A stretch of 55,162 nt of DNA from Nitrosopumilaceae archaeon. Its GTDB lineage: Archaea > Thermoproteota > Nitrososphaeria > Nitrososphaerales > Nitrosopumilaceae. A program made the position numbers and the translations under genes. This document shows positions 1 to 55,162 of the stretch, piece by piece. Where the stretch lies: NCBI GenBank assembly GCA_022823825.1, contig JAJEHG010000036.1, forward strand, positions 1 to 55,162, given 5' to 3'. The notes below the pieces were generated by a model that was not told the DNA's origin, searched no databases, and worked only from the letters and a program-made list of their open reading frames with translations. Each line of letters opens with the position of its first letter. Position 1 is the stretch's first letter.

Positions 1-563
1 GGCAGGGCGTCGTGCCCGCTCTCCTGCAGCTTTAGTATCATGTCGTGTATGTCAAGGAACGTGGGCGCATCATGTTTCATGTACACGTAGAACAGCAGGG
101 CGCGGAATATGCGCTCCATCTGGACGAACGTGGCCGATTGCTGGTACCATTCCTCTATGGTCTTCATAAAGTATCCCACGTATCTGGACACCAGTTCCTC
201 GCGCTCCTGCTTCTGGTACCTGGGCAGCTCCAGCGGGTTGATCGAGAATTTGGTCTTTTGGGGATCCAGAAAGTGCACGAGGTTTCGCCCGACCGTGCCG
301 GGGCTGCACTGCCTGACGAACTTGTGGGAGTCGTCCCCCTTTGGGTCCACGTAGATGAACGCGTTGGGAAACGTGCCGTTGAGGTTCCACGCCTCCAGGT
401 GCTTTGCAAGCAGGCGGATGAGCGAGGTCTTGCCGGAGCCGGACGCGCCCACCACATACAGGTGGTTTGCAAAGTCGGTGGGGGATATGACGGCCGCGCC
501 CATATCCTTGGATTTGGCCATCCCGCCCCACCGGCGTTCCCCGCCCTTCCGTACTATGGTCAA
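1..563 (-). CDS. Conjugation-type (VirB4/HerA-like, DUF87) ATPase, C-terminal half, partial
   Basis: The gene runs off the left edge, so its C-terminus is missing. The visible part contains a Walker A loop (GASGSGKTSL), then FIYVDPKGDD and FLDPQKTKFSINPLELP, a pattern typical of HerA/VirB4/VirD4-like DNA- or protein-pumping ATPases. These act as membrane-associated hexamers in conjugation or DNA translocation. The start is ambiguous. TTG at 563 overlaps the upstream stop as TTGA and keeps a stretch (IVRKGGERRWGG) that resembles the linker before the P-loop in this family; ATG at 521 is the alternative. The upstream gene supplies what looks like the N-terminal half of the same kind of ATPase, so the two probably form one functional unit. 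Family assignment rests on motifs only. A HerA-type repair helicase is possible, but the neighbourhood (integrase, ParM) favours an element function. Confidence 0.75.
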   Translation of the reverse strand, partial: MTIVRKGGERRWGGMAKSKDMGAAVISPTDFANHLYVVGASGSGKTSLIRLLAKHLEAWNLNGTFPNAFIYVDPKGDDSHKFVRQCSPGTVGRNLVHFLDPQKTKFSINPLELPRYQKQEREELVSRYVGYFMKTIEEWYQQSATFVQMERIFRALLFYVYMKHDAPTFLDIHDMILKLQESGHDAL

Positions 564-1810
564 GATATGCCAGCATCCCGTGCCTCGTCTTCCGATGCCT
601 CGTCTTCCGGTGCAGGGCCGGACTGACCGGGACCGTCCAGCGAGTCGAAAAAGCCGATGCCCGCGCCCGCCTTTTCGGACGGCTTTGAGGGCAGGCGCAC
701 GCCGCGCGTCGTGTCGATGTTGGGCGTCGACGGGTCCGGCAGGTGCACGAACAGCGGCACCTCCGCCGGGTTGAGGATCAGAAACGGCATGGGCCTCCGG
801 GTCTGGTACCCGCGGAACCCCCACCATTTCTTGTCGAAATACTGGGATGTGGCGCGGCCAAAATATTTGCCGGGATCCGGCAGGTGCCGCGACTCGAACA
901 TGCATATCCTGTGGTCCGGCGCGCCGCGCGGCCCCGGCACCCTGATCCGTGACTTTTTTGTGTCAGAGTAGAACCTGTCGTATCTATAGCGGAACTTTGC
1001 CAGGTGCTCGTATGCGGAGTCGATGCCGTCGACTGACAGCGCCGAGACCCTGTCAAACGGCAGGTCGGCGTCCCTGCCGTCGCCGTCGCCACTGCCCTGC
1101 ATCAGCCCCCTTATGCTCATTATCAGGTGCGCGCCCTGCATCTTTGCCATGGCGTGCTTTTTGAATCCCTTGTAGCTGCTCGTAAGGTCGTACCCGAGCT
1201 CCGGGTGTCTGCGCGGCTTTCTTCCCGTGATCTCGTCCCCCCACGACGTGTACTCGCCCCGGTTTATCTCCGCGAACCGCCCGTCCAGACGCGACATGTG
1301 CGCGCGTAGAAACGGCGTGCAGTCAAACCGCGCAAACACGAACTGTATCCACGCGTGGCCGGCCGACTGGACGGCGCCCGCCATGCTAGTGATGAGGCTG
1401 CTCGCCCCCGGCCCGTCAAATACAGTCGCGTAGTGGCCGTGGCGCGTGCCCACGTCAAACACGCGGTATTCTGACCGGCGGTCAAACCATGCGGGGACCG
1501 TCTCGCTCATGCCGTCGAACGCCGCGTTGGGGTACATGACCCGGAACGCCCGCTCAAAGTCGTCCATATCCCTCTCGTCTGATATTATGACGAACCGGAG
1601 CCTCGACTCCGCCGCGTCCCACCACATCTCAAAGCTCCGTATCTGATCGCCTGCCAGGCCCCCGGCGACGTCTGCCGCCCTCTGCGGGTCCGACTCTATC
1701 GGTATGGTCACCGAGCGGGCAGACAACCTCTCGGGGCCGCGCATGAATCTCTTGACGTCTGCCAGCTGCCCCCTGGGCATCCTTTTGTTTGATATGCGCC
1801 ACCTCGACAT
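560..1810 (-). CDS. N-terminal half of a split conjugation-type ATPase
   Basis: About 416 aa, with no P-loop. Near the C-terminus it has PFLILNPAEVPLFVHLP, matching the segment (LSxxELAxLxHLP) that precedes the ATPase core in many type IV secretion/coupling ATPases. The last ~40 residues are acidic and low in complexity. The ATPase core lies in the next gene, whose reading frame begins at this gene's stop. The start at 1810 (MSRWRISNKR) is chosen because a TATA-like CTTAAAAG lies at 1831-1838, about 25 nt upstream; the longer reading from 1843 would begin upstream of that promoter. Role inferred: N-terminal assembly or substrate domain of a DNA-transfer motor. No independent domain could be recognised in the first 350 residues. 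Confidence 0.65.
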   Translation of the reverse strand: MSRWRISNKRMPRGQLADVKRFMRGPERLSARSVTIPIESDPQRAADVAGGLAGDQIRSFEMWWDAAESRLRFVIISDERDMDDFERAFRVMYPNAAFDGMSETVPAWFDRRSEYRVFDVGTRHGHYATVFDGPGASSLITSMAGAVQSAGHAWIQFVFARFDCTPFLRAHMSRLDGRFAEINRGEYTSWGDEITGRKPRRHPELGYDLTSSYKGFKKHAMAKMQGAHLIMSIRGLMQGSGDGDGRDADLPFDRVSALSVDGIDSAYEHLAKFRYRYDRFYSDTKKSRIRVPGPRGAPDHRICMFESRHLPDPGKYFGRATSQYFDKKWWGFRGYQTRRPMPFLILNPAEVPLFVHLPDPSTPNIDTTRGVRLPSKPSEKAGAGIGFFDSLDGPGQSGPAPEDEASEDEARDAGIS

Positions 1811-1830
1811 GCAGTCAGGACGGCGTTTTC

Positions 1831-1838
1831 CTTTTAAG
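1831..1838 (-). promoter_or_regulatory. TATA-like box for the split ATPase genes
   Basis: CTTTTAAG (near-palindromic) sits about 25 nt upstream of the ATG at 1810, the usual archaeal TATA-to-start spacing for a leaderless transcript. It is the reason for rejecting the upstream ATG at 1843. Confidence 0.5.
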
Positions 1839-1919
1839 CCCACAGACGCGCAGATTCATCCGCGTTTCCTATTTGCATCCGGATCGGGACCTGGGGAGGA
1901 GAGAGAATGTGCGGAATCG

Positions 1920-2011
1920 GTACAGCCTCAGGTCGAAACCAAATTCGTACCTGAGCATGCCCTGCATTTTGAAATTTTAGGCACGTCACTTCAATCGACC
2001 TGAGCCCGTAC
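1920..2011 (-). mobile_element. MITE-like 92-bp element, copy 1
   Basis: The ends are 17-bp imperfect inverted repeats (GTACAGCCTCAGGTCGA and the complement of GTACGGGCTCAGGTCGA, 15/17 matches). The element is flanked by a perfect 8-bp direct repeat, CGGAATCG, at 1912-1919 and 2012-2019, which reads as a target-site duplication. The complement of 1920-2011 is identical over all 92 bp to 7368-7459. There is no coding capacity, so this is a non-autonomous element that needs a transposase in trans. It lies between the divergent ATPase and toxin-antitoxin promoters and ends about 19 bp before the antitoxin TATA box. Several transposase families make 8-bp duplications; the family cannot be named from this alone. 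Confidence 0.9.
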
Positions 2012-2029
2012 CGGAATCGACTCGCTATC

Positions 2030-2039
2030 TTTAAAAATA
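2030..2039 (+). promoter_or_regulatory. TATA-like box of the toxin-antitoxin operon
   Basis: TTTAAAAATA is centred about 25 nt upstream of the antitoxin ATG at 2059, consistent with a leaderless archaeal transcript. The MITE and its target duplication end just 11 bp upstream at 2019, so the insertion falls in the region where a BRE or operator would lie. Confidence 0.55.
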
Positions 2040-2058
2040 GTCAAAAATATTGCAATGC

Positions 2059-2202
2059 ATGTCAGAGACAAAGCAGGCGTCAGATGACGAAGTGTGGCCA
2101 AACGAAGAGGATGCAATAGAACAGTACGAATCCGGAAAGGACACGACAAAAATATTTGAAACTCCCGAAGCACTGATAGAAGATCTTCGCAGGCCCGAAT
2201 GA
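2059..2202 (+). CDS. Putative antitoxin (47 aa) of a RelE/ParE-type pair
   Basis: A short, strongly acidic protein (MSETKQASDDEVWPNEED at the start, EALIEDLRRPE at the end). Its stop overlaps the start of the next gene by 4 nt (ATGA), the classic arrangement for translationally coupled antitoxin-toxin genes. The ATG at 2059 lies at leaderless spacing from TTTAAAAATA at 2030-2039. No DNA-binding domain is recognisable; the C-terminal half probably wraps the toxin. Identification rests on size, acidity, coupling and the clear toxin downstream. Within a putative integrated element the pair would serve in maintenance or stress response. Confidence 0.7.
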   Translation: MSETKQASDDEVWPNEEDAIEQYESGKDTTKIFETPEALIEDLRRPE

Positions 2203-2474
2203 ATTTGTGGCGCATAGAGCGAACCGGCCGGTTTGTCCGCAGCTACAGAAGACTTCCGTCTCATCTGCAAGACAGGGTGAACGAGGCCATATTGCACCTT
2301 GCAACATACGAAAATCCCGCGGATGCAGGCATCCCAAAAAAGGGCCGACTCAAGGGATACTTTGCGTATGAGATCGGGCGCTCGCACCGACTGATCTACA
2401 CGGTCGTCAGCCGGCAAAGGATAATCCTGCTGCTGGTGGTGGGAGATCACAAGTACGTCTACGGCAGGGACTGA
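2199..2474 (+). CDS. RelE/ParE-superfamily toxin
   Basis: 91 aa, the usual toxin length. It reads MNLWRIERTGRFVRSYRRLP at the start, then KGRLKGYFAYEIGRSHRLIY, and ends HKYVYGRD, matching the RelE/YoeB/YafQ fold (central sheet, GxYxxRxGxxRxIY-type strand, C-terminal HxxxY). Such proteins are ribosome-dependent mRNA endonucleases or, for ParE, gyrase poisons; the R, H and terminal Y residues favour the nuclease branch. It overlaps the antitoxin by ATGA. Bases 2475-2632 downstream hold no gene I can support. Confidence 0.85.
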   Translation: MNLWRIERTGRFVRSYRRLPSHLQDRVNEAILHLATYENPADAGIPKKGRLKGYFAYEIGRSHRLIYTVVSRQRIILLLVVGDHKYVYGRD

Positions 2475-2632
2475 CCCCGTTTATGATATTTCCTGGAACC
2501 ATACTCTTCCAAGACGGCAGGGGATGCGGCGCGACGCTGTGCATTCTACCACCTGTGAAGGACTGCATGTACATCCTTGCGGTTGGCTGCTTGGCAACCC
2601 GCATAAACGGCGCACGCTCTACAGCCGACATG

Positions 2633-3460
2633 CTATTCCACTAGCTTGTAGAGCCCGTTTGCGTTGCTCATCACGGGGTCGTCTGGGACCACCACCTTGA
2701 ACTCCTTTAGCCGGGCGGCCAGCCTCTCCTGCATGCCGGGGATCAGCAGGCCGCCCCCCGAAAGCGCTATGGGGTACCTGTCGTCGTACTGCCCTGACAT
2801 GTCGCGTACCTCGCGGGTCAGGTTCTCCGCCATTATCTTTGCGTACCTGTGGCACACGTCCTGGTTCTTGTGCAGCAAGTCCGCGTCGAGGTGGGCGTAC
2901 CTGCCGATCTTTTTTGTCACGAAATCCGACGCCCACCTTGAGCTCTCCCCGTCTATCACGTCCATGTCGTCTATCACCACGATTTCGGTCGTCCCCTGCC
3001 CGATGGACACCACTATGGCGCTTTCAAGGTCCAGGTCCACCAGCGTCCCCGAGGCCTGGGCGACCACGGTGCACGTCTCCACGTTCAGCACCTTTTGCAC
3101 CACCCTGACCATGGACTCGCGGTAGCCAAACGCGTGGTACGGCAGGCCCACCACGATGCGGAGCTTTGCGTCCGCGTCGGCCGGAGCCTTTGCCAGCTTG
3201 TGTATCTGGCGCAGCATCTCGGCCAAAAGCATGTCCACCTGCTTGTAGTATCTGGGATCCGGCCTGCCCCTGACTATCGGGCTTATGGCTGTGGCGCCCA
3301 TGGTGTCAAGCAGCGAGCTTGCCTTGGAGCCCACCGCCTCCGTCGCCTTTTCCGTCCACAGCCCGTGGATGCGCCTCACGTATACGGACGGAAAGCGCAC
3401 CGCCCCGTAGTCGGATACGCACTTTACGAAGCCGGTTCCTATGTCAAGTCCGATCTTCAT
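2633..3460 (-). CDS. ParM/Ta0583-like actin-family ATPase
   Basis: About 275 aa with actin-superfamily nucleotide motifs in order: phosphate 1 (IGLDIGTGFVKCV, residues ~4-16), phosphate 2 (VSIGQGTTEIVVID, ~150-163) and the adenosine motif (ALSGGGLLIPGM, ~234-245). Length and spacing fit plasmid-segregation actins (ParM/StbA, Alp) and archaeal Ta0583 rather than cell-shape crenactin or MreB. It would polymerise with ATP to segregate DNA or organise the cytoplasm. ATG at 3460 is preferred because a TATA-like CTTAAA lies about 26 nt upstream (3482-3490); the ATG at 3466 would add MetLeu. Next to an integrase and conjugation-type ATPases it supports a plasmid-derived element. No ParR partner or centromere repeats were identified. 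Confidence 0.8.
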   Translation of the reverse strand: MKIGLDIGTGFVKCVSDYGAVRFPSVYVRRIHGLWTEKATEAVGSKASSLLDTMGATAISPIVRGRPDPRYYKQVDMLLAEMLRQIHKLAKAPADADAKLRIVVGLPYHAFGYRESMVRVVQKVLNVETCTVVAQASGTLVDLDLESAIVVSIGQGTTEIVVIDDMDVIDGESSRWASDFVTKKIGRYAHLDADLLHKNQDVCHRYAKIMAENLTREVRDMSGQYDDRYPIALSGGGLLIPGMQERLAARLKEFKVVVPDDPVMSNANGLYKLVE

Positions 3461-3559
3461 CAGCATGTCAGGCCCAAAATGCGTTTAAGCGGAATTTTCC
3501 GGCGGCTGCGGCGGGCCCGCCTGCGGCGCGCGAAGGATACATGATAAATTCCGGCCTGG

Positions 3560-3976
3560 TCAGACGTCCCGGCCGGCGCATGCGGCGCCCATGCGGCGCA
3601 CAAACGACACGCTCTCGGCAAACCCTGACAGGTGTACCATTCCCACCAGGACGGCCGCCACGCCTACAAACGCCGGGTCCCACCCGTGCACGACCAGAAG
3701 CGGAGAGGAAACTACGAGCGCCGCCTCGGCCGCGAGCGCCGCCGGCACGGCATGCGCAAGGCGGAGGCGCCCTGCCAGGACGCGGAGCGTGAAACTCCGC
3801 TCATGTTTTGATAAAAATCGGCTGTATCTCACCGTATATGCCATGTCCGTCCCGCATGCCGCAAGCCAGAACGCGACGGGAAACCAGGCCCAGCCTGCCG
3901 GAACCCGCCACCCGGAGGCGTACGCGATCCCGAGCAGCGCGCCTGCGATGCATGTGAGGACGGTCGACGCCCTCAA
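3560..3976 (-). CDS. Small integral membrane protein, unknown function
   Basis: About 138 aa with four probable membrane helices (VLTCIAGALLGIAYASG; WAWFPVAFWLAACGTDM; AVPAALAAEAALVVSSPLLVV; AFVGVAAVLVGMVHLSGF). The start is taken as TTG at 3976, which overlaps the stop of the upstream gene as TTGA; the same coupling recurs elsewhere in the window. A longer frame from an ATG at 4120 would overlap the upstream gene extensively and begins with an Arg-rich shadow sequence. I do not recognise a family. Within the putative integrated element, a membrane component of a transfer or exclusion apparatus is conceivable but unproven. Confidence 0.55.
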   Translation of the reverse strand: MRASTVLTCIAGALLGIAYASGWRVPAGWAWFPVAFWLAACGTDMAYTVRYSRFLSKHERSFTLRVLAGRLRLAHAVPAALAAEAALVVSSPLLVVHGWDPAFVGVAAVLVGMVHLSGFAESVSFVRRMGAACAGRDV

Positions 3977-4257
3977 TATTTTACGCCCACGATGACAAAC
4001 CCGACAAAGCCGACGATTGCGATAATGATCGACACGTAGCCGAGGCCCTCGAGGACGGTCGTCTTTATGCCGCCCTCCTCCAGGCATTCGGGGTCGGCGC
4101 CGTTTTCGCCCTTTTCGCACAGCGTCTCCAGGTCGACGTCGGTGAACTCCTCGATTATCAGGGGCGACAGAGAGCCCAGCACGAGGAGCACCACCACGCC
4201 GATCACGCCGCTCTTCATCTTTTGCTTGTCTTCCGGATCCTTTTCAGAAAGTACCAT
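3973..4257 (-). CDS. Small membrane protein with two helices, unknown function
   Basis: 94 aa from ATG at 4257 (MVLSEKDPEDK). Helix 1 is SGVIGVVVLLVLGSLSPLII and helix 2 is LGYVSIIIAIVGFVGFVIVG; between them is an acidic loop with two Cys (TLCEKGENGADPEC) that could form a disulfide outside the cell. A TATA-like element (CTTTTATC at 4278-4286) lies about 26 nt upstream, so a leaderless start at 4257 is preferred over ATGs at 4266 or 4416. It is coupled to the following four-helix protein. No family recognised. Confidence 0.6.
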   Translation of the reverse strand: MVLSEKDPEDKQKMKSGVIGVVVLLVLGSLSPLIIEEFTDVDLETLCEKGENGADPECLEEGGIKTTVLEGLGYVSIIIAIVGFVGFVIVGVKY

Positions 4258-4628
4258 GCATGGCATGTCTCCAATATGATAAAAGGGAAGTTTCCCGATT
4301 CGCGCCCGGCACGGCGGCCGGACAACCGCCGCCTGATTTTCAGACCTGACTCCCAAGGTTGTCCTGGACGTCACTAGGTTCCCCGCCTTTGTCGCCTGCC
4401 CTCCGCACGCAGACACTAGTTACCCGGTAACTATCATAGTGTACTATGATTGTTAACGGGTAACTGACCGGCGGCAGCGGCGGCTGCATGCACCCGCATC
4501 GCGTAGTGCCTGTTTCCAATTGTCATTGCCGGTGGTCACTGCCCTCCGCGCACGCGCGCAGCACCCGATCCTGCCGGTTTCCCCTGCCTGACCGCAGCCG
4601 GATTTACTAGTACCGATCCACGATGTTG
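4258..4628. other. 371-bp gene-free segment with a large palindrome
   Basis: I see no coding region here. It holds the promoter of the small membrane gene at its left end, the 48-bp inverted repeat described separately (4418-4465), and TACTAGTA at 4606-4613 just downstream of the integrase tail. A replication origin, transfer origin or recombination site of the integrated element would be expected in such a spacer. Confidence 0.5.
4418..4465. repeat. Near-perfect inverted repeat, 23-bp arms with 2-nt centre
   Basis: The left arm (4418-4440, starting AGTTACCCGGTAAC) and the complement of the right arm (4443-4465, starting AGTTACCCGTTAAC) match at 21 of 23 positions. The left arm contains a nested 13-nt palindrome, GTTACCCGGTAAC. 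There is no T-run, so a terminator is unlikely. The size and symmetry suit a binding or processing site: operator, Xer/dif-like site, or replication or transfer origin of the element. Which of these it is cannot be told from sequence alone. Confidence 0.8.
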
Positions 4629-4946
4629 TCACAGTCTGGGAATCTTGCGCCTGATCAGGAACCTCTCACCTGACAGATCCCTTACCAGGTCCCATCCTTC
4701 CGCGGTACCCGCCAGCAGCGCGGATTCGCCGTCGACAATCCTGCTCTCAAAGGGGTTCTGAAGGGTTTTGTTCTTGGCAGCAGCCGCGTCATCATCTGCC
4801 CGCGCCGTAGCCTCTCCTTCCCCCGTACCTGGCGCTTCCCGGCGTGGCGCCGTCGGGGCCGACGCGCCCGCGCCATTATTGCGCCCATCCCCGCCGTCCT
4901 GCACGGATGGCGCGGCCCGCGCCGCCGTCCTGCGCCCCGCTTGCAA
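4629..4946 (-). pseudogene. Out-of-frame C-terminal tail of the integrase
   Basis: A second open frame overlaps the last 70 bp of the integrase and continues for 250 bp. It ends with SALLAGTAEGWDLVRDLSGE and then RFLIRRKIPRL, a compact segment that looks like a real domain end and resembles the small tail I associate with thaumarchaeal integrases. The middle is Ala/Gly/Asp-rich. Possible readings: (a) a frameshift between about 4876 and 4946 separated the tail from the integrase; (b) a coupled separate gene using TTG at 4946; (c) programmed frameshifting. I favour (a) weakly; no classic slippery site is evident. Confidence 0.4.
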
Positions 4947-6075
4947 TCAGAACGTCGGGATCCAGCCCGTACATCTTGGCCTGCTGCCTCCACATCCCCA
5001 CCAGCATCTTGCGCCTGTCTGCCTCGGAGCCGCTGATGCCGTCGGTGGACAGGAACGTCTGGCTCTGTTCAAACGCGCGCCTCATGTCCTCGGTCATCTG
5101 CTCGGTCAGTCTGCCCTTGTTTGTCGTATACCTGGCCTCCATGTCACCCTTGTGTCCCATGAAGAACTGCCTGTACGAATGCGTCATGCATCCGTGGCTC
5201 TCTGCAATCAGCAGCTGGCTGTCAAAGTATGCCCTCAGCGCATAGGGCCGCACCTTTAGCACGCTCCAGATCGTGGGGCGTATGTCCTGGCTTATGGCAT
5301 TCGTGACTAGGAACCTGCCCCCTCCCTCGTCCAGCTTGCGCCACCCCTTGAGGCGGTATCCAAAAGCCACCGTCACTAGCGGCGAGTCGGGCTTTAGGCG
5401 CTCGCCGTGCGCCATCCTCTCTCGCAGATACCCGAGAACGTACTGGCAGCCCTCCTCTGCCAAGAATGTAAAGTACCTTTTTCTGGTCTTGCTCAGCTGC
5501 GGCCTCACCACCACCATCGCGGGGGTTCTTGAGAAACGGGTGTCGGGCCCGTCCAGTACCAGATCCGGCAGGTCCGAGAGCATCAGCCCGTCGCTCCGGT
5601 CCGCGAGTCCCATGACCTGCGGCCTCACCCCCGCAAAGGCCATCATGCTTATGATCGCCCTGCCACGCGGAGGTGCCGCGTCCAGCATCTTCCGGAGCTG
5701 TCCGGCATCCGGTATCCTCTCGTTCTCTATGCTTATCGGCACGTCGGCATTCTTGATCTTTATCTTGCGCCTGATCTCTATGTGGTTGTACTCCAGCCAA
5801 GATTTTATGGCAATTACCATGCCCATGATGTACCCGGGCGCATACTTTTTCTCCTCCATCCACGACACGTGATCCAGCAGTATATTTTCTGCCCTCATCG
5901 GATCGTCTTGCCCCGCCTTTATCAGCTGCCGCGGCGTCACCCCGACCCTGTCGCAGAACAGGTTGAGCCGCCTGAGCCTGACGCTGCAGGTAAGGGTGCT
6001 GGACCTGCGCAGGTTGTCGTGCCACCTGCGCACGTCGGGATCCTCCAGCAGCTTTCTTGGGGGCTCGGTTGCCAT
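4876..6075 (-). CDS. Tyrosine recombinase / integrase
   Basis: 399 aa. Catalytic-domain signatures: box I Arg in AFAGVRPQVMGL (residues ~225), a YALRAYFDSQ segment where the family has HxxR (here Tyr-x-x-Arg), then MGHKGDMEARYTTNKG with the GH and the likely nucleophilic Tyr. An N-terminal SAM-like core-binding region (RWHDNLRRSSTLTCSVRLRR) precedes it. ATG at 6075 is preferred because CTTAAATTAAAA (6101-6112) lies about 28 nt upstream; the frame stays open to 6321, but that extension enters the tRNA gene. Site-specific recombinases of this type insert elements into tRNA 3' ends, and this one is adjacent to tRNA-Val. The C-terminus may be truncated by a frameshift (see 4629-4946). Confidence 0.85.
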   Translation of the reverse strand: MATEPPRKLLEDPDVRRWHDNLRRSSTLTCSVRLRRLNLFCDRVGVTPRQLIKAGQDDPMRAENILLDHVSWMEEKKYAPGYIMGMVIAIKSWLEYNHIEIRRKIKIKNADVPISIENERIPDAGQLRKMLDAAPPRGRAIISMMAFAGVRPQVMGLADRSDGLMLSDLPDLVLDGPDTRFSRTPAMVVVRPQLSKTRKRYFTFLAEEGCQYVLGYLRERMAHGERLKPDSPLVTVAFGYRLKGWRKLDEGGGRFLVTNAISQDIRPTIWSVLKVRPYALRAYFDSQLLIAESHGCMTHSYRQFFMGHKGDMEARYTTNKGRLTEQMTEDMRRAFEQSQTFLSTDGISGSEADRRKMLVGMWRQQAKMYGLDPDVLIASGAQDGGAGRAIRAGRRGWAQ

Positions 6076-6290
6076 TCTGTTCCAGCTCCTGACATTCTGT
6101 TTTAATTTAAGAGAATTCTCTTGGCTCGCCGTTACGGTCCGGGTTTCTTTGAGCTCCTTTTTCTTATAGCCGGGTTTTGTGCGCTTTGCCGTAGCGGGTT
6201 CCGCACCCTGTGCGCGGCCCGGCTTCCCGTCGGACGGTTTGTGATACGACTCGCCGCTTTTACCGTGCTGATTTATATGATTATATAAAA

Positions 6291-6364
6291 TGGGCCGAGT
6301 GAGATTCGAACTCACGATCACCGCCGTGTCGAGGCGGTATCCTAACCAGCTAGACTACCGGCCC
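6291..6364 (-). tRNA. tRNA-Val (anticodon GAC), with C at position 33
   Basis: The 74-nt cloverleaf folds fully: acceptor GGGCCGG/TCGGCCC with discriminator A, D-stem 10-13/22-25, anticodon stem CCGCC/GGCGG around loop TCGACAC, and T-arm GTGAG-TTCGAAT-CTCAC. The anticodon is GAC at 6330-6328. Position 33, almost always U, is C here. CCA is not encoded. The 3' end faces the integrase, the usual arrangement for an element integrated at a tRNA gene. I found no second copy of the tRNA 3' half in the window, so the other attachment site should lie left of base 1 if the element is intact. Confidence 0.93.
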
Positions 6365-6430
6365 ATCGGATCACAAACCTTGGCGCAGGTATTATTAAGG
6401 TTTAACAGGGATGGCCCCTGACGCATCAGC

Positions 6431-7207
6431 ATGGCCGGTAATTTTTCAGACGATTTCAGCGACGAGGAGAGGGGGGGACTGTACAAGGCCATCTACACCA
6501 GGAGGGACGTGAGGTCGCATTTCAGGCCTGGCCGCATAAGCGACGAGACCGTTGCCAGAATCCTCCACGCGGCGCACCACGCGCCGTCAGTTGGCTTCTC
6601 GCAGCCCTGGAACTTTATACTGATAAGGGACGCCGCGACCCGCCGCAAGATAAAAGAGTCCTTTGAGGCAGAGAGGAAGAGGTCGTCTGACATGGTGCGG
6701 GACGATCCGGAGAAAAGGTCGAGGTACCTGTCCTTCAAGCTGGAGGGGATACTGGAGTCGGCGCTCAACCTGTGCGTGACGTACGATCCCGCGAAGTTTG
6801 GCCCGTTCGTGATCGGGAGGTCAAGCATTCCGGAGACGGGGCTGTACAGCGTCTGCTGCGCCATCCAGAACCTCTGGCTGGCGGCCAGGACGGAGGGCGT
6901 AGGAGTCGGATGGGTCAGCATACTCTCAAACGACGTTCTCAGGGAGGCGCTGCAGATACCCGGCCACGTAGTGCCGGTAGCGTACCTGTGCCTGGGGCAC
7001 GTTGACAGGTTTGCGCCAAGGCCGGACTTGGAGGAGGCCGGCTGGCTTCCGAGGCTTGCGCTGGGGGACGTGACGTACTTTGAGCGGTGGCGCAACGAGG
7101 ATGCCGGCGGCGTCTGGGAGGGAATGCAGGACATGATCAGGGACATGGCCGCCGCCGACGGCGTGCCGGCAGGTTCAGGCGCCCGTGCCCCTTCGTCCTC
7201 CGAGTAG
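6431..7207 (+). CDS. bluB: 5,6-dimethylbenzimidazole synthase BluB
   Basis: 258 aa, nitroreductase fold. It carries the BluB pattern rather than a generic nitroreductase one: RRDVRSHF near the start, HHAPSVGFSQPWNFILI (residues ~50-67), YSVCCAIQNLWLAARTEGVG and VGWVSI (~140-165), and CLGHVDRFAPRPDLEEAGW near 200. BluB cleaves reduced FMN with oxygen to make the lower ligand of cobalamin. Thaumarchaeota are established cobalamin producers, so this is metabolically coherent. The promoter is probably ATTAAGGTTTAACA (6394-6407) with a short or absent leader. No other cobalamin gene is in the window. The last ~25 residues are a low-complexity Gly/Ala/Ser tail. Confidence 0.88.
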   Translation: MAGNFSDDFSDEERGGLYKAIYTRRDVRSHFRPGRISDETVARILHAAHHAPSVGFSQPWNFILIRDAATRRKIKESFEAERKRSSDMVRDDPEKRSRYLSFKLEGILESALNLCVTYDPAKFGPFVIGRSSIPETGLYSVCCAIQNLWLAARTEGVGVGWVSILSNDVLREALQIPGHVVPVAYLCLGHVDRFAPRPDLEEAGWLPRLALGDVTYFERWRNEDAGGVWEGMQDMIRDMAAADGVPAGSGARAPSSSE

Positions 7208-7237
7208 GCTTAAATAATTAGCGACATTTCTCACGCT

Positions 7238-7330
7238 GGGCTTGTGGCGCAGAGCCTCTTTGGCGCGCAGTATGGATAGCGTGGTAGCCTCCTAAGTTAC
7301 AGGTCGAGGGATCGAAGCCCTCCAAGCCCG
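7238..7330 (+). tRNA. tRNA-Arg (anticodon CCT) with an ~18-nt D-arm insertion, probable intron
   Basis: Acceptor GGGCTTG/CAAGCCC is perfect; discriminator G; anticodon stem GTAGC/GTTAC around CTCCTAA gives anticodon CCT (7291-7293); T-arm is GAGGG-ATCGAAG-CCCTC. Between positions 9 and 22 there are about 18 extra nucleotides. Removing 7253-7270 gives a normal D-arm, GCGC-AGTATGGATA-GCGT, and a 75-nt mature tRNA. GCGCAG occurs at both edges, so the exact boundaries can slide by up to 6 nt. Non-canonical tRNA introns cut by the archaeal splicing endonuclease are known in Thaumarchaeota. A clean bulge-helix-bulge was not verified by folding. Confidence 0.88.
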
Positions 7331-7367
7331 CTCTTGCTGATACCGCCGGCGGGCCGCCCTGCGCACA

Positions 7368-7459
7368 GTACGGGCTCAGGTCGATTGAAGTGACGTGCCT
7401 AAAATTTCAAAATGCAGGGCATGCTCAGGTACGAATTTGGTTTCGACCTGAGGCTGTAC
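7368..7459 (+). mobile_element. MITE-like 92-bp element, copy 2
   Basis: Identical over 92 bp to the complement of 1920-2011. It starts GTACGGGCTCAGGTCGA, ends with the inverted TCGACCTGAGGCTGTAC, and is flanked by a perfect 8-bp direct repeat, TGCGCACA (7360-7367 and 7460-7467). The target duplication differs from that of copy 1, so these are two independent insertions rather than a duplicated segment. It lies 37 bp downstream of tRNA-Arg and just upstream of the FMN-reductase promoter. No coding capacity. Confidence 0.92.
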
Positions 7460-7506
7460 TGCGCACACGCGCTTTGACTTAAATGAGACGGGCGCGGCCG
7501 CGTGAC

Positions 7507-8043
7507 ATGCGGGTGGTGGTAATATCAGGCAGCCCCAGAAGGAACGCCAACACTGAGACGATGATGAGGTACGTCTACGAATACGCCATGGATAGGAACG
7601 GCGGCGGCGGGAGCACCACCACGTTTGTCAACCTGTCGGAGGGCCAGGTGGAATGTTTTCACGGGTTTGACGTGGAATATGGCGAGGCTACAAAGTCCGC
7701 CGCAAAGGCGATAACGGAGGCCGACGTCTGGCTTGTCGGAACGCCGATCTACAACTCCTTCTTCAGCGGGGCCCTGAAGAACCTCTTTGAGTATATAGAC
7801 TACAAAAAGACGCCGGGGAAGACGGCGGGCATGGCCGTAATGGCGGCAGGCAGCATAGGCTTCACCGACGTGCAGACCGTGCTGACGCAGCTCATGTCGT
7901 ATTTTGGCGTGGTTACAAACCCCAAGGCCGTCTTTATGACCACGGGCGACGTGGCCGACGGCGCCATAAGCAGCGCCGACGCGCAGGCAAGGCTCAGGGA
8001 GATGGTGGACGGGACGCTTGGGATGGCCTCGAAGCTTGCCTAG
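7507..8043 (+). CDS. NADPH-dependent FMN reductase / flavodoxin-fold protein
   Basis: 178 aa. The N-terminal VVVISGSPRRNANTETMM is the FMN phosphate-binding loop of the NAD(P)H:FMN reductase family. GTPIYNSFFSGALKNLFEYID near residues 75-100 is the conserved second flavin-contact region. Such enzymes supply reduced flavin or reduce quinones. ATG at 7507 is chosen because CTTAAATG (7477-7484) lies about 26 nt upstream; the ATG at 7483 would overlap the TATA. The gene is followed after 14 bp by a 41-aa Cys-rich protein. Reduced FMN could feed BluB upstream, but that link is only positional inference. Confidence 0.85.
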   Translation: MRVVVISGSPRRNANTETMMRYVYEYAMDRNGGGGSTTTFVNLSEGQVECFHGFDVEYGEATKSAAKAITEADVWLVGTPIYNSFFSGALKNLFEYIDYKKTPGKTAGMAVMAAGSIGFTDVQTVLTQLMSYFGVVTNPKAVFMTTGDVADGAISSADAQARLREMVDGTLGMASKLA

Positions 8044-8057
8044 GACAGGTAACGTCG

Positions 8058-8183
8058 ATGATGGATCCCGCCGCCAAGATGTGCACGTGCAGGTGCCATT
8101 TCGGCGGGGCCGTAAGCTGCCCGTCCTGCAAGAAGAACCATCCTGACGGACGCGGCAGGAACTGCTGCCACTGCTCCGAATAG
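8058..8183 (+). CDS. 41-aa Cys-rich, probable zinc-binding protein
   Basis: Short gene starting MMDPAAKMCTCRCHFGGA and continuing to SCPSCKKNHPDGRGRNCCHC before SerGlu and the stop. It has eight Cys and three His in 41 residues, arranged CxCxCH, CPSC, then CCHC, compatible with a tiny zinc ribbon or a redox or metal-delivery peptide. It begins 14 bp after the FMN reductase stop, so the two probably share a transcript. I do not recognise a family. Cys spacing this regular is unlikely to arise by chance in non-coding DNA, which supports it as real. Confidence 0.6.
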   Translation: MMDPAAKMCTCRCHFGGAVSCPSCKKNHPDGRGRNCCHCSE

Positions 8184-8243
8184 TTGTTGTCTGAGGCATC
8201 GAGCGGTGACGGACATGGCGCCGAGTCGCGCCTCTGCCGCCTC

Positions 8244-8747
8244 TCATTTCTTGTGCTTTGATGCCAGCATCTTCAGGTTTGCCAGCTCCGCCTTGAGGGT
8301 CTCAATCTGTACGAGCGTCTGCAGGTTTGCAATCTGCCTGTTGAGCCTCTCAATCTCGCTGTCCTTGAGCTTGAGGGACTCCTTGAGCTCCTCAAGGTCG
8401 GCTGCAAGCTCGCTCTGGACGCTCCGCAGATCTGCTATCTCGCCCGGGGCGCCCTCATGGCTCCCGCCCGTCGCCGCCACTGTCAAGCTTTTTTTTTCGC
8501 CGTACTGCAGCACGGTTCCCGCAGGGGCATCGTCATTCTGGTGGTGGTGGTGGATCGAGTGCATGTAATCGGCGCTCTTCTGGGCTATCCAGCAGGTAAA
8601 TACCAGGAACCACATGATTGGAACCGCCATTATAAAGACAAAGTCCAGCACGGGCGCAAAGTCGACAAAGACCGGCCAGAGCACGGTCAGGACCGCCGCA
8701 AAGACGCCGGTCGCCACGGTGGCCAGATGGTTGCCCAGATAGCCCAT
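8244..8747 (-). CDS. Two-helix membrane protein with C-terminal coiled coil
   Basis: 167 aa. Helix 1 is ATVATGVFAAVLTVLWPVFV and helix 2 is VFIMAVPIMWFLVFTCWIA, followed by a His-rich stretch (HSIHHHHQND) and a long coiled coil (about residues 105-160: SELAADLEELKESLKLKD and so on, with LNRQIANLQTLVQIETLKAE). It ends in Lys-rich KHKK. ATG at 8747 lies about 26 nt from ATAAATAG (8768-8776), so it is preferred over the ATG at 8768. No family is recognised; a membrane-anchored scaffold is the simplest reading. The His run could bind metal. Bases 8748-8968 are a divergent promoter region. Confidence 0.7.
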   Translation of the reverse strand: MGYLGNHLATVATGVFAAVLTVLWPVFVDFAPVLDFVFIMAVPIMWFLVFTCWIAQKSADYMHSIHHHHQNDDAPAGTVLQYGEKKSLTVAATGGSHEGAPGEIADLRSVQSELAADLEELKESLKLKDSEIERLNRQIANLQTLVQIETLKAELANLKMLASKHKK

Positions 8748-8968
8748 GGACTGAATCCGGGTGCTCACTATTTATGTGGTATGCGGCCCTGTCCGGAACC
8801 GCCGGCCCGTAGTTTGCCACGCGTCTGTCATACTACATGCTCGTCCATGCCCCCGAGCCAGCGGTTTGTTCCAGAATGGCTGGTTCCCGCCTTCATGCCC
8901 ACGGTTCCAATCGATTTGGACATGGTACATTTCTCAAAAACTTTTAAACCCACGCATGCCCTCCTTGA

Positions 8969-10327
8969 TTGTTGAATGACAGGGGCGCAGGCATGCTTGC
9001 CGCGATACTTGTAGTCGCCGCGGTGTCCGGGCTGCTGTTGCTTGCCACACCGGCAATCACCACGTCCGCGCAGGTCTTTGATGAGAATAACCAAAAGGTA
9101 ATCAAGATAGGAACCTTGGTGACTGACTCCAGCGCGCACCAGTACCGGCTCCAGTCGATGAACATCGCAGTGGAGGACTTTAACGGGGCCCAGAGCGACT
9201 ATACGCTCGAGCTGGTCAACCTTACGATTAACGATCCAAAATACGGCGTATCAGGCCCCGAAAAATCTTCCCGTTCCGGCAATGCGTTTGCCGACGGCTT
9301 TGAGAATTATGACATAACGTACTATGTAGGGCCCATGGGCAGTACCGACACCACGTCAGTACAAGCCCGGCTAGCAGAGATCGAGCCTGCAAATCCAGAC
9401 AAAGACTTTGCGGTAATATCGCCCGCGTCCACAGCGCCCTCGCTGCGCGACGGCACCGACAGCGTATTCAGAATGGCCGTTGCCGACTCGCTGCAGGCAG
9501 TCAGGCTCGCCAACCTGCTGCAGGCAGAGGGCAAAGAGCACGTCGTTTTGGTAGCGTTGAATGTGCTGCACGGCTCCGAGCGAGACGTCTGGTCCGGGGG
9601 ACTAGAAGAGGCGTTTACGGAGAGCTTTGGCGCGGATAAGATTTTCGACACTGTCAGCATGGAGATATTTCACAACGCCACCCATCGTCCCGATGCAGAC
9701 GAGTATGCCGAGTGGGCCGGCGATCTGGATACGGCAGTGTCGGGCCTGGTCGAACAGAACGGCGCGGACAGCGTGGCGGTAATGGTCATGGCCTATGCAG
9801 ACGATCTCAGGAGCCTGGTGGACGCGGTTACGAGGGATGAGTCTTTTGCGCGAAACCTTGGTATGGTAAAGTGGTACGGGCCTGACGGCATTGCGACGCA
9901 TGGAGAGGCGTACGAAGGAACGAATGCGGAAGTCGGAAGATTTTTGAACACTGTAAAGTTTACCGCCACCCAGTTTGCAGGGGAGGAGACCGCAGCGGGG
10001 GCCCAGCTGAGGGCCCAGCTCTTGGAGAGGGGGGTTCTGCAGGATGACATTTCAAACATTTATCTCTATTCATCATATGATGCGATGACGCTCATGGCAA
10101 ACGCCATTGCCGAGCGCGACAGGGGCGGCAACACAAAGACGGTAAAGACGCTGATCTATGAAATTGCACGCGGCCCAAGCGGCGTCGGGGTGCTGGGAGA
10201 CTATGACTTTGACGAGGTAGGAGACATTAACCAGCCGCTGTCATACAAGCTGTGGACGGTTGTGCTTGATTCTAACGGCGAACCGGGCTGGGTTGACGTT
10301 GCAGAGACGTACAAGATCTGCAGGTAA
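8969..10327 (+). CDS. LivK-like extracellular substrate-binding protein
   Basis: 452 aa. An N-terminal hydrophobic segment (LAAILVVAAVSGLLLLATPA) acts as signal or membrane anchor; there is no lipobox Cys. Then comes a type I periplasmic-binding fold like branched-chain amino-acid/urea/amide receptors (IKIGTLVTDSS, residues ~45; YYVGPMGSTDT, FAVISPASTAPSL ~150; YLYSSYDAMTLMANAI ~370). The start is taken as TTG at 8969, about 26 nt after CTTTTAAA (8941-8948); ATG at 8993 is an alternative that still keeps the anchor. No permease or ATPase gene adjoins it, so it may partner a distant ABC system or act as a sensor. The ligand cannot be predicted. Confidence 0.8.
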   Translation: MLNDRGAGMLAAILVVAAVSGLLLLATPAITTSAQVFDENNQKVIKIGTLVTDSSAHQYRLQSMNIAVEDFNGAQSDYTLELVNLTINDPKYGVSGPEKSSRSGNAFADGFENYDITYYVGPMGSTDTTSVQARLAEIEPANPDKDFAVISPASTAPSLRDGTDSVFRMAVADSLQAVRLANLLQAEGKEHVVLVALNVLHGSERDVWSGGLEEAFTESFGADKIFDTVSMEIFHNATHRPDADEYAEWAGDLDTAVSGLVEQNGADSVAVMVMAYADDLRSLVDAVTRDESFARNLGMVKWYGPDGIATHGEAYEGTNAEVGRFLNTVKFTATQFAGEETAAGAQLRAQLLERGVLQDDISNIYLYSSYDAMTLMANAIAERDRGGNTKTVKTLIYEIARGPSGVGVLGDYDFDEVGDINQPLSYKLWTVVLDSNGEPGWVDVAETYKICR

Positions 10328-10361
10328 GCCCAGTACACGCCCGGCGACTGGCACGGCCTGA

Positions 10362-10859
10362 TTATACCCCCGCATCCAGCAGGGCCGCGAAGAGCAGTAT
10401 GGCAACGGATATCGCCACGGTGACCTCCCCCAGTATTATGATCTTCTTTCGCAGCCTCTGGACCTCCCGCGTCGAGAGCGCGCCGGACATTATCCTCTCC
10501 TCCACGCCCTTGGAGATTATCCTCACGTGCGCCACGTATGCCGCGACGAGCGCGGCCACCAGCCCCACCTTGACTGCCAGAAACGTCCCATAACTGGTGG
10601 CCATCAGGAGCTCGGGCCTGGCAAGCAGGGCGTGCGAGCTGTACAGCCCGGTGGCCACGAGTATCCCAAGCGCGGGGATGGCCACCATGTTGAACCTCCT
10701 GCCCACGCGTATCATTATCTTCATCCTGTCCTCCACCGAGTCGGCCATCGTCTTTAGCAGGGGGGAGAAGACAACCCCGATGAACAGCGAGCCCCCCACC
10801 CAGATTGAGGCCGATATTAGGTGGACCCATGTCAGGAGGGCCTGTTCCAGCGCGGACAT
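10362..10859 (-). CDS. CopD-like four-helix membrane protein
   Basis: 165 aa with four predicted helices and the segment WVHLISASIWVGGSLFIGVV near the N-terminus, characteristic of CopD/DUF2269-type membrane proteins in which His and Trp of helix 1 are conserved. The third and fourth helices flank a basic loop (RIISKGVEERIMSG). CopD-type proteins are linked to copper import or handling, relevant in ammonia-oxidising archaea that rely on copper enzymes, but no copper ligand set is proven here. ATG at 10859 is chosen from GATAATATC (10882-10890); ATG at 10874 is too close to it. Convergent with the binding-protein gene, 34 bp apart. Confidence 0.65.
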   Translation of the reverse strand: MSALEQALLTWVHLISASIWVGGSLFIGVVFSPLLKTMADSVEDRMKIMIRVGRRFNMVAIPALGILVATGLYSSHALLARPELLMATSYGTFLAVKVGLVAALVAAYVAHVRIISKGVEERIMSGALSTREVQRLRKKIIILGEVTVAISVAILLFAALLDAGV

Positions 10860-11005
10860 CGTGACGTCCAACACGTACAGGGGATATTATCTATTCGGGG
10901 GGGAGGGTCGGAATCTGCCCCAAACCGGACGCCGGGGCAGGCCGCACGGCCGGCGCGGCCAGCCGGCTTGAAACCTTTTTTAATAATTCGTGGGCCGGTA
11001 GCGCA

Positions 11006-11500
11006 ATGGAGCTGCAGAGCAAGACGACCGTGTACGTCGCGATAGGCAGCATGCTCGCGCTGATGGGCGGCATCATATACTATGCAAGCCTGGACAACGA
11101 GTCGCTGGAGCAGGCGGAGATCGAGCTCGGCTCCGTGACGCTCAGGGACGTCAACACCGTTACAAACCAGGCGGAGTTCGAGGTGGAGTTCGTGGTGTCC
11201 AACCCGAGCGAAAAGACGTTCACCGTCGCCAGCATCGGGTATCAGCTGTACGGTGACGGGACACTGCTGGGATCTGGGCAGTACTCTGTGATTGACATCG
11301 CGCTTCCCGGCAGGGCGGTCTTCTACTCCGGGGCCGTGGTGCCCCTGAAGAACACGTTCGTCCTGGACAAGGGTTCGGTTGGCGAGGACACCTACGACGC
11401 GATGATAGACGGGCGCATCACCAACTTTGCGGCCGAGGGCATACTGACCACCCAGACCTCGTGGAGCACCATCGACAAGGAGTTCAGGACGGGATTCTGA
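11006..11500 (+). CDS. Membrane-anchored LEA14/WHy-like protein
   Basis: 164 aa: one N-terminal helix (YVAIGSMLALMGGIIYYA) followed by an extracellular beta domain with LEA type-2 character (AEIELGSVTLRDVNTV; EFEVEFVVSNPSEKTFTVAS; GYQLYGDGTLLGSG). The LEA2 fold is an Ig-like sandwich associated with stress tolerance or envelope assembly. The strand layout parallels the gene at 53391 (phrases VSNPSEKTFTV and VYNPNQRSVIV), so the two are probably paralogues. A TATA-like TTTTTTAATAA at 10976-10986 gives a leaderless ATG at 11006. Specific function unknown. Confidence 0.65.
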   Translation: MELQSKTTVYVAIGSMLALMGGIIYYASLDNESLEQAEIELGSVTLRDVNTVTNQAEFEVEFVVSNPSEKTFTVASIGYQLYGDGTLLGSGQYSVIDIALPGRAVFYSGAVVPLKNTFVLDKGSVGEDTYDAMIDGRITNFAAEGILTTQTSWSTIDKEFRTGF

Positions 11501-11667
11501 CTGACCGGCGGAGGCGGCGGTAGCAGGACCGACGCCGCGTCCCTGTCTATCGCACGACGAGGGCTAGGGACAAAATTGTTATTTGGGCTCGCTCCCGCCC
11601 TTTTATGGCCCTACGGAATGCACTGAGCGTGCAGCGGCCGCCATGACGGGAGGGAGGATCCCCGTAC

Positions 11668-14385
11668 ATGGTGGTAAGGACAAGAAAGGCCGGGGTCGCC
11701 GCTGCCGCCACAGAGCAGCAGCAGGATGTGTCTTCCGCGCCAAAAAAGAGGCGCAAGGTTGAGAAAAAGACAGACGAGCCTGTAGTCGTAAACTCAAAGG
11801 AGCTGTGCATGACTCGGTTCAGGGAGTGGTGGTCCACGGACGAGCTCTCGGCCATAATATCCCAGATCAACCCCGACATTATCATGATGTTTTCAGACGA
11901 CAACAAGGACGTCTTCAACCCCGACAGGCTCTCGGAGATATTGTACGACACGGTCGGCTCGCGCTTTCTGCGGAACATTGAGAACGACACGACAAAGCGC
12001 AGGCTCTTTCTGGATCTTATACTTGCGACCGTAACCGAAAAGGGGCTTGCAAAGCCCGACGACATAATCGGGGCCGTACGGTCCGCAGTGCGCACCTCGA
12101 GGAAGGACTCCGTGAACCGCATATCCGACATACCGGCCCTGGAGATTACCAACAACCTCGGGCTGGCCCTCGCCGGCGTGCTGGGACTGCCTCCGTCGGT
12201 GGCAGAAAAGGAGTACGTCGAGTCGCTGCCGGACACTGAGATCATAGTCCCGCACACCCAGCTCAACCCCCTGTATGACTACCAGTTTACGACCGGGATC
12301 GTCGTGCGCAGGATGCTGGAGGGGACCATGGTTGAGAACGACAAGGAGGCAAAGCGCAGGATGATATCCATACCCACCGGCGCCGGCAAGACCCGCATGC
12401 TTGTCGAGACCATAATAGAGTGGCTCAACGACGGCAAGCCCTCAAAGAACGCGCAGCAGCGGGACTCCAGGTTCATACTCTGGATCGCCCAGTCCAACGA
12501 GCTCTGCGAGCAGGCGTTCAGCACGTTCAAGACCGTCTTTGAGGACGTTGGCCGGCGCGGCACCACGCTGCACATGCACCGCTTCTGGGGGGCGGGGGGC
12601 GCGCTGCCCACCCTCGGCATGGACGACCTGCTTGACGAAAAGGGGATAATCGTGGCCACGATACAGTCACTCTTCAAGATAATGGAGCAGCCCGAGCAGC
12701 TCCGGACGCTCGGCAGGCTGACTGCCTGCATCATCATAGACGAGGCGCACCACGCCGTCGCCTCGTCCTACTCCAGCGTGCTGCGGGAGATGGGCTTTAA
12801 CTGGGACAACAGAAAGTCGGAGATATCCGAGTGGGGGATCATACTCATCGGCCTGACGGCCACGCCGTTCCGGGGCAAGGGCTCGGGCATGGACACCGAC
12901 AGGCTCAAGCGGCGCATGGGCGGCACGTACTTTCCGACCATACCCTACTCTGAGGAGCTGAGGCGCTACAAGCCCCACGCCATAGTGGACTGCCAGACCA
13001 TTGCATACACGAAGGATCCGATAAAGATCATAGGCGAGAACTCGTATGACCGGGACGGACACATCGAGGACGGGGACTTTAGGTGGACCATCACGCGCAC
13101 CGCACAGTTCGAGGAGGAGGGGTCGCTGCCCGCGGACGCCGTGAAGGAGGACGGCGTCGTCACGTACGATGACAACACTCAGGAGGGCGCGGACGGCGAC
13201 GGCGCGGACGGCGACGGCGCGGACGGCGGCCCGGGGGACGGGACGGACACGCTTCCAACCTGGACGTACGACGGGCAGAGAAACATAGTACACGAGTTCA
13301 AAAAGCCGGGGTACTACGAGGTGGCGCTGTCCGTGAAGGACATCCACGGCAACGAGTCAGTCACGACGGCCCGGGTTACAGTCGAGCCCAGGCCGGCGGA
13401 GTCGAAGATGACGCCCGAGGAGCGCCAGAAGAACCTGTACCACCGGCTCATAATGCGCAACATCTTGTGTGACGTATACCACAAGGTGCTCTCCTCGAGC
13501 AACTACGAGCTGAGCACGCAGGACGTCAAGTATATGGCGACCTTTGGCGAGTTCCGCAGGGAGACGATCAAGGAGATAGGGCGCGACAGGTCCCGCAACT
13601 CCATGATAGTCAGGGAGATAAAGCGCCTCAACGGGCTGGGCAAGCGCAAGATACTGTTCTTTGGGTGCAGCGTGGCGCACTCGAGGCAGATTGCGATGCT
13701 GCTAAAGGTGCTGTACCACATGAAGGTAAAGTACGTGGACTCGAAGATGGACCTGGACTCCCGCGTGAACGCGATAGAGCAGTTCCGTTCGGGGGACCTG
13801 GAGGTGCTGTGCAACTTTGACGTCCTGACCACGGGCTTTGACGCGCCCAACATAGACTGCGTGTTCGTGGGCAGGCCCGTCAAGAGCACGCTGCTGTACA
13901 CGCAGATGATAGGAAGGGGCATGCGCGGGACTAGGAGCGGCGGAACCGAGAGCATGCTGCTGGTGGACGTCGACGACAACTTCCAGCTGCGCCAGAACTA
14001 TGACATGGTCCAGGTGGAACTTGGATGGAAGATCTTCAAGGACTTTTGGAAGACGTGGGAGGATCCGTACGACGAGGGCGCGGAGGCGGCGGCCGGCGAC
14101 GCAGAGGGGGATGCCATGCTTGCCGTAAAGAGGCAGAGGGCGCGCGGCGGCAGGATAGAGGACAGCGACGTGTGGGAGGACGACGAGGACGAGGACGGTG
14201 CCGGCGACGACGAGGACGCCGGCCTGACGTACGCCTGCTCCGGATGCAAAAAGGAGGGGCGCGGCATACCTGAGATACAGAGCCTGTTTGGAATCGAGGG
14301 GGCGGGGCAGCTGCTGGCAGAGTGCCTGCGGTCCGGCGATCACTCCATGCTGCCATCCGAATGCATGGAGTGCAGGAGCAGGTAG
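11668..14385 (+). CDS. SF2 DEAD/DEAH helicase with an inserted PKD-like domain
   Basis: 905 aa. Helicase motifs in order: Walker A IPTGAGKTR (~234), DEAH in IIIDEAHHAVAS (~356), LTATPFRGKG (~395), QMIGRGMRGTR (~745), so it is an SSL2/type III restriction-like translocase. Between the two RecA lobes, residues ~448-575 read as a PKD/Ig-like domain: SYDRDGHIEDGDFRW at its start and FKKPGYYEVALSVKDIHGNE at its end, with an Asp/Gly tandem repeat (GADGDG, 13189-13228) in a loop. The C-terminus has an Asp/Glu-rich stretch and a four-Cys zinc ribbon (CSGC ... CMEC). The N-terminus has a basic PKKRRKVEKK. The ATG is preceded by GGGAGGGAGG. No methylase or specificity gene adjoins it, so a stand-alone repair or defence role is open. 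Confidence 0.85.
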   Translation: MVVRTRKAGVAAAATEQQQDVSSAPKKRRKVEKKTDEPVVVNSKELCMTRFREWWSTDELSAIISQINPDIIMMFSDDNKDVFNPDRLSEILYDTVGSRFLRNIENDTTKRRLFLDLILATVTEKGLAKPDDIIGAVRSAVRTSRKDSVNRISDIPALEITNNLGLALAGVLGLPPSVAEKEYVESLPDTEIIVPHTQLNPLYDYQFTTGIVVRRMLEGTMVENDKEAKRRMISIPTGAGKTRMLVETIIEWLNDGKPSKNAQQRDSRFILWIAQSNELCEQAFSTFKTVFEDVGRRGTTLHMHRFWGAGGALPTLGMDDLLDEKGIIVATIQSLFKIMEQPEQLRTLGRLTACIIIDEAHHAVASSYSSVLREMGFNWDNRKSEISEWGIILIGLTATPFRGKGSGMDTDRLKRRMGGTYFPTIPYSEELRRYKPHAIVDCQTIAYTKDPIKIIGENSYDRDGHIEDGDFRWTITRTAQFEEEGSLPADAVKEDGVVTYDDNTQEGADGDGADGDGADGGPGDGTDTLPTWTYDGQRNIVHEFKKPGYYEVALSVKDIHGNESVTTARVTVEPRPAESKMTPEERQKNLYHRLIMRNILCDVYHKVLSSSNYELSTQDVKYMATFGEFRRETIKEIGRDRSRNSMIVREIKRLNGLGKRKILFFGCSVAHSRQIAMLLKVLYHMKVKYVDSKMDLDSRVNAIEQFRSGDLEVLCNFDVLTTGFDAPNIDCVFVGRPVKSTLLYTQMIGRGMRGTRSGGTESMLLVDVDDNFQLRQNYDMVQVELGWKIFKDFWKTWEDPYDEGAEAAAGDAEGDAMLAVKRQRARGGRIEDSDVWEDDEDEDGAGDDEDAGLTYACSGCKKEGRGIPEIQSLFGIEGAGQLLAECLRSGDHSMLPSECMECRSR

Positions 14386-14466
14386 CCTGCCGACCGGGAG
14401 GCCGCCTCCGTGCACGGCCCTGCAGCGGCGGCGAACCTGACCCTTTTTTTAGAGCTGCCACACAGT

Positions 14467-14988
14467 ATGGCAGTGGCCGACGGTCTCTTGGTGGGGAGGT
14501 TCCAGCCGTTTCATCTGGGGCACATGTCCGCGCTCCGGTTTGCGCTCGGCACGGCGGGCCGGCTCTGGATCGGAATAGGCAGCTCCAACAGGCCCCCGGA
14601 GGCGGCAAACCCGTTTACGGCAGCGGAGCGCAGGGAGATGATACTCTCCTCGGTGGACGCCGGCACGGCTGCGCGCATTACGATATACGACATACCGGAC
14701 GTGGAGAACCACGTCAGGTGGCTTGACCTGATCGACGGGATCGTGCCCCCCTTTGGCGTGGTATTTACAAACGACCGGCTGACGGAGCGCCTCTACTCTG
14801 AGAGGAGGAGTGGCGCCGTCAGGGCAGTCCGAATCCCGTTACTCAACCGGGACGAGCTGTCCGGCACCCGCATCCGGGACATGATCGGGGGCGGGGCCCC
14901 CCCGTCCGACTGGCAGCGGCTTGTCCCGTCAGGGACGCGGGACGTCCTGCGGCGGTGCGACGCTGAGTCGCGCCTGGCGAATCTCTAG
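14467..14988 (+). CDS. nadM: Nicotinamide-nucleotide adenylyltransferase (archaeal NadM type)
   Basis: 173 aa, normal for archaeal NMNAT. GRFQPFHLGH near residue 10 contains the HxGH nucleotidyltransferase motif. The second signature, SGTRIRDMI (~135), replaces bacterial ISxTxIR. The enzyme adenylates NMN to NAD+ in the cytoplasm. ATG at 14467 follows a CTTTTTTTA element by about 20 nt. The reading frame extends upstream to a GTG at 14410, but that would overlap the promoter. It follows the helicase gene by about 80 bp on the same strand. Confidence 0.92.
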   Translation: MAVADGLLVGRFQPFHLGHMSALRFALGTAGRLWIGIGSSNRPPEAANPFTAAERREMILSSVDAGTAARITIYDIPDVENHVRWLDLIDGIVPPFGVVFTNDRLTERLYSERRSGAVRAVRIPLLNRDELSGTRIRDMIGGGAPPSDWQRLVPSGTRDVLRRCDAESRLANL

Positions 14989-15022
14989 TTATAAATAAAG
15001 CAGGACGGCATTCAGAGCAAAC

Positions 15023-16168
15023 ATGGAATATCTGGCGATGCTTCCGGGCCCCACAAACGTACCCAACAGGGTCATGAGGGCCATGCTGGCGCCCATGATA
15101 AACCACCGCAGCGACGACTTTGTAGAACTGTACACGGACGTAATATCAAAGACCCAGCAGGTGTTCGAGACCACGAACGACGTGGTCGCCCTCTCCGCGT
15201 CCGGAACCGGGGCCGTCGAGGCGGGCGTCGTCAACCTGGTCAAAAAGGACGACAAGGTGATCATACCGGTAAACGGCGAGTTCTCAAGCAGGCTGGCCCA
15301 GCTCATCGAGGGGCAGGGCGCAAACGTGGTAAGGCTGGAGACGCCGCCGGGGCAGAACGCAACGTTTGAGCAGGTGAGGGAGGCCTTTGACAACAACCCC
15401 GACGTAAAGGCGTTCTACGTGGTGCACAACGAGACCTCGACTGGAACCATGGTCAAGTATCTTGACCGGGTGTCCGACCTGACGTCGAGAAACGACGCGT
15501 TCTACGTGGTGGACTCCGTCTCGCTGCTGGGCGGAGCCGAGCTGCCCGTCGACAAGTGGAACGTAGACGTCTGCATGACGGGCGCGCAAAAGGCGATTGC
15601 GGCGCCGCCCGGCATATCCCCGATATCAGTAAGCCCGAGGGCCAAGAAATACATGATCGAGAACCCGCCAAACACGATGTACTTTAACCTGGCACGCTAC
15701 TTCAAGTACTACGAGGAGTCGAGGCACACCCCGTTCACGCCGGCCCTTCCCCTGCTGCACGCATACAGGGAGGCGCTCTCTATACTGCTGGAGGAGGGAC
15801 TGCCAAACGTGTTCCGGCGCCACCGGACGTGCTCCGACGCGCTGTACTCGGGGCTCAGCGCCATAGGGCTGATCCCGTTTGCAAAGGAGGAGGACAGGTC
15901 GATATCCATAGTGGCATTAAACTATCTGGAGGGGCTGGAGGACAAGACGTTCCGTGACACGCTTGCGGCAAAGTTCAAGGTTCTTGTTGCAGGCGGCTTT
16001 GGCAACCTCAAGGGCAAGGTCTTCAGGGTGGGGTGCATGGGTGAGGTGAGCCCCTACCACGTGATGCGGACCATATCTGCCATATCCTCCACGCTTGCCA
16101 TGATGGGGTACGACACCGACCCGCAGGCCGGGCTAAAGGCGGCCGAAGAAGAGCTAAAGGCGCTCTGA
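15023..16168 (+). CDS. Class V aminotransferase (serine-pyruvate/alanine-glyoxylate type)
   Basis: 381 aa, full length for PLP fold type I class V enzymes. The N-terminal LPGPTNVPNRVMRAM is the substrate-binding start of alanine-glyoxylate/serine-pyruvate transaminases. ALSASGTGAVEA (~57) binds PLP phosphate, YVVDSVSLLGG (~166) carries the PLP Asp, and TGAQKAIAAPPG (~187-198) holds the Schiff-base Lys. Likely substrates are serine or alanine with glyoxylate or pyruvate; exact specificity cannot be told. TTATAAATAAAG at 14989-15000 gives a leaderless ATG at 15023. Confidence 0.9.
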   Translation: MEYLAMLPGPTNVPNRVMRAMLAPMINHRSDDFVELYTDVISKTQQVFETTNDVVALSASGTGAVEAGVVNLVKKDDKVIIPVNGEFSSRLAQLIEGQGANVVRLETPPGQNATFEQVREAFDNNPDVKAFYVVHNETSTGTMVKYLDRVSDLTSRNDAFYVVDSVSLLGGAELPVDKWNVDVCMTGAQKAIAAPPGISPISVSPRAKKYMIENPPNTMYFNLARYFKYYEESRHTPFTPALPLLHAYREALSILLEEGLPNVFRRHRTCSDALYSGLSAIGLIPFAKEEDRSISIVALNYLEGLEDKTFRDTLAAKFKVLVAGGFGNLKGKVFRVGCMGEVSPYHVMRTISAISSTLAMMGYDTDPQAGLKAAEEELKAL

Positions 16169-16302
16169 CGGCGCACGCCGGAGGTGCCCAGCCGGGGGCC
16201 GAGTGACAGCAGCACCGCAAACGGGCGAGCGGCAGCCGTCCGGCGCCACACGGCCACCCGAGCGCGTTTGATTTAATATGTGGAAATTCGAGAGCAGGCA
16301 CG

Positions 16303-17127
16303 TTGACTTTTGAGAAGGGGTCGTTGATTCTAGTAGATTATACGATGCGCGCCAAGGACAGCGACGCCGTCATCGAGACCACCAGCGAGGAGGACGCCAA
16401 GGCCGGCTCGATACACGAGCCCGACGTTTTGTACGTGCCCCGCCTCGTCTCCGTCGGGGAGGCCAACTATCCGGTCCTCAAGGGCTTTGCCGAGGGGCTC
16501 GTGGAGATGTCGGTGGGAGAGAGCAAGGCCATAGAGGTCGGGCCAGAAAAGGCGTGGGGCGCGCGCGACCCGAAGAAGGTGCGCACGTACCCGCAGCGCA
16601 AGCTCGGCAAGGACGCCGACCGCTACTCGGTGGGGGACCACGTGGTCATTGACGACAAGGCGGGCATAATCAGGTTCATGAGCTCCGGCAGGGTGCAGAT
16701 CGACTTTAACCACGTGCACGCCGGCAAGACACTCGTGTATGACGCGACCGTCAAGGCGCTGCTTGACAAGCAGGATGACGTCATTCGCAGCATACTGCTG
16801 GCCAGGCTGAGCATCAAGGAACCAGAGTTTGCGACGGATGCGGACGTCCTCTCGATCACGCTAGCGGGGGAGATACTGGAATCCATGGAGCTGCCTGCCG
16901 CAAAGCGCAGGGTCGCGCGCGACATATTCAAGTTCGTGCCTGATCTGGCTTCCGTGCGGTTCGTGGAGAGCTTTGAGAACAAGGCAAAGGCCGCCGCAGA
17001 GGCGCAGCAGCAGCCTGCTCCCCCAGCCGCCGATGACGCCGCCAGTGGCGATAGTACTGCCGATGACGCCGCCACCACCACCACCCCAGACAGCGATGCC
17101 GACTCCGGTGACAGCAGGGCTGCCTAG
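16303..17127 (+). CDS. SlyD-like FKBP-type peptidyl-prolyl isomerase
   Basis: 274 aa. The SlyD-type layout is clear: LILVDYTMRAKDSDAVIETT strand, LKGFAEGLVEMSVGESKAI flanking the active site, an insert-in-flap chaperone domain (~residues 85-150, including VGDHVVIDD and DFNHVHAGKTLVYDATVKAL), then a C-terminal ~110-residue extension ending in an Ala/Asp/Thr-rich tail. The enzyme isomerises Xaa-Pro bonds and assists folding; archaeal members share this arrangement. The start is TTG at 16303, about 26 nt after GATTTAATATG (16269-16279). The low-complexity tail is typical of high-GC proteins here and has no recognised function. Confidence 0.88.
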   Translation: MTFEKGSLILVDYTMRAKDSDAVIETTSEEDAKAGSIHEPDVLYVPRLVSVGEANYPVLKGFAEGLVEMSVGESKAIEVGPEKAWGARDPKKVRTYPQRKLGKDADRYSVGDHVVIDDKAGIIRFMSSGRVQIDFNHVHAGKTLVYDATVKALLDKQDDVIRSILLARLSIKEPEFATDADVLSITLAGEILESMELPAAKRRVARDIFKFVPDLASVRFVESFENKAKAAAEAQQQPAPPAADDAASGDSTADDAATTTTPDSDADSGDSRAA

Positions 17128-17202
17128 CCACGTTACGTGCCGCCTGCGTCCCTCTGACTGGCCCCATTTTGACATAAATACAGAGGCCGCCCCCGTACTA
17201 CG

Positions 17203-18288
17203 ATGACGGGCAATATGCATACCATGGAACTGCCGCGCCTCATAGAGATAGGAGAGAAGAACCTGGACGGGTTTGGGCGGTTTCTCTGCTCGCTGGCGGG
17301 CGGCGGAGGTTACGGCGCAGCCGACGCCGCGAAAAGGCCCGACGGCATATCCTTGGTGTCCGGCTCCAACGTGCGGCGCATCGTCAAAAAGACGGTCGAG
17401 GGGTCGCTTGAGTCTGCCGGCATCGCATACGTGTGGCACAAGGCAGGCAAGAACAGCCCCGACTCGCTTGACCGCGTACGGGCCGAGATCGAGGAGGACG
17501 GCACCGGGATGGTCGCCGGCATAGGGGGCGGGAGGTCTGTTGACACCGCCAAGATGATCTCGTTTGGCATACGGAAACCGTTTGTCAGCGTGCCCACCGC
17601 CGCGTCCCACGACGGGATGGCAAGCCCGTTTGTCTCCATCAAGAGCGACAGGCCGCACTCGATAGTGGCGTCAGCGCCGCTGGGAGTCTTTGTGGACATC
17701 AGCATAATCAAGAGCGCCCCGCCCGGACTGCTTGCAAGCGGCTGCGGCGATCTGATTGCAAACATCATCGCGGTCCGGGACTGGCAGCTCGGGCACAGGC
17801 GCACCGACGAGTACTATGGGAGGTATGCGGCCGACCTGGCCACTATGAGCGCAATGATGGTAATCGAGAACTCGGCCGAGTTTGCAGAGAAGGGCACGGA
17901 CGCCAGGCTGATCGTCGAGGGGCTGATCAGCGCCGGGGTCGCGTCGTGCATAGCCGGCAGCAGCAGGCCCTGCTCCGGCTCCGAGCACCTGTTCTCCCAC
18001 GCGCTTGACGCGATAGCCCCCGGCGTGGGACTGCACGGCGAAAAGTGCGGGATCGGCTCGATAATGATGGCAAAGCTGCACGGGCAGGACTGGCGCAGGA
18101 TTGCAAGGGCCCTGAGGGACGTGGGGGCCCCCACTACCGCGGAGCAGGTGGGGCTTGACGCGGACCGCATAGTAAAGGCACTGTGCATGGCGCAGGGGCT
18201 CAGGCCGGAGCGCTATACCATACTGTCCGAGTCGGAGATGACCCCGAGAAGGGCGCTGAGCCTGGCAAAGAGCACCGGAGTCATATGA
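17203..18288 (+). CDS. egsA: sn-glycerol-1-phosphate dehydrogenase
   Basis: 361 aa. The archaeal enzyme reduces dihydroxyacetone phosphate to sn-glycerol-1-phosphate, the backbone of ether lipids. The iron-alcohol-dehydrogenase-like fold shows IGGGRSVDTAKMISF (NAD(P) binding, ~106-120), VPTAASHDGMASPFVS (~130-145), and metal-site His in HLFSHALD and GLHGEKCGIG. An Asp/Glu set between them completes the zinc site. GACATAAATACA (17169-17180) gives a leaderless ATG at 17203; a second Met at residue 5 or 8 could serve. This gene is a strong marker that the genome is archaeal. Confidence 0.94.
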   Translation: MTGNMHTMELPRLIEIGEKNLDGFGRFLCSLAGGGGYGAADAAKRPDGISLVSGSNVRRIVKKTVEGSLESAGIAYVWHKAGKNSPDSLDRVRAEIEEDGTGMVAGIGGGRSVDTAKMISFGIRKPFVSVPTAASHDGMASPFVSIKSDRPHSIVASAPLGVFVDISIIKSAPPGLLASGCGDLIANIIAVRDWQLGHRRTDEYYGRYAADLATMSAMMVIENSAEFAEKGTDARLIVEGLISAGVASCIAGSSRPCSGSEHLFSHALDAIAPGVGLHGEKCGIGSIMMAKLHGQDWRRIARALRDVGAPTTAEQVGLDADRIVKALCMAQGLRPERYTILSESEMTPRRALSLAKSTGVI

Positions 18289-18519
18289 GCCGGGGCCGGG
18301 GCCGGCGCAGCGATCAGGCCGCTACGGAATCAGGCACGGTCCGCGCAAGCCCCCGCCTGCCGCGGGCGTGTGTCTGCGGGGCTTGGCGGGCTCTGTCAAT
18401 CGGTGACCTGAGATGCATTAACCCAAGCTTTATTTGGAATCCGACGCAGACGAAAGCCATGGGCATGCACCGGCATTGGATGTAAGCAAACGGAGTTATG
18501 GTTTACGGGTGCGCGTAGG

Positions 18520-19053
18520 TTGAGGACGAGGTGGGTTGACCGGTTCATAATAACCGCGATAGTTCAAGGGGCAGTGATTACCGGGATGGCTCTGGCCATT
18601 GTCGGGGTGCAGGTGACATACGCCAACGTGAATATAATCCAGCACCTGTCACTGTCATTTGAAGGGGCCGCCAAGTGGTTCTTTCTGGGGATAGTGTTTC
18701 ACTTGATCGTCATAATTGCAATAGCAGTCACCGCGTTGTTTTACAGCCACTTGGAGATCACCCTCAAAAAAAAGTTCTCACGTGCGTCAAATACACTGGC
18801 TGCCATACATCTAATCGGGATGAACGTCGGCGGCGCCGGGGCCATGATGATCATGACGTTTGCGGGCCTTGCAGGAAGCGGGCTGCTGGACGTGTTTGCC
18901 ACGGGGAAACCAGGCCCACAGTCCCCCGCAATCATGGATTCGTTTGTAGAGCCAATCGGCGGGTTTGTCGCGCTTTTGGCAGTCGGCGTCATATGTGGCG
19001 GCTTTTGCTTCATGCTGGCATATAGGAGCAGTCCAGAAGGGGCGGCATCCTAG
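18520..19053 (+). CDS. Four-helix membrane protein, unknown function
   Basis: 177 aa with four helices (IITAIVQGAVITGMALAIVG; WFFLGIVFHLIVIIAIAVTA; AIHLIGMNVGGAGAMMIMTF; GFVALLAVGVICGGFCFMLA). His residues within helices 2 and 3 (FHLIV, AIHLIG) could be ligands, but this is speculative. The start is TTG at 18520 preceded by a weak TATA-like GGTTTACG at leaderless distance. It is more AT-rich than its neighbours. No family recognised; probably a lineage-specific thaumarchaeal membrane protein. The 231 bp upstream hold no gene that I can support. Confidence 0.6.
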   Translation: MRTRWVDRFIITAIVQGAVITGMALAIVGVQVTYANVNIIQHLSLSFEGAAKWFFLGIVFHLIVIIAIAVTALFYSHLEITLKKKFSRASNTLAAIHLIGMNVGGAGAMMIMTFAGLAGSGLLDVFATGKPGPQSPAIMDSFVEPIGGFVALLAVGVICGGFCFMLAYRSSPEGAAS

Positions 19054-19241
19054 CGCCCTAGGCTGACGGCGCCGGACACGGATCCAACGCGGCGCCGATC
19101 TGTCCTAAAATGTAGATGGGATGCATTACTGCACTGACTTGCCCGGCAAGTGGTTCCGGCTTTATGTGCCTATGTATGATCATATCAAATGTCGATAGTG
19201 TGAGTAGTTCCGCCTAAGGGGACACATTTCCGTCTGCTGGC

Positions 19242-19934
19242 TTGGCGGATAGTTATTTAAAAGGCCAAAACGTGCACGAGACAGGTGCTTTTTTGTCAAG
19301 GGCCAACATTGAAAACAAGATACTGCATGGTACCACTACAGTGGGCATCAGGGCCAGTGACGGGGTGGTGCTCTGCGCAGACATGAGGGCCTCGGCAGGC
19401 TATTTCATTGCAAACAACAACACCATGAAGATCCAAAAGATAGACGACCACGCCGGGCTGACCCTTGCCGGCGGCGTGGCCGACGCCCAGAACATAGTGG
19501 ACATACTGAGGTACCACGCCGGGCTGCACAGGGTGGAGAGGGACGGCGCCCCCATCAGGATAAACTCGCTTGCCCGACTCTGCTCGCTGATATTCCACCA
19601 GAACCGCGGCTATCCGTTCATCGCGGACATACTGGTGGGCGGATACGACGGCTCGGAGGGGCCGGCGCTCTTCAACATAGACATGTTCGGCTCCGTCGAG
19701 CCAAAGCCGTACGTTACTACGGGCAGCGGCTCGCCCGTCGCGTACGGGCTGCTGGAGGACGAGTATTCGCCGGACATTACGGTGTCGGAGGCCAAGACGA
19801 TCGCCCTCAGGGCGGTCAGGGCCGCGATAGTGAGAAACATCGGGACGGGCGACGGAATCAACCTGGCCGTGATGGACAGCGGCGGGTTCCGGCTCCTGAC
19901 CGACGAGCAGAAAAAGGCAGTAATCAAACTCTAG
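19242..19934 (+). CDS. psmB: Proteasome beta subunit
   Basis: 230 aa. A ~30-residue propeptide ends at HG, and self-cleavage exposes Thr31 of TTTVGIRASDGVVLCADMRA, the catalytic N-terminal threonine; Asp, Lys (MKIQKIDDHAG) and Ser (GSGSPVAYGLLE) of the active site follow. It forms the inner rings of the 20S proteasome. The start is TTG at 19242; no in-frame ATG lies nearer. Its stop is 7 bp from the aCPSF1 start, so the two are very probably cotranscribed. Confidence 0.95.
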   Translation: MADSYLKGQNVHETGAFLSRANIENKILHGTTTVGIRASDGVVLCADMRASAGYFIANNNTMKIQKIDDHAGLTLAGGVADAQNIVDILRYHAGLHRVERDGAPIRINSLARLCSLIFHQNRGYPFIADILVGGYDGSEGPALFNIDMFGSVEPKPYVTTGSGSPVAYGLLEDEYSPDITVSEAKTIALRAVRAAIVRNIGTGDGINLAVMDSGGFRLLTDEQKKAVIKL

Positions 19935-19941
19935 TGATATA

Positions 19942-21888
19942 ATGCAAAGAAGGCAACAGTCACCACCCAGGGAACCGCCCCCGAGCAGCCAGAGCATCAT
20001 GGCGACCATCCTGCAGAGCATACCCAAGGACGCGAACGTCACGAAGATCGAGTACGAGGGGCCGCGCATCGCGCTGTATACCAACACGCCGCGGTTTCTG
20101 ATGGAGAACAGCGAGCGCATCTCGAGGCTGGTCAACGTCATAAAGAAGCGCATCGTAATCAGGACCACGGACTCCATACGCAAGCCCGAGGACGAGGCCC
20201 GCAAGATGATAGCCCAGTGCGTCCCGGAGGAGGCCGGGCTCCAGGGCACGATATTTGACACCGCCACCGGCGAGGTCTCCATAGAGGCAAAGCGCCCCTG
20301 GCTCCTGCAGCGCAACGCGAAGGAGTTTGACCACACGGACGTGACCGAGAAGATCGGGTGGCGGCTGCGCATACGCAAGTCCACCACCATACAGTCGCGC
20401 ACGGTGCAGATGATAAACGCCACGCTAAAGCAGTCGTCGGCAGAGCGCAGCAGGCAGCTAAAGCAGGTCGGCGACGAGATATTCAGGCCCCGCCTCTCGC
20501 AGCGCACCGAGGTTACGCTGCATACGCTCGGCGGCTTCGGGCAGGTGGGGCGCTCCTGCATGCTCTTGTCCACGCCGGAGAGCAAGATACTGCTTGACTG
20601 CGGGATCAACCCCGGCGCCCGCTCGCCGATGGACGCGTATCCGAGGCTCGACTCGCTTGCCATGACCCTAGACGACCTAGACGCCGTGGTGATCGGGCAC
20701 GCACACCTCGACCACACGGGATTCCTGCCCGTGCTGTGCAAGTACGGGTACAGGGGCCCCATCTACTGCACCGAGCCCACCCTGCCCATGATGAACCTGA
20801 TACAGCTCGACGCGATCAAGGTGGCGTCGGCGCAGGGGCGCCTGCCGATATACTCCGAGCGCGACGTAAAGCAGGTCATGCGGCAGGCAATCACGCTCCC
20901 GTACGGGACAGTCACCGACATCTCGCCGGACATAAAGCTGGTCCTTGCAAACGCGGGGCACATACTTGGGTCGGCCCTGTGCCACTTCCACATCGGGAAC
21001 GGCGAGCACAACTTTGTGTACTCTGGCGACCTAAAGTTCGGCAAGTCCATACTGTTCGAGGCGGCCGACTACCGGTTCCCGCGCGCCGAGACCCTGCTGA
21101 TAGAGAGCACGTACGGCCTGCGCGAGGACGTGCAGCCGAGCAGGCAGGAGGTCGAGTCCGCGTTCATCAACGCCGTGAACAACACGCTTGCCGACGGGGG
21201 CAAGGTGCTCATACCGATACCGGCCGTGGGGCGCGCCCAGGAGATAATGATGGTCATAGACCACTACATGAAGTCCGGCGAGATGGTCGAGGCGCCCGTC
21301 TTCACGGAGGGGATGATATCGGAGGCCTCGGCGATACACGAGTCGTACCCCGAGTATTTGGCGCGCGAGCTAAAGCAGAAGATACTGGAGACCGACGACA
21401 ACCCGTTTGACTCGGAGTACTTTACCAACATAGAGCACTCCGACGACAGGGACGAGCCTCTCCGCGAGGACTCGCCGTGCATCATACTCGCCACGTCGGG
21501 GATGCTCGAGGGCGGGCCCGTGCTTGAATACTTTAGGAACATAGCGCCGGGCAAGAACAACAAGATGCTCTTCGTCTCCTACCAGGTCAACGGCACCATG
21601 GGCCGCCGCGTCCTCGACGGCTCGAGGCAGGTCACGATGGTGGGCAGGGGCGGCAAGGTCGAGGTGGTGAACATAGACTGCAGCGTCGAGAAGCTCGACG
21701 GGTTCAGCGGGCACAGCGACTACAACCAGCTGATGGCGTTCGTGCAGCGCCTGCGCCCCAAGCTGAGGAGGGTGCTTGTAAACCACGGCGAGCGCAAAAA
21801 GTCCGAGAACCTGGCGACCAGCATACGCCGCAGCTTTAGGCTGCCTGCGCACAACCCGCAGATACAAGAGTCGATCAGGCTATTTTAG
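19942..21888 (+). CDS. fttA: KH-domain beta-CASP ribonuclease aCPSF1 (FttA)
   Basis: 648 aa, full length. N-terminal KH-type domains (residues ~20-175; NVTKIEYEGPRIALYTNTP) precede a metallo-beta-lactamase core with GGFGQVGRSCML, motif HAHLDHTG (~252) and LANAGHILGSALCHF, then a beta-CASP domain and the C-terminal GFSGHSDYNQL. The family is the archaeal homologue of CPSF73 and acts as the 3'-end endonuclease and transcription termination factor. It starts 7 bp after psmB. Its 3' end overlaps the convergent SepF-like gene by 9 bp. Confidence 0.95.
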   Translation: MQRRQQSPPREPPPSSQSIMATILQSIPKDANVTKIEYEGPRIALYTNTPRFLMENSERISRLVNVIKKRIVIRTTDSIRKPEDEARKMIAQCVPEEAGLQGTIFDTATGEVSIEAKRPWLLQRNAKEFDHTDVTEKIGWRLRIRKSTTIQSRTVQMINATLKQSSAERSRQLKQVGDEIFRPRLSQRTEVTLHTLGGFGQVGRSCMLLSTPESKILLDCGINPGARSPMDAYPRLDSLAMTLDDLDAVVIGHAHLDHTGFLPVLCKYGYRGPIYCTEPTLPMMNLIQLDAIKVASAQGRLPIYSERDVKQVMRQAITLPYGTVTDISPDIKLVLANAGHILGSALCHFHIGNGEHNFVYSGDLKFGKSILFEAADYRFPRAETLLIESTYGLREDVQPSRQEVESAFINAVNNTLADGGKVLIPIPAVGRAQEIMMVIDHYMKSGEMVEAPVFTEGMISEASAIHESYPEYLARELKQKILETDDNPFDSEYFTNIEHSDDRDEPLREDSPCIILATSGMLEGGPVLEYFRNIAPGKNNKMLFVSYQVNGTMGRRVLDGSRQVTMVGRGGKVEVVNIDCSVEKLDGFSGHSDYNQLMAFVQRLRPKLRRVLVNHGERKKSENLATSIRRSFRLPAHNPQIQESIRLF

Positions 21889-22167
21889 GTCGTACTCGGG
21901 CTTCCAGATCTTTATGCCGGCCGGCGCCACTATGATGCGCTCCTCGCCCAGCCTTGCAATGTCGGCCCCGGCCGCCTTTGCCACGGCGTACAGCTCCTCG
22001 ACGGTGCCCCGCAGCTGCGCCACGTCCTTTTGCGCCAGCGGCGTGACGCGCAGTATCAGTATCATGTCCCTCTTGATGTCCTCCTTGATGCCGTGTATGT
22101 CGCTTGGGTCCCTTATGGTCATCGCCTTGAGGTACGTGGGGCTGTCATGCTTTTGCACACTCTTCAA
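21880..22167 (-). CDS. SepF-like (DUF552) protein
   Basis: 95 aa matching the SepF core: LKAMTIRDPSDIHGIKEDIK, then MILILRVTPLAQKD and GADIARLGEERIIVAPAGIKIW. SepF bridges FtsZ to the membrane in bacteria and many archaea. Here the N-terminal amphipathic membrane-binding helix and linker usual in SepF are absent or very short, so membrane anchoring is doubtful. The start is TTG at 22167, with a TATA-like element near 22193-22200 (CATATAAAG on this strand) at leaderless spacing. Thaumarchaeota divide mainly with Cdv/ESCRT proteins, so the role may differ from FtsZ anchoring. Confidence 0.78.
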   Translation of the reverse strand: MKSVQKHDSPTYLKAMTIRDPSDIHGIKEDIKRDMILILRVTPLAQKDVAQLRGTVEELYAVAKAAGADIARLGEERIIVAPAGIKIWKPEYDLK

Positions 22168-22237
22168 TTACATCCTCTCACTCAAAAACTTTCTTTATAT
22201 GCAAAGCTGTGCATGTCGTACCTGCCTGCCTGACGCA

Positions 22238-23419
22238 TTATTTAATCCTGAACCTGGCGTACGACTCGTCTGTCGCCGGTGCCACGTGTACGACGTGCTC
22301 TGCTGCTGTCGCCGCCGCCGAGTCGCCGCCGCCTTCCCTGCCGCCGCGCACCCTCCTGACGGTTACTGCCCCCTCTGCGTTTTTGTCCTTTGGCGCGTCA
22401 GAGTACCGCAGCGTGATGGACGCGGCAAGCGATACGTGGTAGTCAGTTATTGTGCTGCCCCCGTCGCCGCCGCCCGAGTCGCCGCGTATGACCGACACGG
22501 GCCCCATGTGGTCCCTTGCCTCCAGGAGCACGTCGCCCGGCAGCGCTAGCGCGGCTATGACCCCGTTCTCGTCCTTGTTGCGGCCAGTCACAAGCTTTGT
22601 CATCTCGTCAAACCTAAAGTGCCTGCCGACCTTTAGCAGGTCGATGTCGTTTATGGTCGGCGTCTCCGTGTGGTCAAACAGGTCCCTGGTCTTGCGGCCA
22701 AACTGCGGGTCGGTCAGCAGGCATCCGCCGCCGGCGTTGGGCGGATCCTCTATCGCGTACTGCTCGGCCATCCTCAGCTGGGCCCTTCTCGTGCGGCCCC
22801 TTATCGTTCCCATGTCCTCGCGCCTTATGAGGCCGTCCCTCTCGGGGTCGGTTGCGGGAAGCAGCGCGGCCGAGAGGGGCCTTACGATCTTGCCCTCCAG
22901 GCGCGACTCCTTTTCTATCGTCCTTAGCGCGGGGCCGTGCTGGCTCATGGGCCTCTGGCCCAAAACCTCGCCTGATATCACAAACTCGGCGCCGATCTCC
23001 TCCATGCGCTTTTTTGCGGCCCCGAACATCATCGCGCGGCAGTCTATGCACGGGTTGAACCCGGCCCCCCTCCCGTACTTGGGGTTCTTTAGCATCTCGA
23101 CGTACTCGTCGCCCAGGTATACGGTCTTGAGGTCCACGTTGAGGTCGTCGGCCCTCTCCCTGATCTCAAAGCCGCATCCCCTGCCGCAGTCAAAGTCGCA
23201 AAAGGGCGTCTTGATGGCCACGGCCGAGACCTCGAACCCCCGCTCCTGCATCATTCTGACTGCCAGCTGGCTGTCAAGGCCCCCCGAGAGCAGGGCTACC
23301 ACCTTCTTCTTCTTTTCCTCCTTGCCCCCGCTCTCTCCTGCGCGTGGATCATATCCTGCGGGGCTTGCGCCGTCGCCGCTGTTGTCGCCACCGCGCCTTG
23401 CCGTCATCATGCCTGACAT
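22238..23419 (-). CDS. PP-loop ATP pyrophosphatase, tRNA-thiolation type (MnmA/ThiI-like)
   Basis: 393 aa. LLSGGLDSQLAVRMM (~residues 40-54) is the PP-loop that activates a base by adenylation. Downstream are NPCIDCRAMMFGAAKKRM with a CxxC pair, GEVLGQRPMSQH, and AGGGCLLTDPQFGRK, as in archaeal/thermophile relatives annotated as tRNA thiouridylation proteins. Cys-rich CDFDCGRGCGF may bind a metal or an Fe-S cluster. It probably inserts sulfur into a tRNA uridine; position and sulfur donor are unknown. The start at 23419 (MSGMMTARR) is chosen from TGTATAAG at 23441-23448. The last 60 residues are low-complexity. Confidence 0.75.
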   Translation of the reverse strand: MSGMMTARRGGDNSGDGASPAGYDPRAGESGGKEEKKKKVVALLSGGLDSQLAVRMMQERGFEVSAVAIKTPFCDFDCGRGCGFEIRERADDLNVDLKTVYLGDEYVEMLKNPKYGRGAGFNPCIDCRAMMFGAAKKRMEEIGAEFVISGEVLGQRPMSQHGPALRTIEKESRLEGKIVRPLSAALLPATDPERDGLIRREDMGTIRGRTRRAQLRMAEQYAIEDPPNAGGGCLLTDPQFGRKTRDLFDHTETPTINDIDLLKVGRHFRFDEMTKLVTGRNKDENGVIAALALPGDVLLEARDHMGPVSVIRGDSGGGDGGSTITDYHVSLAASITLRYSDAPKDKNAEGAVTVRRVRGGREGGGDSAAATAAEHVVHVAPATDESYARFRIK

Positions 23420-23640
23420 GCATGCGCGACATACCGGCCCCTTATACAGACTTTGGTTTTCCAATTGTATGGGCTCAGGTGGACGCATCCCACGAATCGT
23501 GCAATATGCGAAGGGCCGTCTCAACATGCCGCTACGATGGAGGCAGAAGGCACCGTCGTTGCAGTCTGCACCGGCCACTCGACGCGTTACGGGCAGTCGG
23601 GCCGCGCTAACTCATATGACACCTCCAGTTGATTGCGGAT

Positions 23641-24745
23641 ATGGAATTCTGGACTTGGCTCACATCTGAGCCCGCAAGAATCGCAGACTTTGCTCGGCGG
23701 GCCGAGGCGCAGGGCTGGGACGGCATCGGGCTGGGGGACACCCAGGGCCTGATGGCAGACCCCTACGTGTGCCTCACGTTCGCGGCCGCCGTAACTGACA
23801 CGCTCGGCCTTGCCACTTCCGTGACGAACCCCGTCACCCGCCACGCCTCGGTGACCGCCGCCTCGGCACTTTCGATCCAGCGCCTCTCGCGGGGGGGGGG
23901 GGCGCGTCAGGCGGGCGGGCCGCATGGTCATCGGCATCGGCCGCGGCGACAGTGCCCTAGCGTACCTCGGCCGCGCGCCGGCTCGCCTGAAGTGGTTCGA
24001 GTCCTATCTTAAGCAGCTCCGGGCCTATCTCGCGGGTGGCGAGATAGGCTTTGAAGCATTCAACATCCCCGACGAGGCGGCGCCCCCACTGGACCGGCTT
24101 AGCCTCGCGAAAAACCCCGAGACTAGTTCTCTCTCTTGGGCCGGCCGTGATGAATCGGACGAGCCGAAGGTGCCGATCGAAGTCACCGCAACAGGCCCCC
24201 GCGTCATCGGCATCGCCGCCCGGCAGGCCGACAGGGTCATGCTGGCCGTCGGCGCCGACCCCAAGCGCATCGCCTGGGGCATCGAGACCGCGCGCGAGGC
24301 GGCCCGCCGCGCCGGCCTGGATGCCGGCAGCCTCAGTTTTGGCGCCCACGTCAACGTGATCTGCAACGACGATCCGGCCGTGGCCCGCGAGCTTGCCCGC
24401 CCCTCCACGGTGGCGTTCGCCCGCTTCTCCGCCATGTACGGCGAGGCGGTGGGCCCTGTCGACTACTCGCAAGCCGCGGTCTTTCGTCGTCTGCGCGACC
24501 ACTACGGCATGAACAAGCACGACTGGAAGACCGGGCGGCATGTCACGGCCCTCGCCGACGATTTTATAGACCGATACGCGATTGCCGGGCCTCCGGAGCA
24601 CTGCGCCGAGAGACTGGCCGAGCTCCGGGAACTCGGAGTGACGAAGTTTGTCATCATCGGCCCGAATTTTGACACGTCGGCCCCCGAGACCGAAGCGTCC
24701 GCGGCACGGTTCGCCGGTGAGGTACTGCCACTTCTACGGCGCTAG
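23641..24745 (+). pseudogene. Luciferase-like (LLM, F420/FMN) oxidoreductase, frameshifted at a 12-G tract
   Basis: Residues before the tract (MEFWTWLTSEPARIADFARR; AQGWDGIGLGDTQGL; VTNPVTRHASVTAASAL) and after it (MVIGIGRGDSALAYLGRAP; ADRVMLAVGADPKRIAWGIE; FIDRYAIAGPPEHCAERLAE) join into one ~367-aa bacterial luciferase-family protein. The break is a run of 12 G at 23891-23902; 11 G would restore a single frame (SRGGGRVRRAGRMVIGIG). Such enzymes use reduced flavin or F420. Codon use differs from the neighbours: Arg is mainly CGC and Ile ATC, where surrounding genes favour AGG and ATA, suggesting transfer from a bacterium. It could be a decayed gene, a phase-variable gene or a sequencing error in the homopolymer. 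Confidence 0.8.
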
Positions 24746-24832
24746 CAGAACTCCGCTCGTATCGATGCGGGAACCGCGAATCCATCGCGCTCGGCGCGCC
24801 TGCGGGGGACGGGACAGGACTGATACGGCAGT

Positions 24833-24946
24833 ATGAAATTTGGTAGCCCGACGCTCGCGAGGCGCCCCGGGGACTTTGCCACGTGCGTCCTCACGTGGAG
24901 GAGGCACGGCAAAAGCGTGTACGAAGAGGTCACCCGACTGATATAA
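24833..24946 (+). CDS. Possible 37-aa small protein
   Basis: Open frame MKFGSPTLARRPGDFATCVL followed by TWRRHGKSVYEEVTRLI. It sits in the 267-bp gap between the broken luciferase-family gene and the peptidase. No promoter at standard spacing and no recognisable family. The C-terminal part looks helical. It may equally be a gene remnant from the transferred segment. Confidence 0.22.
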   Translation: MKFGSPTLARRPGDFATCVLTWRRHGKSVYEEVTRLI

Positions 24947-25012
24947 GGACCACGTGAATTCATACGCCCCCTCCATCTCAAGGTTAATACGGTTTGGGAT
25001 CTGCGCCTCCCT

Positions 25013-26107
25013 GTGGGCGCAAGGTACGGGTCACTCCTGAGGAGTGCGGGCAGGATGAAGTTTGACACGCTGATTGCGTTTAGGCCCGAGAACATATCCT
25101 ATATGACTGGCTTTTGGGGGGAGGCCGCGGCCGTACTCCAGAAGGGGCAGAAGCCCGTCATCGTATCCCCCGAACTGGAGGCGGCCAGGGCCGAGTCCGA
25201 GTCCGGCGGCTGCGAGGTCGTAGTGGCCGAGCGCGGCATGCGCGGGATTGCGTCGACCGCGGCGAGGGTGGCAAGGGCCGGCCGCCGGAACGGCGCCGGC
25301 GCGTGCACCGACTGCCGGGACTACCGGACCATGACGTACCTGAAGAGGGCGGTTCCGAAGATCGTACAGACCGAGGAGCCGTTTGACGCGTCCCGGATGG
25401 TAAAGGACCGGTGTGAGATTGCGGTCCTGAGGAAGGCCTCCCGGATCATAGACTGCCTGTTTGAGACGTGCTCGCAGAAGATGAGGGCGGGGCAGCGCGA
25501 GTCAGAGCTGCAGGCCGTCCTGATGGCCGAGGCCGCCGCGCAGGGCGCGTTTGACGTGGGATACTCCTCCACGCTGAACCCGCTCATAGTGGCGGGGGGC
25601 CCCAACGGCGCGCTTCCCCACGCCCAGGTCTCGCGGCGGAAGTTCAGGAGGGGCGACATGGTCGTAGTGGACCTGACCCTGAGGTACAAGGGATACGTCT
25701 CTGACGCGACCCGCACATTTGCGGTGGGGAGGCCCGCCTCCGAGGAGGCGCAAGACGTGTATGATATAGTGCGGGAGTCGCAGCGGCTCGGGCTCGGGAT
25801 GGCCAGGGCCGGCACCGCGTGCGGCAGCGTGGACGACACATGCCGCTCGTATATCGAGCAGCAGGGGTACGGCAGATACTTTGTGCACTCCACCGGCCAC
25901 GGCGTAGGGCTGGAGGTGCACGAGCTTCCCGCCGTCTCTCGGAACGTTGCGACGAGGCTTCGCAGGGGAATGGCGATAACAGTCGAGCCGGGAATCTACC
26001 TGCCGGGCAGGTTCGGCGTCAGGATAGAGGACTCGCTTGCAATCCGGGGGCCGGGACAGGCGCCCGACGTGCTGCACAGGTTCACAAAGGATCTTGTCAC
26101 GGTGTGA
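25013..26107 (+). CDS. pepQ: Xaa-Pro dipeptidase/aminopeptidase (M24)
   Basis: 364 aa. A creatinase-like N-terminal domain (FRPENISYMTGFWGEAAAV) precedes the pita-bread metallopeptidase domain. The five metal ligands are visible: Asp in MVVVDLTL, Asp in VSDATRTFAVG, His in HSTGHGVGLEVHE, Glu in TVEPGIYLPG and Glu in RIEDSLA. It cleaves Xaa-Pro dipeptides or N-terminal Xaa-Pro bonds in the cytoplasm. The start is GTG at 25013, about 26 nt after GTTAATAC (24983-24990); ATG at 25055 (MKFDTL) is the alternative and better matches the usual N-terminus of the family. Confidence 0.9.
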   Translation: MGARYGSLLRSAGRMKFDTLIAFRPENISYMTGFWGEAAAVLQKGQKPVIVSPELEAARAESESGGCEVVVAERGMRGIASTAARVARAGRRNGAGACTDCRDYRTMTYLKRAVPKIVQTEEPFDASRMVKDRCEIAVLRKASRIIDCLFETCSQKMRAGQRESELQAVLMAEAAAQGAFDVGYSSTLNPLIVAGGPNGALPHAQVSRRKFRRGDMVVVDLTLRYKGYVSDATRTFAVGRPASEEAQDVYDIVRESQRLGLGMARAGTACGSVDDTCRSYIEQQGYGRYFVHSTGHGVGLEVHELPAVSRNVATRLRRGMAITVEPGIYLPGRFGVRIEDSLAIRGPGQAPDVLHRFTKDLVTV

Positions 26108-26160
26108 CTGCCGTGCGCGCAGCCCCGCGCCGACGGCCGCCGCCGCCGCACTGCAGCCAG

Positions 26161-26721
26161 TCAGTCGTAAAAGTTGACGACGTCCACCAAATGCTTTGAG
26201 GGCGGGTCGTCGGACGTCACCGTACCGGAGTCGGCGTCGACCGTCCACGTGTAGTGGAGCTGGCCCTTGTGCGTGTCGACCCCAAACTCGACGTCGTATG
26301 CCTCTTTTTCCGCCGCCCCCCCGGCGCCGGCCGCACTCACCACGATGGTGACCGCGGTCTCCTTGTGGCCGTAGATCCTGTCGCCGAACTCTTCGGTGAT
26401 CTTGTCTGATATGGCCTCCCCCATGCTGAACCCGGAGCCGTCGGGCCCGCTGTACGACATCAGCATGCTAACCACGCGCGCGTCGCCTGCCTCCAGTTCG
26501 GGCAGCACGTCCTCGAGGCCGCCCTTTGTGATCTCCGGTACCACAAACACCAGGAAGAGCGCCACCAGTCCGAGGTATATGGGGGCCCGCTTTTTGAGAA
26601 ACGCCCTAAAGCTAGAGTTAGAAGAACCCGAGGGCTTTGCGCCGTCCTTGTCCGACTCCCTGGCTTTTTTTTTGCGCTTGTCCCTGGCCATCATATCAGT
26701 AAGGCGGCCCCGTGTTATCAA
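26161..26721 (-). CDS. Membrane-anchored protein of unknown function
   Basis: A Lys/Arg-rich N-terminus (RDKRKKKARESDK), one membrane helix (YLGLVALFLVFVVPEI) and a ~120-residue outer domain (FSMGEAISDKITEEFGDRIYG; VEFGVDTHKGQLHYTWTVDA). TTG at 26721 overlaps the methyltransferase stop as TTGA; ATG at 26694 or 26691 is the alternative start. The outer domain is likely all-beta. No family recognised. Third gene of an apparent MFS-methyltransferase-anchor operon. Confidence 0.55.
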   Translation of the reverse strand: MITRGRLTDMMARDKRKKKARESDKDGAKPSGSSNSSFRAFLKKRAPIYLGLVALFLVFVVPEITKGGLEDVLPELEAGDARVVSMLMSYSGPDGSGFSMGEAISDKITEEFGDRIYGHKETAVTIVVSAAGAGGAAEKEAYDVEFGVDTHKGQLHYTWTVDADSGTVTSDDPPSKHLVDVVNFYD

Positions 26722-27560
26722 CGCATCGCCGTCAGTATCAGGACCCGCCAGGGAAACGTTATGACGCCGCTGTCACCGTCGGTGTACGGCCCCGCGTTGC
26801 GCCGCACCTCATCGACGAACTCCCTCCTCCTTGCGCGTCCCAGGGCGTCAATCTTTGACCTGATGGGCTTGGCCACGTACCTCAGGTAGCCCCTCCAGTA
26901 GCTCTCAAACGTGCCGGGGCTGTAATGGAACGTGCGCTCCCTGACTGACACCTCTGAGAAACCGGCGCGCCTTACCTCCGCCCCGAGCTTGTCCTTGGTG
27001 GAGTACCTGTCAAGCTGGGGCGTCCCCTCCGGGATATAGTCGGGTATGTACTTTGCAGCGGCGTCGAATATCGCGCCGTAATACGGCACCCTGTTCCTGC
27101 CCCCGTGCACCACTATGCCCATCCTGCCCGACGCCTTGAGGTTTCGCCTCATGCCCCTCAGGGCCCTCGGGGCGTCCGGAAAGAAGAATAGCGCGTACTG
27201 GCACGTAACGACGTCAAACTTTCTTGCAAACGCCAGGTTCTCGGCGTCCGCGTTCACGAACAGGGCCCTCCTGTTCCTTCTCTTGGCTATCCTGATCGCA
27301 GAGGCGGACGCGTCGGCCCCGACGACCAGCCCGGAGTCGCCCACGGCCCCGACCAGCATTCCTGTGACAAAGCCGGTCCCGCACGCCACGTCGAGCACCG
27401 CGTCGCCCTCCGCGACCCCGACGTCCCTGATCAGGCTTGCGGTGCTCTGCAGGGGCCCGTCCGCCCTGTTTACCCACCGCCTGTGGTACCGGGGGGCCAG
27501 CTCGTTCCACGCCTCCATGTTTGTCTTCTTGTATCCTGACGTATCCACCGAGATCCGCAT
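26718..27560 (-). CDS. Class I SAM-dependent methyltransferase (UbiE-like)
   Basis: About 280 aa. Motif I VLDVACGTGFVTGMLV (~residues 54-69) binds SAM; an acidic loop (VVGADASASAIRIAKRR) and FDVVTCQYALFFFPDAPRAL (post-I/II region) follow. The layout with AWNELAPRYHRRW upstream of motif I is as in UbiE/ArsM-type small-molecule methyltransferases. Start uncertain: ATG at 27560 (MRISVDTSGYKK) is used; GTG at 27548 fits the TATA-like AGTATATAG (27572-27580) better, and GTG at 27656 overlaps the MFS stop as GTGA. Substrate unknown. Confidence 0.82.
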   Translation of the reverse strand: MRISVDTSGYKKTNMEAWNELAPRYHRRWVNRADGPLQSTASLIRDVGVAEGDAVLDVACGTGFVTGMLVGAVGDSGLVVGADASASAIRIAKRRNRRALFVNADAENLAFARKFDVVTCQYALFFFPDAPRALRGMRRNLKASGRMGIVVHGGRNRVPYYGAIFDAAAKYIPDYIPEGTPQLDRYSTKDKLGAEVRRAGFSEVSVRERTFHYSPGTFESYWRGYLRYVAKPIRSKIDALGRARRREFVDEVRRNAGPYTDGDSGVITFPWRVLILTAMR

Positions 27561-27652
27561 CCTTTGGCCTTCTATATACTCGCCCTCATGCGGTGCCCGC
27601 CGGCCGCGCCGGCCGCATGCGAATGCATCGGGCTTTATCACGTTCAATACAG

Positions 27653-29188
27653 TCACTTTAGTACGGCATCGTCACTTATGCTGCGGTCCAACCTGTCCGT
27701 ACAATACGTCATCATTTCTTTGATATTGTCATAGTCGGGATAGCCCTTGCCCGCCCCCGACATTGGATCTATCCCGTCTATCTTTGACAGGGTGCTGCGT
27801 ATCTCCTTGACTAGTGCGGAATGTATGACGTCGCCTGCCTCGTTCACCAGCTCGTTGGCGCGGGTTTTAGTCAGGTTCACAGTCTTGGACGCGTCTGTGA
27901 TGGCAGACTGGATGGAATCGTATGTGCCGGGACTTTTGAGATGCCTGTTCATCAGGCCTATGCCCATGAGCATTACCCCAAGCTGGTTCTTGAGCTCCTG
28001 CTTGACGAATATGGCCCTGCCCTTGCGGGATTCGGTGTCGTATTTGAGTACGGTTATCGCGGTACGCATTTTGTTGCGGTACAGGAACGTTAACAGCAGC
28101 ACGGCTGCGCCTGCAGCAAACAGAATCGAGAAAAGGCTGTCCGGACCCAGAGTGTGTCCGATGTAACCGCTTGCAAACGGGCCCACCACCAACCCTATTC
28201 CGTACATCCCCTCGTATGTGCCTATCATTCTTCCAGCGGTGAACTTTTTGGAACCGGCCAGTAGCATGTCGAGAGTCACCGGATATATGGCAATAAACCC
28301 AAATCCCAGTAACAGCATAACAACAGCAAACTCCGCAAAGGTGGTGGCCGTCATGGATATGGCCATTGCTACGATTATGCACAGCGTAGACAGCAGGAGT
28401 GTTTCCCTCCTGTATGCAGACAGCTTCTTTGCCAGAAACGATCCTAAGATTCTGGTGACTCCAAAGACGGCATACAGCAGCATTACGGCGGCGCCGTCGA
28501 ACCCATGCTCCTGTAGAAATACCGGATACAGTGACAAAACCAGGCCGAATGCGATGGTGCTATATACCAGTACTGTAACCTGTACTGGAAATTTCAGCAC
28601 CTCCTTGAACAGGCGGAGATCCAGCTGGACTCCCTTTGACTTGTGGTGCGGGTGATTTATCACGATCAAGACAATCCCGATACTTGTTATGCATGCTGTA
28701 ATCACGAAGAGTGTACGGTTATCCACTCCGAACATCCCTAGTATGAATGCCCCGATCAGCGGGCCTATCATAAAGCCTATCACGCGGCACATCGTGAGCA
28801 TCGCCGTGAACTTTACCCTGGTCTCGGGGTTCTGGGAGACGGCGTGTATCGCCGGCGGCCATATCAGAGAGTATGCAAAGCCCAACAGGAAGGAGTACAG
28901 TGCGAGTTCCGTGATGTTGGTCGAGGTGGATATCAGGTACATCGATGCGGCAGCTAATGCAAAGCCCGCCGTAAGCAGGTATTTGCTGTTTATGCGACCC
29001 AGCAAGATCCCCAGCCCCAGCGGTACCAGAACATACGGCAGGCAAGTCACCATTACTACCACTCCGATATCATGGTAGGTCGCACCTAGCTCGTTGGCGG
29101 CAAAGATTGACACTATTGGGGCGCGTATGCCCCAGACGAAGCCGATCAGTAGTGCTGCAGACAGCAACATAGACGTAGTCCGGTGCAC
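27653..29188 (-). CDS. MFS transporter with C-terminal cytoplasmic domain
   Basis: About 511 aa: roughly 12 helices in two six-helix halves (for example SMLLSAALLIGFVWGIRAPI; FALAAASMYLISTSTNI), with the loop 2-3 Arg/Lys-type motif reduced to LGRINSKYLLTAG. An additional ~115-residue hydrophilic C-terminus (VKQELKNQLGVMLMGIGLMN; KTVNLTKTRANELVNEAGDV) has predicted helices. The start is GTG at 29188, about 26 nt from TAAATATATT (29211-29220); the ATG at 29206 is too close to that box. Substrate unknown. The C-terminal domain is unusual for MFS proteins and could be regulatory. Its codons are less GC-rich than neighbouring genes. Confidence 0.82.
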   Translation of the reverse strand: MHRTTSMLLSAALLIGFVWGIRAPIVSIFAANELGATYHDIGVVVMVTCLPYVLVPLGLGILLGRINSKYLLTAGFALAAASMYLISTSTNITELALYSFLLGFAYSLIWPPAIHAVSQNPETRVKFTAMLTMCRVIGFMIGPLIGAFILGMFGVDNRTLFVITACITSIGIVLIVINHPHHKSKGVQLDLRLFKEVLKFPVQVTVLVYSTIAFGLVLSLYPVFLQEHGFDGAAVMLLYAVFGVTRILGSFLAKKLSAYRRETLLLSTLCIIVAMAISMTATTFAEFAVVMLLLGFGFIAIYPVTLDMLLAGSKKFTAGRMIGTYEGMYGIGLVVGPFASGYIGHTLGPDSLFSILFAAGAAVLLLTFLYRNKMRTAITVLKYDTESRKGRAIFVKQELKNQLGVMLMGIGLMNRHLKSPGTYDSIQSAITDASKTVNLTKTRANELVNEAGDVIHSALVKEIRSTLSKIDGIDPMSGAGKGYPDYDNIKEMMTYCTDRLDRSISDDAVLK

Positions 29189-29474
29189 GTAACGTACTGC
29201 ACGCATCTTGAATATATTTACAATGGGCGCGTCCCCGGGTTATCAGTCAAGTTCCGCTTCCTCCACGTCAGTGCGCACCCATGTTGGCGCCATGACGGGC
29301 CAGTCCTGTCGCACTCGCGTCCGGCCCCCGCCCCCCGCCCTTTTGTGATCGGTGCGGCACAAATATCCCTTTGTTGGCCTCTTAAACTTGGGGCGAGTTA
29401 ATTTCCGCGCAATAGGTTAACGGCCGCCACGCGGCAAAGTATATACGCAACCAAGGGGGCGAAATAACACCAAG
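29189..29474. other. Divergent intergenic region, no gene seen
   Basis: 286 bp holding the promoter of the MFS gene on the left and, on the right, AAGTATATACG (29437-29447), a TATA-like element at leaderless distance from 29475. I see no coding region or foldable RNA I can support. Confidence 0.5.
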
Positions 29475-29696
29475 TTGTCCAAGTTCAATGATAGGTATGT
29501 TACAGGGGGCAATGCGTTGTCATTTAATCTACGCGGGCCGTCAGTATATGGGAATGTAGGTTGCGATAAGTGGCCAGTCCGTCGGGGTACTTTGTTGCTG
29601 GATGAGGCAGGCGCACCCGGGGGAAACAGAAAAGATAAAGTGAATAGTAGTGGCGGGTTTCATTTCTCCGCAGGATCGGGGGGTCTGGAACAATGA
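29475..29696 (+). CDS. Possible 73-aa protein upstream of the response regulator
   Basis: Begins with TTG at 29475 (MSKFNDRYVTGGNALSFNLR), about 30 nt after AAGTATATACG, and its stop overlaps the response-regulator ATG as ATGA. The sequence is Gly/Asn/Ser-rich with no recognisable domain. Promoter spacing and coupled overlap are what a real gene would show. The alternative is a long untranslated leader for the regulator. Confidence 0.35.
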   Translation: MSKFNDRYVTGGNALSFNLRGPSVYGNVGCDKWPVRRGTLLLDEAGAPGGNRKDKVNSSGGFHFSAGSGGLEQ

Positions 29697-30073
29697 GAGT
29701 GCTGGCAGTGGACGACAACGAGGACATACTAAATCTGATAAGCCTCATCGTAGAGTCGATGGGGCACACCCTCGAGCTTGCGCATGACGGCCACCAGGGG
29801 CTCGAGCTTTTACGCAGCAAAGAGTATGACTTGGTTTTTCTGGACATGTCAATGCCCAACCTCACAGGCCTTGAGGTCATAGACGCGCTTGTACAAGATG
29901 GCATCATAAAGAAACAACGCGTAACCCTTTTCACCGCCTCATATCTGGGCGTAGAGGACATAGAAAGCAATCTGCGCAAGAAGGGCGTCTATTCCATACT
30001 GCCAAAGCCGGCAGACATAGACCAGATAACAGATCTGCTGGAGAAGGTAGAGTCTGAAGTCAAGTCCGCTTGA
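29693..30073 (+). CDS. Single-domain response regulator (CheY-like receiver)
   Basis: 126 aa and only a receiver domain. Acidic pocket D7/D8 (LAVDDNEDIL), phospho-acceptor D51 (FLDMSMPN), T81 (LFTAS) and K105 (SILPKPAD) are all present. There is no output domain, so it should act through protein contacts, like CheY or Spo0F. A PAS-PAS histidine kinase lies 490 bp downstream on the same strand and is the obvious candidate partner. The start ATG overlaps the preceding small frame as ATGA. Confidence 0.93.
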   Translation: MRVLAVDDNEDILNLISLIVESMGHTLELAHDGHQGLELLRSKEYDLVFLDMSMPNLTGLEVIDALVQDGIIKKQRVTLFTASYLGVEDIESNLRKKGVYSILPKPADIDQITDLLEKVESEVKSA

Positions 30074-30566
30074 ACCAAAACCGCTGATGGGGCAAGAGGC
30101 GAGAGCTGGGGTGTACCGGGGGCGTTAGGCCACGTCATCGACAACTTCGGCGGGCGCCAAGACGGTACGACAAGGGATCGCGTAAAGGCCGTACGCGGGC
30201 TTGACTCGCAAAATCCCGCGCTGCTGCGGCTGTACACAACCTGCCACAACTCCATGCGTCCGCACGGGAACATGCAACAGGATCCGGCAGAGGCCGCGGG
30301 TGTGCGCATGGGCGGAACTGGCAAACGGGCAGCGCTCCTTGCGTCTGCGTTCGCGTGCTGATCAGTATAGCCAAGTGTTAGCAGACGCAACGCGTATCGG
30401 CACGCCGCGCATGTGCGCCACGACACTCGCCCACATTACGGCAAGCCGCGCGTAGCCGGTCGAACTCTGGCCCCTGCCATAGCGTACCGTACACCACCGG
30501 CCCGTCCTTGCAACGGCGCATGGCGTTCAAAATCTAAATATACCACAGGACAAAGTATGGCCATAA
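30074..30566. other. 493-bp intergenic region, no gene seen
   Basis: GC-rich sequence between the response regulator and the histidine kinase. Reading frames in it lack convincing protein character. The right end carries CTAAATATACC (30535-30545), the leaderless promoter of the kinase. It could be a remnant of a gene or hold an RNA; nothing specific is visible. Confidence 0.5.
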
Positions 30567-32078
30567 ATGGAATCCGGGACGGACGGACAGGCGCGCGCCG
30601 GCACGCCCAAGCTCAAGAAGATGGTACATGAAATGCGCCGGCTGATAAACATGGACGGAATTATCCTAGACTGTAACGAAGCGTATGCTGAAAAGCTCGG
30701 TTACACCACAGACGAGGTAATCGGAATGAGCATGGATGAGCATACGCCCGCCGAACACAGGGCCGACATGCGCAAGGAGTTCGACGAATGGAAGGAGACA
30801 AAGAAATCAAAAACCCTCAAGACTTGGATCATGTCCAGAGACGGAAAGGAGATCGAGACGATCTCATCGATAAGCAGTAGCATCAACAGCAGCGGCAGAG
30901 TGACTGCCATGCTTGATGTCATGATGGATTTTGTCGAGCTAAAGACGTTCCAAAAGTTTGTGATGATCAGAAAGTTTGAGAGTTTGTACGAGAACTCGCC
31001 GGATCTTTACAGGACCGTGAACTACAACGGCACAATCGTAGACTGCAACAAAACCTACCTGAAGGACCTGGGGTATGACAGCAAAGACGAGGTGATAGGC
31101 AGCAACCTGCTTGAGCATACTGCGGACAGGAGCGTAGACACCCTGCGCATACACATGGCAACTTGGAGAAAGACAGGCAGGGAGAAAGACTCGGAAATAT
31201 GGATGAAGCGCAAGGACGGGACAGAGTTTCCGGCCCTCCTGACACCGACCAACATCTACGACGACGAAGGCTTCATGATCGGACGTAACGTGGTCATAAA
31301 GGACACGTCAAGGCTGTACGAGACTGAGAAGATGCTCAGCGAGAAAGAGAAAATCGACAAAATGAAGGAAGAGTTCCTGTCTATGATTACGCACGAGCTA
31401 AAGTCGCCGCTCACTCCGATTATCGGGTTCGCGCAGGCATTGGCCAGGCCGAAACTACTCGGAGAGATGAATGAGAAGCAGATGGAGGCAGTGACCACCA
31501 TCCTGTCGAACGCCACAACGCTCAAGAAACTGATAGGAGACTTGCTCGACGCGCACAAGCTGGAGCTGGGAAAGATGAAGTTCGCCCTCAAGGAGATGTC
31601 GGTAAACGGCCTGATGGACGTCATAGAAAAGTCCTTCCAGCTCACGGCGCAGGAGAAGGGAGTCGCGATACAGTGTGTGACGGTAGGCGAGGAGGAGATC
31701 AGAATGGTCAGCGATAACGACAGGGTCAAGCAGGTGATCACGAACCTGACATACAATGCGATAGACTTTGTGCCAAAGGATACCGGCAGAATTACGATAA
31801 CCGCGGAACGAAAGGACTCTGATGTCGTCTTCTCGGTTAAGGACAACGGGATCGGCATACCGCCGGAGAAGCAGAAGCAGCTATTCGCAAAGTTCTATCA
31901 GGCCGACACGTCACACAGCAGGAAGCACGGCGGAACCGGACTTGGCCTGTCAATCTGCAAGGGGATAGTGGAGAGCCTAGGCGGCACGATAGACGTAGAG
32001 AGCACGGAAGGCGAGGGAAGTAATTTCTACTTTGTTCTGCCCATGGAGAAACGTGTCGAGCTGGATCCCGTGAGTTGA
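30567..32078 (+). CDS. PAS-PAS sensor histidine kinase, soluble
   Basis: 503 aa, no membrane segment. PAS 1 (~residues 20-125; DCNEAYAEKLGYTTDEVIGM), PAS 2 (~140-250; DCNKTYLKDLGYDSKDEVIG, closely similar to PAS 1, so likely an internal duplication), HisKA with the phosphorylated His in SMITHELKSPLTPIIGFAQA (~276), then HATPase: N box YNAIDFVPKD, G1 DNGIGIPPEKQ, F box, G2 GGTGLGLSICKG. It should sense an intracellular signal (redox, ligand) and phosphorylate a receiver, plausibly the one at 29693. CTAAATATACC gives a leaderless ATG at 30567. Confidence 0.94.
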   Translation: MESGTDGQARAGTPKLKKMVHEMRRLINMDGIILDCNEAYAEKLGYTTDEVIGMSMDEHTPAEHRADMRKEFDEWKETKKSKTLKTWIMSRDGKEIETISSISSSINSSGRVTAMLDVMMDFVELKTFQKFVMIRKFESLYENSPDLYRTVNYNGTIVDCNKTYLKDLGYDSKDEVIGSNLLEHTADRSVDTLRIHMATWRKTGREKDSEIWMKRKDGTEFPALLTPTNIYDDEGFMIGRNVVIKDTSRLYETEKMLSEKEKIDKMKEEFLSMITHELKSPLTPIIGFAQALARPKLLGEMNEKQMEAVTTILSNATTLKKLIGDLLDAHKLELGKMKFALKEMSVNGLMDVIEKSFQLTAQEKGVAIQCVTVGEEEIRMVSDNDRVKQVITNLTYNAIDFVPKDTGRITITAERKDSDVVFSVKDNGIGIPPEKQKQLFAKFYQADTSHSRKHGGTGLGLSICKGIVESLGGTIDVESTEGEGSNFYFVLPMEKRVELDPVS

Positions 32079-32112
32079 GACCGCTTTTGGCATAAAGGGG
32101 AAACACTGCCGG

Positions 32113-33510
32113 TCATCTGTGCTCATCCCTCCGCTTGGCCGCCGCCGCCAGCTCCGCCTCTATCGCCCTCTTGATGAATCTGGCCACCGCCTCCTTTTTG
32201 CGCCATCCGGACTCTGACTCGGACGACGGCGACACCACTATGACGTTGTTCGAGTCGGGCCTCCCCCTGTACTCTGATCCGACGTCGTTTGCAACCACCA
32301 TGTCCGCGCCCGACTCCGCCATGCTGGCGCGCGCCGATTTTACCAGGGCTGCCCTGGACACGTCGGCCTCCGCCTTGAACCCGACCAAAAGCGCGTCCCT
32401 CTGCATCCCCCTTGCCATGCCGATGATCTTGGGCACGCGCCTGAGCCTGATCGTGAGCTCGCCTGATCCGACGCCACTCTTTATCTTCGTGCGCCGCCGC
32501 CTGGCGGGCGCATAGTCGGACACGGCCGCCGCCATTACAACGACGTCAAACCTCGCGCCCTTGAGCGCGGAGCGCACCGCGGTGCGCATCTCGGCGCCCG
32601 TCTCCACCCTGGTAGTCTCGACGCCCTTGGGCGGCTCGTGCCTTCCGGGCCCGTATATCATGGTGACGCGGGCGCCCGCCGCCGCAAGCTCGGCCCCCAA
32701 GAGCACCCCGGTCCTGCCCGAGCTGACGTTTGAGATCACGCGCACCGGATCCACGAACTCCACCGTGGGGCCCGCAGTCAGCAGCACGCGCGCGCCCCTC
32801 AGCGGGGACTCTGGGGGGCCGAACCTCGAGATCACGTGGTCAAGCACGTGCTCCGGCTCGGGCGCCTTTGCCTTTCCCTCTGCCATCCGGGGCCCGACAA
32901 ACGAGACCTTGCCCCTCTTGCCCAGAAAGCCGATGTTTCGCAGGACCGCCGGGTTCTCGTACATCGACTCGTGCATGGCGGGGCATACCACGATTGGAAT
33001 CTTTGAGCCGAGCGCGACGGTCAGCACGGTGGACACTGGAGCGTCGTCCATCCCGTTTGCAAGCCTGCCTATCGTGTTGGCCGTGGCCGGGTACACGATT
33101 ACGATGTCGGACCTGCCGTAGTCTGCAAGCCTTATGTGCTCCATGTCTCCTGTCAGGTCGGTTATCACGTCGTTTCCGGTGGCCCACTTGAGGTACGCGG
33201 GGCGGATCAGCCTGGTCGCGGCCTTTGTCGCCACGCAGGTGACGCTGTCGCACCCGTGCCTCATCAGGAGCCTCGCAAGCTCTATTGCCTTGTAGGCCGC
33301 CACGCTGCCCGCAATGCATAGGACGATCCTCCTTCCGCTCAGCTCGCGGCCGTCCGAGGATACGATGTCAAGGGACGGGTGCCTGACCTTATCCCGCCCG
33401 CCGCGGCTTCTTTTGCTGCTGTTTTTGCCGCCACCACCGCCACCACGACCGCCTGGCCTGTCCTTCTTGGGCCTCTCTCCTCCCCCCGTTCCTTCTCTCC
33501 TCCCCGCCAT
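32113..33510 (-). CDS. coaBC: Bifunctional phosphopantothenoylcysteine decarboxylase / phosphopantothenate-cysteine ligase
   Basis: 465 aa. A Gly/Lys/Arg-rich N-terminal extension (~55 residues) precedes CoaC (IVLCIAGSVAAYKAIELARL; VVCPAMHESMYENP, the flavoprotein substrate-recognition clamp, with His where many have Asn) and CoaB (LLTAGPTVEFVDPVRVISNV; FKAEADVSRAALV). It converts 4'-phosphopantothenate to 4'-phosphopantetheine in CoA synthesis. It is the last of four genes in an operon that supplies all steps from pantoate to phosphopantetheine, 6 bp after panB. The N-terminal extension may be disordered. Confidence 0.93.
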   Translation of the reverse strand: MAGRREGTGGGERPKKDRPGGRGGGGGGKNSSKRSRGGRDKVRHPSLDIVSSDGRELSGRRIVLCIAGSVAAYKAIELARLLMRHGCDSVTCVATKAATRLIRPAYLKWATGNDVITDLTGDMEHIRLADYGRSDIVIVYPATANTIGRLANGMDDAPVSTVLTVALGSKIPIVVCPAMHESMYENPAVLRNIGFLGKRGKVSFVGPRMAEGKAKAPEPEHVLDHVISRFGPPESPLRGARVLLTAGPTVEFVDPVRVISNVSSGRTGVLLGAELAAAGARVTMIYGPGRHEPPKGVETTRVETGAEMRTAVRSALKGARFDVVVMAAAVSDYAPARRRRTKIKSGVGSGELTIRLRRVPKIIGMARGMQRDALLVGFKAEADVSRAALVKSARASMAESGADMVVANDVGSEYRGRPDSNNVIVVSPSSESESGWRKKEAVARFIKRAIEAELAAAAKRRDEHR

Positions 33511-33516
33511 GTCCGG

Positions 33517-34407
33517 TCACGTGGGTGTCCGCCCTTTCTTCAGGCCCTCCGCCAGTCTGCCAAATTCAGCCCCGTCCATTTCAAAACAGTGCTCCTGTGC
33601 GGGAAATACGCCGCTTGCGACGTCGCCCGCATAGGAGGACACCGCCCCCGCGATCTCGTCTGAGAGGCTGCGGTACCTCTTTGCAAACTTTGGCTTTATC
33701 GCGTCGTACAGCCCGAGCATGTCGTGTATGACGAGCACCTGGCCGTCGCATCCTGGGCCCGAGCCTATTCCGATGGTGGGTATGGAGATCTCCTCTGTAA
33801 CGGCTTTTGCGGCCTGGCGCGTCACGAGCTCCAGCACCACTGAAAAGGCGCCCGCCTCCTCCAGGGCCACCGCGTCGTCAAGCAGCCCGCGGGCCTCTGC
33901 GGCGGTCCTGCCCTGTACCCTGTACCCGCCGTCAAGCCCCGCCGTCTGCGGCTGCAGTCCTATGTGCCCCATGACCGGGATGCCCGCGTCCGTTATGCCC
34001 CTTATCCTTGACGCCATCTCCGAGCCGCCCTCCAGCTTTACCGCGTCGGCGCCCGCCCTGATCAGGCGGCCCGCGTTTGCAATGGCGTCGGATACGCCCG
34101 TCTGGTACGACATGAACGGCAGGTCGGACACTATGAGTGATCTCTTTCTTGCGCGGCCCACCGCCCCGGTGAACATGCACATCTCCTCCATCGTGACCGG
34201 GACCGTGTTCTCGTACCCGAGCATGACCATCCCGGCGCTGTCGCCGACCATCAGTATGTCGACGCCCGCCCCGTCGCACAGGGACGCGAGGGCATAGTCG
34301 TAGCTCGTAACCACCGAGATGCGCTCTTGGCGCCTCTTCTTTTCTGCTATGTCGCGGATCGTAATCCTTTTGCCGCCGCCATTGCCAGATCCTGCCATTC
34401 CGCTCAC
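33517..34407 (-). CDS. panB: 3-methyl-2-oxobutanoate hydroxymethyltransferase
   Basis: 296 aa, close to bacterial PanB. ISVVTSYDYALASLCDGAGV and DILMVGDSAGMVMLGYENTV carry the metal-binding Asp residues; KLEGGSEMASRI, GHIGLQPQT and GIGSGPGCDGQVLVIHDMLG are the other conserved loops. It makes ketopantoate from ketoisovalerate and methylenetetrahydro(methano)pterin. It lies between the phosphopantothenate synthetase and coaBC with short gaps (18 and 6 bp). Confidence 0.95.
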   Translation of the reverse strand: MSGMAGSGNGGGKRITIRDIAEKKRRQERISVVTSYDYALASLCDGAGVDILMVGDSAGMVMLGYENTVPVTMEEMCMFTGAVGRARKRSLIVSDLPFMSYQTGVSDAIANAGRLIRAGADAVKLEGGSEMASRIRGITDAGIPVMGHIGLQPQTAGLDGGYRVQGRTAAEARGLLDDAVALEEAGAFSVVLELVTRQAAKAVTEEISIPTIGIGSGPGCDGQVLVIHDMLGLYDAIKPKFAKRYRSLSDEIAGAVSSYAGDVASGVFPAQEHCFEMDGAEFGRLAEGLKKGRTPT

Positions 34408-34425
34408 CTTTCCATCCCCGGCCGG

Positions 34426-35301
34426 TCACTCCGGTTGTGGGCCGTGTGCAGTAATAGCCGTGGCAGCTGCGCCGTTGCCGCCCGCCGCCGCCCGCATGCC
34501 CTGCAGGCGGCCCAGGTTGCCGGTGATCTGGCGTACCGCCTGCGCGAGGTTTCCCTTGTTGTCAAAGTCCCGTACAATCCGGGCCAGGTTGGCGCCACCG
34601 CCACCGCCGCGGCTGTCCCCGCCACCCTCCCCTGCAAGGTTCCTGCACTCCTCCACGAGCACGTCTGCTGCCCTCGTGATGTTGTCTATTATGCTGATGT
34701 CCGCCGTCTGCGCGGTCCTGGACAGCGGGTTGAGATCAAACGCTATGACCGCCTTGCCCGCCCGCTTGAGCGCGGCCGTGCGGTCCCCGTCCTCAAGGGG
34801 CACCACCACCGTGTCGGCCGTGAGGATTCCGTTTCTGTCGACCATCCTGCGCGCAGAGTCCGTCCCGTGCAGCACGGCCATCCCCCCCGGATCAAGCCCC
34901 AGCACACTCTTGGCGCCGCACCGTCGCAGGCGCTCCGCTATCGCGCCCCTCCGCCCGGGGCTGTCATAAAACAGGTTCACCTCCAGCGCGGCTCCCGTGC
35001 ACTCTGCAAGCGATACGAGCTGTTCCGCGCACAGCGCGGCCGCGTTGCCGTTTACCGATATGACCGGCCTGTCCGACGCGCGCAGCGCGGCCGCGGCCGC
35101 CCTGCACGCCTGCCTGGCCGCCACGCCGGTCTCCTCGCCGAGCAGGTAGTCGAGCGCCTCGCCCCTTCCGTGCGCCAGCAGCCCCTCTGCTGCGACCAGC
35201 CCCTCCTCAAAGCCCCTTACAAGCCTGTGCCGTATGCGGAGGGACTCGGCCCTTGGATGGGACTCCGGCACCGCCGCCCCCGTTCTCGCCGCGGCCGCCA
35301 T
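34426..35301 (-). CDS. 4-phosphopantoate--beta-alanine ligase (archaeal phosphopantothenate synthetase)
   Basis: 291 aa. SLRIRHRLVRGFEEGLVAAE followed by GLLAHGRGEALDYLLGE is the signature of the archaea-specific synthetase (former DUF137). Further down, DRPVISVNGNAAALCAEQLV and FYDSPGRRGAIAERL are family blocks. The enzyme joins phosphopantoate to beta-alanine, replacing bacterial PanC. ATG at 35301 is used, with 17 bp after the pantoate kinase stop; the frame is open further upstream, but that part overlaps the kinase. The Gly-rich loop GEGGGDSRGGGGG near residue 225 is probably an insertion. Confidence 0.93.
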   Translation of the reverse strand: MAAAARTGAAVPESHPRAESLRIRHRLVRGFEEGLVAAEGLLAHGRGEALDYLLGEETGVAARQACRAAAAALRASDRPVISVNGNAAALCAEQLVSLAECTGAALEVNLFYDSPGRRGAIAERLRRCGAKSVLGLDPGGMAVLHGTDSARRMVDRNGILTADTVVVPLEDGDRTAALKRAGKAVIAFDLNPLSRTAQTADISIIDNITRAADVLVEECRNLAGEGGGDSRGGGGGANLARIVRDFDNKGNLAQAVRQITGNLGRLQGMRAAAGGNGAAATAITAHGPQPE

Positions 35302-35318
35302 CACGCCGCCGTCACCGC

Positions 35319-36404
35319 CTAGTCCCCCGGCAGGGGCCTTGCGCCCCGCCGGTCGATTCCTGACTTTATCACGTGGCCGGGGCCGCAGCTCCTGAGTATC
35401 TGCTCGGCCCTTGCCTCTGCGGCGCCCCCGGCATCCACCATGCAGAATATCGTCTCTCCGAACAGCGCGACGCCGCACCTGATGCCCGCGCCCCGCAGCG
35501 CCCCTATGACGCGCCGCATCCTCGGGGTTACCACCCCGACGTACTCTGCAAACTCCAGCGACATGTCCTCAAAGTGTTCATAATCCTTTGACCTCCTGAG
35601 CCTTCCTATCATCCTGCCCCCGAGTCCGTTGATGTGCGGAAGGCGCTCTGCGATGAACTTGCTTGTAGATATTGGCGCCATGCACAGTACCAGCACGGTA
35701 ACATCGCCGGCCGGAATGGTCTCCACCCTGCCCACCCCGGGCGCGCCGGGCTTGGTGCGCACCTCGAACCCGCCGTGGTACGACGCCAGCACGTCCCCGA
35801 GCCCCGTCCTGCACTCTATCTCGGCCGCGTGCGCAATGCCGCCCAGCTCTTCGCGCGTCATGCCGGCGCCAAGCGCGTCGTTGAGGGCGTATGCAAGCGA
35901 GAGCGCGACCGCGCCGCTGCATCCCAGGCCGTACCCGACGGGAACCGATATCTCGTGCCTGACGTCGAGCACAAAACCTGCGGGAACCGCGGTGCCCCTG
36001 CGCCCCGCGGCCTGCAGAAATTTTCGGATTGTGGCCTCTGAGAGCGTCGTGTCGTCCGTGTCATATCCTGTGGTAGCTATGGCGTACGGCGTCGTGTCGG
36101 TGGTATCGCCGCCGCCACCACCGCCGCCTGTGGCAGCGGTACCGTCCGCGCCAACTTCAGGCGCGTGCGCCCCCACGGCGCGCTGAAGCCCCCCCGCCCC
36201 GCGCGCGTCAGTGAGCCCGACCCTTGTCGTCACCCCGACTTCAAGCGAAAATCCCGCGCCCGTCGAGCCCGCCTCCCGCCTTGCATCCGCGCGGTCTTCG
36301 CCGCGCCGTGTATGGTCGTCGTCCCCGCGGCTGTCCGCAAAGGCCTTGAAGAACCCTGTGATATGCGCCGGGCAGAATGCCGCCGCCTGCCTCCCTGCAG
36401 CCAT
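35319..36404 (-). CDS. Pantoate kinase (GHMP family)
   Basis: 361 aa, first gene of the CoA operon. FCPAHITGFFKAF near the N-terminus is the pantoate-kinase hallmark, and VPVGYGLGCSGAVALSLAYA (~residues 150-170) is the GHMP ATP-binding loop; GVALFGETIFCMVD is the C-terminal GHMP motif. It phosphorylates pantoate, the archaeal order of steps (kinase before ligase). Length exceeds the usual ~300 aa because of Asp/Arg- and Gly-rich inserts between residues 25 and 115. TTTTTATATC (36430-36440 on this strand) gives a leaderless ATG at 36404. Confidence 0.93.
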   Translation of the reverse strand: MAAGRQAAAFCPAHITGFFKAFADSRGDDDHTRRGEDRADARREAGSTGAGFSLEVGVTTRVGLTDARGAGGLQRAVGAHAPEVGADGTAATGGGGGGGDTTDTTPYAIATTGYDTDDTTLSEATIRKFLQAAGRRGTAVPAGFVLDVRHEISVPVGYGLGCSGAVALSLAYALNDALGAGMTREELGGIAHAAEIECRTGLGDVLASYHGGFEVRTKPGAPGVGRVETIPAGDVTVLVLCMAPISTSKFIAERLPHINGLGGRMIGRLRRSKDYEHFEDMSLEFAEYVGVVTPRMRRVIGALRGAGIRCGVALFGETIFCMVDAGGAAEARAEQILRSCGPGHVIKSGIDRRGARPLPGD

Positions 36405-36420
36405 GATCGTTGTTTAAACT

Positions 36421-36468
36421 GTAGACAAGATATAAAAATATGGATTAAATTACTATAACAGGTTTAAA
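36421..36468. promoter_or_regulatory. Divergent promoter region between the CoA operon and the AbrB/PhoU regulator
   Basis: A compact AT-rich spacer. TTTTTATATC on the minus strand serves pantoate kinase (start 36404), and GATTAAATTAC (36442-36452) serves the plus-strand regulator (start 36469). The two elements are only a few bases apart, so initiation in one direction could hinder the other. Confidence 0.5.
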
Positions 36469-37530
36469 TTGACTAAATTCACGCGACGCCTGCAGAAGAT
36501 AGGAAACAGCACGCTGGTCTCGCTTCCAAAGGAGTGGGTGGACTCGCACAACCTGAAGAAGGGCGGCCAGGTCGAGCTGGAAACCGTGGGGCGCGACTCG
36601 ATATCGCTCTCCGTGTCGGAAGGCGACGGCGCGGAGGCGCGCGCCACGGCCGACCTGGTCATATCGTACCCGCTGCCGGCCGAGGAGAACATAGTGGCGG
36701 ACACGACGGGCGCGTACCTGCTCGGATACGACGTCATCAGGATAGAGTCCGGCGACGCCGGCGTCATACCCGTCGGCGACCGCGAGGAGATACGCAACTC
36801 GATGAGGCGGCTTGTCGGCATGGAGATCATAGAGGAGGACGCCTCGCACATCGAGATGCAGTTCCTGCTTGACGCGGCCACCCTGAGCCCGGCAAAGATA
36901 CTCAAGCGCATGTCCTCGATCGCGGTCGGGATGTGCGGGGACGTCACGCGCGGGCTGGTCTCCGACGACAGGTCCAACCTGCAGACCATTCCAAACCGGG
37001 ACGTGGAGGTGAACAGGCAGTACTTTCTGCTCGTGAGGCTGATCAGGAGCAGCCTGGCCGACCGGCGGCTCGCAGGCGCGTTCAACCTGGGCAACATAGA
37101 CATACTGGACTACAGGGTGGCCGCCAACCTGCTTGAGAACGCCGGCGACTCCGTAGTCGAGCTCGCGGGGCTGGTGGCCGGCTCGTCCCTCTCCCCGGCG
37201 CAGTCCCAGATGATATTTGAGGCAGTCCAGGGGTTTGAGCGGACGGCCTCACTTGCGATAGACGCGTTTACGGCGCCCGACAGGAGGCTTGCAATCGAGG
37301 CCATATCGCTGCACCGCCGCATGCAGGAGAGGCTGGCGGGGCTCCGTACCATGCAGCCGCCGCCGGGTGGCCGCGCCACCGCCGCCGCCGGGGAGCGGGA
37401 GGTCGGGGAGGTATCGGGCGGACAGCTTCCAGTCGACTTTATAGACGTCATACACATGTATGAGAAGATTGCAAGGTCGTGGGCCGACGTGGCCGATCTG
37501 GTCAAGCCCATATATGACGACAAGGCCTAG
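36469..37530 (+). CDS. AbrB/SpoVT-domain plus PhoU-domain regulator
   Basis: 353 aa. The N-terminal ~50 residues (FTRRLQKIGNSTLVSLPKEW; LKKGGQVELETVGRDSI) are an AbrB-type DNA-binding swapped hairpin. The rest is helical and PhoU-like in two repeats (NSMRRLVGMEIIEEDASHIE; ANLLENAGDSVVELAGLVAG). Archaeal proteins with this architecture are annotated as phosphate uptake regulators. The start is TTG at 36469. Whether it controls phosphate transport, the adjacent CoA operon or both cannot be decided; no Pst genes are in the window. Its stop overlaps the convergent NUDIX gene by 4 bp. Confidence 0.85.
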   Translation: MTKFTRRLQKIGNSTLVSLPKEWVDSHNLKKGGQVELETVGRDSISLSVSEGDGAEARATADLVISYPLPAEENIVADTTGAYLLGYDVIRIESGDAGVIPVGDREEIRNSMRRLVGMEIIEEDASHIEMQFLLDAATLSPAKILKRMSSIAVGMCGDVTRGLVSDDRSNLQTIPNRDVEVNRQYFLLVRLIRSSLADRRLAGAFNLGNIDILDYRVAANLLENAGDSVVELAGLVAGSSLSPAQSQMIFEAVQGFERTASLAIDAFTAPDRRLAIEAISLHRRMQERLAGLRTMQPPPGGRATAAAGEREVGEVSGGQLPVDFIDVIHMYEKIARSWADVADLVKPIYDDKA

Positions 37531-38048
37531 CCGCTCTTGGACGCGTACGCCAGGGCAGCGCATATCGTCTTCGAGTCGCGTATCCTGCCTGTCCTTATCA
37601 TCTGCAGCAGCCTCTTGAGGCTCACCCTGCGTACCGTGATGTCCTCGTCGTCGTCGGGGCTCTGCCCGCCGGGGGCCGGCCTCAGTTTTGTGGCCACAAA
37701 GCAGTGTATTATCTCGGTGCTGTACCCTATGGACGGGTAGAACGAGACCAGGCGCTTCATGCTTCCCGCCGCAAACCCCGTCTCCTCGCGCAGCTCCCTC
37801 TTGGCGCACTCCAGGGGCTCCTCCCCCCTCTCAAGCGTCCCGGCGGGTATCTCTAGGGTGGGGCCGTGCGGGAACCTGTCCTGCTCCACCAGCACCACCC
37901 TGCCGTCGTCGTCAAACGCCAGCATGGCGGCCGCGCCCGGGTGCTCGACGATCTCGCGGCGTATCCTTTTTGATGCGGGGCCGCGCGGCCTGCCCTCGTA
38001 CACGCGCACGTTGATTACCTTTCCGTCGTATATGTTCCTCTTCCTCAT
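37527..38048 (-). CDS. NUDIX hydrolase (ADP-ribose pyrophosphatase-like)
   Basis: 173 aa. The NUDIX box is intact: GTLERGEEPLECAKRELREE followed by TGF (residues ~70-92). Upstream RRREIVEHPGAAAMLAFDDD resembles the ADP-ribose pyrophosphatase subfamily, and a conserved FYPSIGYSTEIIHCFVA follows. It probably hydrolyses ADP-ribose or related NDP-sugars. AATAAATAA (38068-38076) on this strand gives a leaderless ATG at 38048. Confidence 0.9.
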   Translation of the reverse strand: MRKRNIYDGKVINVRVYEGRPRGPASKRIRREIVEHPGAAAMLAFDDDGRVVLVEQDRFPHGPTLEIPAGTLERGEEPLECAKRELREETGFAAGSMKRLVSFYPSIGYSTEIIHCFVATKLRPAPGGQSPDDDEDITVRRVSLKRLLQMIRTGRIRDSKTICAALAYASKSG

Positions 38049-38214
38049 GTGGGTGCGGCCGCGGGGCCGTTATTTATTGGGTGGCTGCATCTGCTGCCGC
38101 CAAGCGACGCCGCCACTGCCGGATGGCAGATACTTGTTTTGTAAACACCACAAAAAATCGGCGGCTCGCACGAGCCACCTTGAGGTATAAATAGAGATTG
38201 GCACGAGCCGCCCC

Positions 38215-40506
38215 GTGATCTTTGGGCGGCCTGGGGGTATCCCCCACTCTGTGAACGCGGTGACACCGTCACCGCCGCGACGGCGACTTGGGTCTTCGCG
38301 GCATGCAGCGGCAACGGTTGTGATGGCGGCGGCCTGCGCCATCGTAGTAGTGATGGCGGCAGCAGCAGCAGTAACCGCCGCCGCCCCGGGTCTGGCGTTT
38401 GCCGACACCGCCGCAGCCGCCGATGCGGCAGCCGCCGATGCGGCAGCCGCCGCGTCCGTGTCCGGTAGTGTGCTAGACGAGAGCTGGGGCTGGTTCATCG
38501 TGGTGGGCTTCGGGGCCATCTTTGCAGTCGTAATCACGATCGAGACGAAGGTGGAGGAGCGGTACCTGGGAGTATCCCAGACCTCCGAGTGGTTCAACAC
38601 GGCAGGCAGGGTGATCAAGACCGGACTGACCGCGGCCGCCATCGTGTCCGCGTGGACGTGGGCGGCCACCATCCTGCAGTCCTCTACGGTGGCATACCAG
38701 TACGGGGTGAGCGGCCCGTTCTGGTACGCGGCGGGCGCGTCCATACAGGTCCTCCTCTTTGGCATACTGGCAATCGAGCTCAAGCGCAAGGCGCCCAACG
38801 CGCACACGTTTCTGGAGATCATACGGGCCAGGTACGGCGACGGCGCCCACCGTGTCTTTCTCGTGTTCGCCCTGATGACAAACATGATCGTAACCGCCAT
38901 GCTGCTGCTCGGGGGCGCCGCGGTCGTCAACAGCCTGACGGGCATGGACATCTCGGCCGCGGCGCTGCTCATACCGGTGGGCGTCATCGTGTACACGCTG
39001 GTCGGCGGGCTGAAGGCCACGTTTGTCGCAAACTACATGCACACTGCAGTCATATTCGTCGTGATACTGATCTTCGCCGGCGTGGTATACTTTGCCAGCC
39101 CCATTACGGGCGGCATCGAGGGCATGTACGACAAGCTCGTCGAGGCCGCGCGCATCAACCCGGTCGAGGGCAACGCGGCAGGCGCGTACCTGACCATGGC
39201 CTCGGTTGGCGGCCTGATATTCGGCGTGATTACTATAGTTGGCAACTTTGGCACCGTGTTCGTCGACCAGGCGTACTGGCAGAGGGCCATAGCCGCCAGG
39301 CCCACCGCCTCGGTCAAGGCCTTTCTGCTCGGGGGCGCCTGCTGGTTTGCCATCCCGTTCGCGCTGGCAAGCACGATGGGGCTTGCCGCCGTCGCGCTAG
39401 GGGTAGACCTGACGCCAGAAGAGGTCCAGCTCGGGCTGACCATATCGGCCGCCGCCTCCGTTCTGATGGGGGAGGCCGGGGCCGTGCTGGTGCTTGCCAT
39501 ACTGTTCATGGCCGTCACGGCCGCCGGATCGGCCGAGCTGATCGCCGTCTCGTCGCTGATCACGTACGACGTGTACCGCACGTACAGGAGGCCCGACGCG
39601 ACGGGCAGGCAGCTGCTCAGGGTGTCGCGCATATCCATAGTGGCGTTCGGGGTGGGCATGGGGGCCCTGGCCGCGGCGCTGCTCGGCATGGGACTCTCGC
39701 TCGGGTTCGTGTACCTGGCCATGGGCGTGCTGATAGGCTCCTCCGTGGTGCCGATAGCGCTGACCATAACGTGGAGGCGCACAAACAGGTATGCCGCCAC
39801 CGCGGGCGCCGTTGCCGGGCTGTTTGCCGCGCTCGGCGCATGGGTGGGCGTGGCCGCGTCGCTGCCGGAGTTCGGCGGCGAGGTCTCGCTTGCCAGCCTG
39901 GGCCACAACTACTCTATGCTCTCCGGGAACATAGCGGGCATCGTTACGGGCGGCGCCATAGCGTTTGTCGGAAGCCTGGCGTCCCGCACCAGGTTTGACT
40001 GGAACATGATGAGGTACAGGATCAAGCTCGTGGACACCGGCAGCGGCAGCAGGGACGACGCGGCGGACCCCGACGCCGACGAGGCGACCCTGAGAAGAGC
40101 CTTCAAGTTCAGCCTCAGGGGGGGCGTGGCAATTACGCTGACCCTGACCCTGGCGTGGCCCATACCGCTCTTCTTTGCCGGGTACGTGTTTGACGCGTGG
40201 TTCTTCTCCCTGTGGGTCGGCATAGCTTTGGTCTGGGTGTGCGCCGCGACCTTGCTCATAGTCGGCCTGCCCATAGCGGAGTCGAGGCACGGGATCGCGC
40301 AGGTCCTGCGGCGCAAGAGGACTACTGCCGAGGAGCGGTGGGAGGAGTACTTTATGAGGGAGAGGGGAACGGCCGAGTACGACTATGACTGGTGGGACGA
40401 GGAGGAGGCCGACGGGGAGGACGGTGACGACGAGCGCGACGACAATGACGACAATGACGACAACGACGCGCCCGCGACCGGAGAAAAATCTGACGGCAAA
40501 GCATAA
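38215..40506 (+). CDS. dur3: Sodium:solute symporter, DUR3-type urea transporter
   Basis: 763 aa with a signal-like N-terminal helix and Ala/Asp repeat, then about 14 helices of the SSS fold. DUR3-like blocks are WTWAATILQSSTVAYQYGVS followed by GPFWYAAGAS (~residues 145-175), APNAHTFLEIIRARYG, and YTLVGGLKATFVANYMHTAV. DUR3 proteins import urea with high affinity. In ammonia-oxidising archaea urea can feed urease and ammonia oxidation. The C-terminus is a long acidic Asp/Glu/Asn tail. The start is GTG at 38215 after GGTATAAATAG (38183-38193). An Lrp-type regulator is convergent 12 bp downstream. Confidence 0.87.
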   Translation: MIFGRPGGIPHSVNAVTPSPPRRRLGSSRHAAATVVMAAACAIVVVMAAAAAVTAAAPGLAFADTAAAADAAAADAAAAASVSGSVLDESWGWFIVVGFGAIFAVVITIETKVEERYLGVSQTSEWFNTAGRVIKTGLTAAAIVSAWTWAATILQSSTVAYQYGVSGPFWYAAGASIQVLLFGILAIELKRKAPNAHTFLEIIRARYGDGAHRVFLVFALMTNMIVTAMLLLGGAAVVNSLTGMDISAAALLIPVGVIVYTLVGGLKATFVANYMHTAVIFVVILIFAGVVYFASPITGGIEGMYDKLVEAARINPVEGNAAGAYLTMASVGGLIFGVITIVGNFGTVFVDQAYWQRAIAARPTASVKAFLLGGACWFAIPFALASTMGLAAVALGVDLTPEEVQLGLTISAAASVLMGEAGAVLVLAILFMAVTAAGSAELIAVSSLITYDVYRTYRRPDATGRQLLRVSRISIVAFGVGMGALAAALLGMGLSLGFVYLAMGVLIGSSVVPIALTITWRRTNRYAATAGAVAGLFAALGAWVGVAASLPEFGGEVSLASLGHNYSMLSGNIAGIVTGGAIAFVGSLASRTRFDWNMMRYRIKLVDTGSGSRDDAADPDADEATLRRAFKFSLRGGVAITLTLTLAWPIPLFFAGYVFDAWFFSLWVGIALVWVCAATLLIVGLPIAESRHGIAQVLRRKRTTAEERWEEYFMRERGTAEYDYDWWDEEEADGEDGDDERDDNDDNDDNDAPATGEKSDGKA

Positions 40507-40518
40507 CCGCGCCGCGCT

Positions 40519-41439
40519 CTAGCGCCGCGCCAGGTGCAGCCTGGACGACGCGCAGGCCTCTGCAACTGCGTCCCTCAGCCACCCGTCATAAAGAGAGATC
40601 TTTTTTGGTATGAACAGGTCGGCCGCGCTCACCGGCGGCGACTGCCTCACCTCTTCTGTCACCGCGTCCATCTCGTATATGGTCCTGCAGTACATGAACA
40701 GCACCACCTGGTTCCTTGCCACAAACGGGGCCTGCAGGTAGTGCCCCGAGAACCTTTCGTCGAGGTGCCGCAGCGCGCCGGACGGTTCGTCGTCCCCCGT
40801 CCACGCGAGCACCGCGTACGGTATGTACCCCTCCAGCCTCTCGGGATCATACGTCAGCGTGAACTGCACGTCGGGGATCGCGTGCAGCTTGTCCCTGCAG
40901 CGCGCGACGGTCTTCGCGGAGAGCCCCGCGTCCCTTGCAATGTCGTCGGTCCTGCGCCGCGGCGACTCGGCAAGCCTCCCGAGCACCTCCATGTCGGTCC
41001 TGGTCAGGCGGCCCGTGCCACGCGCGCCGCCCGCGCCCCCGGCCTCGAATATCGAGAGTATCCTGACGTCGCGCATGAGCTCCCGCGCCAGCTCGATCTT
41101 CTGCTGCATCTGCTCGCCGTCCTCCATCCTCACCACCACCCCGCACACCGTTATGCCGCCCACGCACGGCACCACCAGATACGGGCTTCCTATCAGGCCG
41201 CACTGCTCTAGTATCTCTTTCGTGTCCTGGCCCGTCACCACCACATACAGGACGCCGTACCCCAGCAGGGGCGGTTCCACCTTTACCGCATACCCGGTTA
41301 TTGCTCCGGCGTCCTCCATCTTCTGCCTGCGCGCCCTCACGGCGCCGCCCGACACGCCAAGCCTCATGCCTATGGCGCGGTCCGACTCCCGGCAGTTGTC
41401 AAGCAGCGCGCTCAGTATGCCTATGTCCAAATTGTCCAT
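40519..41439 (-). CDS. Lrp/AsnC-type regulator with two HTH domains
   Basis: 306 aa. The first HTH (LDNCRESDRAIGMRLGVSGG and following ARRQKMEDAG, residues ~10-45) and a second HTH (LGRLAESPRRRTDDIARDAG with LSAKTVARCRDKL, ~150-190) are each followed by an effector-like half (YGVLYVVVTGQDTKE; YIPYAVLAWTGDDEP). The duplicated architecture is common in Thaumarchaeota. It probably controls nitrogen or amino-acid genes; the neighbouring urea transporter is a candidate target. CTATATTATAG (41462-41472) is the promoter for a leaderless ATG at 41439. Confidence 0.82.
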   Translation of the reverse strand: MDNLDIGILSALLDNCRESDRAIGMRLGVSGGAVRARRQKMEDAGAITGYAVKVEPPLLGYGVLYVVVTGQDTKEILEQCGLIGSPYLVVPCVGGITVCGVVVRMEDGEQMQQKIELARELMRDVRILSIFEAGGAGGARGTGRLTRTDMEVLGRLAESPRRRTDDIARDAGLSAKTVARCRDKLHAIPDVQFTLTYDPERLEGYIPYAVLAWTGDDEPSGALRHLDERFSGHYLQAPFVARNQVVLFMYCRTIYEMDAVTEEVRQSPPVSAADLFIPKKISLYDGWLRDAVAEACASSRLHLARR

Positions 41440-41555
41440 TATGGCATGTATTAGTCATTACTATAATATAGAAATATCTAATATGCCTTGGAATTGTCCA
41501 TAATTTTCTTAATTAACATGAAATACATTATATATCAGACTTGTATACCCATACC
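41440..41555. promoter_or_regulatory. AT-rich divergent promoter region, regulator and ABC operon
   Basis: CTATATTATAG at 41462-41472 faces the Lrp regulator, and ATTATATATCAG at 41528-41539 lies about 26 nt upstream of the ABC permease ATG at 41556. Between them are AT-rich stretches suited to binding an Lrp-type protein. Confidence 0.5.
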
Positions 41556-42743
41556 ATGGGCTACAGGCCTCGCCTTGCCAAGAGGATGCTCTTCAACCGC
41601 AGGGGCAGCCTGATAGGGGCGGTACTTGCCGTCACCATCGGGATACTTGTGATCCACGTCAACTTTGTCATATTCCAGGGGCTCTATGACGCCATAGTCC
41701 GCGACATAGGCGACTACCGCACCGGGGACATCATAGTTACGGACGAGGACAGCTTCATCACAAAGTCCGAACTGGCAGTCGCGAGCTGGTTTGAGCGGAA
41801 CCCGTCGGTGGAGGCAGTCGCTCCCAGGATCTCGGCCTCGGCCGAGATCAACATCACAAAGAGCGGCCGGCTGATCGAGGAGACGCGCGTGCCGGTCGTG
41901 GGCGTCGACCCGTACCGCGACATCAAGGCGTCGACCGTACACACGACCGTGTCCGATGGCAGCTACGTGTTTGCGCGCAACTCCGTGGTACTGGGCACCA
42001 ACGTGGCAAGGGATCTGGGAGGCGCCACGGTCGGCGACAGTATCAAGCTGATGGTCGTCGACAGGTGGGGAGAGGAGCAGATCAGGCGCCTTGTGGTCTC
42101 CGGCATTGCCAGCTCGCCGGGCGGCCAGGGGTTTGACTATTCCGCGGTGATGCACATCCACACCCTCCGCGACATGATGGCGCGCGACGGGGAGACCGGC
42201 TCGTTCATGGTCAAGATGGCCGACGAGGGGCAGGCGGCCGCCGTGCGCGACCTGTTCCTGCGCTCGTTTCCGAGCGACGACTTTGTGGCCGAGACCATAG
42301 AGGAGGCCTCCGAGGAGCAGCTGCAGGGGTTCCGGTCCGGGATCGCGATGATAAACATGATAGGGTACTTTGGGATGATGTCCTCCGCGTTTGCAATCGT
42401 AACCATACAGATGATGATAGTCAACGGCAAGACCCGCGAGATCGGGATACTGCGCGCGCTGGGCGCCAGGCGCCGCGACGTTCTGGTGATATTCATCATG
42501 CAGGGCATGCTGATAGGCGCGATAGGCGCCGGGGTGGGGACCGCGGCGGGACTGTCGTACACGTTTTACGCAAAGGAGACCAAGATGTCATTCAACAACA
42601 GCCTGCCGCTGGAGGTGAGCTACGACTGGGCCAAGATACTGCAGACCGCGCTGATGTCGTTTGCGCTTGCGATATTGGCATCGCTGTACCCGTCGTATCG
42701 GGCGACCAGGCTGGTGCCGGTGGAGGCGATGAGGGCTGTCTGA
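41556..42743 (+). CDS. ABC transporter permease (MacB/LolC/FtsX-like)
   Basis: 395 aa. One helix near the N-terminus (LIGAVLAVTIGILVIHVNFV), a ~220-residue outer MacB-periplasmic-like domain (SASAEINITKSGRLIEETRV; VVGVDPYRDIK) and three C-terminal helices with the FtsX segment (MMIVNGKTREIGILRALGAR). Such permeases work mechanically rather than as classic importers: lipoprotein release, peptide or antibiotic export, envelope signalling. ATG at 41556 fits the TATA ATTATATATCAG; the earlier ATG at 41541 falls too close. First gene of a three-gene operon. Confidence 0.88.
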   Translation: MGYRPRLAKRMLFNRRGSLIGAVLAVTIGILVIHVNFVIFQGLYDAIVRDIGDYRTGDIIVTDEDSFITKSELAVASWFERNPSVEAVAPRISASAEINITKSGRLIEETRVPVVGVDPYRDIKASTVHTTVSDGSYVFARNSVVLGTNVARDLGGATVGDSIKLMVVDRWGEEQIRRLVVSGIASSPGGQGFDYSAVMHIHTLRDMMARDGETGSFMVKMADEGQAAAVRDLFLRSFPSDDFVAETIEEASEEQLQGFRSGIAMINMIGYFGMMSSAFAIVTIQMMIVNGKTREIGILRALGARRRDVLVIFIMQGMLIGAIGAGVGTAAGLSYTFYAKETKMSFNNSLPLEVSYDWAKILQTALMSFALAILASLYPSYRATRLVPVEAMRAV

Positions 42744-42759
42744 CGCCGCGGGGGACGTC

Positions 42760-43569
42760 GTGCTGCGGGCGCGCAGCGTCACAAAGTCGTACGGGCAGGA
42801 CGCGACCCGGGTGACGGCGCTGCGCGACGCGTCCTTTGACATACGCCGAGGGGAGTTCGTGCTGATCGTGGGCGCGTCGGGCTCCGGCAAGACCACGCTG
42901 CTCAACATGATAGGGCTCTTGAGCTCCCCGACCAGCGGCCGCGTCATAATCGAGGGCGTGGACACGACCAGGCTGGACAGCTCCGGCATGGCCGCGTTCC
43001 GCAACAGGCGCTTGGGGTTCGTGGCCCAGTTTGCAAACCTGCTTGTTGACCTGACCATACTTGAGAACGTGATGCTGCCCAGGCAGATTGCCGGCGGCGG
43101 CTGGTCGCGCGGCGGCAGGCCGCGGCGCGACGCGCTGGAGCTGCTGAGGTCGGTCGGCCTGGAGGCGCAGGCGGCGCAGCGCGCAAACAAGGTCTCTGGG
43201 GGGCAGGCGCAGAGGGCGGCGATTGCCAGGGGGCTGATAAACAGGCCCTCGATCGTGCTTGCCGACGAGCCGACGGGAAACCTTGACTCCGTGTCATCCG
43301 AGTCCGTCGTGCGGCTCATGAAGGATACGGCTAGGAGGCTCAACCAGACGTTCGTGGTTGTGACGCACGACAGGGAGTACTTTGGCGAGGTCGACAGGGT
43401 GATAACAGTAAGTGACGGCAGGGTGTACGAGGAGGAGGAGGAGGATGGCCGGAGGGCGCCAGGGCCCGGAGGGCGCCAAGGCGGGGCGGCCGCGGCCGCC
43501 GCCGCTACTGCCCCCGTTGTCCCAGCCCCCGCCCCCACCGCAGCGCGCCAGAGAGAGGTGCTCCCGTAG
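42760..43569 (+). CDS. ABC transporter ATPase (LolD/MacB-type)
   Basis: 269 aa. Walker A GASGSGKTTLLNMIGLL (~38-54), Q-loop VAQFANLLVDLTI, signature KVSGGQAQRAAIARGL (~145), Walker B SIVLADEPTGNLDS and switch His in VVVTHDREY. Subfamily-typical of LolD/MacB ATPases partnering FtsX-like permeases. The last ~40 residues are an Ala/Pro-rich extension. The start is GTG at 42760, 16 bp after the permease stop; its stop abuts the next start. Confidence 0.94.
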   Translation: MLRARSVTKSYGQDATRVTALRDASFDIRRGEFVLIVGASGSGKTTLLNMIGLLSSPTSGRVIIEGVDTTRLDSSGMAAFRNRRLGFVAQFANLLVDLTILENVMLPRQIAGGGWSRGGRPRRDALELLRSVGLEAQAAQRANKVSGGQAQRAAIARGLINRPSIVLADEPTGNLDSVSSESVVRLMKDTARRLNQTFVVVTHDREYFGEVDRVITVSDGRVYEEEEEDGRRAPGPGGRQGGAAAAAAATAPVVPAPAPTAARQREVLP

Positions 43570-45069
43570 ATGGGCGCAACGTCGGCCTCGTGGGCGACTG
43601 CCGTTTCAGCCCCCGCCCGCCGCAATGCCCCGCGCCTGGCCGCCGTCCCGCTGACGCTGGCATTGGTCCTGGCATTGGCGCTGCCCCTGCTCGCGTCTGC
43701 CGCGGCACCCGCGCCGGCGCACGCCCAGTCCGCCACATACGGCGGCTTTGGAAACTCGCCGTTTGAGCGCGACTTTGGCGACGTAAAGTTCCTTGACGCG
43801 TACTTCGGCACGGCCGACGAGAAGATAGAGGTGGAGGCAGGCGACAGCAACGTCCCGTTCACCGTAATATTTGCAAACGTCGGCACGCAGGACATAACCG
43901 GGATCCGGGGCCAGCTGTCGATGCCGTTGGGGTTCTCCCCCGCCGACGGCCCGGGGTCGGTCATATACGCGGACAGCGACTCGAACTCCAGGGCCGGCGA
44001 GAGCTTTGCGCTCACGTTCTTTGTCAACATAGACGCGAACTCGAAGATACAGCAGTATACGGCCGCGGCCAAGGTGGACTATTCGAGGCTGCGCGAGTCC
44101 GGCACGCGCACCGCGTTTGAGACGTTTGACTTCAAGGTTACCGGCGACACGGTGGTGAACGTAAAGGCCGTGGAGCCGTTCCTGACGTCCCTGCGCTTGA
44201 ACGAGATCGACATACGGATTGCAAACGACGGGACGGCCCCGCTTGCGGGAGTCGAGGTCACGGCCGAGAACACGCAGACGGAGCGCGCCTCGACTGCCGC
44301 CTCCACCACCAACGTCGAGAACGTGGTGCTCTCCGCCTCGAGCTGGGATCTGGGGCAGATCGGGCCCGGGGAGTCGAGCGTGATTGCCACGACCGTGTAC
44401 GTCCCGGAAATGCTCAGCGGCGAGACCCTGCGCATACCGCTCGAGGTGTCATATTATAACGCGCACGGGGACAAGGTGACCGTCCCGAAGACCGTGGACT
44501 TTTTCGTAAAGGGGCTGATAGAGCTGTCGGTGTTCAACGTGGGGGTAATCGAGATATCCGGCGAGCCCATGATCATCGGCGAGATCATAAACGAGGGGAA
44601 CGAGGACGGGCTCTTCGGATTCGTGCACGTGACGCCCCTTGAGGGCTCCAACCTGAGGCCCGTCACGCAGTTCATCGACGAGGTAGAGATCGATGCGCCG
44701 GTTCCGTTCAACATACCCGCGGAGTTCGAGGGACAGCCAAGGTACGGGGAGCACGACATCCGGATAGAGGTCAGATACAAGGACAGCATAAGGGAGGAGC
44801 ACGTGCTCAGCCACGACGCGCGGGTGGACGTCCCGGAGCCACCCCCGCCTGAGCGCAGCCCGTTTGACCTGAGCGCGTCAGGCGACGGGGCGGGCGACGG
44901 CAGCGGCAGCCCGGTCAACACGCTTGTGGCAGTCGCGATCCTCATAGTGATAGGCGCGGTTATCGCCCTGTGGCGCGTGGCCGCGAGGCGGCGCAGCAGG
45001 CGCGACGAGGCGTATCCCGACGACGACATGGACGTGGGTGATGCCGCGGGCGCGGCCGACAAGCTGTGA
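43570..45069 (+). CDS. Secreted COG1361-like beta-domain protein with C-terminal anchor
   Basis: 499 aa. A signal peptide (LTLALVLALALPLLASAAAP to AHAQS), several Ig-like/CARDB-type repeats (VPFTVIFANVGTQDITGIRG; IDIRIANDGTAPLAGVEVTA; MIIGEIINEGNEDGLFGFVH), then a C-terminal helix (LVAVAILIVIGAVIALWRVA) and a basic stop-transfer. S-layer-domain-like COG1361 proteins often sit next to MacB-type ABC genes in archaea. It begins immediately after the ATPase stop, so it is likely the extracellular partner of this transporter, playing a role like a membrane-fusion or substrate-handling subunit. Confidence 0.8.
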   Translation: MGATSASWATAVSAPARRNAPRLAAVPLTLALVLALALPLLASAAAPAPAHAQSATYGGFGNSPFERDFGDVKFLDAYFGTADEKIEVEAGDSNVPFTVIFANVGTQDITGIRGQLSMPLGFSPADGPGSVIYADSDSNSRAGESFALTFFVNIDANSKIQQYTAAAKVDYSRLRESGTRTAFETFDFKVTGDTVVNVKAVEPFLTSLRLNEIDIRIANDGTAPLAGVEVTAENTQTERASTAASTTNVENVVLSASSWDLGQIGPGESSVIATTVYVPEMLSGETLRIPLEVSYYNAHGDKVTVPKTVDFFVKGLIELSVFNVGVIEISGEPMIIGEIINEGNEDGLFGFVHVTPLEGSNLRPVTQFIDEVEIDAPVPFNIPAEFEGQPRYGEHDIRIEVRYKDSIREEHVLSHDARVDVPEPPPPERSPFDLSASGDGAGDGSGSPVNTLVAVAILIVIGAVIALWRVAARRRSRRDEAYPDDDMDVGDAAGAADKL

Positions 45070-45145
45070 GCCGCACGCCGCGACAGCGGCCCGCCGGCTG
45101 CGCGACTGGTTGGCTATTAATGCGGGGTGCCGCGCACCGATACCG

Positions 45146-45346
45146 TTGGAGCTTCACAGACTCTTGGCGTTTGCGGGGGCCGCGCTGCTTGTCGCGACCT
45201 TTGTGATCAACACGGACCACACGGAGAACGGCGATCCCGGCGCGTTCAACTATGCGTACGTCACGGGCATAGGCATGCTGGCCGCCTTTGTCGCAAGCTT
45301 TGCCGTGTTCACAAAGCAGAAGATGAAGCGCGGGTTTGCGTCCTGA
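45146..45346 (+). CDS. 66-aa two-helix membrane protein
   Basis: MELHRLLAFAGAALLVATFV at the start, then an acidic loop (NTDHTENGDPGAFNYAY) and a second helix (VTGIGMLAAFVASFAVFTKQ), ending KMKRGFAS. TTG at 45146 lies about 28 nt after GCTATTAATG (45113-45122), so this start is preferred to longer readings. It follows the ABC operon by 76 bp and has its own promoter. No family recognised. Confidence 0.6.
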   Translation: MELHRLLAFAGAALLVATFVINTDHTENGDPGAFNYAYVTGIGMLAAFVASFAVFTKQKMKRGFAS

Positions 45347-45628
45347 CTTGTGAAACGCGCGATAGCCCGGCTTGCGGGTCCTTTTGCAATGCAGTTCGCT
45401 TGATCATTCTTGACAGCCTTGTCCGCACCGTCGCGTTCGTCCTTTGGAAACCCTTGGACAGGTTGCCTAACGGCGCATGCCTTTTGCCAACGCGACAGCG
45501 CGAGTGCATTTTCCTCAGCATTGCAGTTTCGGTTTTGCCCACACTGTAGCAGGCCAAGAGTCACATCTGATGATGCCCTTTTGCCATCGTGGATAATTTA
45601 TTATGCGTCTTGTTCCCCCCCATACGGC

Positions 45629-45979
45629 ATGGTAATGGCCGCGCAGGCGCCAGGCCAGCAGCTGGAGGGGTGTGTCGGGCCGTTGGCGAGCATCCTTCCG
45701 TGCCCGGAGTCGCGCATACTGGATCACATGATAACCATGAAGGCGTTTGACTACTCCATCACGGACATTGCCAGCCTGTCGGGTGTCGGAGTAAAGACCG
45801 CGTTGCGCATAGTTCGCAGGCTGGAATCCGACGGCGTGCTGCTTCGGACAAGAAACGTGGGCAGGGCGATAATGTTCAAGGTCAACCCCGGCTCTGAGAG
45901 GGCCAAGACTCTGGAAAAGCTGTCGTTTCAGGTGGCGCACGAAAGAATCATGGATGCAGCAAGTGCGAACGAACAGTAA
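45629..45979 (+). CDS. Winged-helix transcriptional regulator
   Basis: 116 aa. The helix-turn-helix SITDIASLSGVGVKTALRIV followed by a wing (RRLESDGVLLRTRNVGRAIM) is clear. The residues before it (ILPCPESRILDHMITMKAFD) form the first helix. The C-terminal ~25 residues look helical and may dimerise. GATAATTTATTATG (45590-45603) lies at leaderless distance from ATG at 45629. Targets unknown; the 280 bp upstream hold no gene that I can support. Confidence 0.78.
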   Translation: MVMAAQAPGQQLEGCVGPLASILPCPESRILDHMITMKAFDYSITDIASLSGVGVKTALRIVRRLESDGVLLRTRNVGRAIMFKVNPGSERAKTLEKLSFQVAHERIMDAASANEQ

Positions 45980-46473
45980 CTGTGCGTGGACCAGTGCTAG
46001 GTGACGATCAGGATGATCTGCCGGACTCTCCAACATCTCGAAGGCCCTCTTGCCCCGCTCCCACGCCTCTGACTCTGGCCTGTGTGGCGTCTGTATAGCT
46101 ACCTGTTATCCTTGCAATCCTGCCGCTTCCGCGCTCAAATCACGAGGCCTGCCAGCGGGCTTTCACTTTCCCATTCCGCCATCCTTGACGGTTCGCGGCT
46201 CCAAAACCGATCCTGTCCCTGCACCCGACTTAAATCCGTACTCGTGGACACGTTTCATGCCCGGTATTCGTGCCCTTCATTCTCACGTCGATGGGACGTA
46301 ATGCGATGTACGCTTAACGCGCAAGGCAGAAAATGCTAAATTAATTTGTAAAAATACTTGATCTAGCGCTCAGCACCAGACTATAATTAATTAAACACCA
46401 CTCACTCTAGCTAGCAAGAAAAACCCTATTCATCCAGTGTCTAGTTTTTATACATCTATGCATATTCAAAAGT
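45980..46473. other. 494-bp spacer, becoming AT-rich; no gene seen
   Basis: The left part has ordinary composition without a convincing coding frame. From about 46310 GC drops sharply (for example TAAATTAATTTGTAAAAATAC), marking the left edge of an AT-rich island that contains the next gene. The promoter TTTTTATACATC (46445-46456) lies at its right end. Confidence 0.5.
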
Positions 46474-47214
46474 GTGTATTTTCTTTATGTTGACGGCTCT
46501 GGTCAAACAACAATAAAACGTAGTCGTTACGACAACGGATTGTACATCCTAAGCGGAATAATAGTGCATGAAAGAGATTGGAAAACCATCGAAAATAATC
46601 TTACTAGACTGAAGGAAAAAATATTTCCAGGATTAGATCCTAAAAGTTGGGAATTGCACGCACACGACATCTGGAACAACCGTGACTTTTTTGCAGATGA
46701 GAAACTAGGGCTTAATCTTGCCAAAAAACAAGAGATTTTCTCAAAAATTCTAGATCTTGTATGTAGTTCTGAAGTTATACTGATCAGCGTCATTATTTTC
46801 AAGGACGAGATGAAAAACCAGTACTTTACACCACAACCTCTCAAATATTCATGGACGTTTCTTGTAGAACGTTTCGAGCATTTTTTAAAACAGCAACAGA
46901 GTGAGACCAACAATGGGTTACTTTTTGTGGATTCTAGCCAAAAAATACCAGAATCCGAAATCAAAAACATAATCTTGAAACTGGTAAGAGACAGCAGTGA
47001 TCAGCAGCAGGTCGAGCACGTTATCGAGGATCCCGTTTTTACACCGTCACATTTGAGAAACCTCATTCAGCTGGCCGACATGATTGCATATGTCGTTCAC
47101 AGGCATTACCGGCATGATCCTAAATTCAAAGACTGGTTTGAGGGACTAAAACCGAAGATGTATCAACCTAGCGGACAATTGCATGGGTTCGGACTCAAAA
47201 AGTTTCCCGAATAA
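46474..47214 (+). CDS. DUF3800 domain protein, AT-rich island
   Basis: 246 aa. MYFLYVDGSGQTTIKRSR matches the DUF3800 start (YVDESG), followed by LYILSGIIVHERDW, WELHAHDIWNN (conserved ELHA) and, near the end, LADMIAYVVHRHYRHD. DUF3800 proteins have an RNase H-like fold with acidic residues, are uncharacterised, and are frequent in phages, plasmids and defence islands. The usual Glu of YVDESG is Gly here. The start is GTG at 46474, at leaderless distance from TTTTTATACATC. Low GC and codon use (AAA, ATT, TTT) unlike all neighbours indicate recent transfer. Confidence 0.85.
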   Translation: MYFLYVDGSGQTTIKRSRYDNGLYILSGIIVHERDWKTIENNLTRLKEKIFPGLDPKSWELHAHDIWNNRDFFADEKLGLNLAKKQEIFSKILDLVCSSEVILISVIIFKDEMKNQYFTPQPLKYSWTFLVERFEHFLKQQQSETNNGLLFVDSSQKIPESEIKNIILKLVRDSSDQQQVEHVIEDPVFTPSHLRNLIQLADMIAYVVHRHYRHDPKFKDWFEGLKPKMYQPSGQLHGFGLKKFPE

Positions 47215-47436
47215 CGGGAAGCAGGTCCGCACAGATGCCGAGTACTACTTCCCTATAATCGCACAGATGCGATTAGTACTGTACTATGGCCTGACTCAAC
47301 TTATAATAATATCTATTTCTGGGTTCTTTCTTGTTAACTGCTGGCAGGTGGCAGGCATGAGTTTTCAATGAACCTGTGTCTATGTCCCCTACTGCGCCTC
47401 TAAGGTTATAACCAACAGTGGTCATGTACATTGCAC

Positions 47437-47892
47437 ATGAATGACGCAGGCTGGCAGGAGGAAGGGGAGAAGGAGATACACGTCCCAAAGGAGGTGCGCG
47501 AGTTTGTGCCCGACTGGGCAGAGGAGACCGTGCTGGGCGAGCCGCAGGGCTCCCGCCGGCAGTACAGGTACGGCAACCTGCACATACGGGAATATGATGA
47601 CTGCTATACCGTGCATACGGACAGGGTGGATCCGCGCAGGGACCCGCTCGGGCACCTGATACTCGACGCGCCCGAGGTTTTGATCGGGGCCGGCTGCGGG
47701 CTTGCGGCGGGCGCGCTTGCATATGCCGCATCGAGGGGCGTAGGTGGCAACAGCAACAATGGTAGCGGAGGGACGGGCCGCCCCCTACTCATAGCAGCCG
47801 CCGCGGCAGCCGCGTCGGGGTGCGCGTCGTACGCGGCCGCAAAGGAAATCCGCCGCAGGCTCCGCCGCCCCCGACGCGACACCGGGGTGTGA
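47437..47892 (+). CDS. Conserved-looking membrane protein, unknown function
   Basis: 151 aa. A hydrophilic first half (GWQEEGEKEIHVPKEVREFV; YGNLHIREYDDCYTVHTDRV) is followed by two short hydrophobic helices (EVLIGAGCGLAAGALAYAA; LLIAAAAAAASGCASYAAAK) and a basic Arg-rich end. A TATA-like GTTATAAC (47405-47412) precedes both a TTG at 47431 and the ATG at 47437. Its stop is 3 bp before the next start, so it is likely coexpressed with the UbiB-like kinase, which also has membrane helices. Confidence 0.6.
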   Translation: MNDAGWQEEGEKEIHVPKEVREFVPDWAEETVLGEPQGSRRQYRYGNLHIREYDDCYTVHTDRVDPRRDPLGHLILDAPEVLIGAGCGLAAGALAYAASRGVGGNSNNGSGGTGRPLLIAAAAAAASGCASYAAAKEIRRRLRRPRRDTGV

Positions 47893-47895
47893 CCG

Positions 47896-49539
47896 ATGCC
47901 CGCGACGCTGCGCGCCGTCACGGTGCTGCTGAGGCTGCTGCCGTCCGTAATTGCCCTGCGCCGGGACAGGCGCAAATGGGCCAGTCGCAAGGGAGAGGAC
48001 GGCGAGCAAGACAGTCCGATTGACGAGGACGCGTTCCGTTCAAACGCGCGCCGCATGCTAAACGTACTCGTATCGCTCGGGCCCGTCTACATAAAGCTGG
48101 GGCAGTGGCTGTCGTCGCGCGCCGACATACTGCCCCACCCGTACCTTGGGGAGCTCGCCAAGCTCCAGGACGACGTGCCGGCCGCGCCGTTTGAGGAGGT
48201 CAAGCCCATACTTGAGAGGGAGCTTGGGCCGCTTGGCGGCACGTTTGAGGAGATTGACAAGACGCCCATATCGGGCGCCTCGCTGGGCCAGGTGTACCGA
48301 GCCGTGTACGGCGGCAGGCAGGTGGCCGTCAAGGTGAGGAGGCCCGGGATAGAAAAGATGGTCAGGCGCGATCTTGCCGCCCTCAAAAAGGCGCTGCCGC
48401 TTGCCCTGCGCTTTGTCGACCCGAACCTGAGGTACTCGGCGCAGGCCATGCTCTCCCAGTTTGTGGAGAGCATCCGGGAGGAGATGGACTATACCGCCGA
48501 GTCGGAGAACCTCAAGAGGATAAAGAGGGACATGTCCTCTGCTGCCGGCGGCGGCAACCGCAGCGGCACCGCGTCATCGTCGGTGATAGTGCCGTCGGTG
48601 CTTGACGACCTGTCGTCAAGGGACGTGCTTACCATGGAGTACATACCCGGCATCAAGATAACGGACATTGCGTCGCTTGACGAGAAGGGAATCGACCGGC
48701 AGAGGCTTGTAGTCGACGTGCACAAGGTCTTCTTTACGATGCTGCTGAGGCACTCCGTATTCCACGCGGATCCGCACCCCGGGAACATATCCGTAACCGA
48801 CGACGGCAGGCTGATCCTCTACGACTACGGGATGGTGGGAAGGCTTGACGACGAGACCCGGATGAGGCTGGTCCGCCTGTACCTGGCCCTGGTCGAGAAG
48901 GATCCGCCCCGGACGGTCAACGCGATGAGCGATCTGGGCATGCTCGTGCCCGATACGAACAGGGAGGTGGTGGAGAGGGGCGTCGAGATGACAGTCAGGG
49001 CCATGCACGGGCGCAAGCCCGACGAGATGGAGGTGCAGAGCCTGATGGAGATGGCAAACCGCACGATGAGCCGGTTCCCGTTCGTGCTTCCAAAGAACCT
49101 GGCGCTGTACATGAGGATGGCCTCGATCATAGAGGGCATATACAAGACGCACGAGGTCGATTTCAAGTTTGTGCGCGTGCTGCGCGAGATTCTGGAGGAG
49201 GAGAGCCTCATCAAGGACGCGTACGTGGAGGAGATAAAGCACTCCATAACGAGGTTTGCAAAGTCGATTGACGCGACGATAGCAATCGCGCCCGAGCTCA
49301 AGCGGTATCTGGACGAGTCCAAGCCGCACGCGTTTGGCACAAGGCGGCGGGAGAACCGCGCCGACGCCAACATGATACTCCTGTCCGGCTCGATATTCTC
49401 CGGGGCCGTATTTGCGGGGTCTGCCGTCGTATACGCGCTGCACGGCGCGGCCGAGCCGGCCGCGGCGGCGGGCATGGCCGGCTCTCTTGTGATAATGGCC
49501 GCGGCCGCCGTGCTTGCGCATAAGAGGCGCCACCGGTAA
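47896..49539 (+). CDS. ABC1/UbiB-family atypical kinase-like protein
   Basis: 547 aa. Family signatures: KxGQ motif in LGPVYIKLGQWLSSRADILP, Ala-rich nucleotide loop ISGASLGQVYRAVYGG, VAVKVRRPGIEKMVRRDLA, catalytic region VFHADPHPGNISVTDDGRLI and DYGMVGRLDD. Two C-terminal helices (LSGSIFSGAVFAGSAVVYAL; AAGMAGSLVIMAAAAVLA) anchor it. UbiB/ADCK proteins support isoprenoid quinone synthesis; Thaumarchaeota use menaquinone-like quinones, so a role in isoprenoid lipid or quinone handling is plausible. An Asn/Ser/Gly insert lies near residue 215. Confidence 0.92.
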   Translation: MPATLRAVTVLLRLLPSVIALRRDRRKWASRKGEDGEQDSPIDEDAFRSNARRMLNVLVSLGPVYIKLGQWLSSRADILPHPYLGELAKLQDDVPAAPFEEVKPILERELGPLGGTFEEIDKTPISGASLGQVYRAVYGGRQVAVKVRRPGIEKMVRRDLAALKKALPLALRFVDPNLRYSAQAMLSQFVESIREEMDYTAESENLKRIKRDMSSAAGGGNRSGTASSSVIVPSVLDDLSSRDVLTMEYIPGIKITDIASLDEKGIDRQRLVVDVHKVFFTMLLRHSVFHADPHPGNISVTDDGRLILYDYGMVGRLDDETRMRLVRLYLALVEKDPPRTVNAMSDLGMLVPDTNREVVERGVEMTVRAMHGRKPDEMEVQSLMEMANRTMSRFPFVLPKNLALYMRMASIIEGIYKTHEVDFKFVRVLREILEEESLIKDAYVEEIKHSITRFAKSIDATIAIAPELKRYLDESKPHAFGTRRRENRADANMILLSGSIFSGAVFAGSAVVYALHGAAEPAAAAGMAGSLVIMAAAAVLAHKRRHR

Positions 49540-49547
49540 CTGCGCCG

Positions 49548-50039
49548 CTACTTTACGGGAATCTCAAGCCCCTTTCTCTTCCTGACCGGTATCACTATGG
49601 TCAGGATCCCCTTCTCATACTTTGCAGTGGGGGCCTGCCGCTTGTCCTCTTCCTTGTCCTCGCCCTCTGCCGGCGCGCCGTCGTCCCCTGCCCCGCGCCT
49701 CGGACGGAATGCCGCGGCCGCCGGAAGGCGTACCCTTTTGTCCACAAAGCTGGGGCGCTGGGCGCAGATTATCTCACCCTTGTTGCCGCCATGACCTCCC
49801 TCGTCCTCCTTGATGTCGAGCCATGCGTCCCTCTCCTTGCACGCCTGGATGCGGAGCATCCTGCCCCTCAGCGTTACACTGACGTCCTTTTTCTCAAACC
49901 CGGGCATGTCCGCTGCCACGATCAGGCTGTCGTCCCTGACGTACATGTCAATCGGGGGCAGTACAAACTCGTAGAACTCCCTCGTCTTGGCCCCAATCTC
50001 CCTTGTCATCTCCTGCGCCAACCTCTCTGCCGGACCCAT
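49548..50039 (-). CDS. Hsp20/alpha-crystallin small heat-shock protein
   Basis: 163 aa. The alpha-crystallin domain begins PPIDMYVRDDSLIVAADMPG, followed by FEKKDVSVTLRGRMLRIQA, and ends with KYEKGILTIVIPVRKRKG; the final EIPVK resembles the I-x-I/V anchor used in oligomerisation. A ~45-residue Asp/Glu/Gly-rich insertion (around GDDGAPAEGEDKEED) sits in the loop before the last strands, which is unusual. It acts as a holdase. ACTTATAG (50059-50066, this strand) gives a leaderless ATG at 50039. Convergent with UbiB, 8 bp apart. Confidence 0.88.
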   Translation of the reverse strand: MGPAERLAQEMTREIGAKTREFYEFVLPPIDMYVRDDSLIVAADMPGFEKKDVSVTLRGRMLRIQACKERDAWLDIKEDEGGHGGNKGEIICAQRPSFVDKRVRLPAAAAFRPRRGAGDDGAPAEGEDKEEDKRQAPTAKYEKGILTIVIPVRKRKGLEIPVK

Positions 50040-50137
50040 CGACGTGTGTGGGCCGTCAAGCTATAAGTATTTGACCGTGGGGGTGTCGCGTCCGCGTCCT
50101 ATCCATTCTGCTTTTATTATGTGCGTGCGGCCACACC

Positions 50138-50929
50138 GTGTTGATAGTCGCGATAGAGGGAGTGGACCAGGCGGGCAAGCACACGCAGTCCGTAATGCTG
50201 CAAAAGGCCCTCAAAAAGAGCGGCATGTCGGTAAAACTGTTCCACTTTCCAAGGTATGACACGCCCATCGGGCGCGCAATAAGCCGCCACCTGGTTGCAA
50301 AGAGGCGCAAGGAGATTCCGCCCCAGGTCTTTCACTGCCTGCAGGCCGCCAACAAGTGGGAATTCGTGCACGTAATCAGAGACGCGCTGCTGAGCCACGA
50401 CGTCGTCATCATGGACAGGTACCACTCGTCCAACGTCATATACGGCGCCGCAAACGGCGTCGACCGCAAGTGGCTTGAGAACCTGGAGCGCGGGATGCCA
50501 AAAGCCAAGTTTACCATACTTCTCGACATCCCAGTTGGAGTGTCATTTGAGAGGCGCCCCGCCGACCGCGACAAGCTTGAGCGCGACAAAAAGTTCCTCG
50601 GGTCGGTGCGCACCGAATACCGGTCCATGGCCAGGAAGAGGCGCTGGAAGGTGGTGAATGCAGACAAGCCCAAGGATATAGTCCACGCGGAGATGCTCGG
50701 GTATCTTCTGCCGAGACTGGAGGCGGCCGGGACCGGACGGCCTGCCAAGAGGGCGGCATCGGGTACGGCGACGATGACGACGCGAAACGCAAGGGCGCCA
50801 CAGAAGAGAGCGGCGCCGGCAAACAAGAACAATAAGAAGAAGAAACCGGCGGCGCCTGCGGCAGCACGCCCCCACAGAACCGCGGGCGCGCTCCGGAAAG
50901 GCAGTGGCGGGAGGCGCGCCCGAGCATGA
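50138..50929 (+). CDS. tmk: Thymidylate kinase
   Basis: 263 aa. P-loop IEGVDQAGKHTQS (~6-18; Asp and Thr-Gln are typical of dTMP kinase), DRYHSSNVIYGAANG (DR(Y/F/H) motif, ~93), and LDIPVGVSFERRPADRDKLE with the lid Arg. It phosphorylates dTMP to dTDP. A ~75-residue Lys/Ala/Arg-rich C-terminal tail is disordered-looking and unusual for the family. The start is GTG at 50138 after CTTTTATTATG (50110-50120). Its stop overlaps the HD gene as ATGA. Confidence 0.92.
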   Translation: MLIVAIEGVDQAGKHTQSVMLQKALKKSGMSVKLFHFPRYDTPIGRAISRHLVAKRRKEIPPQVFHCLQAANKWEFVHVIRDALLSHDVVIMDRYHSSNVIYGAANGVDRKWLENLERGMPKAKFTILLDIPVGVSFERRPADRDKLERDKKFLGSVRTEYRSMARKRRWKVVNADKPKDIVHAEMLGYLLPRLEAAGTGRPAKRAASGTATMTTRNARAPQKRAAPANKNNKKKKPAAPAAARPHRTAGALRKGSGGRRARA

Positions 50930-52194
50930 CTGCCGCGCCCGCCAAGAAATACCTTGACATCATCGACCCCATACACGGGTACATCAGGGTCTTTGACCGG
51001 GAGATCGCAGTCATAGACCACCCGCTCTTCCAGAGGCTGCGGCGCATAAGGCAGCTGAGCGGGGCGCACCTGACGTACCCGTCGGCGCAGCATACCCGGT
51101 TCGAGCACTCGCTTGGCGTGATGCACATCGCAAGCCAGGCGGGGCACATGCTGATGGACAAGGGCATTATGGACCCGGACAGGCTCGCCCTGCTGCGCCT
51201 GGCCGCCCTGCTGCACGACATAGGGCACGGCCCGTTCTCGCACCTGTTTGAGGAGATACTGCACCTCAGCCACTCGTCCCACGAGCAGTTCGGCAAGCGG
51301 CTCATACTGGAGTCGGAGATCGGCGACATACTATCCAAGTACGGCTTTGACAAGAGGGTGGTGGTCGACGTCGCGTTCGGCACGTCGGGCCACCAGTACA
51401 TGAACCAGATCATATCCGGGGCCCTGAGCGCCGACATGATGGACTACCTGCGCCGGGACAGCTACTTTACCGGGGCCCAGATGGGCCGCACGGAGCACCA
51501 GCGCATACTCCAGTCGTTTGACGTGCACAGGAGGGAGCTGGCAATAGAGCGCTCGGCCCTGTACTCGTTCGAGTCCATGATGCATGCCAGGTACCAGATG
51601 TTCAAGGCCGTATACTTTCACCGGACCGTCCGCGCCGCGGAGGTGATGCTGCTCGAGGCCCTCCGCATATCGGACGCCGAGTTCGGGTTCACCACGTTTG
51701 ACCTGGACGACATGCCGAACCTTACGGACGAGCCCGTCCTGTCCATGATGGCCACCACCGACGTCCCGGGGCTTGCCCGCGCAAAGTCCCTTGCGGTGGA
51801 CTACCAGAAGCGCAGGCTGCTAAAGTGCGTCTTTGAGCGCATCATTACAAGCCGACGCAAGCTGCAGGGCATCAAGACCGACGTGTTGCGCTCGGCAATA
51901 TCCGACGCGTCGGGCGTACCCGAGTCGGCCATATTTGTCGACAGCTCGGCCACCCCGTCCATACCGCTCGCGCCCTCAAAGAGCGAGTCGAGCCACATCC
52001 TGGTGGTCTCGCCGCGGTCAGGCGGCGGTAGGAGGAGGAGGAGGGGCAAGGAGGCCGAGCGCATGCCGATATCGGCCATACCGTCGGTTCACGCAATATC
52101 CGGGTTCATGAACATCCTGCGCGTCTACACGACGTCCAGGTACCGCAACAAGGTTGAAATTGCGACGCGTACGACACTTGATGACATATCATGA
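50926..52194 (+). CDS. HD-domain phosphohydrolase (SAMHD1/dGTPase-like)
   Basis: 422 aa. [20 protein letters not shown] near the start and [33 protein letters not shown] (first His), [20 protein letters not shown] (HD, ~95) match COG1078, the SAMHD1-related family of dNTP triphosphohydrolases. [14 protein letters not shown] is the fourth metal-region block. It likely hydrolyses dNTPs to deoxynucleosides plus triphosphate. Sitting between thymidylate kinase and UMP kinase with ATGA overlaps on both sides, it fits control of pyrimidine nucleotide pools. Confidence 0.93.
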
Positions 52195-52955
52195 CCGCGA
52201 CACAACAGCCCGCCCCCCAGTCCGCCCGAAAAAGAAAGAAGAGAATAGTCATAAAGCTCTCCGGCAGGGTCTTTGATCCCAACAACACCCGCGTCCTCAA
52301 GGACTATGCGTCGTTCTTTGCAAGGATAAGCAGGATATGCCAGCCCGTGATAATAGCCGGCGGCGGCACCATCGCGCGCCACTACATATCGGACGCGCGC
52401 TTTTTTGGCGCCGACGAGTCCACCCTGGACGAGCTCGGCATAGAGATATCCCGGCTCAACGCCAAGCTCCTCATATACGCGCTAAAGAACCGCGCGTACT
52501 CGCACCCGCCCACCACGCTGCAGGAGGTGCGGCACGCGGTCGACGACGGGCTGATCGTGGTTGCCGGGGGGCTGCACCCGGGCCAGTCCACCAACGGCAC
52601 CGCGGCCCTGATAGCCGAGAAGGTGTCCGCCGACATGTTCCTGAACGCGACTGACGTGGACGGCGTGTACGACATGGACCCCAACAGGTTCAAGCGGGCA
52701 AAGAGGTTCAAGCGGATCGAGCTCAAGGGGCTCAAGAGCATGCTGGTCCACGAGGACTCCATCGCGGGGGGCTACGACCTCATGGATATAGTGGCGCTGA
52801 AGATAATCGAGCGGTCCAGGATAAGCACGCGCATACTCAAGGCCGACCCCAAGCTCATCGAAAAGGCCATCAGGGGCACTGAGATGGTGGGGACCGAGAT
52901 CGTCCTGCCGCCGGCAGCCTCCGCCGCCGCAAAAAAGCGCGGCAAGAAGAGCTGA
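52191..52955 (+). CDS. pyrH: Archaeal-type UMP kinase
   Basis: 254 aa, amino-acid-kinase fold. [12 protein letters not shown] (~18-30) and [18 protein letters not shown] are the phosphate loops; [19 protein letters not shown] (~153-171) is the UMP/ATP region shared with Pyr[21 protein letters not shown] is the domain end. It makes UDP from UMP. It starts with an ATGA overlap with the HD gene. The basic N-terminus (ARKRKK) and C-terminus (KKRGKKS) are extensions. An isopentenyl phosphate kinase assignment is unlikely because the His pair typical of that enzyme is missing. Confidence 0.9.
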
Positions 52956-52964
52956 GTGACACCG

Positions 52965-53339
52965 TCAGATATCCTGCACCGTGGGGCGCGTCTCGGACCA
53001 GATCTGTATGCTCTCCCCCGGATACCTGGGCATTCCGCCACCGCCACCGCCGCCCTCCCCCCCGGCCGCCGTCAGCTTTCGGTATATGGCCACGGCCTCG
53101 TCCCTCGTGACCGCCTTTGACTGCGCCTTTGTGTACCCGTCCGCGTCGGTTATTATCGCGACAAACCCGTCGGCGGACTTGACTACGGCCGCCATCTCCT
53201 CCTCGCCCACCGGCTCAAACGATCCGCCCACCCTCTTGGTGGTCAGTGTAAGCATCCCAAAGCCGGCCGCCCCGAACATCTTCATCTGCGACCTGCCGGC
53301 GCGCTGCTTGCCCTTTTGCACGGCCTGAAAATACTGCAT
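52965..53339 (-). CDS. Conserved hypothetical protein, 124 aa
   Basis: MQYFQAVQKGKQRAGRSQMK, then MFGAAGFGMLTLTTKRVGGS, EEEMAAVVKSADGFVAIITD, AVTRDEAVAIYRKLTAAGG; a Gly-rich linker precedes a short end (PRYPGESIQIWSETRP). No membrane helix. I do not recognise a family. ATG at 53339 lies 24 nt from the centre of the shared TATA region (53358-53370), favouring it over the ATG at 53384. It converges on pyrH with 9 bp between them. Confidence 0.6.
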   Translation of the reverse strand: MQYFQAVQKGKQRAGRSQMKMFGAAGFGMLTLTTKRVGGSFEPVGEEEMAAVVKSADGFVAIITDADGYTKAQSKAVTRDEAVAIYRKLTAAGGEGGGGGGGMPRYPGESIQIWSETRPTVQDI

Positions 53340-53357
53340 GGATACGATGCGCGCCAA

Positions 53358-53370
53358 TGATATAATAACC
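53358..53370. promoter_or_regulatory. Possible shared bidirectional TATA element
   Basis: TGATATAATAACC is the only AT-rich block in this 51-bp divergent spacer. Its centre (about 53363) is 24 nt from the minus-strand ATG at 53339 and 28 nt from the plus-strand GTG at 53391, so one TATA box could direct both genes. Confidence 0.5.
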
Positions 53371-53390
53371 AAGCACTGCCACACGTACCA

Positions 53391-53969
53391 GTGAATCCAA
53401 GGATCTTTGTCGGCGCGGCGGCGGGCGCGATGGTGGCCATCATAATAGGAATACTGGTGACAGGGCCCGCCATGGTGGCAGACAACGCACCTCTCGTGCC
53501 CGGTATGCAGCAGGGGGGCGACGGCAGCGGCAGCCCCGCCCAGATCCTGCCGTTGCAGGTGTCCCTAGACGACATTGCAGTCGACAAGATAACGGACAGG
53601 GCCGCCACAATCGAGATATCGTTCTCCGTATACAACCCCAACCAGCGCTCCGTCATAGTCCAGACGCTCGACTACAGGCTCTTTGAGACCTCGCACACCG
53701 GCGGCGACGTCATTCCCGTGTCCGGGGGGCAGATAGGCACTCGCCCCGAGGGCATGGTCGAGTTCGGCTCCAACTACTATACGCTGCTTGCAGGCGGTAC
53801 CATCACCCTGAGGGATACAATGAGCCTCTCAAACCAGGGCAGCCCCGGGCTGTGGGAGGCGCTGCAAGGCGGCACGGCGTCCTGGCGCGTGACCGGCGAC
53901 GTCTTTTACAACCTGAGCTCGATGACCAGCGGACAGGAGAACGAGCTGAGCTTTGAGTTCGTGCGGTGA
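53391..53969 (+). CDS. Membrane-anchored LEA14/WHy-like protein, paralogue
   Basis: 192 aa: one helix (IFVGAAAGAMVAIIIGILVT), a Gly/Asp linker, then a beta domain (LQVSLDDIAVDKITDRAATI; EISFSVYNPNQRSVIVQTLD; LDYRLFETSHTGGDVIPVSG) resembling the protein at 11006. The start is GTG at 53391. Probably exposed on the outer face of the membrane. Function unknown. Confidence 0.65.
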   Translation: MNPRIFVGAAAGAMVAIIIGILVTGPAMVADNAPLVPGMQQGGDGSGSPAQILPLQVSLDDIAVDKITDRAATIEISFSVYNPNQRSVIVQTLDYRLFETSHTGGDVIPVSGGQIGTRPEGMVEFGSNYYTLLAGGTITLRDTMSLSNQGSPGLWEALQGGTASWRVTGDVFYNLSSMTSGQENELSFEFVR

Positions 53970-54061
53970 TTGTATCACAACATTTGCAAATCATGATACT
54001 TTCATTATACAAAAAGATTCCTGCCAAAGTTATAAAAGCGCCACGGATCGAATCTATCCAA

Positions 54062-54172
54062 ATGGCAGAAGCAGGTATGGCCGCATACGGCGCAGCAGCC
54101 GGGGTCGCAATAGCACTGGCAGTAGTGTGTTTCGCTCTCCGTGGCAAGGGGCATCCCGAGCCCATTGAGTGA
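54062..54172 (+). CDS. 36-aa single-helix membrane peptide
   Basis: MAEAGMAAYGAAAGVAIALA, then VVCFALRGKGHPEPIE: one hydrophobic helix with a basic inner end. AGTTATAAAAGC (54029-54040) is a strong TATA element about 26 nt before the ATG at 54062. It has no neighbours on its transcript. A longer frame opening at 53966 would read through the promoter. No family recognised, but the promoter quality argues for a real gene. Confidence 0.6.
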   Translation: MAEAGMAAYGAAAGVAIALAVVCFALRGKGHPEPIE

Positions 54173-54285
54173 GTAGATCACCAATCTCTCTTTTTCGTTG
54201 TTTCTAGCATGTGCTGCGCGGCGCATATTGTTCGCGCGTCCTGTGTTTGTTTCGTGATGCATGACAGCTGCGCGGCGCCGGCCGA

Positions 54286-54978
54286 CTACTTTTCAGGCTT
54301 GTCGCCGCCCAGCCCGAACATCTCGTGCAGGGAGATCTGCTTTGCGTTGCGCCTGGTCGTATAGCACCTTTCATAATACTGGCAGGTGGTGCATTCAGAT
54401 GACGGCTCCAGTATGGGCGTCTTTTTCTCCTTGAGCAGGCTTGCCAGTACGCGCGTCCTGCGCACCGTCTCCTCGAACATCTTCTTGTTGCGCGCCATGG
54501 AGAACATTACCTCCTTCTGGTATCCGGACATGTATACTATGATGCCGCTCTCCTTGCCGTATATCCACATGCAGGCGTTCAGGTACAGCGCGTCGGCCGC
54601 GTGCGGGGCCTCCATCCTCCCGCTTGCTTCCGCGTCGTCGCCGGCCGCGGCCGGGGGCGGCCTGAACAGTATCACTACGTCGTCTACCACCATGTCCGCC
54701 CTGCCCTCCAGCGTGACGTCGGCGTCCTCGACCCGGAACCTCTTGGACTCGCAGCCGTACTGCATCTTGCGCAGCAGTCCGGAGAGGAGGCCGCTGAATT
54801 CGCGCGACTTGACCTCCTTTGCGTCCGTCCGGTCGTAGTATGCGCGGCGCATGCAGCCCGTCACCTCCTTGAGGTGGATGTTCTTGACGTCCTCCGCGTC
54901 TATCCCCAGCTCCAGCTCCCTTCCTATGGAGTCTATGGCGTTCTGGACTATGCTGCGATAGTCCCTGTCTCCCATCAT
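54286..54978 (-). CDS. Cas4-like PD-(D/E)XK exonuclease
   Basis: 230 aa. HLKEVTGCMRRAYYDR (first Cys, ~43), GRADMVVDDVVILFRPP (nuclease core Asp, then a strand where the (D/E)xK pair is not cleanly matched), LYLNACMWIYGKESGIIVYM (QxxxY-like helix and strand), and CTTCQYYERCYT (three Cys, ~205-214), so the four-Cys Fe-S layout of Cas4/AddB/Dna2 is complete. No cas1, cas2 or repeats are nearby, so this is a solitary Cas4-type protein, probably in repair or mobile-element biology. AACTATAAG (55003-55011) gives a leaderless ATG at 54978. Confidence 0.78.
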   Translation of the reverse strand: MMGDRDYRSIVQNAIDSIGRELELGIDAEDVKNIHLKEVTGCMRRAYYDRTDAKEVKSREFSGLLSGLLRKMQYGCESKRFRVEDADVTLEGRADMVVDDVVILFRPPPAAAGDDAEASGRMEAPHAADALYLNACMWIYGKESGIIVYMSGYQKEVMFSMARNKKMFEETVRRTRVLASLLKEKKTPILEPSSECTTCQYYERCYTTRRNAKQISLHEMFGLGGDKPEK

Positions 54979-55162
54979 TTGTCACGTGGCCTGCGGCTTT
55001 ACTCTTATAGTTTTAGCATACCGCAGTAGATGGAATTTAAGCCCGGTCACGCCAGTTCCCGACAGGTACGGGGTTTTCGTGCACTGCCAAGTAACCGCAT
55101 GATGCCCCGGACACCCACACAGTGATCAAATACCGTCAGATCTATATGACGGCGTCCATACC
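54979..55162. other. Right-end intergenic sequence
   Basis: 184 bp. It contains the promoter of the Cas4-like gene and, on the plus strand, GAATTTAAGC (55032-55041), a TATA-like element that may serve a gene beyond the window. No coding region seen. Confidence 0.4.

Follow-up and report, generated by a model that had tools for sequence, protein, structure and literature searches.

The gene at positions 11668..14385 (+ strand) of the window, the 55,162-nucleotide stretch of a Nitrosopumilaceae archaeon contig analysed in this work, encodes a 905-aa SF2 helicase/translocase with a PKD domain inserted cleanly between its two RecA lobes, and long relatives of this protein are found next to DISARM genes. 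PKD domains are typical of secreted or surface proteins. The motor core is of a kind already known; what is new is the PKD insertion and the linkage to DISARM. The best reading of the data, which we hold with a little more belief than doubt, is that of a RadD-like DNA translocase, whose PKD domain was probably gained within an archaeal DISARM system and which later became standalone. The analysis suggests that the window protein is part of an unrecognised branch of archaeal immunity.

The gene was delineated as an open reading frame with Pfam matches and is present as a single copy in its own genome (68 contigs, 89.6% complete). All of its parts lie on the + strand. An N-terminal helical domain (residues 43-180, 11794..12207), with a mean majority-residue share of 0.46 in 103 aligned rows, is followed by the RecA1 lobe (residues 200-425, 12265..12942), delimited by the Pfam match ResIII (220-402) and the alignment. 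The PKD domain (residues 434-576, 12967..13395) was located by profile, alignment and structure prediction and contains an acidic low-confidence loop (residues 484-526, 13117..13245), located by structure prediction and alignment. The RecA2 lobe (residues 585-800, 13420..14067) was assigned from the Pfam match Helicase_C (657-753) and the alignment. A zinc module of the form CxxC ... CxxC (residues 857-902, 14236..14373), already claimed for the C-terminus by an earlier sequence-only reading of the window, retains its cysteines in 91 or 92 of the 103 rows. These PKD-form rows comprise the window protein, the helicases of five DISARM-linked loci, and 97 of 133 protein ids that were obtained; the homologue searches scored 7995 best candidates each, and the best 120 of 267 and the best 120 of 1398 matches were listed. 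The motifs of an SF2 motor are intact throughout: Walker A (motif I) PTGAGKTR (residues 236-243, 12373..12396; P236, G238, G240, K241 and T242), the DEAH box (motif II; residues 358-361, 12739..12750), the TAT motif, and motif VI QMIGRGMR with its arginines (residues 746-753, 13903..13926; Q746, G749, R750 and R753) are conserved in 103/103 rows at each position tested.

The SF2 core resembles that of RadD (YejH), which provided the best Foldseek match (8h5y, E 2.9e-14), followed by UvsW and XPB, as well as the best PDB sequence match (6jde, E 3.4e-12). The best NCBIfam model was also that of RadD (NF053632), with 87.1 bits against an equivalog cut-off of 720; the window protein is therefore RadD-like but not a RadD, and it differs from RadD in having the PKD insert as well as an additional helical domain at the N-terminus. 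In PADLOC, the protein matched type IV and type I restriction helicases as well as PbeA, and it gave weak matches to BrxH and PsyrT. PbeA, from the Dnd-Pbe phosphorothioation defence, is a related ResIII-type helicase, and its PADLOC model is nearer to an insert-free cousin (L014, E 1.5e-23) than to the window protein (E 2.3e-8). PbeA has been reported to carry a PLD domain together with Res and helicase domains (PMC6459918); a Pfam scan at E 10 found no PLD domain in the window protein, which sets it apart from PbeA. The proposal of the sequence-only reading that the gene represents a new helicase type was thus too strong, since its core belongs to the known RadD/UvsW/XPB/PbeA-like kind.

The location of a PKD domain between the RecA lobes, by comparison, was read correctly from the sequence, as demonstrated by profile search, alignment and predicted structure. 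The insert is a beta-sandwich of the PKD fold according to structure prediction and fold search, and its profile matched PKD domains in the PDB at E 2.1e-21. The search with PF18911 gave a split outcome: a relative, P0067, scored 37.0 against a cut-off of 27, whereas the window protein alone reached 22.3 and remained under it. In the alignment, 87-140 residues separate the lobes in 15 PKD forms compared with 10-22 residues in 21 insert-free relatives (9 archaeal short forms of 529-566 aa, 2 archaeal forms of 614 aa, and 10 bacterial forms of 895-1835 aa); the homologues surveyed thus carry at this site either the same PKD domain or a short linker, and no other helicase subdomain. A helical insertion between the lobes occurs in Hef or RIG-I; such a subdomain was rejected here because the insert is all-beta. 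The full-length predicted model has a pTM of 0.52, too low to fix the position of the PKD domain relative to the DNA cleft.

The insert is conserved across the family. The inter-lobe stretch measures at least 84 residues in all 103 PKD-form rows, with no loss in any of them, and S459 and W473 are invariant (103/103). The PKD signature has been given as WxFGDG (PMC3458885); the WDFGDG motif is absent from the insert, in which the invariant W473 is followed by x-I/V/L and not by DFGDG. The mean majority share of the PKD scaffold is 0.48-0.59, compared with 0.65-0.69 for the RecA lobes (103 rows). The dN/dS values of the PKD scaffold between the window and L032, L033 and L034 are 0.17, 0.32 and 0.16, respectively, the last of these from a comparison close to saturation of synonymous change, and those of the RecA lobes are 0.06-0.16 in the same three comparisons. 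The acidic loop of the window protein comprises 50 residues (481-530) with a net charge of -15, and the predicted model indicates that residues 484-526 are probably disordered. The length of this loop ranges across the 103 rows from 0 to 75 residues, the long form occurring mainly in the window's lineage; because the median is 11 residues, a long acidic loop does not characterise the family, and acidic-loop autoinhibition as a mechanism common to the whole family was rejected.

Collagenases, KIAA0319L/AAVR and archaeal surface proteins, all of which contain PKD domains, are secreted or surface proteins, as entry titles also indicate. The PKD domain of the window protein is unlike theirs in that it lies within a predicted intracellular motor and lacks WDFGDG. 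In DDX1-type helicases, a beta-sandwich (SPRY) is inserted into the SF2 core inside RecA1, which is a similar arrangement with another domain and at another site. The fold searches returned no PKD-inserted helicase among the matches listed, a result that excludes nothing. Neither a PKD-with-helicase architecture nor a PKD helicase in DISARM was found described in the open-licence literature searched. The genome of the window contains two more PKD_4 matches, which fall in open frames of 752 and 540 aa: G000:C33:24954-25220, above the curated cut-off, and G000:C46:1376-1510, which is not.

The sequence-only reading had also directed attention to neighbouring defence genes. These are absent among the genes scanned around the window copy but present beside five of the six long PKD helicases with any flank (L037, L039, L040, L041 and L181; 1012-1415 aa). 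By adjacency of both DrmA and DrmB, these five count as DISARM components; DrmC, assigned by PADLOC, accompanies them in four loci (L037, L039, L041 and L181). PADLOC identified DrmA in L037 (3.3e-257), L039 (2.5e-226), L040 (2.4e-244) and L041 (1.9e-232) and DrmB in the same four loci at E 1.5e-66 to 2e-73, while in L181 a DrmA fragment, cut by the contig end, and DrmB were identified by tblastn. Counted from the first possible start, the helicase gene and drmC share 4 nt in L041, and gaps of 1 nt and 8 nt separate them in L037 and L181, respectively. The L039 helicase converges on drmC from the opposite strand and lies outside the drm operon, and in L040 no drmC is recognisable between drmB and the helicase. 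A methyltransferase adjoins three of the five helicases: that of L041, where Vsr also occurs, matches DrmMII and, more strongly, type II enzymes, and L037 and L039 each have a type II methyltransferase. In the sixth locus, L038, the contig starts inside the helicase (1195 aa present), and no drm gene occurs in the 2.6 kb downstream.

Several further features of these loci were noted. The L038 contig (1-6181) is labelled Gammaproteobacteria (ARS1012) and may be mis-binned archaeal DNA; its helicase ends in a weak, sub-cutoff match (E 3e-4) to the EVE domain, a modified-base reader, and CARF-type-like and Cas4-type-like frames were seen downstream by eye only. A gene read from its sequence as RNase J-like, with the copies linked by tblastn, occurs in L037 (14968-16371), L041 (15171-16574) and L039 (20948-21907), and also near an insert-free short helicase in L184 (9759-11162) and L238 (4569-5969), suggesting a common integration hotspot in the family.

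DISARM I has been described as requiring DrmD and DrmMI, and DISARM II as requiring DrmE and DrmMII (PMC9252829). Compared with these two classes, the PKD-inserted RadD-like helicase appears to occupy the slot of DrmD or DrmE. The PKD helicases showed no DrmD/DrmE match in PADLOC at E 0.001 (L041, window, P0096 and P0067) or in NCBIfam at E 0.01 (window and L037), a negative that extends to DrmE only if these libraries contain a model of it. No other large unassigned gene was seen in the L037, L039 and L041 clusters among the part of the ORFs scanned. Given its intact motifs, the PKD helicase may plausibly act as a second motor in DISARM. Among the 12 DrmA/DrmB loci from the class and family surveys, five contain a PKD helicase; in the other seven the slot is filled by an insert-free 614-aa relative in two (L192 and L194), and none is shown in five. 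A universal role of the helicase in DISARM was rejected on the basis of these 5/12 loci. The more distant loci L243-L247 have no helicase of this family within the stretch available, which ends about 3.2 kb after drmC in L244 and 0.46 kb after drmC in L247, the latter too soon for a telling negative. In L194 (8601-18568) and L192 (8748-18390), a 731-aa ATPase, read from its sequence as GHKL-type, lies upstream of drmA, with the 614-aa helicase at the opposite end.

The window copy itself is standalone, with DrmA and DrmB neither nearby nor in the genome: at 89.6% completeness, a profile search gave no match for DrmB, and the best DrmA match of 18.5 bits is not convincing. Ten neighbouring ORFs were scanned, and the eight with Pfam matches correspond to a nitroreductase, an FMN reductase, a receptor-type ligand-binding protein, a CopD-like protein, a cytidylyltransferase-like protein, aminotransferase V, FKBP and Fe-ADH; ten further ORFs of the window include nine metabolic, transport, signalling or RNA-processing genes and one without a match. 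The order of several neighbours around the helicase is kept in L032, L033 and L034. No drm genes were seen at L035, L182 and L183 either, which are standalone loci of the Cenarchaeum type. A same-genus relative, L188 (G180; 6041-16639), shares the nitroreductase, the gene at 11006, CopD, NMNAT and the aminotransferase with the window (6431-16168) and has no PKD helicase there; about 1-2.5 kb from the shared neighbours it carries an insert-free helicase, a GHKL-type ATPase and a PAPS-reductase-like gene, as read from sequence. The window neighbourhood may be a defence-gene hotspot.

The distribution of the family was assessed at several taxonomic levels. In the class, 52 of 400 genomes matched at E 1e-3. 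At E 1e-20, 22 of 250 genomes of the family had a match, the PKD form being present in 12 and insert-free forms only in 10, as told apart by length, span and alignment; among 398 genomes sampled across the phylum, the nine with a match at E 1e-40 all belonged to the window's family. DrmB was detected at E 1e-10 or better in nine of the 250 family genomes, namely in 5/12 with a PKD helicase and 4/238 without (Fisher p 1.2e-5, a value that ignores the relatedness of genomes). Since six of these loci supplied the sequences for the DrmB profile, their top rank is partly by construction; an earlier Fisher p of 1e-7 was dropped because its DrmB cut-off had been chosen post hoc and the profile came from the same loci, and the count at E 1e-10 was used. 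Among the best 80 of at least 492 relatives on viral contigs, the top one is 36% identical over 198-772 and, with about 390 codons, too short to contain a PKD domain, and the L182 insert had no match in phages at E 1e-3. The 10 of 76 plasmid records listed for the insert-free L194 helicase as a query were all annotated as DEAD/DEAH or type I R helicases. A precomputed PF26348 label on P0123 was not confirmed. The PKD-helicase pairs P0023/P0054 and P0048/P0086 agree within each pair in the length of the longest contig (21640 and 222494, respectively), hinting at several paralogues per genome.

The history of the insertion was approached with a FastTree phylogeny of 124 helicase cores, from which the PKD domain was removed and which was rooted on the bacterial forms. 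The PKD forms are united in this tree (support 0.88), and the DISARM-linked L039 is the first branch within their clade (0.91). L037, L041, L181 and L040 form one clade next to a group with the window and the Cenarchaeum-type forms (P0078 and P0082); the known standalone forms fall in this neighbouring group. The insert-free 614-aa DISARM helicases (L192 and L194) group with the archaeal short forms (0.93) and not with the PKD forms. Because DISARM-linked forms occur at two places in the tree only, the nesting of standalone within DISARM-linked forms rests on the position of L039, and the descent reading also spans intermediate branches of unassigned gene context. The simplest reading, for which the tree gives moderate support, is that the PKD domain would have been gained in a DISARM-linked helicase, with detachment following later.

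The insert-free relatives have associations of their own. The archaeal short forms adjoin GHKL-type ATPases, with phosphorothioation-type genes in several loci, as read from sequence; the helicase of L184/L014 matched PbeA and Dnd-restriction models, and the ATPase neighbour in L184 gave MzaB/sacsin-type matches. Of the three bacterial cousins scanned, two have a TmtA-like N-terminal part, and one of these two has a sacsin-type ATPase match. L042 and L044 are bacterial fusions of about 1550 aa that join a TmtA-like part (with the sacsin-type ATPase in L042) to a helicase relative, mirroring the separate archaeal gene pair of ATPase and helicase.

The standalone copies, including that of the window, could instead be chromosomal repair or recombination helicases akin to RadD, UvsW and XPB with no role in defence, the DISARM-linked forms resulting from a separate recruitment; we regard this as a real possibility, short of an even chance. 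It would account for RadD being the best structural and sequence match, for the position of the window copy among housekeeping genes kept in L032-L034, for the purifying selection evident from dN/dS, and for the restriction of DISARM-linked forms to two places in the tree. The patchy occurrence of the PKD form, in 12/250 family genomes, is unlike that of a core repair gene, and both the DISARM-linked first branch of the PKD clade and the GHKL-type and phosphorothioation-type genes that were read from sequence beside the insert-free kin argue against this alternative.

The PKD domain could also be a tolerated passenger, that is, a folded inter-lobe spacer with no binding role. Its somewhat lower conservation compared with the RecA lobes and its variable loop fit this reading, which nevertheless appears unlikely in view of the retention of the domain in every row, the invariant S459 and W473, and scaffold dN/dS values far under 1. 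Surface proteins are the usual hosts of PKD domains, and a group of PKD-annotated genes in a sponge-associated thaumarchaeon has been mentioned as a possible host-interaction factor (PMC6697440); that the window protein is itself secreted or exposed, with its PKD domain in the usual adhesive job, is highly improbable, since its N-terminus, inspected by eye, has no hydrophobic leader and its intact motor needs ATP. Fusion of two genes through misassembly or gene calling might be suspected in an assembly of 68 contigs and 89.6% completeness, yet the frame is single and open, and an identical join recurs in the 103 PKD-form rows and in the syntenic L032-L034; an artefact or chimera was rejected on this evidence, its probability being negligible.

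Under the favoured reading, a RadD-like translocase with a DISARM past, the PKD insertion would have arisen when the helicase was an additional part of a DISARM-type anti-virus operon in Nitrosopumilaceae-type archaea, and the window gene would be a later standalone descendant of that DISARM-linked helicase. The motor would bind foreign or unprotected DNA, hydrolyse ATP, and translocate or remodel the DNA. The PKD domain, for which the sequence-only reading had suggested protein binding or DNA clamping, would stand out at the hinge between the lobes as a rigid module for docking or clamping that engages partner proteins (DrmAB in the DISARM-linked forms) or the duplex, so that lobe closure may be linked to binding at this domain. 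The long acidic PKD loop of the window's lineage might in addition cover the DNA site as a plug that can be withdrawn. DrmAB has been described as autoinhibited by a trigger loop of roughly 50 residues and activated by 5'-overhang unmodified DNA (PMC9142583); by analogy, the published trigger loop of DrmA and the acidic PKD loop of the window's lineage may be comparable as plugs. A bolder and rather doubtful extension would recognise a third DISARM class in ammonia-oxidising archaea, in which the PKD RadD-like helicase replaces DrmD/DrmE, its detached descendants act as single-gene immunity factors in sponge symbionts, and the PKD domain operates between the RecA lobes as a switch that docks partners or clamps DNA, with the acidic loop as an autoinhibitory plug in the window's lineage.

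If the favoured reading is true, a typically extracellular fold now works inside an intracellular DNA motor, between its moving lobes, and the family would be a natural test case for how inter-lobe accessory domains control SF2 motors. Searches for DISARM would need to be widened, because PADLOC and NCBIfam gave the scanned PKD helicases no DISARM label. The PKD-inserted motor would then mark an unrecognised archaeal branch of DISARM, and one part of a multi-gene immune system would be seen to persist alone in symbiont lineages.
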